Below are positions 1 to 32,681 of a DNA stretch of 32,681 bases, piece after piece. The notes beneath the pieces were generated by a model. The model was not told where the DNA came from and searched no databases. It saw only the letters and a list, made by a program, of their open reading frames with translations. The DNA comes from Balneolaceae bacterium. Lineage in GTDB: Bacteria; Bacteroidota; Rhodothermia; Balneolales; Balneolaceae. Within the stretch, counting starts at the first letter, position 1. Each line of letters begins with the position of its first letter. The position numbers were made by a program, and so were the translations under genes. Location: positions 1-32,681 of the forward strand of contig JAFIES010000107.1 of assembly GCA_020832415.1 (NCBI GenBank). The letters run 5' to 3'.

Positions 1-101
1 TAAAAGGCTCTGTATCGCAGCTTCAAGGATTTCTTCTTTTTTTTGTTTGCCCACAGGCACCCATTCATCCGAGTTGTAAAACTCGATGATTTTTTTTTAG
101 T
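1..101 (-). pseudogene. Partial CopG-type antitoxin gene, truncated copy A
   Basis: Read on the minus strand, this stretch encodes a piece of the same protein as the antitoxin-like gene at 2324-2458 (shared motif SDEWVPVG, then a Lys/Glu-rich helix). Positions 1-92 align without gaps to 2339-2430, with three substitutions up to about position 90 and decay after 92. In the antitoxin frame, a stop codon lies just upstream of the conserved part and no start codon is present, so this copy has lost its 5' end. Its 3' part lies outside the window. It is a remnant and forms a direct repeat with the second copy. Confidence 0.6.
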
Positions 102-282
102 GTTTAGTTATTAATGATTACAATAAACTTTACTTTTTAAAGTCTAATTTATTATTTCTATGAAAATTAGCTTAAAGGTAAAAAATAGATTTCCTGAATA
201 AGCTATTGCGAAAGAAATTTACATGATTAATTATGTTCACAGGTGAGAATGACATTATCTAAAACATAAATCTAAAGCGACT
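102..282. other. AT-rich gap, no gene seen
   Basis: This is the leader region of the HTH gene that follows. I see no open frame, hairpin or convincing promoter match. It probably holds the promoter of the repeat-containing HTH gene, but no element can be singled out. Confidence 0.3.
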
Positions 283-557
283 ATGAATGAGAGTAGAAAA
301 CAAACAAACAAACAAACAAACAAACAAACAATCAATCAGTTTCTTATCTGCAAGCGTTAAAGAAACTGACACCCCGGGAGTCAGAGGTTTTGGATTTAAT
401 TGAAAAAGGTTTTACAAGTAAAGAGATAGCCGCAAATCTCTACCTTTCAGTAAGAACTGTTCATGCGCACAAAAGAAGTATTTGTGAAAAACTGGATCTT
501 TCCGGAAGAGGTGCTTTACATAAATGGCTTTGGATGGCAAGAAACAATAATTTTTAG
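283..557 (+). pseudogene. LuxR/NarL-type HTH regulator, out of frame at a tetranucleotide repeat (possibly phase-variable)
   Basis: Positions 363-557 encode a complete LuxR-type helix-turn-helix domain beginning KLTPRESEVLDLIEKG, with the recognition-helix region LSVRTVHAHKRSI, ending at TAG 555-557. In this frame there is no ATG, GTG or TTG between the in-frame TAG at 294-296 and the domain. Upstream, ATG 283 and ATG 287 both open into a run of eight AAAC units (298-329). From ATG 283 the current frame stops at 358-360 after 25 codons. Gain of one unit puts ATG 283 in frame with the HTH; loss of one unit puts ATG 287 in frame. The in-frame product would be about 90 residues, a stand-alone DNA-binding domain with an N-terminal Gln/Thr/Asn/Lys repeat. 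As sequenced, the gene is off. It could equally be a decayed gene or carry a repeat-length sequencing error. Confidence 0.7.
298..329 (+). repeat. Tetranucleotide microsatellite (AAAC)8
   Basis: There are eight perfect AAAC units (equivalently seven CAAA units at 301-328), followed by two imperfect CAAT units (329-336). The tract lies just inside the 5' end of the LuxR-type gene, where each unit gained or lost shifts the frame by one base. Intragenic tetranucleotide tracts of this sort drive translational phase variation in other bacteria, for example the CAAT repeats of the Haemophilus lic genes. Confidence 0.85.
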
Positions 558-577
558 ATCGAAGATGAATAGAGAGA

Positions 578-615
578 TAGGTATATCTGCCTAAAATAAT
601 AGGTAAGCTTGCCTA
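578..615. promoter_or_regulatory. Tandem pair of operator-like palindromes TAGGTA-N4-TGCCTA
   Basis: Two copies of the same imperfect palindrome occur at 578-593 and 600-615, 22 bp apart start to start, about two helical turns, so both sites face the same side of the DNA. The second is part of a 20-bp near-perfect dyad (598-617). They lie between the HTH gene stop and the small-peptide gene start, just upstream of a possible promoter. A dimeric regulator, plausibly the neighbouring LuxR-type protein, could bind here. That assignment is inference. Confidence 0.55.
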
Positions 616-647
616 TTGTAGAGTTAGGGTTTAGTGAATAATCTTTG
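616..647 (+). promoter_or_regulatory. Possible Bacteroidota-type promoter of the small-peptide gene
   Basis: TTG at 616-618 is followed, after 20 bp, by TA at 639-640 and TTTG at 644-647. This resembles the Bacteroidota pattern TTTG-N19-21-TAnnTTTG, but with three rather than two bases between TA and TTTG. It sits directly against the palindrome at 600-615 and 37 bp before the ATG at 684. Confidence 0.3.
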
Positions 648-683
648 GTTACTTTAAAAATATAAACTAACCAAAGAGGTATT

Positions 684-976
684 ATGATGAAACTGATTTC
701 AATTTTTCTCCTTCTTTTATTGGAAATTACGTAACCAATTCCAACAGCATAAACTTTGACTTGGAGTCTAATTACGGATTTTTTGAGGTAAATAATGTAT
801 CTGTTGATTACTTAGTTGAACTGGATTCAGAAATGCTGATGTGTTGTGCTAATACACCATGTGCCAATGCACTTTATCAGTGTAATCTAGCTGGTGGAGA
901 TCCTAATGATTGTATAGATGAGTATTACGACTGTCTTGATGACTTATATGGCTCCGATCCAGGCGAGCATCCCTAA
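684..976 (+). pseudogene. Small secreted cysteine-rich peptide, split by a one-base frameshift
   Basis: ATG 684/687 follows a good ribosome-binding sequence (AAAGAGG, 673-679) and opens a signal-peptide-like segment, MMKLISIFLLLLL, that stops at 732-734. The remainder continues in another frame to TAA 974-976. One extra T in the TTTT run at 715-718 would join them into a peptide of about 97 residues: hydrophobic leader, an acidic stretch, then six cysteines (CC, C, C, C, C) and a Gly/Pro-rich tail. As it stands, the cysteine part could only be made from a downstream start such as TTG 761, without the leader. The layout (short leader peptide, Cys-rich C-terminus, next to a six-bladed propeller gene) recalls NVEALA-type peptides of Bacteroidota, but I see no clear NVEALA motif. 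No function is assigned. Confidence 0.55.
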
Positions 977-1032
977 AGCTTTTGAGAAATTTCAATAAGC
1001 TTTAATGCTTTCAACAATTATTCTAAACTTCT

Positions 1033-1064
1033 GCTGGTTCTTAATTTTTGGAACCAGCTTTTAA
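1033..1064 (+). terminator. Intrinsic terminator after the small-peptide gene
   Basis: An 8-bp perfect stem (GCTGGTTC 1033-1040 with GAACCAGC 1051-1058) and a 10-nt loop are followed by TTTTAATT. It lies between the peptide gene and the propeller gene, whose ATG is only 19 bp downstream. It could therefore also attenuate read-through into that gene. Confidence 0.7.
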
Positions 1065-1082
1065 TTATTAAAATTTTGAAAA

Positions 1083-2192
1083 ATGCTTTCAAGTCTTCTT
1101 TTTGTCCTTGTTTTTCTATCATCCTTTCTGAGTTATGATTTTCTTGTAAATGACAAAGACAAAAAGGATGTGGTTATCATACTTAAAAAAGAATTTGTTA
1201 TTAAAGATAGCGAGGATTTTTTTATACAGAATATTTCTGATGCAGCCATTACACCAATCGGTCATATAATTTTTCTATCCAGCAGACAACATCGGGCATT
1301 TGTTTTTGATGAAAATGGAGATTTTCTACAATCATTTGGGAATCAGGGGCGTGGCCCGGCAGAATTTAACAGGCCTTCCATGATAGAAGTGGGGCCGGAT
1401 GGAACGATTTTTATACATGACCCAAGAAATTCCAGAATTTCAGTGTGGAATTTAGATTATGAACATGAAGCAGAATTTGAGTTTATGAGAGGGTGGAATA
1501 CCTATTTCATAAACAATAGTCAGGATATTTTTATTTGGTCTCAACCTCACCAACCGCTACCAAATGGATCTTTTGCCCTGATTTTGTTTAAGATAGAGAA
1601 AAGTCCCTGGCGGGCGGAGATTTTTAGAACATTTGAATATGTTGATCATAATGATCAACATGAATTTTTGAGTACCTGGAGTAATATCGAAATAACTGAT
1701 CAAGGTAATTTGATTGCTACAGAAGGCACTGATGAAGGTAGTTATTTTCTTTATATAGTTGATGAATATGGTGAGATGATTAACAAATTTGGAAGAAAAG
1801 TAGATCAGCCTATGCATACACCTGAGAGAAGTACTGAACTACAGCAGATGAGAATCCGTGCCGGCATAGCAGAAAATGATCGTGCCACAGGAAGCCGATC
1901 ATCTACATCAGGTGGTCAAGCACAATCTGAATTGGTACCAAAACCTTATTTCATAAACCTTGAGATCGACAGCAATAACTATCTTTGGGTCCACCGGAAC
2001 AAGGAGTTTGGTCAGCAGGAAGAGATCGATATCTATACATTGAAAGGCGAATATAAAACAACAGTCACCATTCCACCGACAGAAAATGAATACCGTCTTC
2101 TGGGTATTTATGATGAAAGAGTTTTATTCCGTGTAACTGAGCCTGACGAGACTCCTTCCCTCCATGTATACCGGATTGAATATGTAGAATAA
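1083..2192 (+). CDS. Secreted six-bladed beta-propeller protein (NHL/DUF4934-like)
   Basis: This is a 369-residue protein. The N-terminal hydrophobic stretch (about residues 1-20) looks like a signal peptide without a lipobox cysteine, so the protein should be periplasmic or exported. After residue 50 it shows propeller-blade repeats: a strand ending in a short turn such as DENGDFLQSFGNQGRGPAEF, then PDGTIFIHDPRNSRI and DEYGEMINKFGRK. The GxGxGPxEF motif is typical of six-bladed NHL-like propellers of Bacteroidota. A low-complexity Ser/Gly/Gln stretch lies near residues 262-282. Such propellers bind peptides or other ligands; no catalytic residues can be named. The small Cys-rich peptide gene immediately upstream suggests a functional pair. 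The 3' end faces the antitoxin-like pseudogene tail-to-tail. Confidence 0.75.
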   Translation: MLSSLLFVLVFLSSFLSYDFLVNDKDKKDVVIILKKEFVIKDSEDFFIQNISDAAITPIGHIIFLSSRQHRAFVFDENGDFLQSFGNQGRGPAEFNRPSMIEVGPDGTIFIHDPRNSRISVWNLDYEHEAEFEFMRGWNTYFINNSQDIFIWSQPHQPLPNGSFALILFKIEKSPWRAEIFRTFEYVDHNDQHEFLSTWSNIEITDQGNLIATEGTDEGSYFLYIVDEYGEMINKFGRKVDQPMHTPERSTELQQMRIRAGIAENDRATGSRSSTSGGQAQSELVPKPYFINLEIDSNNYLWVHRNKEFGQQEEIDIYTLKGEYKTTVTIPPTENEYRLLGIYDERVLFRVTEPDETPSLHVYRIEYVE

Positions 2193-2458
2193 GTTTTGCT
2201 TCCGGTTTCAATTCTCCCTTGCTATACTTGTGAATGATACTTGAAATCAGTGTCTGATACGGCATACCCTCTTCCATGGCTTTTACCTGGATGTCGTGGT
2301 AATCTTGTTCAGTAAGCCGAATATTAATTCGTTTTTTTTAAAAGGCTCTGTTTCGCAGCTTCAAGGATTTCTTCTTTTTTTTGTTCGCCCACAGGCACCC
2401 ATTCATCCGAGTTGTAAGACTCGATGATTTCTTTTTCGTCTTTATCTATATAATCCAT
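2065..2458 (-). pseudogene. CopG/ribbon-helix-helix-type antitoxin gene, frameshifted copy B
   Basis: From ATG 2458 the frame reads MDYIDKDEKEIIESYNSDEW and on to a Lys-rich helix, but stops at TAA 2324-2326 after 44 codons. Removing one A from the eight-A run (complement of 2332-2339) joins it to a second half reading RINIRLTEQDYHDIQVKA, MEEGMPYQTLISSIIHKY, a typical CopG-type ribbon-helix-helix antitoxin fold. Such antitoxins are usually 80-95 residues; this frame instead runs on antisense into the propeller gene to 2065, so the natural C-terminus seems replaced or the stop lost. No toxin gene lies beside it. The truncated N-terminal product might still be made. The family call is from motif memory. 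Confidence 0.65.
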
Positions 2459-2501
2459 ATTCACTCTTTGTTTAAATACTGTTTGGGTGTTTTTCTATCT
2501 A

Positions 2502-2583
2502 TCTCGCAGAAGTACGCAGACGGTTTTTGAGAATGAATCATCAGCGCTCGTCTGCGAGTTCGTCTGTGCCCGTCTGCGAGAAG
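2502..2583. repeat. Intergenic repeat with inverted CGCAGACG/CGTCTGCG units
   Basis: One CGCAGACG unit (2514-2522) lies opposite three forward CGTCTGyG units at about 2549-2579. They can fold into alternative hairpins. The unit resembles dispersed REP-like intergenic repeats, but only this cluster is visible in the window. No ORF crosses it. Confidence 0.45.
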
Positions 2584-2620
2584 CATTCGTGGGTTATATA
2601 TCGGTTCAGGTAAAAATGAT

Positions 2621-2703
2621 AGTCATCGGATGAGTTTATTCATTGTGATCGATCAAATTGCAAACGTGTTGCTATTCTTAAAGACTCATCCGATGACTTT
2701 TTG
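2621..2703. terminator. Long inverted repeat downstream of the amidohydrolase gene
   Basis: A perfect 15-bp inverted repeat, AGTCATCGGATGAGT (2621-2635) with ACTCATCCGATGACT (2684-2698), encloses a 48-nt loop that itself contains the palindrome TGATCGATCA (2646-2655). T-rich stretches flank it on each strand (TTTTT after 2698; ATCATTTTT on the minus strand). It lies a few bases after the minus-strand stop at 2707 and probably acts as its terminator, although the loop is long for one. Confidence 0.55.
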
Positions 2704-2706
2704 TGA

Positions 2707-5700
2707 TTAATGCCCGTGGCCATGCCCGCTGCCGCCTGTGATGGCGTGCCAGTCAAACTGTTCGCTGTATCCTTCACGTTCCCACCAAAATGGCAGGCGT
2801 TCTCGTGTATGATTGCCAATCTCATTCATTGTTGAAGAGTCATAAAGTCGGCCGTTAATCATCGTATAAACAACGTTTTCTGTATCGAAAATGTCATCAA
2901 GCGGATTTCCATCAATCACTATTAAATCAGCAAGTTTACCTGATTCGAGTGACCCGATATGATCGCCCATTCCGATGTATTTGGCAGGGTTGATTGTAGC
3001 AGTCCGAAGCGCATCGTGATTACTCATTCCACCTTGTGTGAACATCCAGATCTCCCAGTGAGCTGCAAGCCCCTGAAGCTGTCCGTGCCCCCCGATGTTT
3101 ACAAGTATTCCACGATCATGAAGTTCTTTGGCAGCAGCAGCACTTTGAAAGTGGCCAATTTCATACTCTTCGTAGGGAACCATCGTGCGGTGGCGTGAAC
3201 GAGAATCAACTACACCACGAGGAGTGAATGTAAGTAAACGCTCTTTCTCCCATACATTGGTGTGTTGATACCAGTAGAATTCGCCACTCATGCTTCCATA
3301 GTTTACAACAAGGGTAGGAGTGTAACCCACATTACTGGCTCCCCAGAGAGTGAGTACATCGTTATAGAGGGGATAGATCGGTACATTGTGCTCTATACCG
3401 GTATGGCCATCCAAAATCATGCTCATGTTATGGGTGAAGGTTGAACCGCCTTCAGGAACAACATTCACGCCCAGTTCCCGGGCAGCCTGCAGCACCTGCT
3501 GCCGCTGATCCCGCCGTGGCTGGTTATAACTCTTCACAGAGGTGGCACCAAAAGCCTGTGTACGGCGAATGGCAGATCGCGCATCTTCCAGGCTGTTGAT
3601 AACTGTTTTCTGCACATTTTCAGCTCCATACAGAATTCGTCCGGTTGAAAATATTCGCGGACCAATCATCGTACCGGAACGAACCATTTCTGCCTGAGAG
3701 AAAATCATCTCCGTGTTTGAGGATGGATCATGTACAGTTGTTACACCATAAGCAAGATTTGCAAAATATTCCCACTGCTGATTTGGACTCAATCCGCCTC
3801 GGAAATTGCCAATGTGGGCATGAGCATCCACAAATCCCGGCATCACAGTTTTACCTTCTGCATCCATCACATACGCATTCTCCGGAATCGAAACATCACC
3901 GGCAGAGCCCAAAGATTCTATTCTGTTGCCATTTATAACAATGGTTCCGTTCTCAATCACTTCATCACCATTCATTGTGATGATTCTTGCATTGGTAATC
4001 GCAACAACTCCGTCCGGCCTGTCAGTTTCAAGTTCAAGCCCTATAGAAATGCCTTGGCTGTCGCCAAGAGGCAGCTCTTCGTTCATGTCGCCATTGAGAA
4101 ACTCAAAAGCCTCTTTGAGCTCTACGGTGAAATACTCCTGACCCAGTGTCCAGTGCAGCTTTTGGCCATCATTTGACCAGTGCAGATTGTATCCTGCATC
4201 ACGGGCTACGTGAGTAACGGGAATGGCGCGTGTGCTTGCGCTCAGATCAATATCGGAGCCAACCTGTGGCATTGGTGCGATATACACTTTGTAAAGCTCA
4301 TGAAAAGCTACCCACTGATTATCGGGGCTTGGGGTGTATTCAAGGCCGTACTGTGATCTGAAATGGTGACGTTCGTCCTGGCCATTTAGGTCAACACTGC
4401 GGAAATTGGTTCCTTGCTGGAAGAAAATCCGATCTCCGGATGCATTATACATGGGGGAGTTTCCACCGGTTCGTATGAGTTTTTTCTCACCACCTGCTAC
4501 AGGCATTGTGTAGATTCCCGGATTTTGCGTGTAAGCATGCCCCTGATGGTTATTACCTGAATCACGCCGGAAAAGCAATGTCCTGCCATCCGGTGAAAAT
4601 GATGGTGTCCGGAAAATTCCTTTCTGGGTTGTTACTGTCTGAGGGGATGCCCTGCGCTGATCGAGCCTGAGTGTTTTGATCGCTCCAAGATCATCGTCAC
4701 TCCATGTAACCCAGGCAAGCGTGTTTCCATCAGGTGAGAAGACAGGCTCAAACTCGAGATTAGATTCATTTGTAAGGCGCTCAGGGGTTCCGTTGGGAAG
4801 ATCTTTTTTCCACAAATATCCTGCTGCATTGAATACAAGTGTACTGCCATCCGGTGAGGTAATTGCATGGCGCACGGCTTTTGCAGTGAATGTGTCAGGG
4901 GCTGGGTCGAACTCAAAGTGTACAACATCTGCTAATTGATGATTGACCTGTGCAGTGAACGGGATCTCTTCAACAGCGTAATCATTCACATTCAGTTTAT
5001 GGATGCCACCCTGTGCCCAAAAAATCAGGCTTTCACCATCAGGAGTCCAGTTGAAATTGGTATAGGGGCCAAAAATTGCCCACGCCTGCTGCTGATCTTT
5101 GCTCATATTGTCGAAAACAGGACGTTCAATACCTGTTTCAAGGTCCCGAATGTAGAGCACAGATTTTGTACGGACTCTTTTAATAAAAGCCAGTTTGTTT
5201 CCATCAGGTGAAACGGTAGGAGAGATGGCTCCGCCCGGGCCGCCGGTTACCCGTTCTACTCTTCCTTCTTCACGGTCATAGCGGTTGATTACATAGATCT
5301 GGCTGTTGGGATCCTTATTGTATTGGAAAAATCCACCCGGATAGACATCCTGGCTGTAATAAACGTAGCGGCCATCAGGTGATACAAAAGGCTGGCCTTT
5401 ATCTTGTTGATCATTTGGCCGCTCTGTTAACTGGATTCCGGATCCGCCGGTAATGTGATACATCCAGATTTCACCGGCTCCGAGTGAACGGGCTGATGTA
5501 AAGTGCTTTCTTGCGATCAGGTAATTGCCATCCGGTGTCCAGAATGCGTTGTTTAGCAGCCGAAAGCTTTCATTGGTAATTTGCCGGGCATCGGAACCAT
5601 CACGGTTCATTACCCAGATGTTATCACCGCCGCCGGCATCACTTGTGAAGGATATTTTTGAACCATCGGGGCTAAAACGCGGCTGAATTTCATACGCAAG

Positions 5701-5952
5701 ACTTTCGCGAATAACGGTTGCCTCACCACCGGTTATTGGCATTATGTATATGTTTCCGAGCAGATCGAACACTATTTCGGACCCATCCGGACTCACATCA
5801 AGGTTCATCCAGGTACCTTCGCTGGTTTCAAAGCTGATTTCAGTATAATCAGCACGATGCTGGGTAACATCCCAGGCGTCATCTCCATTGTCTTGTGCAA
5901 GCAGTGAGATTGGTAATAGAATTGATATGGTAAGCAGTAAAAATCGTTTCAT
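2707..5952 (-). CDS. Secreted TolB-like beta-propeller / amidohydrolase fusion
   Basis: This is a 1081-residue protein with a signal peptide (about 1-19, cut near LLAQ). Residues 30-600 contain repeated PD40/TolB-type blades (motifs SPDGSKISF, SPDGRYVYYS, SPDGNTLAWV, SPDGRTLLFRR). Residues 640-1060 are an amidohydrolase-superfamily metal-dependent hydrolase: D-A-H711-A-H713 after the first strand, a candidate carboxylated lysine K807 (SVKSYNQ), metal histidines H841 and H855 (IEHN), and a C-terminal LADLIVIDGNPL block. The position that usually holds Asp reads GGH956GQ. The C-terminus ends in a Gly-His tail (GSGHGHGH) that could bind metal. Known relatives are exported amidohydrolases, some peptidase- or prolidase-like. 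The substrate is unknown. The gene appears to be transcribed alone. Confidence 0.85.
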   Translation of the reverse strand: MKRFLLLTISILLPISLLAQDNGDDAWDVTQHRADYTEISFETSEGTWMNLDVSPDGSEIVFDLLGNIYIMPITGGEATVIRESLAYEIQPRFSPDGSKISFTSDAGGGDNIWVMNRDGSDARQITNESFRLLNNAFWTPDGNYLIARKHFTSARSLGAGEIWMYHITGGSGIQLTERPNDQQDKGQPFVSPDGRYVYYSQDVYPGGFFQYNKDPNSQIYVINRYDREEGRVERVTGGPGGAISPTVSPDGNKLAFIKRVRTKSVLYIRDLETGIERPVFDNMSKDQQQAWAIFGPYTNFNWTPDGESLIFWAQGGIHKLNVNDYAVEEIPFTAQVNHQLADVVHFEFDPAPDTFTAKAVRHAITSPDGSTLVFNAAGYLWKKDLPNGTPERLTNESNLEFEPVFSPDGNTLAWVTWSDDDLGAIKTLRLDQRRASPQTVTTQKGIFRTPSFSPDGRTLLFRRDSGNNHQGHAYTQNPGIYTMPVAGGEKKLIRTGGNSPMYNASGDRIFFQQGTNFRSVDLNGQDERHHFRSQYGLEYTPSPDNQWVAFHELYKVYIAPMPQVGSDIDLSASTRAIPVTHVARDAGYNLHWSNDGQKLHWTLGQEYFTVELKEAFEFLNGDMNEELPLGDSQGISIGLELETDRPDGVVAITNARIITMNGDEVIENGTIVINGNRIESLGSAGDVSIPENAYVMDAEGKTVMPGFVDAHAHIGNFRGGLSPNQQWEYFANLAYGVTTVHDPSSNTEMIFSQAEMVRSGTMIGPRIFSTGRILYGAENVQKTVINSLEDARSAIRRTQAFGATSVKSYNQPRRDQRQQVLQAARELGVNVVPEGGSTFTHNMSMILDGHTGIEHNVPIYPLYNDVLTLWGASNVGYTPTLVVNYGSMSGEFYWYQHTNVWEKERLLTFTPRGVVDSRSRHRTMVPYEEYEIGHFQSAAAAKELHDRGILVNIGGHGQLQGLAAHWEIWMFTQGGMSNHDALRTATINPAKYIGMGDHIGSLESGKLADLIVIDGNPLDDIFDTENVVYTMINGRLYDSSTMNEIGNHTRERLPFWWEREGYSEQFDWHAITGGSGHGHGH

Positions 5953-6309
5953 ATTGGCAGATTATGTTTAAATGTAAATCGTATTGATGTTACTAAAAGT
6001 TGATGAGAATTATGGATCTCTTTTTGTAAGAAATTTTAAAGGTTAGACATCGAAGGAGGGGCCAGAATCAGAATTTATAAGCAAGTAAATGTAAATACTG
6101 AAATCACAAATTGTAAAGTAATTAAAACAGGTTAAAATCATTTTAGAATATCATTGAAACAATACTATGTAAATACTGTTTAAAATAATGAAAAATATAT
6201 TTAATAGTTTGAATAATAGTCCACTATTAATAATTTTATAATGTTGTTAATTCAGTCTTTACAAGAGTTCGATTTAACAATTCGTGGAACATCAATAAAA
6301 AATAAAATC
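5953..6309. other. AT-rich divergent intergenic region
   Basis: This is the leader between two divergently transcribed genes. An 11-bp direct repeat TGTAAATACTG occurs at 6090-6100 and 6169-6179. An open frame from ATG 6241 runs into the next gene but lacks signal-peptide character before 6310, so I treat it as non-coding leader. No convincing promoter can be assigned. Confidence 0.35.
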
Positions 6310-7632
6310 ATGAAATTTCTATTAGCAGTACTTTTTTTAATAACAGCATTAGCTGAAACATCTGATGCGCAATCCGAACCTCCCTTTGGAATGGGGGAGC
6401 TTGAGGCATACTCCGTATTTCTTGACGGTTACAGATCAGGAGATTATGAGCTTGCAATCAATTTTGGAGAATGGATGCTTGAAGCGAAACCAACAGAAAT
6501 AGAAGGGCATGAAAACTTCTCATTAGAGAGACAGTTTGACCGGATGATTGATACTTACCTGATGGCTGCAGAAGGTGAGAGTGATCCTTCACAAACAACT
6601 GCATACCTTGAAAAAGCTGAGAAAGCTTTTGAAACTCTGTACGAAACGTTTGATGAAAGTGAGATAGACCTGTATGATTGGTATTTGAAGCAGGGGCGCT
6701 TTTATCATGAAAATAATGAACAGATGAGCGCAACTATAGATGATGCATTCAAAAAGTATAAAAAATTATACGAGATGGATCATCAGCGGTTTGCAGAAGA
6801 GGGTGATGGGTTTTTTGCTATGGTTTTGTTGAATGAAACAGCAAACTCCGGAGAACGGGACGAGGCAATGGAGATGATTGATAATTTGGAAGAGTTTGCC
6901 TCTATGGAACTTCTCGATGCAATTGCTGAGATACGAGAATCACTTTTTGAGAATCCCGAAGAGCGCATAGAATTTATTGAATCACGATTTGCAGCTGCAG
7001 GAGAAGCTGAACGGGAAGAGATGCTGGGTGATCTGGTTCAGCTTTATGATGAGATAAATGATTCGGAAAAAGCTGCTGAATCAGCCATTCAACTATATGA
7101 GATGAACCCAAATTATCAGAACACTCGTTATGTAGCTGATATGCTTTTGTCAGATGGAAATTATTCTGAAGCAATCGATTATCTGATCGAATCAAAAGAG
7201 CTTGCTGAAAATGATACAGACCGCAAAGAGATAGCACTGCAAATTGCTGAGTCTTACCAGCAGACTGATCAGTTTGAAGAGGCCAGAGATTATGTGCAAA
7301 GAGCACTGGCTATTGATGAAACGTATGGAGAGGCTTATTTGAGAATGTCTGCAATCTATGCGCGAACCATTTCAAACTGCACCGGTGGAGATGTACTTGC
7401 CCGTGAAGACAGAACCGTATATTGGCTGGTAGTTGATTATCTTGAAAAAGCAGCAGAACACGACCCATCACTCGCATCAACTGCCAACAATCGTGCAGAG
7501 TCTTACACCGATGCGATGCCGAGTGCAGAAGATAAGTTTTTTAACGACTGGGAAGATGGCGACTCATTTACTATTGATGGTGAATTGAGCCCGTGCTATG
7601 CCTGGATTAATGAAACTACAACGGTGAGATAA
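6310..7632 (+). CDS. Exported TPR-repeat protein
   Basis: This is a 440-residue protein from ATG 6310. That start is chosen because it begins a clean signal peptide, MKFLLAVLFLITALAETSDA, whereas the in-frame ATG 6241 would place 23 polar residues before it. The body is almost wholly alpha-helical and acidic, with degenerate TPR units; the clearest are about residues 235-365 (units such as YQQTDQFEEARDYVQRALAI). Cysteines occur only near SNCTGG and SPCYAW at the C-terminal end and could form a disulfide. It likely acts as a periplasmic protein-protein scaffold. Partner and pathway are unknown. A strong terminator follows. Confidence 0.75.
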   Translation: MKFLLAVLFLITALAETSDAQSEPPFGMGELEAYSVFLDGYRSGDYELAINFGEWMLEAKPTEIEGHENFSLERQFDRMIDTYLMAAEGESDPSQTTAYLEKAEKAFETLYETFDESEIDLYDWYLKQGRFYHENNEQMSATIDDAFKKYKKLYEMDHQRFAEEGDGFFAMVLLNETANSGERDEAMEMIDNLEEFASMELLDAIAEIRESLFENPEERIEFIESRFAAAGEAEREEMLGDLVQLYDEINDSEKAAESAIQLYEMNPNYQNTRYVADMLLSDGNYSEAIDYLIESKELAENDTDRKEIALQIAESYQQTDQFEEARDYVQRALAIDETYGEAYLRMSAIYARTISNCTGGDVLAREDRTVYWLVVDYLEKAAEHDPSLASTANNRAESYTDAMPSAEDKFFNDWEDGDSFTIDGELSPCYAWINETTTVR

Positions 7633-7657
7633 CTGATTAATCACATTTGATTTAAAG

Positions 7658-7688
7658 AATGGCGAACTCAACAGGGTTCGCCATTTTT
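7658..7688. terminator. Bidirectional-type intrinsic terminator
   Basis: A perfect 10-bp stem AATGGCGAAC (7658-7667) with GTTCGCCATT (7676-7685) and an 8-nt loop is followed by T-rich sequence. It ends the plus-strand TPR gene and sits 10 bp before the stop of the converging lipoprotein gene. Confidence 0.85.
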
Positions 7689-7697
7689 ATTTGGTAT

Positions 7698-8237
7698 CTA
7701 TTTTAAAATGATGTTCTCAATTTCAGAACCAATAATTGTCTCAAGCTCCCGAATGGTTTTGGCACCTTTCACTTCCTTCATTTTCAGGTTACTCAAATAG
7801 TCAGCGGGAATATGCACTGCCCTGATCAAAAGACCTTCAAATTCATCAAGAGATCCAAGTGAGTAGTTTGCATCCAGGAAAATTCTCATATCCAGAAATG
7901 TAAAATCGAAATCGAGCAGCCGGGTGCCACGATTGTTGAAATCAATCACGGGCATTTTTCGCCATACTTCCAGGTCATCCTCAGGTATGTACTCTTCAAA
8001 AACATAAGCCAGCATTACATCGGTTTCGATGATATCAATTTGAGGTGGAATATCCTGAAAAAATTCAAATCCATTTGAACGTAACAGGTCTGCATTAAAC
8101 TCAAAAGAGACCGGCAATATATTTGGCCCTGCCGGTCCCTGTGGACCTTCCGGACCAACGGGCCCGCGCTCGCCGCAGGAAATTAATAAGAGTGAAAGTG
8201 ACCCCATTACGAATAAAAATTTAATCAGCTTTTTCAT
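7698..8237 (-). CDS. Collagen-like repeat lipoprotein
   Basis: This is a 179-residue protein. The N-terminus is a lipoprotein signal, with lipobox LLIS-C21 after a hydrophobic core. It is followed at residues 24-38 by a short collagen-type Gly-x-y run (GPVGPEGPQGPAGP). The remainder is an uncharacterised globular domain rich in Asp, Phe and Leu. Short collagen-like lipoproteins of this shape are common in Bacteroidota and often carry a similar domain of unknown function. It should be anchored in the outer or inner membrane facing the periplasm. It converges on the TPR gene and is divergent from the protease gene. No functional motif is seen. Confidence 0.8.
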   Translation of the reverse strand: MKKLIKFLFVMGSLSLLLISCGERGPVGPEGPQGPAGPNILPVSFEFNADLLRSNGFEFFQDIPPQIDIIETDVMLAYVFEEYIPEDDLEVWRKMPVIDFNNRGTRLLDFDFTFLDMRIFLDANYSLGSLDEFEGLLIRAVHIPADYLSNLKMKEVKGAKTIRELETIIGSEIENIILK

Positions 8238-8521
8238 GATTCTGTAGGTTAGTGTGTGGTTATGCAGTGTTATTATTCTGTATAACGGGTTTGTTACCTG
8301 ATGGTTTCTCTAAATAAAATATCGTTTAAGTTATTGAAATAAATTAATATAAGTATTGAATAAGCTGATCACATATTCATGTTAGAGTGAGGGTATCTTG
8401 AGAGTGAGAAGTGGTGTTCTTGCCTGCTATCCATCAGAGTAAAAATTTGCAATGCCTTTGCGTATAACTTCAGATCTCCCTATTTAGTTGGTCGATTTTA
8501 TAAACCAAAACCAATCTGATT

Positions 8522-10975
8522 ATGTCTGTATTTTCTGCCTTAAAATCTCTTCTTTTCGTTTTTGTGGTTATGCTGGCCACAACGGTTGCTTGCCAGGCAA
8601 CAGAAACCATCTCATCTGATCAAAGATCCTCCTCACAACCGGAAGGTATTCCGGCAAATGCCACTCAGGATGATGGATTATTTACCGTGTATCAATCCGG
8701 AGATAAGATATTCTTCGAAATTCCGGACTCACTTTTCGGTCGTGATATGGCAATTATGAGCCGAATTGCAAAAACAGCTGAGGGGCTTGGGTGGGGTGGC
8801 GACCGCCTTGCTCCTCAACAAGTGGTTCAGTGGGATCGCAGGGGAGATAAAATACTTCTCAGGGGAGTTTCCTACAGTAACACGGCCGATGAAAACTTGC
8901 CGGTTTATCAGGCAGTACAGAATTCCAATTTCCCGGCTATTATTGAAGCGTTCGACATCATTGAGACGCGTGATGGCTCTGTTTTAATTGATGTGAGTGA
9001 CCTATACCTGAAAGATTCACGGATTTTTGGCCTTCAAAACCGACATCGCCAGCAATATACGGTTCGCAGTTTAGACAGAAACCGATCGTTTATGGAATTT
9101 GTAAAGAGTTTCCCTGAAAATATTGAAGTGCGAACAGTATTAACTTACAATGCAGACAATCCGCCATCGCAACAGCGCACAGGTTCTATCTCTATTGAAG
9201 TGAACCATAGTATGATTTTACTGCCGAAAGAGCCGATGCGTCCTCGTCTTTTCGATGAACGTGTAGCGATGATCAGTGTTTCTCAAACCGATTATGGTGA
9301 TGAAGCTCAATTCAGCAATACAAAGCGATATGTAACCCGGTTTCGTCTCGAACCTGCCGATGAAGAAGCGTATCTGCGTGGTGAGTTGGTTGAACCAAAA
9401 AACCCAATTGTTTTTTATGTGGATCCCGCTACTCCTGAAGAGTGGAGGCCATACTTTATTGAAGGCATAAACGAGTGGAATGTGGCTTTTGAAGAGGCCG
9501 GTTTTAAGAATGCGATCAGAGCTGAAATGGCACCTGAAGATGATCCTGATTTCAGTCTTCTTGATGCACGATATTCAGTAATCCGATATGTTGCAAACCC
9601 GATTCACTCAGCCAATGCCGGCCCCGATGTGATCGATCCGCGATCCGGTGAAACTATCCGTGCACACATCAACATGTATCATAATGTGATGAAACGCCTG
9701 CACTGGTGGTCACTCAGCCAAACAGGGCCTCGAAATCCGGAGGTACAAAAACCTCACTTATCAACAGAAGAGATGGGGCAGTATCTGCAATATGTAGTAT
9801 CTCACGAACTGGCACATGCATTGGGATATCCGCACAATCAGCGGGGAAATACAGCGTACTCTATTGAAGATCTTCGTAATCCTGATTTTACCAATGAATT
9901 TGGCAACTCATCATCCGTTGTAGGCCGTACACGGTTCAATTATGTGGCACAACCGGAAGACGGTGATAACAAAGTTCATCGAAACGTGGGTGAATACGAT
10001 ATCTGGTCAGTTAAATGGGCATATACTTATCTGCCACAATTTGATACACCTGAAGAAGAGCGTGTATTACTGAACGAATGGATTTTGGAGAGGGCCGATA
10101 ATCCTGCCATGCAATTTGGTTACGGACGAGGTGATTTTGATCCCACACAAACCACAGAATCGATTGGTAACGACTGGGTGCGTGCCAGTGAACTTGGAAT
10201 GAAAAACCTCCACAGGGTAATTCCCAATCTGATGGACTGGATGGGTGTTGAAGGTGAAAATTATGATGAAATCAGAATGCGTTACATGCAGATGTACGTG
10301 CACTGGGGCAGACTTACGGAGCGAGTTATTACGGCAATAGGCGGATCGCGTGAAGAGCATAAAGCGTTTGGTCAGCCGGGGCCTGTCTATACAGCCTTAA
10401 CGAAAGAAGATCAGCAGAGGTCCATGGCATTTCTGGATGAACATCTGTTTGCAACACCTGAATGGCTGCTTGACAAAAATCTGCTCAGAACATTCGAACA
10501 TGTGGGTACCGTTGAGCGGATTAGATGGTATCAAACCACAGGGCTGAATGCCCTGCTTGCTCCTCACAGGCTTGAGCGGCTCATTGAACAGCATGCCATG
10601 CTGGGAGATGATACCTACGGCCCTGCACTGTTCATGGATGATTTAAGGAGCAGTATCTGGAAGGAACTCCATGAAGAGAGTACGATTAACACATATCGAA
10701 GAAATCTCCAAAGAGCCTATCTCGACAGAATGGAATATCTGCTGAAAGAAGCAAAGGCTGATGCACCGAATCTCCCCGGTGATTATCGACCGGATATTGG
10801 AATGGAAAACCTTCGAACCGATTTCCATATTCAGCATTCAGATATTCGTCCGCTTGTGCTTGAGCAGCTCAGAGAGTTACGTGCAGAAGTGGATGCAGCT
10901 TTGGGCAGATCGAACGATCGTTATACTCGAACACATCTTGAATATGTGAAGAAAAGGGTAGGGGAATTGATTTAG
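8522..10975 (+). CDS. Exported zinc-dependent metalloprotease (DUF5117/DUF5118/DUF4953 type) with altered Met-turn
   Basis: This is an 817-residue protein. The N-terminal hydrophobic segment ends in TTVAC24, possibly a non-canonical lipobox, so it is exported or lipid-anchored. The N-terminal half matches the DUF5118/DUF5117 propeptide-like region, with the block FYVDPATPEEWRPYFIEGIN at the start of the protease. The zinc site HELAHALGYPH begins at about residue 428, giving three His ligands and a catalytic Glu. The family's Met-turn block, usually SIMDYARFNYVAQP, here reads SSVVGRTRFNYVAQP, so the conserved Met and Asp are replaced although the flanks are intact. It may still be active. These metzincin-like proteases are abundant in Bacteroidota; substrates are unknown. 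Confidence 0.85.
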   Translation: MSVFSALKSLLFVFVVMLATTVACQATETISSDQRSSSQPEGIPANATQDDGLFTVYQSGDKIFFEIPDSLFGRDMAIMSRIAKTAEGLGWGGDRLAPQQVVQWDRRGDKILLRGVSYSNTADENLPVYQAVQNSNFPAIIEAFDIIETRDGSVLIDVSDLYLKDSRIFGLQNRHRQQYTVRSLDRNRSFMEFVKSFPENIEVRTVLTYNADNPPSQQRTGSISIEVNHSMILLPKEPMRPRLFDERVAMISVSQTDYGDEAQFSNTKRYVTRFRLEPADEEAYLRGELVEPKNPIVFYVDPATPEEWRPYFIEGINEWNVAFEEAGFKNAIRAEMAPEDDPDFSLLDARYSVIRYVANPIHSANAGPDVIDPRSGETIRAHINMYHNVMKRLHWWSLSQTGPRNPEVQKPHLSTEEMGQYLQYVVSHELAHALGYPHNQRGNTAYSIEDLRNPDFTNEFGNSSSVVGRTRFNYVAQPEDGDNKVHRNVGEYDIWSVKWAYTYLPQFDTPEEERVLLNEWILERADNPAMQFGYGRGDFDPTQTTESIGNDWVRASELGMKNLHRVIPNLMDWMGVEGENYDEIRMRYMQMYVHWGRLTERVITAIGGSREEHKAFGQPGPVYTALTKEDQQRSMAFLDEHLFATPEWLLDKNLLRTFEHVGTVERIRWYQTTGLNALLAPHRLERLIEQHAMLGDDTYGPALFMDDLRSSIWKELHEESTINTYRRNLQRAYLDRMEYLLKEAKADAPNLPGDYRPDIGMENLRTDFHIQHSDIRPLVLEQLRELRAEVDAALGRSNDRYTRTHLEYVKKRVGELI

Positions 10976-11005
10976 ATTCAATTCGATAGAGTTATTTCCT
11001 TGAAT

Positions 11006-11038
11006 AGACATGGTATTCCTTCGAGAAATACCATGTCT
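11006..11038. terminator. Hairpin between convergent genes
   Basis: A perfect 12-bp stem AGACATGGTATT (11006-11017) with AATACCATGTCT (11027-11038) encloses a 9-nt loop. It lies between the protease stop and the acyl-CoA dehydrogenase stop. There is no clear T-tract on either strand, so the terminator call rests on position and stem strength. Confidence 0.6.
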
Positions 11039-11065
11039 TAAACTCGGTTTGAAGAGATCTTCAGA

Positions 11066-12253
11066 TCAGTTGTAGCCCAGCTCTTTTTTGATCTCTCTTG
11101 AGAGAATTAACCGCTGGATTTCGGATGTGCCTTCACCGATAGTCATCAGTTTAACATCCCGCATGAACCGCTCTACATGGTACTCTTTGGTGTATCCATA
11201 TCCGCCGTGGATCTGAACAGCATCAAGTGTTGCCCGTTCAGCCATCTCTGAAGCAAAAAGTTTTGCCATGGAGGCTTCTTTGGTGTACGGTTTGTCCTGA
11301 TCTTTCAGCCAGGCGGCACGATGTACGAGCAGCCGTGCGGCATCAATTTCCACGGCCATGTTTACCATTTTGTGCTCAATAGCCTGAAAATCTCCAATTG
11401 GGCTGCCAAATTGTTTTCTCTCTTTGGCATATTTCATGGACTCTTCGAGGGCACCACGGGCTATTCCTACAGAAAGCGCACCAATACCGATCCGGCCACC
11501 ATCCAAAACTTTCATGGTGTCGATAAATCCGCGTCCAAGCTCACCAAGTAAATTTTCAGCCGGTACTTTTACGTTATCGAATACAATTTCGGCAGTATCA
11601 GAGGTGTTCATTCCAAGTTTGTGCATAGGTGTTCCGGGCTGTACACCGGGCCAGTCTCTCTCTACGATAAAGGCACTGATTCCTTTTGTGCCTAAAGTTG
11701 GATCCGTTTTTGCAAGAACCACATAAACATGGCCAACCGTTGCCTGGGTAATGAATGTTTTGGTTCCATTAATGATCCAGTTATCACCATCTTTTGAAGC
11801 TGTGGTTTTCATACCGGAAGAATCACTGCCTGAACCGGGCTCTGTGAGACACCATGCACCAAGTGTTTTGCCAGAGGTTAAGTCTGGCATGTACTTCATC
11901 TTTTGATCGTGATTCCCTGCAAGTGCAATGTGCCCTGTACCAAGCGACGTATGCGAAGCCACAGTTAATGCGAGAGAGGCGTCCCAGCGGGCAATTTCTT
12001 CGAGTGCCAGACAAAAACTGATGGTATCAAATCCGGCACCTCCATACTTCTCATCATGATAGATACCTAATAAACCCTGATCAGCAAGCATCTTTACAAT
12101 TTCGTGCGGGAACTCTTTGGAGGCATCTCTTTCAATAACTGTGGGGGCTACATGGCGTTCAACAAAATCGCGAACACTGTCTCTGATCATTTGGTGATCT
12201 TCGGTTAATTCGAATGATAAATCGCTGGTTTTTTCTAACAAGTTTAAATTCAT
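11066..12253 (-). CDS. Acyl-CoA dehydrogenase (short/medium-chain type)
   Basis: This is a 395-residue flavoenzyme of normal family length that catalyses the first, alpha-beta-dehydrogenating step of acyl-CoA oxidation and passes electrons to ETF. Hallmarks: the FAD/substrate block AWCLTEPGSGSD, the GTKTFIT strand, the C-terminal helical domain with YAKERKQFGSPIGDFQAIEH, and the catalytic base Glu374 in the IGEGTSEIQR motif, the position used in SCAD/MCAD. Chain length cannot be told from sequence by eye. It lies downstream of the etf-fix genes on the same strand, but a terminator and its own operator-like palindrome separate it from them, so it is probably a separate transcription unit feeding the encoded ETF. 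Confidence 0.93.
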   Translation of the reverse strand: MNLNLLEKTSDLSFELTEDHQMIRDSVRDFVERHVAPTVIERDASKEFPHEIVKMLADQGLLGIYHDEKYGGAGFDTISFCLALEEIARWDASLALTVASHTSLGTGHIALAGNHDQKMKYMPDLTSGKTLGAWCLTEPGSGSDSSGMKTTASKDGDNWIINGTKTFITQATVGHVYVVLAKTDPTLGTKGISAFIVERDWPGVQPGTPMHKLGMNTSDTAEIVFDNVKVPAENLLGELGRGFIDTMKVLDGGRIGIGALSVGIARGALEESMKYAKERKQFGSPIGDFQAIEHKMVNMAVEIDAARLLVHRAAWLKDQDKPYTKEASMAKLFASEMAERATLDAVQIHGGYGYTKEYHVERFMRDVKLMTIGEGTSEIQRLILSREIKKELGYN

Positions 12254-12276
12254 TTATGTGATTGATTTTACATTAT

Positions 12277-12290
12277 TGGAAACGCTTCCA
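12277..12290. promoter_or_regulatory. Palindrome TGGAAACGCTTCCA upstream of acyl-CoA dehydrogenase
   Basis: This is a 14-bp pseudo-palindrome with a central CG, 23 bp upstream of the minus-strand start codon at 12253. The same core occurs upstream of etfB (16136-16149), and a looser version upstream of gltA (18807-18820). The central CG is typical of LacI-type operators, but the regulator is not in the window. Confidence 0.55.
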
Positions 12291-12343
12291 TAAGATAACG
12301 TTTTGAAATGTTTTTAGTGTAAAGAAATCATAAGAAAGCCTGC

Positions 12344-12385
12344 CAAAAATTATCAGTTCAAAATTATCCTCAACAAACTGATAAT
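12344..12385 (-). terminator. Intrinsic terminator of the etf-fix transcript
   Basis: On the minus strand, a 10-bp perfect stem (12376-12385 with 12349-12358, arms ATTATCAGTT/AACTGATAAT) with a 17-nt loop is followed by a short T-run (complement of A 12345-12349). It lies about 50 nt after the fixX stop and separates it from the acyl-CoA dehydrogenase gene. Confidence 0.65.
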
Positions 12386-12437
12386 GTATTGTTTACAAAG
12401 CCCGGTGGTGGAAGTTCAAATTGGAAACGCTGATTGA

Positions 12438-12740
12438 TTACCCGAAATTCCAGGTAACACCACGACCGATTTCAGGATCAGGAAATTCCCAGGTTACAGC
12501 CCCCTGATCACAAGCGTACATACAGGTACCACACTCGATACAATCCTCCACTTGAAAATGGACGTTGCCATCTTCATCTTTTGTGTAGCAGTTTGCAGGG
12601 CATACGTATGTGGTGCACTTATGCGGGCAAGTAGAGTTACAGATATCCGTATCCACAAGAATGTGCGGTTTGATTTCTGATTTAGCCTGATTTCTATAGC
12701 TAACAAGGCCGAGCCGTTCGGGAAGGGTAAGAAGTTTCAT
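12438..12740 (-). CDS. fixX: FixX-like ferredoxin of the ETF-quinone oxidoreductase
   Basis: This is a 100-residue soluble protein with nine cysteines. The C-terminal set C67-x2-C70-x2-C73-x3-C77 (EDCIECGTCMYACD) is a 4Fe-4S ferredoxin motif. An N-terminal group (C34, C38, C42, C47, C51) matches the FixX pattern DICNSTCPHKC...CPANCY. FixX is the iron-sulfur partner of FixC: in mitochondrial ETF-QO the two parts form one protein, in bacteria they are often separate genes. Here it follows fixC by 79 bp in the same direction and lies before a terminator, so it is likely the last gene of the etf-fix operon. It should relay electrons from FixC flavin to the quinone pool. Confidence 0.9.
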   Translation of the reverse strand: MKLLTLPERLGLVSYRNQAKSEIKPHILVDTDICNSTCPHKCTTYVCPANCYTKDEDGNVHFQVEDCIECGTCMYACDQGAVTWEFPDPEIGRGVTWNFG

Positions 12741-12819
12741 TTTGAGGATAATTTCTATTGTTTTAAAATAGTATGATTTGGCTTTGAATGTAATTCGATA
12801 TAAATATCAAATAGCACTG

Positions 12820-14142
12820 CTACAATGCCTTAGCGCCTTTAGCTCCAAGTTTAATAAGTTCCCAATACGATGCATGGCGTTTAATTGCTCCCCGCAGCAT
12901 CTCCCTGGATTTTGGAGTAGGTTCATTTTTTATGCTGAAAAAATTACGTCCAAAATCGCAGATTAGGTTTGGTACTTTTTGAGTCATAACGGGATCGTGC
13001 AGCAGGTGTACAGCATCCTGGAAATTGTTGATATCTTTCATGATATAACTGTCTTCGAGGGCTGTTTGGTATATTTTCATGGCGTCTTCACCAAAGTCTC
13101 CTTTCTCTTTTGCTTTGGTTATCGCTTCTGCTGCGAGAATTCCGGATCGCATGGCATAATCCATTCCTTGGATCGCTTTGCCGGCATTCATCAACAGATT
13201 AGCGGCTTCACCGCATATAACCAATCCGGCTTTGTAGAGTTTTTCCGGCATAACACGTTTATCACCGGAGGAGACAATGTGTGCCGAATATTCTACCACT
13301 TCACCACCCCGAATCATGTCGGAAATGGCAGGGTGTTTTTTGAAATGGTTGAGAATATCGTATGGAGTCTGCTCTTTTTCACGCAGATCTTTCAGTCCAA
13401 GTACAAGGCCTAATGATATGGTATCCTTATTGGTGTATAAAAATCCGCCGCCTTCAACTCCATTTGTGGCAAAACCCACAAACTCATTGCTCATCCCGCT
13501 TTTTCCATTCAGCTGGAAGCGATCTTCAAGCACTTTTTGATCAAACCGAATAATCTCTTTTACTCCGGTTAGCATATGATCAGCTGGCACATATTTATCC
13601 TGCAGGCCAACCTGTCGTGTAAGAAGATTGTTAACACCTTCTGCAATGATAACAGAGTCTGCGTAGAATTTTTCATCACCTGTTCTTATACCAACAGCTT
13701 TGCCGTTTTCCATCAGAACTTCTTCAACAAGTATATTTGGTGCGATGAAAGAATCCATGGCATAATCACTTGCAGCAATGGCCTCTTCAACTTTTTCGGC
13801 GAGCCAGCGGTCGAATTTAGATCGCAGAACTACTACACCTGTATAAGGAGGTTCATTAAAGTGGGAGGATTTAAAATCAATCGAAAAGGAAGATTGTTCA
13901 TCGAGAAAGGTTAACCGGCGATGGTTGATGTAGCGATCCCATCCGGCATCTTCTTCCCAGTAATCGGGTACAAGTTTGGCAAGATCATTTCCCCACAATA
14001 CTCCGCCGGATACATTTTTTGAACCGGGAAACTCACCTTTTTCAATAAGAAGAAATTTCATGTTGGCGCGGGCGAGAGTCATCGCAGCAGAAAGGCCCGC
14101 AACTCCGGCTCCAACGATGATACAGTCAAATTTTTCGTCCAT
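12820..14142 (-). CDS. fixC: FixC, ETF:quinone oxidoreductase flavoprotein subunit
   Basis: This is a 440-residue FAD protein with the dinucleotide-binding motif GAGVAG at residues 11-16 and the conserved block LLIEKGEFPGSKNVSGGVLWG, plus the GLVICGEAANLLMNAGKAIQG block near residue 320 that marks the FixC/ETF-QO family. It lacks the C-terminal ferredoxin domain of mitochondrial ETF-QO, which is supplied by the adjacent fixX. Role: takes electrons from EtfAB and reduces membrane quinone. It is separated from etfA by a 163-bp gap holding an inverted repeat, so expression may be uncoupled from the upstream genes. Confidence 0.92.
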   Translation of the reverse strand: MDEKFDCIIVGAGVAGLSAAMTLARANMKFLLIEKGEFPGSKNVSGGVLWGNDLAKLVPDYWEEDAGWDRYINHRRLTFLDEQSSFSIDFKSSHFNEPPYTGVVVLRSKFDRWLAEKVEEAIAASDYAMDSFIAPNILVEEVLMENGKAVGIRTGDEKFYADSVIIAEGVNNLLTRQVGLQDKYVPADHMLTGVKEIIRFDQKVLEDRFQLNGKSGMSNEFVGFATNGVEGGGFLYTNKDTISLGLVLGLKDLREKEQTPYDILNHFKKHPAISDMIRGGEVVEYSAHIVSSGDKRVMPEKLYKAGLVICGEAANLLMNAGKAIQGMDYAMRSGILAAEAITKAKEKGDFGEDAMKIYQTALEDSYIMKDINNFQDAVHLLHDPVMTQKVPNLICDFGRNFFSIKNEPTPKSREMLRGAIKRHASYWELIKLGAKGAKAL

Positions 14143-14150
14143 AGTTTTCT

Positions 14151-14300
14151 AGGAGTGAGTAGTAAGTATCAAGTATCAAGTATCAAGATTCATCGCAATA
14201 TTTAAAACCTGAGTGAAATTTTCATAAAATAACTCACAATAAAAAAGCCGACTCAAATCCAAAAATACTTGATACTTGCTACTCGATACTCACTACTCCT
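14151..14300. repeat. Inverted repeat with AAGTATC heptamers between etfA and fixC
   Basis: The left arm (14151-14187) contains three tandem AAGTATC heptamers (14164-14184). The right arm (14265-14300) is its imperfect reverse complement, reading ATACTTGATACTTGCTACTC onward. The arms enclose about 77 nt. In the etf-fix transcript this would form a long hairpin ending just before the fixC start codon. It resembles dispersed intergenic repeats of the AGTATCAAGTATC type known from several bacterial groups. It could stabilise the upstream mRNA or limit fixC expression. Confidence 0.65.
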
Positions 14301-14305
14301 TTTAT

Positions 14306-15292
14306 TTAATTACTTTTCACTTTTTTCAGTTCTTCAATGAATGGCGGGAGTACTTTATAGAGATCTCCAACAATTCCGTAATCTGCAATTTCAAAAATAG
14401 GGGCATCGGCATCTTTGTTGATTGCAACGATCACTTTGCTGTTGGCCATTCCCGCAACATGCTGGATAGCCCCGGAGATGCCTATCCCAATGTAGAGTTG
14501 TGGTGATACTACTTTTCCGGTCTGCCCAATCTGAAGGCTTGGATCATATACTCCGGCTTCGGTTAAAGCACGTGATGCACCGATTGCTGCGTTTAGTACA
14601 GATGCCAGCTCATCAATTAGTTTACGTCCCTCATCATCTTTTACGCCCCTTCCCGCAGCGATAACTGTTTCTGCTTCTGAGAGGTCAATTTTATCACCGG
14701 CAGCACCGATAATTTCTTTGAGTGTAATTTTCAGTTGATCATCACTGAACTCAAACGGGATGGATTCAATCGCAGCATCACCGGCTTTTTCAACCACATC
14801 GTAAGAACCGGATCGAACAGTAAGTATAACAGTGGGGCCTTCCGCCTGAACGGCGGAAATAATTTTTGATGCCATTACCGGTCGTTTCGCCTTAACGCCG
14901 GTATCTGTCAGTTCAAACTCAGAAACATCAGCAAGCGGGGCTGCTTTTTGATTTGCAGCAAGTGCACCGAGAATATCTTTTGAACCTTCAGTTGATGCAA
15001 ATGCAACCACTTTCGGGCTCAGCTTTTCCACAGCAGTAGTTAATGCTTTCAGAAGTGGTGTATTCAGATGATTTTTGAAAATGGGATTTTCAATGGTATA
15101 AATAAGATCAGGCCCATACTTTTTCAGCTGCTCGGCTGCGGCAGATGGATCTGAATCAACTACAAGAGCCGCAGACTTTAACCCATGCTGTGCCGCAAGT
15201 TCATTACAACGGGATAAAACTTCGAGCGATGATCGTTTTATTTTTCCTTCGCTTACAGAGATATACGTTAAGAGAGTACTCATTTCAATCAA
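14306..15292 (-). CDS. etfA: Electron transfer flavoprotein alpha subunit
   Basis: This is a 328-residue protein of normal EtfA/FixB length. Residues about 1-190 form the ETF N-terminal domain. The C-terminal FAD-binding domain carries the family blocks VIAAGRGVKDDEGRKLIDEL, IGASRALTEAG, QIGQTGKVVSPQLYIGIGIS and IVAINKDADAPIFEIADYG, which hold the FAD. With EtfB it carries electrons from acyl-CoA dehydrogenases to FixC. The gene starts 46 bp after etfB in the same direction, consistent with cotranscription. Confidence 0.95.
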   Translation of the reverse strand: MIEMSTLLTYISVSEGKIKRSSLEVLSRCNELAAQHGLKSAALVVDSDPSAAAEQLKKYGPDLIYTIENPIFKNHLNTPLLKALTTAVEKLSPKVVAFASTEGSKDILGALAANQKAAPLADVSEFELTDTGVKAKRPVMASKIISAVQAEGPTVILTVRSGSYDVVEKAGDAAIESIPFEFSDDQLKITLKEIIGAAGDKIDLSEAETVIAAGRGVKDDEGRKLIDELASVLNAAIGASRALTEAGVYDPSLQIGQTGKVVSPQLYIGIGISGAIQHVAGMANSKVIVAINKDADAPIFEIADYGIVGDLYKVLPPFIEELKKVKSN

Positions 15293-15338
15293 TTTTAAAT
15301 AGGTTAGATAGAATAGGGTTCAGTAAAGCGCGCAGATT

Positions 15339-16109
15339 TTAAATTACGTTTTCTGCGGTATCGAGCAGTTGAGCCACCTGTTTTGCAATTTCATCCGGTT
15401 CGCCTTCGTATTTTTTTCCTGGTTCCCTGGTTGGTTTCTCTTCAAAAGAGATAACGGATGTTTTTACATTTTCTCCGGAAATATCAACGCCAAGATCGTT
15501 CACGGGGATGGTATCAACCGGTTTTCTTTTGGATTGCATAATACCTTTCAGATTTGGAATGCGGGGATCGTTCATATCATTCGAACAGGTAACCAAACCG
15601 GGGGAGGGAACTTCCAGTAGTTCCTGACCGGTATCTCCCTGGCGCTTTACAAGCATACTGCTGTTTGCAACCTCCAGGCCAACGGCATTGGTTGCATAGG
15701 GCACTCCAAGAAGTTCGGCAAGCATTGAACCGGTAAGCCCGGCATCGGTATCCTGCGACTGTTTTCCGCAAAGAATGTAGCTGTACTCTTTGTCTTTAAA
15801 AAATGCAGCAAGCAGAGTTGCGTAGCTGTATGAGTCGAGGTTTTCATCCCCGGTTGTGAGAATGTGTGAACCTGAATCTGCTCCCATGGCCAGCGCTTTT
15901 CTGATGGTCTCTTTTGCCTTCTCCGGCCCAATTAAAACCACTTCTATTTCTCCGCCATGGGCCTCTTTCATCACAAGAGCTTCTTCAACAGCGGAGGCGT
16001 CATAAGCATTTAATATGTTTCTGTCAGCATCCTGAATTAGCTGACCATCCTTAATTTGAAGTGGGGCATTTACATCGGGAACCTGCTTAATACATACGTA
16101 AAATTTCAT
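15339..16109 (-). CDS. etfB: Electron transfer flavoprotein beta subunit
   Basis: This is a 256-residue protein of normal EtfB/FixA length. The N-terminus MKFYVCIKQVPD and the segment LNAYDASAVEEALVMKE are typical, and LCGKQSQDTDAGLTGSMLAE carries the nucleotide-binding loop (AMP in canonical ETF, FAD in bifurcating ETF). The FixC/FixX partners fit either a beta-oxidation ETF that simply reduces quinone or a bifurcating FixABCX complex; the sequence alone does not settle it. It is the first gene of the etfB-etfA-fixC-fixX operon, with an operator-like palindrome 26 bp before its start. Confidence 0.94.
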   Translation of the reverse strand: MKFYVCIKQVPDVNAPLQIKDGQLIQDADRNILNAYDASAVEEALVMKEAHGGEIEVVLIGPEKAKETIRKALAMGADSGSHILTTGDENLDSYSYATLLAAFFKDKEYSYILCGKQSQDTDAGLTGSMLAELLGVPYATNAVGLEVANSSMLVKRQGDTGQELLEVPSPGLVTCSNDMNDPRIPNLKGIMQSKRKPVDTIPVNDLGVDISGENVKTSVISFEEKPTREPGKKYEGEPDEIAKQVAQLLDTAENVI

Positions 16110-16135
16110 ACTTGATGTGATCTTTTCTAAGTTTA

Positions 16136-16149
16136 TGGAAACGCTTTTT
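16136..16149. promoter_or_regulatory. Palindrome-related site TGGAAACGCTTTTT upstream of etfB
   Basis: It shares TGGAAACGCTT with the site upstream of acyl-CoA dehydrogenase (12277-12290) and lies at nearly the same distance (26 bp) from the minus-strand start codon. The second half-site is degenerate. Confidence 0.45.
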
Positions 16150-16331
16150 TGACATCTCCTGAATATACAAAAGATGAAACTAAAAACTCATCCGGAAGGA
16201 GGGAGTTTGCCAAATGATCTGCTGCAATTGCGATATGTACCTCATTGCTTAAGGCACAATGAGATCGTGGATTTTATTTGATCAGTATGAAAGTATCAGC
16301 GGATATTATCCGGCGAAAAGTGAAAACTCAT

Positions 16332-17333
16332 TTATGAAGTTGTTCGCACCTCTTCGGATGCTGTGAAATCCCCCGGCATATTTTTACCGGCAAAATCTTT
16401 TGCTTTATCGGTCATCTGCCGAAATGTGCCGGAAACTGATCTAAGCCGTTCATCCCACTCTTTATTCACTTCAACACCCTCAATGGATTGATGGTAGGTT
16501 ACAAGAGTGTAAGCTGTTGCAAAGGGATCAAAAACAGCTCGTATGATTAATGATGTAAGCAGAAACAGACTCACGATGGTGATCACCTGGAACCAGCCGG
16601 TATCGAACATAAGCATCAGAATAATTCCGGGGATTCCAAGTATGATCAGCAGGGCGAGAAAAAATGCTCTTCCTAAAAACCAAATTTTAATCGCCGACAT
16701 CAACACAGGCTTGTAAACCTGTGCGTAAAGAATGATTCCTTGGCGGGCATTTTCCCATACATTTTTTCCATCTTTGGCAATAGAGTAGGAGAGGATAGCC
16801 TCATCAATATAAGAGAGCGATTGATTTACGATAGTTGAGACCCATCGGGCAAGTTTACTGGCGCCGCCGCCCAGTGGAAGCATATCTACAAGGCGAACAA
16901 ATCGTCGTGTAAATCTTCTGATGACGCGGTCAATCATCCTGTCAAGTGCAAAAAGAATACTCACATCCCGAAAGTTTTGCTGCACTATTTCCCGCCCATA
17001 GGCAATTTGAGATTTGCCTTCAGGTACTTCACCTTCGGTCAAATATTTGGTAAGCACAGCTATATGTGCACCTTTTATCATGTAGAGGATGTATCTCTTG
17101 CCAAAAGCGAGCACTGCAAACGGTCCGGCTACAGCAATGATGAAGAAAATGATAGCGAGTAGTTCTATTCGTGATGAGAAGAAAAGAGCGATGCCTCCAA
17201 AAATTCCAAGCCACATAACTGCTGCAAGGAAAAAGCCACCATATACAATAATGTTTAGGCCCAGAAATGGAGTTGTTTTTACAAGCAGTCCAAAGGCTTT
17301 TTTGAATGCGCCTTTATCATTGAGTGAATTCAT
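16332..17333 (-). CDS. Polytopic membrane protein of unknown function
   Basis: This is a 333-residue protein with about four to six membrane segments: strong hydrophobic stretches at about residues 21-52 and 57-87, and again at 218-242 and 247-267. Between them is a basic amphipathic region (residues 120-165, rich in Arg). The C-terminal 50 residues are hydrophilic and probably cytoplasmic. I recognise no catalytic or transport motif. It lies between etfB and citrate synthase on the same strand but with gaps of more than 150 bp on both sides, so cotranscription is unlikely. Confidence 0.75.
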   Translation of the reverse strand: MNSLNDKGAFKKAFGLLVKTTPFLGLNIIVYGGFFLAAVMWLGIFGGIALFFSSRIELLAIIFFIIAVAGPFAVLAFGKRYILYMIKGAHIAVLTKYLTEGEVPEGKSQIAYGREIVQQNFRDVSILFALDRMIDRVIRRFTRRFVRLVDMLPLGGGASKLARWVSTIVNQSLSYIDEAILSYSIAKDGKNVWENARQGIILYAQVYKPVLMSAIKIWFLGRAFFLALLIILGIPGIILMLMFDTGWFQVITIVSLFLLTSLIIRAVFDPFATAYTLVTYHQSIEGVEVNKEWDERLRSVSGTFRQMTDKAKDFAGKNMPGDFTASEEVRTTS

Positions 17334-17363
17334 AAATTTTGCAGTGTGTAGATTGGAGTTTTG

Positions 17364-17379
17364 ATGATATTCATATCAT
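17364..17379. promoter_or_regulatory. Operator-like palindrome ATGATATTCATATCAT
   Basis: A perfect 7-bp dyad with a 2-bp centre lies 31 bp upstream of the minus-strand membrane protein gene. A regulator site is plausible from position; no family is suggested. Confidence 0.35.
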
Positions 17380-17432
17380 TACAGTACACGACAAAACCGA
17401 TTGGAATGGCTCATTTAGATTTATTTAATGAG

Positions 17433-17466
17433 CAAAAAAAAGCCCGCTGATTTTACTCAGCAGGCT
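17433..17466 (-). terminator. Intrinsic terminator of gltA
   Basis: On the minus strand, a 10-bp stem (AGCCTGCTGA, complement of 17457-17466, with TCAGCGGGCT, complement of 17441-17450; one mismatch) and a 6-nt loop are followed by eight T residues. It starts about 20 nt after the gltA stop. Confidence 0.9.
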
Positions 17467-17486
17467 CGAAGAATCATTCTGAATTC

Positions 17487-18641
17487 TTAACGACTCTCAA
17501 GGGGAGTCCAATCCAGGTTTTTTTCCCCCACATAAAGTGCACGTGGTCTGATTAATCTGTTGTTTGCTTTTTGTTCGAAGAAGTGTGCTGTCCAGCCGGA
17601 AACCCGGCTCATTGCAAAAATACAGGTATAAAGATCTGGCTGAATTCCAATTGAGTAGTAAACCGTTGCTGAGAAGAAATCTACATTAGGATCGATATTT
17701 TTCTCATCCTTCATGGTTTTTACCATAGCTTCTGACCAGTTATAAAGATACACATGCCCGGTCTCCTCAGAGAGTTCTTTCGACATTTTTCTCAGATGGA
17801 ATGCACGGGGATCAAAAGTTTTGTAAACCCTGTGGCCAAAGCCCATCAGTTTCTCTTTTCTTTCGAGTTTTCCTTTTGTAAAGGCAACCGGATCGGCATC
17901 TTCACCTTGCTCTTTAAGCGTGAGCAGTGTATTCATCACAGCTGTATTCGCACCACCATGAAGCGGGCCTTTTAATGCACCGATGGCACCTGTAATTGCT
18001 GAGAACATATCGGATTCTGTAGCACAAATTGTTCGGCATGTGAATGTTGAAGCATTCATACCATGCTCTGCGTGCAGTACCAGGCATAAATCCATTGTAC
18101 GCTCAGCGGCTTTTCCGGGCTTTTCACCATTCAGCATATATAAAAAGTTAAAAGCAGTACTGCCTTCAGTAAGCGGTTTAACAATCTCTTTGCCTTGTCT
18201 TGCCCTGTTAAAAGCAGCTATAATTGTTGGCATTTTAGCAGTAAGAGCTACAGCATTTGTAGTGTCATCAGCGTTTTCTGCCTGAAAATCTGCAAGCATG
18301 GAAACAGCTGATCGCAGAACTGACATTGGCTCGGCATCTTTATTGGTATTTTTGATGTAATCCAATACGGGAGCAGGCAACTCACGCTGTTTTCGGAAAT
18401 CGCTGTTCAGATCGTCAAGTTCCTGTTTATTTGGTAATCTGTCGTTCCATAAGAGAAAGCATACTTCTTCAAACGTGGCTTTTTCTGCCAATGTATCAAT
18501 GTGATACCCTGAATAGATCAGATCACCAGACTGACCGTCAATAAAACTCTTCGTAGTTGAGAAGGCAACAATTCCATCAAGTCCGCGATTAATGTGCGGG
18601 TATTCACTTAAATCAATATTCTGTAGATTTTGCTCTGCCAT
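17487..18641 (-). CDS. gltA: Citrate synthase
   Basis: This is a 384-residue enzyme of the shorter citrate synthase type. It condenses acetyl-CoA with oxaloacetate to start the TCA cycle. Catalytic residues are visible: His228 in GPLHGGAN, His270 in GFGHRVYK, and Asp321 in VDFFSATVYYSIG, plus the conserved HAEHGMNAST block (His190/His193) and the RVSGWTAHFFEQ segment. A 2-methylcitrate synthase cannot be excluded by eye, but no prpB/prpD neighbours are seen. It is a monocistronic minus-strand gene with a strong terminator, and its long upstream region contains a palindrome related to those before etfB and the acyl-CoA dehydrogenase. Confidence 0.94.
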   Translation of the reverse strand: MAEQNLQNIDLSEYPHINRGLDGIVAFSTTKSFIDGQSGDLIYSGYHIDTLAEKATFEEVCFLLWNDRLPNKQELDDLNSDFRKQRELPAPVLDYIKNTNKDAEPMSVLRSAVSMLADFQAENADDTTNAVALTAKMPTIIAAFNRARQGKEIVKPLTEGSTAFNFLYMLNGEKPGKAAERTMDLCLVLHAEHGMNASTFTCRTICATESDMFSAITGAIGALKGPLHGGANTAVMNTLLTLKEQGEDADPVAFTKGKLERKEKLMGFGHRVYKTFDPRAFHLRKMSKELSEETGHVYLYNWSEAMVKTMKDEKNIDPNVDFFSATVYYSIGIQPDLYTCIFAMSRVSGWTAHFFEQKANNRLIRPRALYVGEKNLDWTPLESR

Positions 18642-18806
18642 TTAGTTAGTCCAATTTTACTATTTATATATTTTTTTCACGTTGCACGTAACATGAATAG
18701 AAGATCCATCGTGCCTCTTTTTGATAGGTAGCGGATAAACTTTCCGGGCTTTACCTTGAGCAACGTTTTTTATCAAGCATTAAAAATACAAAATACCGTC
18801 CGATTT

Positions 18807-18820
18807 TAGAAGCGCTTTTG
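18807..18820. promoter_or_regulatory. Related palindrome TAGAAGCGCTTTTG in the gltA upstream region
   Basis: It has the GAARCGCTTyy core of the sites before etfB and acyl-CoA dehydrogenase, but two outer bases differ and the distance to the start codon is 165 bp. The membership is tentative. Confidence 0.3.
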
Positions 18821-18900
18821 GAATGGCATTTCTAATGGACTCCCTTCGTTATATTAATAAGCTGCTTGCAACAAAATTTTACATCGAAATTGCAAGGTTG

Positions 18901-19671
18901 CTATAAAGATGGCAACCGTTTGGCTTCATTCCACAACTCGTCCATCTCCTCCAGATTTGCCTCAACAATGGATGATCCTCGTTCACCAAGTTTTCTTTCG
19001 ATATATCGAAATCGATCATCAAACTTTTTGTTGGCCTTGCGCATGGCATCCTCTGCATCAATATTCAGTAACCGGCCAACGTTTACCAGGCTAAAGAGCA
19101 GATCACCAAACTCATCCTTTTTCTCATCATCGGACTGATGATGAACAGCTTCGCGCCATTCGTCGATTTCCTCATTTAATTTTTCCCATGCAAGCTGCCA
19201 CTCGGCCCAGTCAAAACCAACATTTGCAGCTTTTTCCTGCATTCGATGTGCCCTGATCAATCCCGGAAGGTTTTTTGGAACACCATCCAGAATGGACTCT
19301 TTTCCTTCCGTAAGTTTAATGCTCTCCCAGTTTGATGCCACCTCAACTTCATCTTTTACACTTGTATCACCAAAAACATGTGGGTGCCGGCGAATCAGTT
19401 TTTCTGAGATTTTTCGGATCACATCATGTATGGTGAAATGATTCTTTTCTGAAGCCATTTTGCTGTGAAAAACCACATGCAAAAGAAGGTCGCCAAGCTC
19501 TTTTGAGAGCTCATCATAATCGTCATTATCTATGGCTTCTACTGCTTCATAAGCTTCTTCAATGAGGTTGTCTTTGATGGAGTGGTGTGTCTGTTTTCGG
19601 TCCCAGGGGCACTCTTTTCTGAGGATGGAAACCAGTTTTACAAAATCATCAAAATTGTCGGAGGGTTTCAT
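18901..19671 (-). CDS. mazG: MazG nucleoside triphosphate pyrophosphohydrolase
   Basis: This is a 256-residue protein with two tandem MazG folds, as in the E. coli enzyme. The first carries CPWDRKQTHHSI and the acidic metal-binding helices LIEEAYEAVEAI (Glu38, Glu39, Glu42) and ELGDLLLHVVFH (Glu58, Asp61). The second repeats the pattern with LNEEIDEWREAV and DEFGDLLFSLVNVGRLL. It hydrolyses NTPs and dNTPs to NMP and PPi, removing damaged nucleotides or lowering nucleotide signals. It lies 112 bp downstream of the amidotransferase-like gene in the same direction; maf, another house-cleaning enzyme, is three genes upstream. Confidence 0.93.
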   Translation of the reverse strand: MKPSDNFDDFVKLVSILRKECPWDRKQTHHSIKDNLIEEAYEAVEAIDNDDYDELSKELGDLLLHVVFHSKMASEKNHFTIHDVIRKISEKLIRRHPHVFGDTSVKDEVEVASNWESIKLTEGKESILDGVPKNLPGLIRAHRMQEKAANVGFDWAEWQLAWEKLNEEIDEWREAVHHQSDDEKKDEFGDLLFSLVNVGRLLNIDAEDAMRKANKKFDDRFRYIERKLGERGSSIVEANLEEMDELWNEAKRLPSL

Positions 19672-19783
19672 TTAGTACTGATTTTAGATATAACATTGAT
19701 GGTTGATAATATTTGCCATCAAATGTAATCAGATATAGTGCCAATTACCTGAGGAATAGTGCTAGAATTGACTGTACCGATGA

Positions 19784-21052
19784 TTAAGTTTGTCTCTTTT
19801 TCTTCTCAGCTGCAGGAAAGAGAACGTTGTTCAAAATCAATCTGTACCCGGGACTATTGGTGTGTAAACTCAGATCTGTAGGAGGGTCACCTACGCGATG
19901 AGTGTAATCTTCAGGATCGTGCCCGCCGTAGAAAGTAAACGTTCCCTCTCCAACATTCCCATGGATGTATTTGGCCTGATTTCGTCCGGGTGATTCGCCG
20001 AGAATCACCACACTGTTTTTGATTGTTTCTTTCTGAAAGGCAGTTGCCTGACCATAAAATCCGCGAATGCTGTTTACATGGTTTTGAGTGAGCATGGTTG
20101 TAACGGGATCCCATTTGGCTGAAAATTCAAACAGTGTAAAATAATCCAGACTTTCACTGATACGATTCAGATCAACCTCAATATCAATCGTTGCATGCTC
20201 ATAGATATAGGGATCAGTAATCACCTCAAAATTCTCGAATGCGAAAGTTCGTGAGAAATCAAGTCTCTCATTCACATTGGGATCGATAGGGTCGCCATCA
20301 ATCTGGGTGGGAACAATATCCAGGCCTTCGGCAGCGAGGGCTATATCGAAGGTATCAGTGGCTGAGCACATGGCAAACATAAATCCGCCTTGTATCACAA
20401 AATCCCTGATCTCAAGAACTACATCAAGTTTCAGCTGGCTTACCTTTTCGTAGCCAAGACTGGCGGCAGTCTCTTCGAGTGCCCGAACTCGTGCAATATA
20501 CCATGGTGCGTTGCGGTACATAGACCAGAATTTTCCATATTGGCCTGTAAAATCTTCGTGGTGAAGATGCAGCCAGTCGTAATTTTCCAGTGCACCTGAC
20601 AGAACTTCTGTATCATAGATTTTATCGTATGGAATTTCCGCATAATCGAGTGCAAGAGTAACGGCATCATCCCATGGAAGTGCTTGCGGGGGAGTATAGA
20701 CAGCAATAGATGGTGATGTTTCAAGGTTGATGGCAGCCATATTTACATTGGGCTGTTCCACTTCCTGGATAATTCCCGATGCTTCTGATTCAGAAATCAC
20801 TTCAACGCGAACATTTCTTACCCTGCTTTTGCGAACTATTTCGTTGCTGTTTGAAGTGAGAAAACTGCCACCCCGATAATTGAGCAGCCAAATACCACTT
20901 TCACCATCAGCGATATGATTAAAAATGATGCCATAGGCTTTTAAATGATCGGTCTGGCTTCCATCCATAGGAATCAATACCCGCTCCTGAGCCAGCAGGG
21001 AGTAACCTCCAAATAAGATGATTATAAAGGTAAACAGCAGTTTCTTAATCAT
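19784..21052 (-). CDS. Exported amidotransferase-like protein (family often labelled asparagine synthetase B)
   Basis: This is a 422-residue protein with a signal peptide (about 1-21, cut near LLAQ). It begins with VLIPMDGSQTDHLKAYGI and WLLNYRGGSFL, marks of a Bacteroidota family routinely labelled asparagine synthetase B. Nothing in it matches the N-terminal Cys2 nucleophile or the ATP-pyrophosphatase domain of real AsnB. Residues 115-235 instead look like a Rossmann-type class I amidotransferase/ThuA-like domain, with a strand-turn Cys229 in GGFMFAMCSATD as possible nucleophile, and LHLHHEDFTGQYG at 161-173. The C-terminal part has HDPEDYTHRVGD. The true reaction is unknown. The gene sits 7 bp after the TPR gene and is probably cotranscribed with it and maf. 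Confidence 0.75.
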   Translation of the reverse strand: MIKKLLFTFIIILFGGYSLLAQERVLIPMDGSQTDHLKAYGIIFNHIADGESGIWLLNYRGGSFLTSNSNEIVRKSRVRNVRVEVISESEASGIIQEVEQPNVNMAAINLETSPSIAVYTPPQALPWDDAVTLALDYAEIPYDKIYDTEVLSGALENYDWLHLHHEDFTGQYGKFWSMYRNAPWYIARVRALEETAASLGYEKVSQLKLDVVLEIRDFVIQGGFMFAMCSATDTFDIALAAEGLDIVPTQIDGDPIDPNVNERLDFSRTFAFENFEVITDPYIYEHATIDIEVDLNRISESLDYFTLFEFSAKWDPVTTMLTQNHVNSIRGFYGQATAFQKETIKNSVVILGESPGRNQAKYIHGNVGEGTFTFYGGHDPEDYTHRVGDPPTDLSLHTNSPGYRLILNNVLFPAAEKKKRQT

Positions 21053-21059
21053 GGCAAAT

Positions 21060-22961
21060 CTAAATTGAAGCGGTTTCTAATTGGCGTAATTTTTCGCGGG
21101 TGTAAGGGGCATAAAATCCATCCGGAAATTCCATCAACAGATCTTCAAACATCTCGATTAGTTCATCGGAAGTGGTTGAAACCGGAACAGAAGAGGAAAT
21201 TGATTCAAATGTGAATTCCGAAAGCTCAGCACCGTTTTCAGAGAGGTATAAATTTTCAATGATGTTGGCTCTATCCCACATAAGGCGCTCTTTAAGTGGT
21301 GAAAAGGGCTGTCCCGAGAGATATCTGTTAATTACATTCAATAGCAATCCACTATATTTTTCGGGTAATGTACTGCCAAGCTCAACTAACAGATCATCTG
21401 CAAATGGATTTTGCGGATTTACAAGAATTGGTTCAAGTGTGGTTAACCCGTCTTCGTAATTACCGGTATGAATATTGAAGAGACTTTCGCTTATCGTGCG
21501 CAGTACCGAACCGGTTGTATCGGCTCGTTTGCCATTCTTTATCCACATGCGAAGTTTTATGGCATCATTGGCATAGAAAGATGTGTGGCGACGCTCCAGA
21601 CTTCTGAGCTGAATTTCAGCAAATTCATAATCACCTGCATAAAAATCGGTCAGGCTCAAATAGTATCTTGCTCTTTCAGATAGATTGGAGCTGTCCGTGG
21701 CCCGGTCAGCCCGTGTGAGTGACTGTCTTGCAGAAGAAAATCTTTTATCGAAAAGTGCAATTCTCCCTTCAGCGTAATAAAGAAAAGCATCTTCCGGATT
21801 TTGGATATGATTTTTCATTCGATTGTACCAATAGTCCGCTTTTTCAGCATCTTTGTGATGATCCAGAGAGAGATCAATCAGCACAGAATAAACCCTGCCG
21901 GCCCGGTCATAATTTTCAGCTGTGTTGAGTAACTCCGCCGCAAGATCGTATGCAGAATTATTCAGCCGGTTGTAGGTTTGTTCAGAATCGAGATTGTTTG
22001 TTTTTAAATATCTTTCCCACTGTATATAAATGGTTGAAAGCTCCTCCATAGCGCGAAATCTCGTGGCATCATCATCCCTGTCGATATAATATTGCAATGC
22101 CTGTTCGGCATACTCAAATTGACGTGCTGAAGCCATCTGGCTGGCAAGTGAAAAGAGTGAGTAGATGGTGTATGCGGTTTGATTCTCATACTGCCTTGCC
22201 ATCACAAATGCCCTTCTGTACTCTTCAGTCTCCAGAAGTAACCATGTTAGAAGCTGGTATAGTGGAGAGTACGCCCGATGTGATGTGTCCAGTTCGAGAA
22301 GCTGATCTTCAAGTTCAAAAGCGGCAATCTGATAAAGGTTTTCATCACGCATTCGCAAAAAGCGCTGCTGCACAAGACTCATTTGATCCGGTGACTCAAT
22401 AATCAATTGATAGTATTGGTTGACGGATTCCTCAAACCGGCCGGCCTGCATGTATGTATTAGCGAGCTCATTCAAAAAAAGTGTGTTGTCACTCGATAAT
22501 TCCCTGGCTGATGTGTAGAGTGCAATAGCTTCATCGAACTCCTGTCTGTTCAGCATGGAAGAACCGATTGCATAATATGCCTGAATGTTGCCCATATTTT
22601 CAGCCGCCTGTTCACGCCACACTTCACGTGCTTCCTCACGATCGCCGCGAAGATGCAGTATTTCGGCAAGCCGAATAGAAGACTGAAGAACAAAACGCTG
22701 CGCATTGATCTGCCGGCGTGCAATTTCTTCGGCTTCATCAAATTTCCTAAGATTCATCAGGCTTTCTGTATATCCATCAAACAGAACGAACGATCTTGGA
22801 TTCTCTTCATACAAAGATTGAAACAGGGGCAGAGCCTCTTCGTAGTTTTGTTGCTGAAGAAAATTGTTGGCCCGCTGATATTGATTGACCTGTGCAGTGG
22901 TCAGTTCAGCAAAAATGAACAGGAATGTGGACGCGTAGATAATCAGACATACTTTATTCAT
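21060..22961 (-). CDS. Large exported TPR-repeat protein
   Basis: This is a 633-residue protein with a signal peptide (about 1-23). It is followed by at least eight TPR or TPR-like helix pairs; the clearest units are at about residues 28-60 (ANNFLQQQNYEEALPLFQSL), 95-130, 133-165 (RQEFDEAIALYTSAREL) and 165-200. The C-terminal third is more degenerate. Such proteins act as periplasmic scaffolds, for example in envelope assembly. The partner is not evident. It lies 4 bp after maf and 7 bp before the amidotransferase-like gene, so the three are almost certainly one operon. Confidence 0.8.
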   Translation of the reverse strand: MNKVCLIIYASTFLFIFAELTTAQVNQYQRANNFLQQQNYEEALPLFQSLYEENPRSFVLFDGYTESLMNLRKFDEAEEIARRQINAQRFVLQSSIRLAEILHLRGDREEAREVWREQAAENMGNIQAYYAIGSSMLNRQEFDEAIALYTSARELSSDNTLFLNELANTYMQAGRFEESVNQYYQLIIESPDQMSLVQQRFLRMRDENLYQIAAFELEDQLLELDTSHRAYSPLYQLLTWLLLETEEYRRAFVMARQYENQTAYTIYSLFSLASQMASARQFEYAEQALQYYIDRDDDATRFRAMEELSTIYIQWERYLKTNNLDSEQTYNRLNNSAYDLAAELLNTAENYDRAGRVYSVLIDLSLDHHKDAEKADYWYNRMKNHIQNPEDAFLYYAEGRIALFDKRFSSARQSLTRADRATDSSNLSERARYYLSLTDFYAGDYEFAEIQLRSLERRHTSFYANDAIKLRMWIKNGKRADTTGSVLRTISESLFNIHTGNYEDGLTTLEPILVNPQNPFADDLLVELGSTLPEKYSGLLLNVINRYLSGQPFSPLKERLMWDRANIIENLYLSENGAELSEFTFESISSSVPVSTTSDELIEMFEDLLMEFPDGFYAPYTREKLRQLETASI

Positions 22962-22965
22962 ACAA

Positions 22966-23571
22966 TCAGAAGAACAGGGTTTTACAAAATTCCGGAAAAG
23001 ATCTTTTCATTTGTTGATAAAAAGAGTGGATGGGGAAACCAACAACATTATAATAGTCGCCATCAATGCGTTGAACAAACAGTGAACCGAGATCATCCTG
23101 AATTCCGTATGCTCCGGCTTTATCCATTGGGCTTCCTGTATTGATGTAGTGTTTGATTTCTGATTCAGTTAACGCTCCAAAAGTAACATTGGTTCTTTCA
23201 GTAAATGAAATTTCTTTTGAAATATTGCCTTCAGAATCCACATAACAGAGATATACACCCGTATAAACATGGTGAGTTTTATTGCTCAGAGTTTGCAGTA
23301 TTTCGAAAGCATTATTTTCATCTGTGGGTTTACCGAGAATTTTATCTCCGAGGCAAACAATTGTGTCGGCAGCAATAATCAACGTATTTCTATGTCTGAG
23401 GGCTACATCGGTTCCTTTTAATCGCGCCAGGTACTCCACCAGCTGCACCGGTTCTTCGATTCCATTGCTCTCTTCATCTACATCAGAAGCATCAATAATA
23501 TAATTCAGATTTATCTGGTCGAGCAGTTTTGCGCGTCTGGGACTTGAGGATGCTAATACAACGTTCATCAA
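22966..23571 (-). CDS. maf: Maf-family nucleotide pyrophosphatase
   Basis: This is a 201-residue protein (ATG 23571, or ATG 23568 one codon later). Maf motifs: ASSSPRRAKLLDQI at the N-terminus, IIAADTIVCLGDKILGKP with the metal/base-contacting Asp, HHVYTGVYL, and MDKAGAYGIQDDLG. These fit the Maf subgroup that hydrolyses dTTP, UTP and modified pyrimidine nucleotides to monophosphates plus PPi, preventing their incorporation. It is the first gene of the maf-TPR-amidotransferase-like operon and divergent from the DUF3098 gene. Confidence 0.92.
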   Translation of the reverse strand: MMNVVLASSSPRRAKLLDQINLNYIIDASDVDEESNGIEEPVQLVEYLARLKGTDVALRHRNTLIIAADTIVCLGDKILGKPTDENNAFEILQTLSNKTHHVYTGVYLCYVDSEGNISKEISFTERTNVTFGALTESEIKHYINTGSPMDKAGAYGIQDDLGSLFVQRIDGDYYNVVGFPIHSFYQQMKRSFPEFCKTLFF

Positions 23572-23673
23572 ATTTTATAAAATCAGAGAGGTTAACTTTT
23601 CTGTTTTTCAGATAATTGAATAACTTAAGCAATCGAATAAAAGCAATAAACCGATATTTAACGAATCACAAGA

Positions 23674-23937
23674 ATGCCTCAACAAAAAAAGCGAAGCCGC
23701 AAGGCAAAAGAGACAAAACCAATGTTGTTTACCGCACTGAATTACAAACTGCTTGGTTTGGGTATTTTAATGGTTATTGTTGGTTTCACCATCATGCGAA
23801 TTGAGAATGAGGTGTATGGGTTTATCTCACTATACGTTTCCCCGGTGGTGATTCTTGCAGGCTACATTGTGGTTATCGTGGCCATTCTGAAAAAAGATCA
23901 CAAAGTAGAAGAGTCCCCAACGTCTCCATCAACATAA
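23674..23937 (+). CDS. Small membrane protein, DUF3098 family
   Basis: This is an 87-residue protein with a very basic N-terminus (MPQQKKRSRKAKETKP) and two membrane helices (about residues 28-45 and 53-71) separated by a short loop (RIENEVYGFIS), then a polar tail. This matches the DUF3098 family, nearly restricted to Bacteroidota and relatives; in several genomes it lies near cell-division ftsX-like genes, which are not seen here. Function is unknown. It begins a plus-strand cluster with the DUF92 and symporter genes. Confidence 0.8.
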   Translation: MPQQKKRSRKAKETKPMLFTALNYKLLGLGILMVIVGFTIMRIENEVYGFISLYVSPVVILAGYIVVIVAILKKDHKVEESPTSPST

Positions 23938-23944
23938 TTGCACT

Positions 23945-24787
23945 GTGTATCGGCTTATAAACTACTTTTTTGGATTTATAGTGATCTACCTGTTCATTTT
24001 AGAGGCCGGAATGAACGACCATGCGATGATAATTATCGGATTAACACTCTCCGTTTTCGTTGCTTTCATTACATTTTTTGGAAACTGGATTACCCTCGAT
24101 GCCACCAAAGCCGTAATTATTCTCGGCACAATTGTTTTGGGATTTGGCGGATGGATGCTCGCTTTGGCAGTAATTTTGTTCTTTGCAACGGGGAGTTTGC
24201 TTACCCGAAAAAAACGGGTTTTGGGTATTACCGATCGATTTAAGCGAAACATCCCCCTGCATTTGCAAAAACGGCGGGATGGTTATCAGGTTTGGGCCAA
24301 TGGATTCTGGCTTGCGGTTTTTTGCCTGGGCTGGTTTCTTCTTTCAGCTGATGCTTTTTTAATTGCTGCATTTGTTACACTGGCTACTGCTACAGCAGAT
24401 ACCTGGGCTACAGAAGTTGGCACCGTTAAGCCGGGAAAAACTGTAAGTATTATCACGTTCAATCAGGTTGATGCAGGCACAGATGGCGGGGTGAGTATGA
24501 AGGGTACAGCGGCTGCGATATCCGGAGCGCTTATCATATCAATGGTTGTGTATTTCCTGAATTTTCCCAATTCTAATGCAGTCTTTTTCCTGGTTTTTGT
24601 GCTCGGAATTGTGGGATGTTTTATAGATTCAATCATTGGCGCTATACTAAATCGAAAAGGTTTAACTATCAATAAGCCAGCTGATTACAGCGGTTCTCAA
24701 GAATCTTTCACGAATAGTTTTGTTAACTGGGCCTCAACTGGTATCAGCGGATTGCTGGCATTATTTTTAACTCAAATAGTATTATGA
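23945..24787 (+). CDS. DUF92 family membrane protein (VTE6-like)
   Basis: This is a 280-residue polytopic protein with about seven membrane helices. Start GTG 23945 is taken because it gives a first hydrophobic helix (YFFGFIVIYLFILEAG); ATG 24011 is the alternative. Family marks: ATATADTWATEVGTVKPGK and DAGTDGGVSMKGTAAAISGA, the conserved acidic/Gly signature of DUF92 (TIGR00297). Plant VTE6 of this family is a phytyl-phosphate kinase; bacterial members may be polyprenyl- or lipid-phosphate kinases, but the substrate here is unknown. Its stop overlaps the symporter start by four bases (ATGA), indicating translational coupling. Confidence 0.85.
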   Translation: MYRLINYFFGFIVIYLFILEAGMNDHAMIIIGLTLSVFVAFITFFGNWITLDATKAVIILGTIVLGFGGWMLALAVILFFATGSLLTRKKRVLGITDRFKRNIPLHLQKRRDGYQVWANGFWLAVFCLGWFLLSADAFLIAAFVTLATATADTWATEVGTVKPGKTVSIITFNQVDAGTDGGVSMKGTAAAISGALIISMVVYFLNFPNSNAVFFLVFVLGIVGCFIDSIIGAILNRKGLTINKPADYSGSQESFTNSFVNWASTGISGLLALFLTQIVL

Positions 24788-26094
24788 TGAAGTGGTACAA
24801 AAAATTGCATTGGCAAATTATTATTGGAATGATTCTCGGTCTGTTATGGGGGCTATTTGCCAGTGTAATCGGCCTTATAGATTTTACCCAGGATTATATC
24901 AGGCCTTTTGGTACCATTTTTATTGATTTACTGAAACTCATTGCAGTGCCTCTTGTGCTGGTTTCTTTGGTTGTTGGGGTAGCCAGCCTGAACGATGTAA
25001 CCAAACTTTCACGAATGGGCGGTAAAACCGTAGCTATCTATATGGTTACAACCATTTTTGCCATAACCATTGGCCTTACTGTTGTAAATATTTTGAATCC
25101 CGGCGGAACTCTGCCCGAAGAAACCAGGGCTACACTCATCGAAAGTTATAGTGAAAATGTTGAGGGGAGAGACGAAGCCGCGGCTGCTCTGCAGGATCGA
25201 AGTTTTCTTGAATTTTTTGTTGATATCGTGCCTGAGAACTTCTTTGAAGCAGCATCGGACAACACCAATATGCTGCAAGTGGTATTTATCGCGCTATTGT
25301 TGGGAATTGGACTGATCAACATACCGGCCCAAAAAGGTCAGGCACTGATTAATGTATTTGAATCACTAAATGATGTGATCATTAAAATTGTCGATTTGAT
25401 CATGAAAACAGCTCCTTATGGAGTATTTGCCCTGATGGCAGCCGTAATTGTGGATTTGACCGGTGATGATCTCGGCCAGGCTCTGGTTCTGCTTAAAGCT
25501 CTCGGCTGGTACTGTATAGCTGTGCTTATCGGGTTGCTTCTGCACGTACTTATTGTCTACTCAACACTGTTCAAGCTTTTCAGTAAGATGAAGCTGCGGG
25601 ACTTCTTCAAGGCAATCCAACCGGCCATTTTACTTGGTTTCAGTACAAGTTCAAGTCTTGCTACCTTGCCGGTAACCATGGAAAGAGTGGAGAAAAACCT
25701 GGGCGTAAAAGAAGAGGTTTCAAGTTTTGTACTTCCGGTTGGAGCCACCATAAACATGGATGGTACGAGTTTATACCAGGCAGTAGCTGCCGTATTCATT
25801 GCCCAGGCTCTTGGTATGGATTTAACAATTGCGCAGCAATTAACCATTGTACTAACTGCAACAGCGGCATCGATTGGTGCGGCAGGTGTACCTGGAGCGG
25901 GCATTATCATGCTGGTAATTGTTCTGCAATCTGTACAAGTTCCAATTGAAGGAATCGCCCTGATTTTAGGTGTTGACCGCATACTTGATATGGCAAGAAC
26001 CGCTGTTAATATAACAGGTGATGCAGCCGTCTCTGTAGCGGTTGCCCACACAGAGGGTAAACTTGGTGATCTGCATTTTGATGATGAAGATTAA
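24784..26094 (+). CDS. Dicarboxylate/amino acid:cation symporter (DAACS/SDF family)
   Basis: This is a 436-residue membrane transporter of the GltP/DctA family, of usual length. Hallmarks: the serine-rich hairpin loop LLGFSTSSSLATLPVTMERV, the TM7 motif INMDGTSLYQAVAAVFIAQ, the HP2 GAAGVPGAG loop, and the TM8 substrate motif DRILDMARTAVNITGD. It imports acidic amino acids or C4-dicarboxylates with sodium or protons; the exact substrate is undecided. There is an extra hydrophilic loop around residues 115-145. It overlaps the DUF92 stop, so it is expected on the same transcript. Confidence 0.93.
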   Translation: MMKWYKKLHWQIIIGMILGLLWGLFASVIGLIDFTQDYIRPFGTIFIDLLKLIAVPLVLVSLVVGVASLNDVTKLSRMGGKTVAIYMVTTIFAITIGLTVVNILNPGGTLPEETRATLIESYSENVEGRDEAAAALQDRSFLEFFVDIVPENFFEAASDNTNMLQVVFIALLLGIGLINIPAQKGQALINVFESLNDVIIKIVDLIMKTAPYGVFALMAAVIVDLTGDDLGQALVLLKALGWYCIAVLIGLLLHVLIVYSTLFKLFSKMKLRDFFKAIQPAILLGFSTSSSLATLPVTMERVEKNLGVKEEVSSFVLPVGATINMDGTSLYQAVAAVFIAQALGMDLTIAQQLTIVLTATAASIGAAGVPGAGIIMLVIVLQSVQVPIEGIALILGVDRILDMARTAVNITGDAAVSVAVAHTEGKLGDLHFDDED

Positions 26095-26108
26095 ATCAAA
26101 CCTTCAGA

Positions 26109-26144
26109 GTTCTTTATCCGTTTGCAGGCCAAAGGATAAAGAAC
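26109..26144 (+). terminator. Hairpin after the symporter gene
   Basis: A perfect 11-bp stem GTTCTTTATCC (26109-26119) with GGATAAAGAAC (26134-26144) and a 14-nt loop begins 15 nt after the stop codon. No T-run follows, so it may be a weak or Rho-assisted terminator or a 3'-end stabiliser. Confidence 0.5.
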
Positions 26145-26207
26145 GTATCTGAGCGCTTTCCGGTTTATAGTTGTGATATGAATAAACTCTCTAATACTTT
26201 AAACAGA

Positions 26208-26242
26208 AACAAATTGAACCGGCCTGCGTTAATCAATTTGTT
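26208..26242 (+). promoter_or_regulatory. Stem-loop upstream of the TPR gene
   Basis: A perfect 10-bp inverted repeat AACAAATTGA (26208-26217) with TCAATTTGTT (26233-26242) and a 15-nt loop lies 37 bp before the start at 26279. It could be an operator or a 5'-UTR hairpin. Confidence 0.4.
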
Positions 26243-26278
26243 CTAAAATCATAATTTCTATCTCTATTCATCCCACTT

Positions 26279-27199
26279 ATGTACATGCTGTTCCTTTTGC
26301 TATTCTCTGCTATAAGCTTATCCGATAATTATACAGTAGAGGAACCCTCAAGCAGTATTACAACTGCATTTGAGGCTCAGTTAAATGATGGGATCGATGC
26401 TTTTTATAGAACAGATTGGGTTGAAGCCAGAAGCATTTTCAAAAATATGAAAGAGCAGTGGCCCGATGATCCTCGTCCATATTTTTTTGAATCGATGATG
26501 CCCTTTTTGGAATATTTCTTTGTGGAACAAAGCGGTGATTTAGCCAATGATTTCCTGGAGAAATCGGAAAAGGCAGTTAAACTAAGTGAGCAGCGGCTCA
26601 ATTCTTCACCAAATGATACCACAATGGTTCTTATGCTGAGTGGTTTGCACGGATACAGAGGTTTGGTTGCCGCAGGTCAAAGCAATCACAGAATAGCACT
26701 AAGCAGTGGATTGACAGGCTTCAACTATACACGAAAACTGCTCTCTATGGATTCAGCAAGGCCTGATGCCCGCATTGGCAGAGGAATGTTCTACTACATG
26801 GTAGGAAGTATACCGAGCGGAATGAGATGGGCATCGAACATGGTAGGCCTTCGCGCCGATGTAGATGATGGATTTAATGAGTTGAAACTTGCAGCTGAAA
26901 GTGATTCTTATATAAGGAATGATGCTTTAATGATGCTTATGTATCTCTATCATAAAGAGGAGAGATTTGATGACGCACTTTACTATGCAGAAGAACTTAC
27001 AAGTCACCTGCCGGATAATGTGATATTTCTCTATAAAAAGGCAGAAATTCACAAAGAACTTGGCAATATTAATGATGCGATAAACGTATACAGCTCAATC
27101 GAAAGGAAGAACAATCCAAGTTTACAGTCAATTACTGAAAACAGCCAAAAAAAACGGATTGAGCTCGAAAAAAACGTTATCAGAGTAGTAAATGACTAA
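26279..27199 (+). CDS. Exported TPR-like protein
   Basis: This is a 306-residue protein with a short hydrophobic signal sequence (about 1-15) and a helical body. Recognisable TPR units lie near residues 32-65 (LNDGIDAFYRTDWVEARSIF) and 225-275 (EERFDDALYYAEELTSHLPD, then NINDAINVYSSIE). The middle is a conserved-looking helical region with no catalytic motif that I know. A scaffold role in the periplasm is likely. It starts 50 bp before the T9SS cargo gene in the same direction and may be cotranscribed with it. Confidence 0.75.
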   Translation: MYMLFLLLFSAISLSDNYTVEEPSSSITTAFEAQLNDGIDAFYRTDWVEARSIFKNMKEQWPDDPRPYFFESMMPFLEYFFVEQSGDLANDFLEKSEKAVKLSEQRLNSSPNDTTMVLMLSGLHGYRGLVAAGQSNHRIALSSGLTGFNYTRKLLSMDSARPDARIGRGMFYYMVGSIPSGMRWASNMVGLRADVDDGFNELKLAAESDSYIRNDALMMLMYLYHKEERFDDALYYAEELTSHLPDNVIFLYKKAEIHKELGNINDAINVYSSIERKNNPSLQSITENSQKKRIELEKNVIRVVND

Positions 27200-27248
27200 A
27201 TAATTTTTAACATTATACTTTGGTACGACTCTATCGCATTTGACGCCT

Positions 27249-29708
27249 ATGAGAACAAAGTTACAAGCAAAACGATTTAGCAAAATTTCTTCCCTGTTTG
27301 CAATACTATTTGCTTGTACTTGCAGTATGCTCTTCGCTCAAATTCCGCTTAAAGATGGTTCTGCTATTGATATCCGGTTTACAAGTGGTGCTTCTCAAAT
27401 TACTCAATCTTCATTTGTTTACTCACTTCAGGATATCGAATCACTTACCGGGCGAAACCTGACAATTGAATCATCACAGTGGGCTGAAATTTTTGAAGCA
27501 AATGAAGCAGCAGCGAACTATTATCTCTCCGAAAACAGGCAATATGTTTCAGCGGGTAAAATGAATGTTGCGGGTGCAGAAACAACTTCATTTTTTGCCT
27601 TTACCCTGAAAAATGATAGTGAGCACAACTTCAGTGAAATTTTCGCTGCTTTTGATATGCTCTACAACAAATCTGCTTTTTCAAATACATATGATCTCAG
27701 GCTTATGTATCGCATCAATAATTCTGAATGGGAGACTTTGAATAGTGCAGGCTTTTCAACAGCAAATCTTGAAATGGGAGAGGAGCCATGGAACTCACTA
27801 TCTATTCAACTGAATATTGATGACATTTTCCTTAGAAGCGGAGACGAACTTGATCTGGTTTGGTATTTTGACGATTTGAATGATCCGGATGATGTTATTC
27901 CATTAATGATGCAGAGAGTTGAGGTTGAGCCAAAGATCAGCAACCAGAGCGCATTGGATCGAGGATCAATAGTTATTACCGAAATTATGCCATCGTTCTC
28001 TTTTGATGGGACCACTTTTGAATACATTGAATTATATAATCCCACCAACTCTCCGGTCTCCCTGAAAGGTATCGAGATAAGAAGTTCAATGGGTTCACAC
28101 GTTATTCAAAGGGATTTGGTTGTTGACCCGTACCAGGTATTGGTACTTTCAAATATGGACATCTCTGATCTTCCAACTGTACGAAATAACTATTTTTATA
28201 CTGGTTCAGTAGTTCCCGGTGGAAACGGAAGGATTGAGTTCTTATTTAACTCCACAGCAGTTGCAAGCGCAACTTATAACAATGCAGAGCCCGGGGTATC
28301 CCTTCAGTTAGACAGAGTAATTAATGCGTTTGATGGCTACACAAGTATGAGAAATCTGCAGCCATCAGAGCAGATAATCTATGGTGATATACTTGGCAGT
28401 CCCGGAGCGTTCTCGGTGACTTTGGCTCTCTACAAAAAAACGATTTCTGAACCGGGCTGGCACTTAATCTCACTTCCGGGATTTTTTAATGAGAGATTAA
28501 GCAGAAATCAGAACATTTCGTTTTATGAGTTAAACGGTGAACAGATTCAAGATGATGCCATACGTCCGTTCGAACCCATTTTCATCTACAAATCAGACAG
28601 TAACCCATTTACTCTGTTTGTTGAGGAAGATGTTAGCCAAAGACAGCAGACTTCCGTTGATAATACTGTAAGAAATTATCCTGAGATCAATTTAAGCTCA
28701 GTTAATGCTCAGAATATCAGAGATCTGAATTCGCCGCTAGTGAATATATGGGACATTAGAAAAAACGACTTTTCACTAAAATTTTCTGATGATATTTCCA
28801 CAGATATCTGGACACCTCTCTTTGTAAACAGCGAATCATCAGAATCTGTTTCAAACGGAAACAGGCCAAGTAACAGGACCTACTTAGACAGGTACATACC
28901 TATTACACTAAATGAGGGAAGCAGCAGCCAAAAGAGACAACTTGATATTGCCGTTCTTGGGTTCATGGAGCAATCGGCGGGCAGAGACCCTGTTCGGTAT
29001 GATTTGCCAAAGTTAACATCTGTGCTTCCATATCAGGACGATGAAGGGGCTAATCAGCTATTTTTAAGTTTTGAAGATTCACATTTTCGCACGAACTCTT
29101 TTACACACCTGCCATATAATCCGGATAAAAGTTACCGGGTTGGTCTCGGTACTGATTTAGTAATGCAATCGGGTAATATGGTTATTGAATGGAGTATCAC
29201 AGATCAAATTCCTGAAGAGTGGAAAATCTCCTTAGAGGATACACAAACAGGTACGATTACAGATATGCGTGAAGTAAATTCGTACAGATTCCGAAGTGCT
29301 GGAAAGGAAATTGAAGTATCCAATGCAAGAGATCGTAACTATACGGATGTCTCTGTTCTGAGCAACAGTGAAGGTTACAGATTTTATATCACAATCGAAC
29401 CATTTGAAGAAGTTGCTGAACAGGAAGAGACTATTGAAACACCGGGAATTGTTGAGTTGAGACCGAACTACCCCAATCCATTTAATCCATCTACAAATAT
29501 TAGCTTTTACCTGCCTGAGGAGCGTCCTGTTCGTCTTGGTATTTACAATATTGTGGGTCAGCAGGTAGCACTATTGATGGATGATACTATCCAGCCGGGA
29601 GAACATTCTGTGGTTTGGAACGCCATGAACAATCCAAGTGGTATATATATTGTTCAGCTTGAAACCGGAAACAGAACTCTCACACGTAAAATTACATTAA
29701 TAAAGTAG
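27249..29708 (+). CDS. Secreted lamin-tail-domain protein with T9SS type A sorting signal
   Basis: This is a 819-residue protein from ATG 27249; TTG 27240 upstream is in frame but less likely. It has a signal peptide (to about residue 31, cut near MLFAQ). A lamin-tail domain spans about residues 238-355 (IVITEIMPSF, FEYIELYNPTNSPVSLKGIE, LVVDPYQVLVLSN). The C-terminal 80 residues are a T9SS type A sorting domain with NYPNPFNPSTNISFYLPE, the block LGIYNIVGQQVALL and a final GNRTLTRKITLIK strand. It should cross the outer membrane through T9SS and be released or surface-attached. The central region is beta-rich and unassigned. The YPNPFNPST form is typical of Balneolota/Rhodothermia and related groups. 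Confidence 0.88.
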   Translation: MRTKLQAKRFSKISSLFAILFACTCSMLFAQIPLKDGSAIDIRFTSGASQITQSSFVYSLQDIESLTGRNLTIESSQWAEIFEANEAAANYYLSENRQYVSAGKMNVAGAETTSFFAFTLKNDSEHNFSEIFAAFDMLYNKSAFSNTYDLRLMYRINNSEWETLNSAGFSTANLEMGEEPWNSLSIQLNIDDIFLRSGDELDLVWYFDDLNDPDDVIPLMMQRVEVEPKISNQSALDRGSIVITEIMPSFSFDGTTFEYIELYNPTNSPVSLKGIEIRSSMGSHVIQRDLVVDPYQVLVLSNMDISDLPTVRNNYFYTGSVVPGGNGRIEFLFNSTAVASATYNNAEPGVSLQLDRVINAFDGYTSMRNLQPSEQIIYGDILGSPGAFSVTLALYKKTISEPGWHLISLPGFFNERLSRNQNISFYELNGEQIQDDAIRPFEPIFIYKSDSNPFTLFVEEDVSQRQQTSVDNTVRNYPEINLSSVNAQNIRDLNSPLVNIWDIRKNDFSLKFSDDISTDIWTPLFVNSESSESVSNGNRPSNRTYLDRYIPITLNEGSSSQKRQLDIAVLGFMEQSAGRDPVRYDLPKLTSVLPYQDDEGANQLFLSFEDSHFRTNSFTHLPYNPDKSYRVGLGTDLVMQSGNMVIEWSITDQIPEEWKISLEDTQTGTITDMREVNSYRFRSAGKEIEVSNARDRNYTDVSVLSNSEGYRFYITIEPFEEVAEQEETIETPGIVELRPNYPNPFNPSTNISFYLPEERPVRLGIYNIVGQQVALLMDDTIQPGEHSVVWNAMNNPSGIYIVQLETGNRTLTRKITLIK

Positions 29709-29759
29709 ATCACATCAAAAAATTAACATATAACTAACCAAACATACTTTAATCAGGAC

Positions 29760-30578
29760 ATGCAGTTTAAGACAGCTATGGACACCGATGTGCCGGAAAT
29801 TGGACTTGGCACACACAGATTATACGGCAAAGAGTGTAAACAAATAGTACGTGAGGCTTTGGATATTGGCTATCGCCATGTTGATACGGCTCAAATATAC
29901 AAAAATGAAAAAGAGGTGGGTGATGCCATTTACTCCTCCTCAGTTGACCGTGAAGAGATCTTCTTAACAACCAAAATCTGGCATACAAATCTCGACCATG
30001 ATGACGTGCTGCAATCGGTAGAGGAGAGTCTTAAACTGCTGCGTGTACCTTATGTTGACCTTCTGTTGATCCATTGGCCCAATAAACAATTTTCCCTTCA
30101 ACAAACACTCGAAGCTATGCTGGCACTTCGTGATCAGGGTAAAGCTCTGAATATTGGGGTTAGTAACTTTCCACTCTCGTTGACGCAGGAGGTTATCGAG
30201 GATTTGAGGATTCCAATTTTCACAAATCAGGTAGAATTCCATCCTTTTCTTGAGCAGTTCAATTTACTTGATTACAGTTATGATAAGGAGTTCCTCATTA
30301 CCGCCTATAGCCCGCTGGCACAAGGAAAGGTGAATGAGAACCAGGTTCTCAGGAAGATTGGAGCGGAATATGGTAAATCACCATCGCAGATTGCACTAAG
30401 ATGGTTAATTGAACAAGAGAATGTAATTGCCATTCCAAAAGCATCTTCAAAAGAACATCTCGCTGAAAATATTGATATCTACGATTTTGAACTTTCTGAT
30501 GAGCATTTCGAACAGATCGATTCATTAGATAAGTCGATGAGAATTGTGAATCCATCCTTTGCTCCCCACTGGGATTAA
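29760..30578 (+). CDS. Aldo/keto reductase
   Basis: This is a 272-residue NADPH-dependent oxidoreductase with a TIM-barrel fold. The catalytic tetrad is Asp42 and Tyr47 (VDTAQIYKNE), Lys72 (LTTKIWH) and His105 (LLIHWPN). The cofactor end is visible in AIPKASSKEHLAENIDIYDF. It is closest to the AKR5-type 2,5-diketo-gluconate reductases (DkgA/DkgB) by length and motifs; the physiological aldehyde is unknown. It begins 51 bp after the T9SS cargo gene and could be read from it, although the two functions are unrelated. Confidence 0.92.
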   Translation: MQFKTAMDTDVPEIGLGTHRLYGKECKQIVREALDIGYRHVDTAQIYKNEKEVGDAIYSSSVDREEIFLTTKIWHTNLDHDDVLQSVEESLKLLRVPYVDLLLIHWPNKQFSLQQTLEAMLALRDQGKALNIGVSNFPLSLTQEVIEDLRIPIFTNQVEFHPFLEQFNLLDYSYDKEFLITAYSPLAQGKVNENQVLRKIGAEYGKSPSQIALRWLIEQENVIAIPKASSKEHLAENIDIYDFELSDEHFEQIDSLDKSMRIVNPSFAPHWD

Positions 30579-30609
30579 CGAGCAAGGAACGATCGTTTCT
30601 ATTTACTAA

Positions 30610-30685
30610 TTGTTTAGCATAGAAAGTAAACGAAATTAGCTGTTTACACTAAACAAGTACAAAAAATGAATTTCTATGCTAAACA
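30610..30685. promoter_or_regulatory. Concentric palindrome with four TGTTTA half-sites
   Basis: Half-sites TGTTTAG (30611-30617) and TGTTTAC (30641-30647) face CTAAACA (30649-30655) and CTAAACA (30679-30685). All are symmetric about base 30648. The outer arms are a perfect 15-bp repeat TGTTTAGCATAGAAA/TTTCTATGCTAAACA, and the inner dyad is TGTTTA-CAC-TAAACA. Inner and outer half-sites are 30 bp apart on each side, near three helical turns. The right arm covers the start codon of the next small gene. Confidence 0.6.
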
Positions 30686-30852
30686 CATCGGACTATTTTA
30701 TCCTTTCTGCTGCAATTATTTCAATGATACTATCCATTGTACTATGGTTTACCATTGATCAGAATGCAGGTCTCTTTGTTGGTATATGGGTACCATCAAT
30801 CCTCGGTTTTGGGGCCTATTTTAAAATTTTGAAATATGGTGGCCGCTCATGA
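30676..30852 (+). CDS. Small membrane protein, 58 residues
   Basis: ATG 30676 to TGA 30850-30852. There are two hydrophobic helices (about residues 5-27 and 32-52) with GLFVGIWVPSILGFGAYFK between and within them. I recall similar small proteins of unknown function in several phyla, carrying an LFVGLWVPSIL-like motif. Its stop overlaps the next start (ATGA), which supports both being real. The start codon lies inside the right arm of the palindrome at 30671-30685. Confidence 0.65.
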   Translation: MLNTSDYFILSAAIISMILSIVLWFTIDQNAGLFVGIWVPSILGFGAYFKILKYGGRS

Positions 30853-31001
30853 ACATTCCTTTCATATTTACATCCGGAATAATTGTTGTGATCATCTTTT
30901 TAATTGGTTTGATCTACACATTTAAAGAGTTCAAAACAATGCAAAACAACCCGGAAAATTATCGCAGGGACCGTTCGGATGACCCCAAAGTGATTAAATG
31001 A
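30849..31001 (+). CDS. Small single-pass membrane protein, 50 residues
   Basis: ATG 30849 overlaps the stop of the preceding 58-residue gene by four bases. It has one N-terminal membrane helix (about residues 4-26, FTSGIIVVIIFLIGLIYTF), then a polar tail with NNPENYRRDRSDD. Probably translated as a pair with its neighbour, perhaps forming a small membrane complex. No function is recognised. It converges on the thioesterase gene with a 5-bp gap. Confidence 0.6.
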   Translation: MNIPFIFTSGIIVVIIFLIGLIYTFKEFKTMQNNPENYRRDRSDDPKVIK

Positions 31002-31006
31002 TATAC

Positions 31007-31756
31007 TTATCTCCACATTGATAGAGCAATAGCCAGCTCTTTACCGTCAGGTTTGTTACTGATGGAATGGTTGACTATTAAGCCATCAGAATTCTCGGAT
31101 AGGGTGTACTTCAGATAAATTTGATCGTGCAGTTTAGCTTCAGCCATATATTGTATCTGAAAATCAATACACTCTTTTTTCTCAAGCAACTCTGAATCGA
31201 TATAACCTGTGAGCCAATTAATGTACGCTACGTTGTTGGGGTGATTATTCATGTCCAGGTCAAAATTCCCGACAGTTGTTACCAGATGATTCATCTCACT
31301 TACCGGTGCGTCAAAAGTACCCTTCGGTTCAATAACGTGCGTTGAAACCTGCTGGCCGAATAATTTTATTTCATCAGGCAATTTTACAGCCCTTCTTTTA
31401 TTGATATCCAGTACAATCCATTGGCTTACTCCAAGTGCTACAACATTCCCATTATTGTCTGTCATTTTATAATCCCTGTATGCTCTGAATCCATCACCAA
31501 TTGAAGGCCAGGTTTCAACATGAACAGTTTCCCATCTTAGTGGATATCTTATAACGTTAACATGCATTTTATACAATACCCATGTAAGTCCTTTTTTGTG
31601 TAAGTCTTCTATATCGAAGTTCAATTCATGTGCATGTAGCCCTGCTACTTCCTGGAAATAGTTACAAATAGAAAGGAGTGATGTATTTTTCAAACTCCCC
31701 ACTTCGTATGATCTGATCTTGAACTCTTTTTTGTATGTAAAATTCACTTTATTCAT
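31007..31756 (-). CDS. Acyl-ACP thioesterase (FatA/FatB-like)
   Basis: This is a 249-residue protein with two tandem hotdog domains, the layout of plant FatA/FatB and bacterial acyl-ACP thioesterases. The N-terminal domain carries FKIRSYEVGSLKNTSLLSI and GLTWVLYKMHVNV. The second hotdog starts with NFDLDMNNHPNNVAYINWL (residues 164-182), where Asp168, Asn170 and His172 are candidate catalytic residues, as in DxNxHVNN of the family. It releases free fatty acids from acyl carrier protein. Chain-length preference cannot be predicted. It is divergent from nrdJ across a long gap. Confidence 0.88.
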   Translation of the reverse strand: MNKVNFTYKKEFKIRSYEVGSLKNTSLLSICNYFQEVAGLHAHELNFDIEDLHKKGLTWVLYKMHVNVIRYPLRWETVHVETWPSIGDGFRAYRDYKMTDNNGNVVALGVSQWIVLDINKRRAVKLPDEIKLFGQQVSTHVIEPKGTFDAPVSEMNHLVTTVGNFDLDMNNHPNNVAYINWLTGYIDSELLEKKECIDFQIQYMAEAKLHDQIYLKYTLSENSDGLIVNHSISNKPDGKELAIALSMWR

Positions 31757-31873
31757 GGTAATTGAGATATAATTATACTAAATATTGAAATGATAATGAT
31801 GATATAAATTGGTTGTAATAATTGAATCGTATTTAATGTCAGTGCAGAATGACATGTTACCGCGAAGAAAACT

Positions 31874-31890
31874 ATGATATATATTATCAT
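31874..31890. promoter_or_regulatory. AT-rich dyad ATGATATATATTATCAT
   Basis: A perfect dyad (ATGATA/TATCAT, 5-nt centre) lies 24 bp from the first DnaA box. It could be a regulator site or an easily melted segment. NrdR boxes (consensus near acaCwATATATwGtgt) are only loosely similar. Confidence 0.3.
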
Positions 31891-31913
31891 GTAAAAATGT
31901 TCGACTACCTGAT

Positions 31914-32125
31914 TGTGGATAACTTTCAAAGTTTGTGGATAACTTAAAAACCTTCAAAATTAGCTTTATAGAGCATGTTTTTATCCACACAAATATTTTA
32001 CAGAACCTGACTAACGAAATTCAATGTCTGTAAAATAAATGAAATTTTCTCTTGATATTTTCAAGATTAAATTTGAGAGTTAATTAATAAATGAATTGTG
32101 GATAACTATGGGTATTTGTGGAAAA
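31914..32125. promoter_or_regulatory. DnaA-box cluster: oriC-like or nrdJ control region
   Basis: Perfect DnaA boxes (TTATCCACA or its complement TGTGGATAA) occur at 31914-31922, 31934-31942, 31981-31989 and 32097-32105. A one-mismatch box TGTGGAAAA lies at 32117-32125. Two pairs are spaced exactly 20 bp. The surrounding 496-bp gap (31757-32252) is strongly AT-rich with no ORF. This matches replication-origin organisation. Alternatively, DnaA boxes control ribonucleotide reductase, as for E. coli nrdAB, and nrdJ begins 128 bp downstream. Confidence 0.75.
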
Positions 32126-32181
32126 GTATTGGATATTTTTCTTGCTGTCTCTCTCTGTCTAAAATATATTACTCGGTACGT

Positions 32182-32198
32182 TAAAGAGAAGCTCTTTA
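32182..32198. promoter_or_regulatory. Short hairpin TAAAGAG-AAG-CTCTTTA upstream of nrdJ
   Basis: A perfect 7-bp inverted repeat with a 3-nt loop lies 55 bp before the nrdJ start. It could be an operator or leader hairpin. I see no cobalamin-riboswitch B12 box in the leader, although the enzyme uses B12. Confidence 0.35.
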
Positions 32199-32252
32199 CA
32201 GAATTTTAACTCATCACCAGACACAAAACACTGCCAGAACAGGAGATTATTT

Positions 32253-32681
32253 ATGCAATTTAGCCGACTTTACACTGAAAAGAAATGGAAATCACCATAC
32301 GACAACATCAAATTCGAGAAGCGCAGGTCTGAAATCAAGAACCCTGACGGATCAAGAATCTTTGAAATGGAAGATGTAGTGGTTCCATCAACTTGGTCGC
32401 AAGTTGCTACTGATATTATAGCCCAGAAATACTTCAGAAAAGCAGGCGTACCAGCAAAATTGAAAAAAATTGCTGAAAAAGGAGTTCCTTCCTGGCTACA
32501 ACGCTCCGTTGCTGATGAAAAAGAACTTAAAAATCTCCCGGAAGAAGAGAGATATACTCACGAAATTGACAGTCGACAGGTTTTTCACAGGCTTGCCGGT
32601 TGCTGGACATACTGGGGCTGGAAGCATGACTATTTCAATTCTGAGGAGGATGCAAAATCGTTTTACGCCGAACTTTGTAAT
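32253..32681 (+). CDS. nrdJ: Adenosylcobalamin-dependent ribonucleotide reductase, 5' part
   Basis: From ATG 32253 the frame is open for 143 codons to the window edge. The start is preceded by AGGAG (32241-32245). The N-terminus (MQFSRLYTEKKW, DVVVPSTWSQVATDIIAQKY, RQVFHRLAGCWTYWGWKH, SEEDAKSFYAELCN) matches the long class II (NrdJ) ribonucleotide reductases, which are far longer than what is visible here. These convert ribonucleotides to deoxyribonucleotides using B12 radical chemistry without oxygen dependence. The catalytic cysteines lie beyond the window. The DnaA-box cluster upstream suggests cell-cycle control or a nearby origin. Confidence 0.85.
   Translation, partial: MQFSRLYTEKKWKSPYDNIKFEKRRSEIKNPDGSRIFEMEDVVVPSTWSQVATDIIAQKYFRKAGVPAKLKKIAEKGVPSWLQRSVADEKELKNLPEEERYTHEIDSRQVFHRLAGCWTYWGWKHDYFNSEEDAKSFYAELCN

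Follow-up and report, generated by a model that had tools for sequence, protein, structure and literature searches.

A small LuxR-type regulator gene in a Balneolaceae bacterium lies behind an (AAAC)8 array preceded by two start codons in different reading frames, and related species show the same design at regulators belonging to two HTH families. These data are most likely explained by phase variation at the translational level, in which strand slippage moves cassette-specific regulators among three states, although there are no data on length variation within a culture, switching or binding. Control of the neighbouring peptide and propeller genes by these regulators is supported less firmly than the switch itself, with binding, direction of regulation and cassette function all inferred.

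Array, start codons and reading frames in the window

The window, the whole stretch of 32,681 nt that was analysed, is the entire contig G000:C8 of the organism's own genome, a 3.94-Mb draft (G000) of 152 contigs that is 95% complete. The features discussed below are as follows:

1-111, minus strand: antitoxin-like gene, partial copy at the contig start (direct repeat of 2339-2449, 93%)
283-285, plus strand: ATG1, in frame with the HTH at 9 units
287-289, plus strand: ATG2, in frame with the HTH at 7 units
297-557, plus strand: small LuxR-type HTH regulator, open frame, startless (OFF) as assembled (PF00196)
298-329, plus strand: (AAAC)8 tetranucleotide array, proposed slippage site (sequence reading and TRF)
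578-593, no strand assigned: first palindrome-like 16-nt element, TAGGTATATCTGCCTA, operator-like (inferred)
600-615, no strand assigned: second 16-nt palindrome, TAGGTAAGCTTGCCTA, separated from the first by AAATAA at a spacing of 22 nt, operator-like (inferred)
684-976, plus strand: small Cys-rich secreted-peptide gene, frame-broken as sequenced
1083-2192, plus strand: six-bladed beta-propeller protein, 369 aa (PF17170 DUF5128)
2180-2458, minus strand: antitoxin-like gene, frame interrupted at an A run
2707-5952, minus strand: amidohydrolase/TolB-like gene, its 3' end a site of cassette presence or absence among relatives

Translation of frame 297-557 revealed no ATG, GTG or TTG upstream of the HTH domain. 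The frames opened by ATG 283 and ATG 287 end at stop codons 358-360 and 401-403, respectively, and in silico neither ATG reaches the HTH frame with the eight units present; with seven units the HTH is read from ATG 287 as part of an 88-aa product, and with nine units from ATG 283 as part of a 92-aa product. The base following ATG2 is A and the third frame is therefore closed by a TGA at 288-290. The initial annotation had claimed that an intact LuxR HTH domain lacks a start in its own frame, with ATGs 283 and 287 lying in different frames before (AAAC)8, and this held on reading and translation of the sequence. Its further claim, that one unit gained brings ATG 283 into frame and one unit lost ATG 287, the present count giving neither, held in silico.

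The regulator matched PF00196 (GerE/LuxR HTH) with 58.3 bits, above the curated cut-off of 23.5. The array was absent from all 100 dinucleotide shuffles of the window, even with three mismatches allowed, and is therefore not a chance occurrence. Two features expected of a contingency locus are present: a short tandem repeat, (AAAC)8, with a unit that is not a multiple of three lies within the 5' coding region, and one-unit changes shift the gene in or out of frame (in silico, and likewise at relatives).

A pattern of four AAAC units had only two matches in the draft genome, in the window and on contig C2, and both arrays are of eight units and stand ahead of a small HTH regulator. At the C2 locus two ATGs four bases apart precede the array and a small AraC-like regulator, which is OFF as assembled; a Cys-rich peptide frame and then a propeller gene come after it. 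A further regulator, on C26, carries three copies of an 8-nt unit with ATGs in two frames and is ON as assembled.

Arrays and two-frame leaders across the family

When 92 family genomes were scanned for (CCAA)>=5 and (AAAC)>=5, no other repeat units being included, 21 arrays (15 CCAA and 6 AAAC) were found in 13 genomes. Eighteen of the 21 are located at the N-terminus of small stand-alone regulators, 13 of them LuxR-type and five AraC-type, and the remaining three comprise two cut by contig ends (G002:C3 and G024:C182) and one before a lipoprotein-like ORF (G036). Arrays at or near contig ends numbered four of 21. Outside the family, 36 genomes of the same order contained no CCAA arrays; AAAC was not covered there. 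Among the array-bearing AraC-type regulators, G025, G020b and G022b matched PF12833 (cut-off 33.6) with 62.5, 48.6 and 35.2 bits, respectively; those of G000:C2 (27.5 bits) and G002 (27.8 bits) fell below the cut-off and are called AraC-like from their similarity to G022b. The LuxR-type regulator at G021:C89 matched PF00196 with 59.0 bits.

Unit numbers across related loci ranged from 5 to 10, five being the scan minimum. Three AraC-like orthologues carry 8, 8 and 7 units, and the array of 8-nt units at C26 differs from that of its G002 orthologue by 24 nt (by eye); no conspecific strain was compared, and the genomes searched yielded no orthologue of the regulator in the window itself. A survey of small LuxR genes (open frame <=135 aa) yielded at least 37 loci in the 92 family genomes. 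Among the 37 examined, arrays of a tetranucleotide or 8-nt unit stand at the gene start in 13 and are lacking in 24, and five have an upstream G run.

To be counted as part of a two-frame leader, an ATG had to lie <=60 nt before the array and be open to the array end. For the 20 tetranucleotide arrays so examined together with C26 (G021:C89, whose contig starts within the array, was left out), ATGs occupied exactly two frames in 17 of 21 cases. The four failures were G024c, with its second ATG 87 nt away, G014, G036 and G046, where AACT units close every frame and the array is unreadable. Two-frame ATGs were found in 24/241 control ordinary ORFs in a 35-nt window and in 70/241 in a 100-nt window. 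The second ATG lay in the +1 frame in all 17 two-frame cases, compared with 18 of 24 control pairs in the same order. This ATG order is only mildly unusual, and even with independent loci its chance would be about 0.008; closure of the third frame by ATGA is a possible explanation, yet that A is present in only 13 of the 17 (by eye).

Of the 17 regulators that could be classified, 13 had no in-frame start as assembled and were scored OFF. These were the LuxR-type regulators of the window, G017a, G017b, G124a, G024b, G024c, G014 and G022 (the last with an in-frame TTG located after the array) and the AraC-type regulators of C2, G025, G020b, G022b and G002. The other four, G020, C26, G124b and G015b, were ON, and five arrays (G021:C89, G046, G002:C3, G024:C182 and G036) could not be classified. 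Against an expectation of one third, the OFF excess gave a binomial value of 0.0003, although it had been noticed before the test, and many of the loci are paralogues so that the counts are not independent. Neutral slippage predicts about two thirds ON, and selection, a cost or an error in the model must therefore be invoked.

The three AraC-like orthologues (G000:C2, G002:C157 and G022:C14), all OFF in their assemblies, gave pairwise dN/dS values of 0.175, 0.294 and 0.157 (NG86, 127-129 codons), with dS of 0.9-2.2 and thus partly saturated. These values indicate that purifying selection has maintained the HTH frame in these orthologues, and selection at the protein level, on a frame for which all three assemblies lack a start, fits intermittent expression rather than a dead gene. 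The C26 pair gave a dN/dS of 0.515 from few changes.

Several observations stand apart from the regulator survey. The G036 array, (CCAA)8 at L137 1200-1231 (G036:C349), is immediately 5' of the lipoprotein-like secreted ORF and has a single upstream ATG; this ORF could conceivably encode a phase-variable surface protein. The end of G002:C3 (L139) and the start of G002:C157 (L140) have a common 31-nt leader with 9 and 8 AAAC units, respectively, and then continue differently. These contig ends were considered as evidence of mixed lengths and are not proof of it, as they perhaps represent two cassettes with one leader. Four named loci matched the small regulator, three in Balneolaceae MAGs and one on a contig filed under a cyanobacterium, and it is from these matches that the surveyed family is called Balneolaceae. 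The latter (L130), a 5.5-kb contig under Pleurocapsales LEGE 10410, bears a Balneolaceae-like cassette with a G10 run and may be contamination of that assembly.

Operator-like sites, downstream genes and cassette exchange

A strict tandem 16-nt element with copies 22 nt apart and core TAAAATAA was found 10-30 nt from the regulator stop at 10 of 38 loci, the window included, and these 10 loci represent all 9 distinct sequences matching the strict element among the loci examined. Other groups of loci have other palindromes, such as TACCCAC...GTGGGTA and CCCCTAAAATAATAGGGG. The best inverted repeat after the regulator was reached by <=5/100 shuffles in 18 of 37 loci and was not unusual in the other 19; for the window inverted repeat at that edge the figure was 5/100. 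Similarity of the downstream region followed HTH similarity (Mantel r 0.61, 0/5000 permutations, 37 loci), a correlation that could reflect co-evolving operators but would fit common descent too. A reading of the palindromes as terminators was not excluded for the TACCCAC...GTGGGTA group, where a T run follows in some loci; no T run follows the window element. Among five AraC-type loci inspected by eye, direct repeats like CTCAAATYCGGAACA were seen at C2 (two), G022b (three) and G002 (degenerate), and none of that kind at G025 and G020b.

For 18 of the array-bearing regulators at least 1 kb of sequence was available on the downstream side, and a propeller gene lies there in 15. The three own-genome rows in this count are not independent because the profile was seeded with own-genome propellers. 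At the three misses (G124a, G022b and the AraC-type G002) there is a Cys-rich peptide ORF. Propellers also occur downstream of 16 of 24 array-less small LuxR loci, and the array is therefore not needed for the cassette. A crude rule identified a Cys-rich peptide at 11/18 loci, excluding a doubtful 47-aa hit at G022, with the peptide genes of the window and C2 frame-broken. The peptide families had no match above cut-off in Pfam (five peptides) or in NCBIfam (six; the lists overlap). A different arrangement was observed at G021:C89 (L135 375-2362). There the gene after the regulator encodes a 546-aa protein whose VKOR match is weak and falls below cut-off, and a peptide bearing a double-glycine-like leader is also present; another export route is one possibility suggested by this arrangement.

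The window propeller matched PF17170 (DUF5128/6-bladed propeller) with 40.8 bits, above the cut-off of 22.9, and is one of 13 propeller matches in the own genome. By our own reading, a Cys-rich peptide frame precedes the propeller in cassettes C8, C2, C26, C109 and C140. In the window the signal-peptide frame (to 734) differs from the Cys-rich frame (671-976), so the gene is broken as sequenced, and the window cassette is possibly partly dead; with the C2 peptide gene also frame-broken, the same may be true of that cassette. The signal-peptide frame of the C2 peptide ends at a T10 run (L069, reverse strand, 6636-6645; G000:C2), which might be either a second switch layer or decay. Cassettes C109 and C140 have a G8 run only, and such runs occur at 10 other genome sites too; with only 2/12 own-genome runs of >=8 G lying within cassettes, poly-G as a general second switch was dropped. 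G runs of 6-10 at a similar position upstream of the regulator in five surveyed loci and L130 (G6 and G7 by eye) are suggestive, but in the own genome no conclusion is drawn from such runs.

The window cassette is flanked by antitoxin-like gene fragments (1-111 and 2339-2449) that are 93% identical, the right-hand copy being broken at the A run. We take gene 2180-2458, from our own reading, to encode a ribbon-helix-helix type antitoxin, and the name amidohydrolase/TolB-like for the product of gene 2707-5952 is likewise our own reading. A cassette is present at the 3' end of this latter gene in six of 19 readable genomes (G000, G002, G003, G008, G021 and G024), and none was found within the 1.9-8.2 kb examined at that gene end in the other 13; G018 and G016, with stretches too short to be read, are outside the 19. 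Partial 3' copies of the gene adjoin cassettes in G001, G021 and G024.

Window positions 1019-2518 were 98.7-100% identical to G002:C151 (L191, L163) in 150-nt steps, and the propeller was identical to that of G002 over 370 aligned residues. The adjoining gene was 67-81% identical between G002 and the window, and genes further along the same contig 77-79%. Near-identity of half of the cassette beside neighbouring genes at about 75-79% points to a recent exchange between the two species. Because the G002 contig starts only at the equivalent of window position 1019, the regulator and array of this cassette in G002 are not visible. At C26 the own genome and G002 were 95-97% identical over some 4.4 kb including a flanking gene, so that exchange may extend beyond the cassettes.

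Proposed switch, rival readings and known systems

In the proposed mechanism, the array would act as a slipped-strand switch near the 5' end of the coding sequence for a stand-alone LuxR-type regulator, gain or loss of one 4-nt unit moving the HTH frame among an ATG1-read state (92 aa), an ATG2-read state (88 aa) and an unread state. From the OFF state at eight units, a slip in either direction would turn the regulator ON. Any difference in output between the ATG1 and ATG2 states is inferred only. Once made, the regulator would probably bind the tandem palindromes at 578-615, for which there are no binding data, and the bound regulator would control the adjoining cassette of Cys-rich peptide and six-bladed propeller, in a direction that is likewise inferred.

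The rival that survives best, though we consider it unlikely, is that the gene is dead, the array having drifted out of frame in a decaying cassette. In its favour, the window regulator is OFF in the assembly and the neighbouring peptide gene is frame-broken, relatives G001b, G008 and G003 have a stop inside the HTH match, and the G046 array is unreadable. Against it, the HTH frame is unbroken and its Pfam match is strong, dN/dS is 0.16-0.29 in the three OFF AraC-like orthologues, open two-frame ATGs are kept in 17/21 arrays and 4/17 regulators are ON. A second rival, that an assembly or sequencing miscount hides a true number of 7 or 9 units and a constitutively ON gene, is very unlikely: the genome is a draft of 152 contigs and 4/21 family arrays are at or near contig ends, but a miscount would need to yield the OFF phase in 13/17 regulators across several genomes, and reads of ordinary length would be expected to cross a 32-nt array. 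There is similarly very little to recommend a reading of the third frame by programmed ribosomal frameshifting, transcriptional slippage or a non-canonical start, with unit number nearly irrelevant, as the 13/17 regulators in one startless phase would be expected were that phase the working one, but 4/17 are in other phases and the arrays consist of AAAC, CCAA or an 8-nt unit, repeats not known to provide slippery heptamers or stimulatory structures.

Phase variation by slippage thus remains the preferred reading, and the proposal of the initial annotation that the regulator is a three-state phase-variable switch is supported by recurrence of the design at two HTH families in related species, the switching itself being inferred. 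Of the two outcomes it had named as refuting, a fixed repeat number was not observed among related loci, which differ (5-10 units), although neither reads nor conspecific strains were available; as to decay of the HTH frame, the three OFF AraC-like orthologues show purifying selection instead, the window's own regulator lying outside that comparison. It had known of no described case in the phylum, and a literature search for Balneolaceae with phase variation found none. The cassette architecture, operator-like sites, OFF excess and exchange between species go beyond what it had claimed.

The closest likeness is to lic1A and lic2A of Haemophilus influenzae, where at least two upstream ATGs, possibly differing in output, likewise accompany tetranucleotide repeats within the 5' part of the coding sequence. 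The lic2A initiation codons are described by Dixon 2007 (as cited in PMC6479036). The switched Haemophilus genes are lipooligosaccharide genes of a pathogen (PMC3938747, PMC2651432), whereas in Balneolaceae the genes concerned encode stand-alone regulators from two HTH families, every one with a cassette of its own next to it. A lic-type locus is defined by switching of a surface-glycan biosynthesis gene, a property that the window gene, which encodes a DNA-binding regulator, does not have, and the resemblance is one of mechanism only. Regulators are the switched genes in the case of the mga poly-C tract of group A Streptococcus (PMC11868660; mga paper PMC10330708) and of Bordetella frameshifts (PMC11868660). 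These, however, involve homopolymers in single regulators, and neither a two-ATG leader nor a paralogous set with local targets is described (relevant sections of PMC11868660). In phasevarions one switched gene, a phase-variable DNA methyltransferase, governs others (PMC11475388); these act via DNA methylation, whereas the route inferred here is a DNA-binding regulator acting locally, at an operator-like site close by. GerE consists of one HTH domain, some 70 aa long, and lacks a sensor domain. GerE-like stand-alone LuxR HTH proteins have the same architecture as the window regulator (PF00196), but the Balneolaceae regulators have a repeat-encoded N-terminus (KQTN or NQPT) and lie beside peptide/propeller cassettes.

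Literature searches combining tetranucleotide, AraC and phase-variable, or slipped-strand mispairing and LuxR family, returned no reports, subscription papers being mostly uncovered, and a looser search on Balneolaceae and phase variation gave no relevant title among the top results; this silence supports novelty only weakly. Most known cases of phase variation by simple repeats concern the surface genes of host-adapted pathogens (cf. reviews PMC11868660, PMC11475388). Balneolaceae are known from marine, saline and soda-lake settings.

A bolder reading is that of a contingency system through part of the Balneolaceae, in which exchangeable cassettes each have their own phase-variable regulator, private operators, a disulfide-rich peptide and a propeller partner, the OFF state serves as a hair-trigger, and LuxR- and AraC-type regulators reached the switch separately. 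We judge the balance to lie slightly against this version; if it were true, a clone would keep rare cells with different peptide/propeller sets, of potential use in competition, kin recognition or phage evasion. The narrower interpretation, in which a two-ATG, three-state switch recurs on small local regulators of two HTH types beside exchangeable secreted-peptide cassettes, would if true offer a concrete, testable case of random switching to diversify secreted products, and these loci would form a natural set for measuring how the arrangement of start codons affects switch bias.
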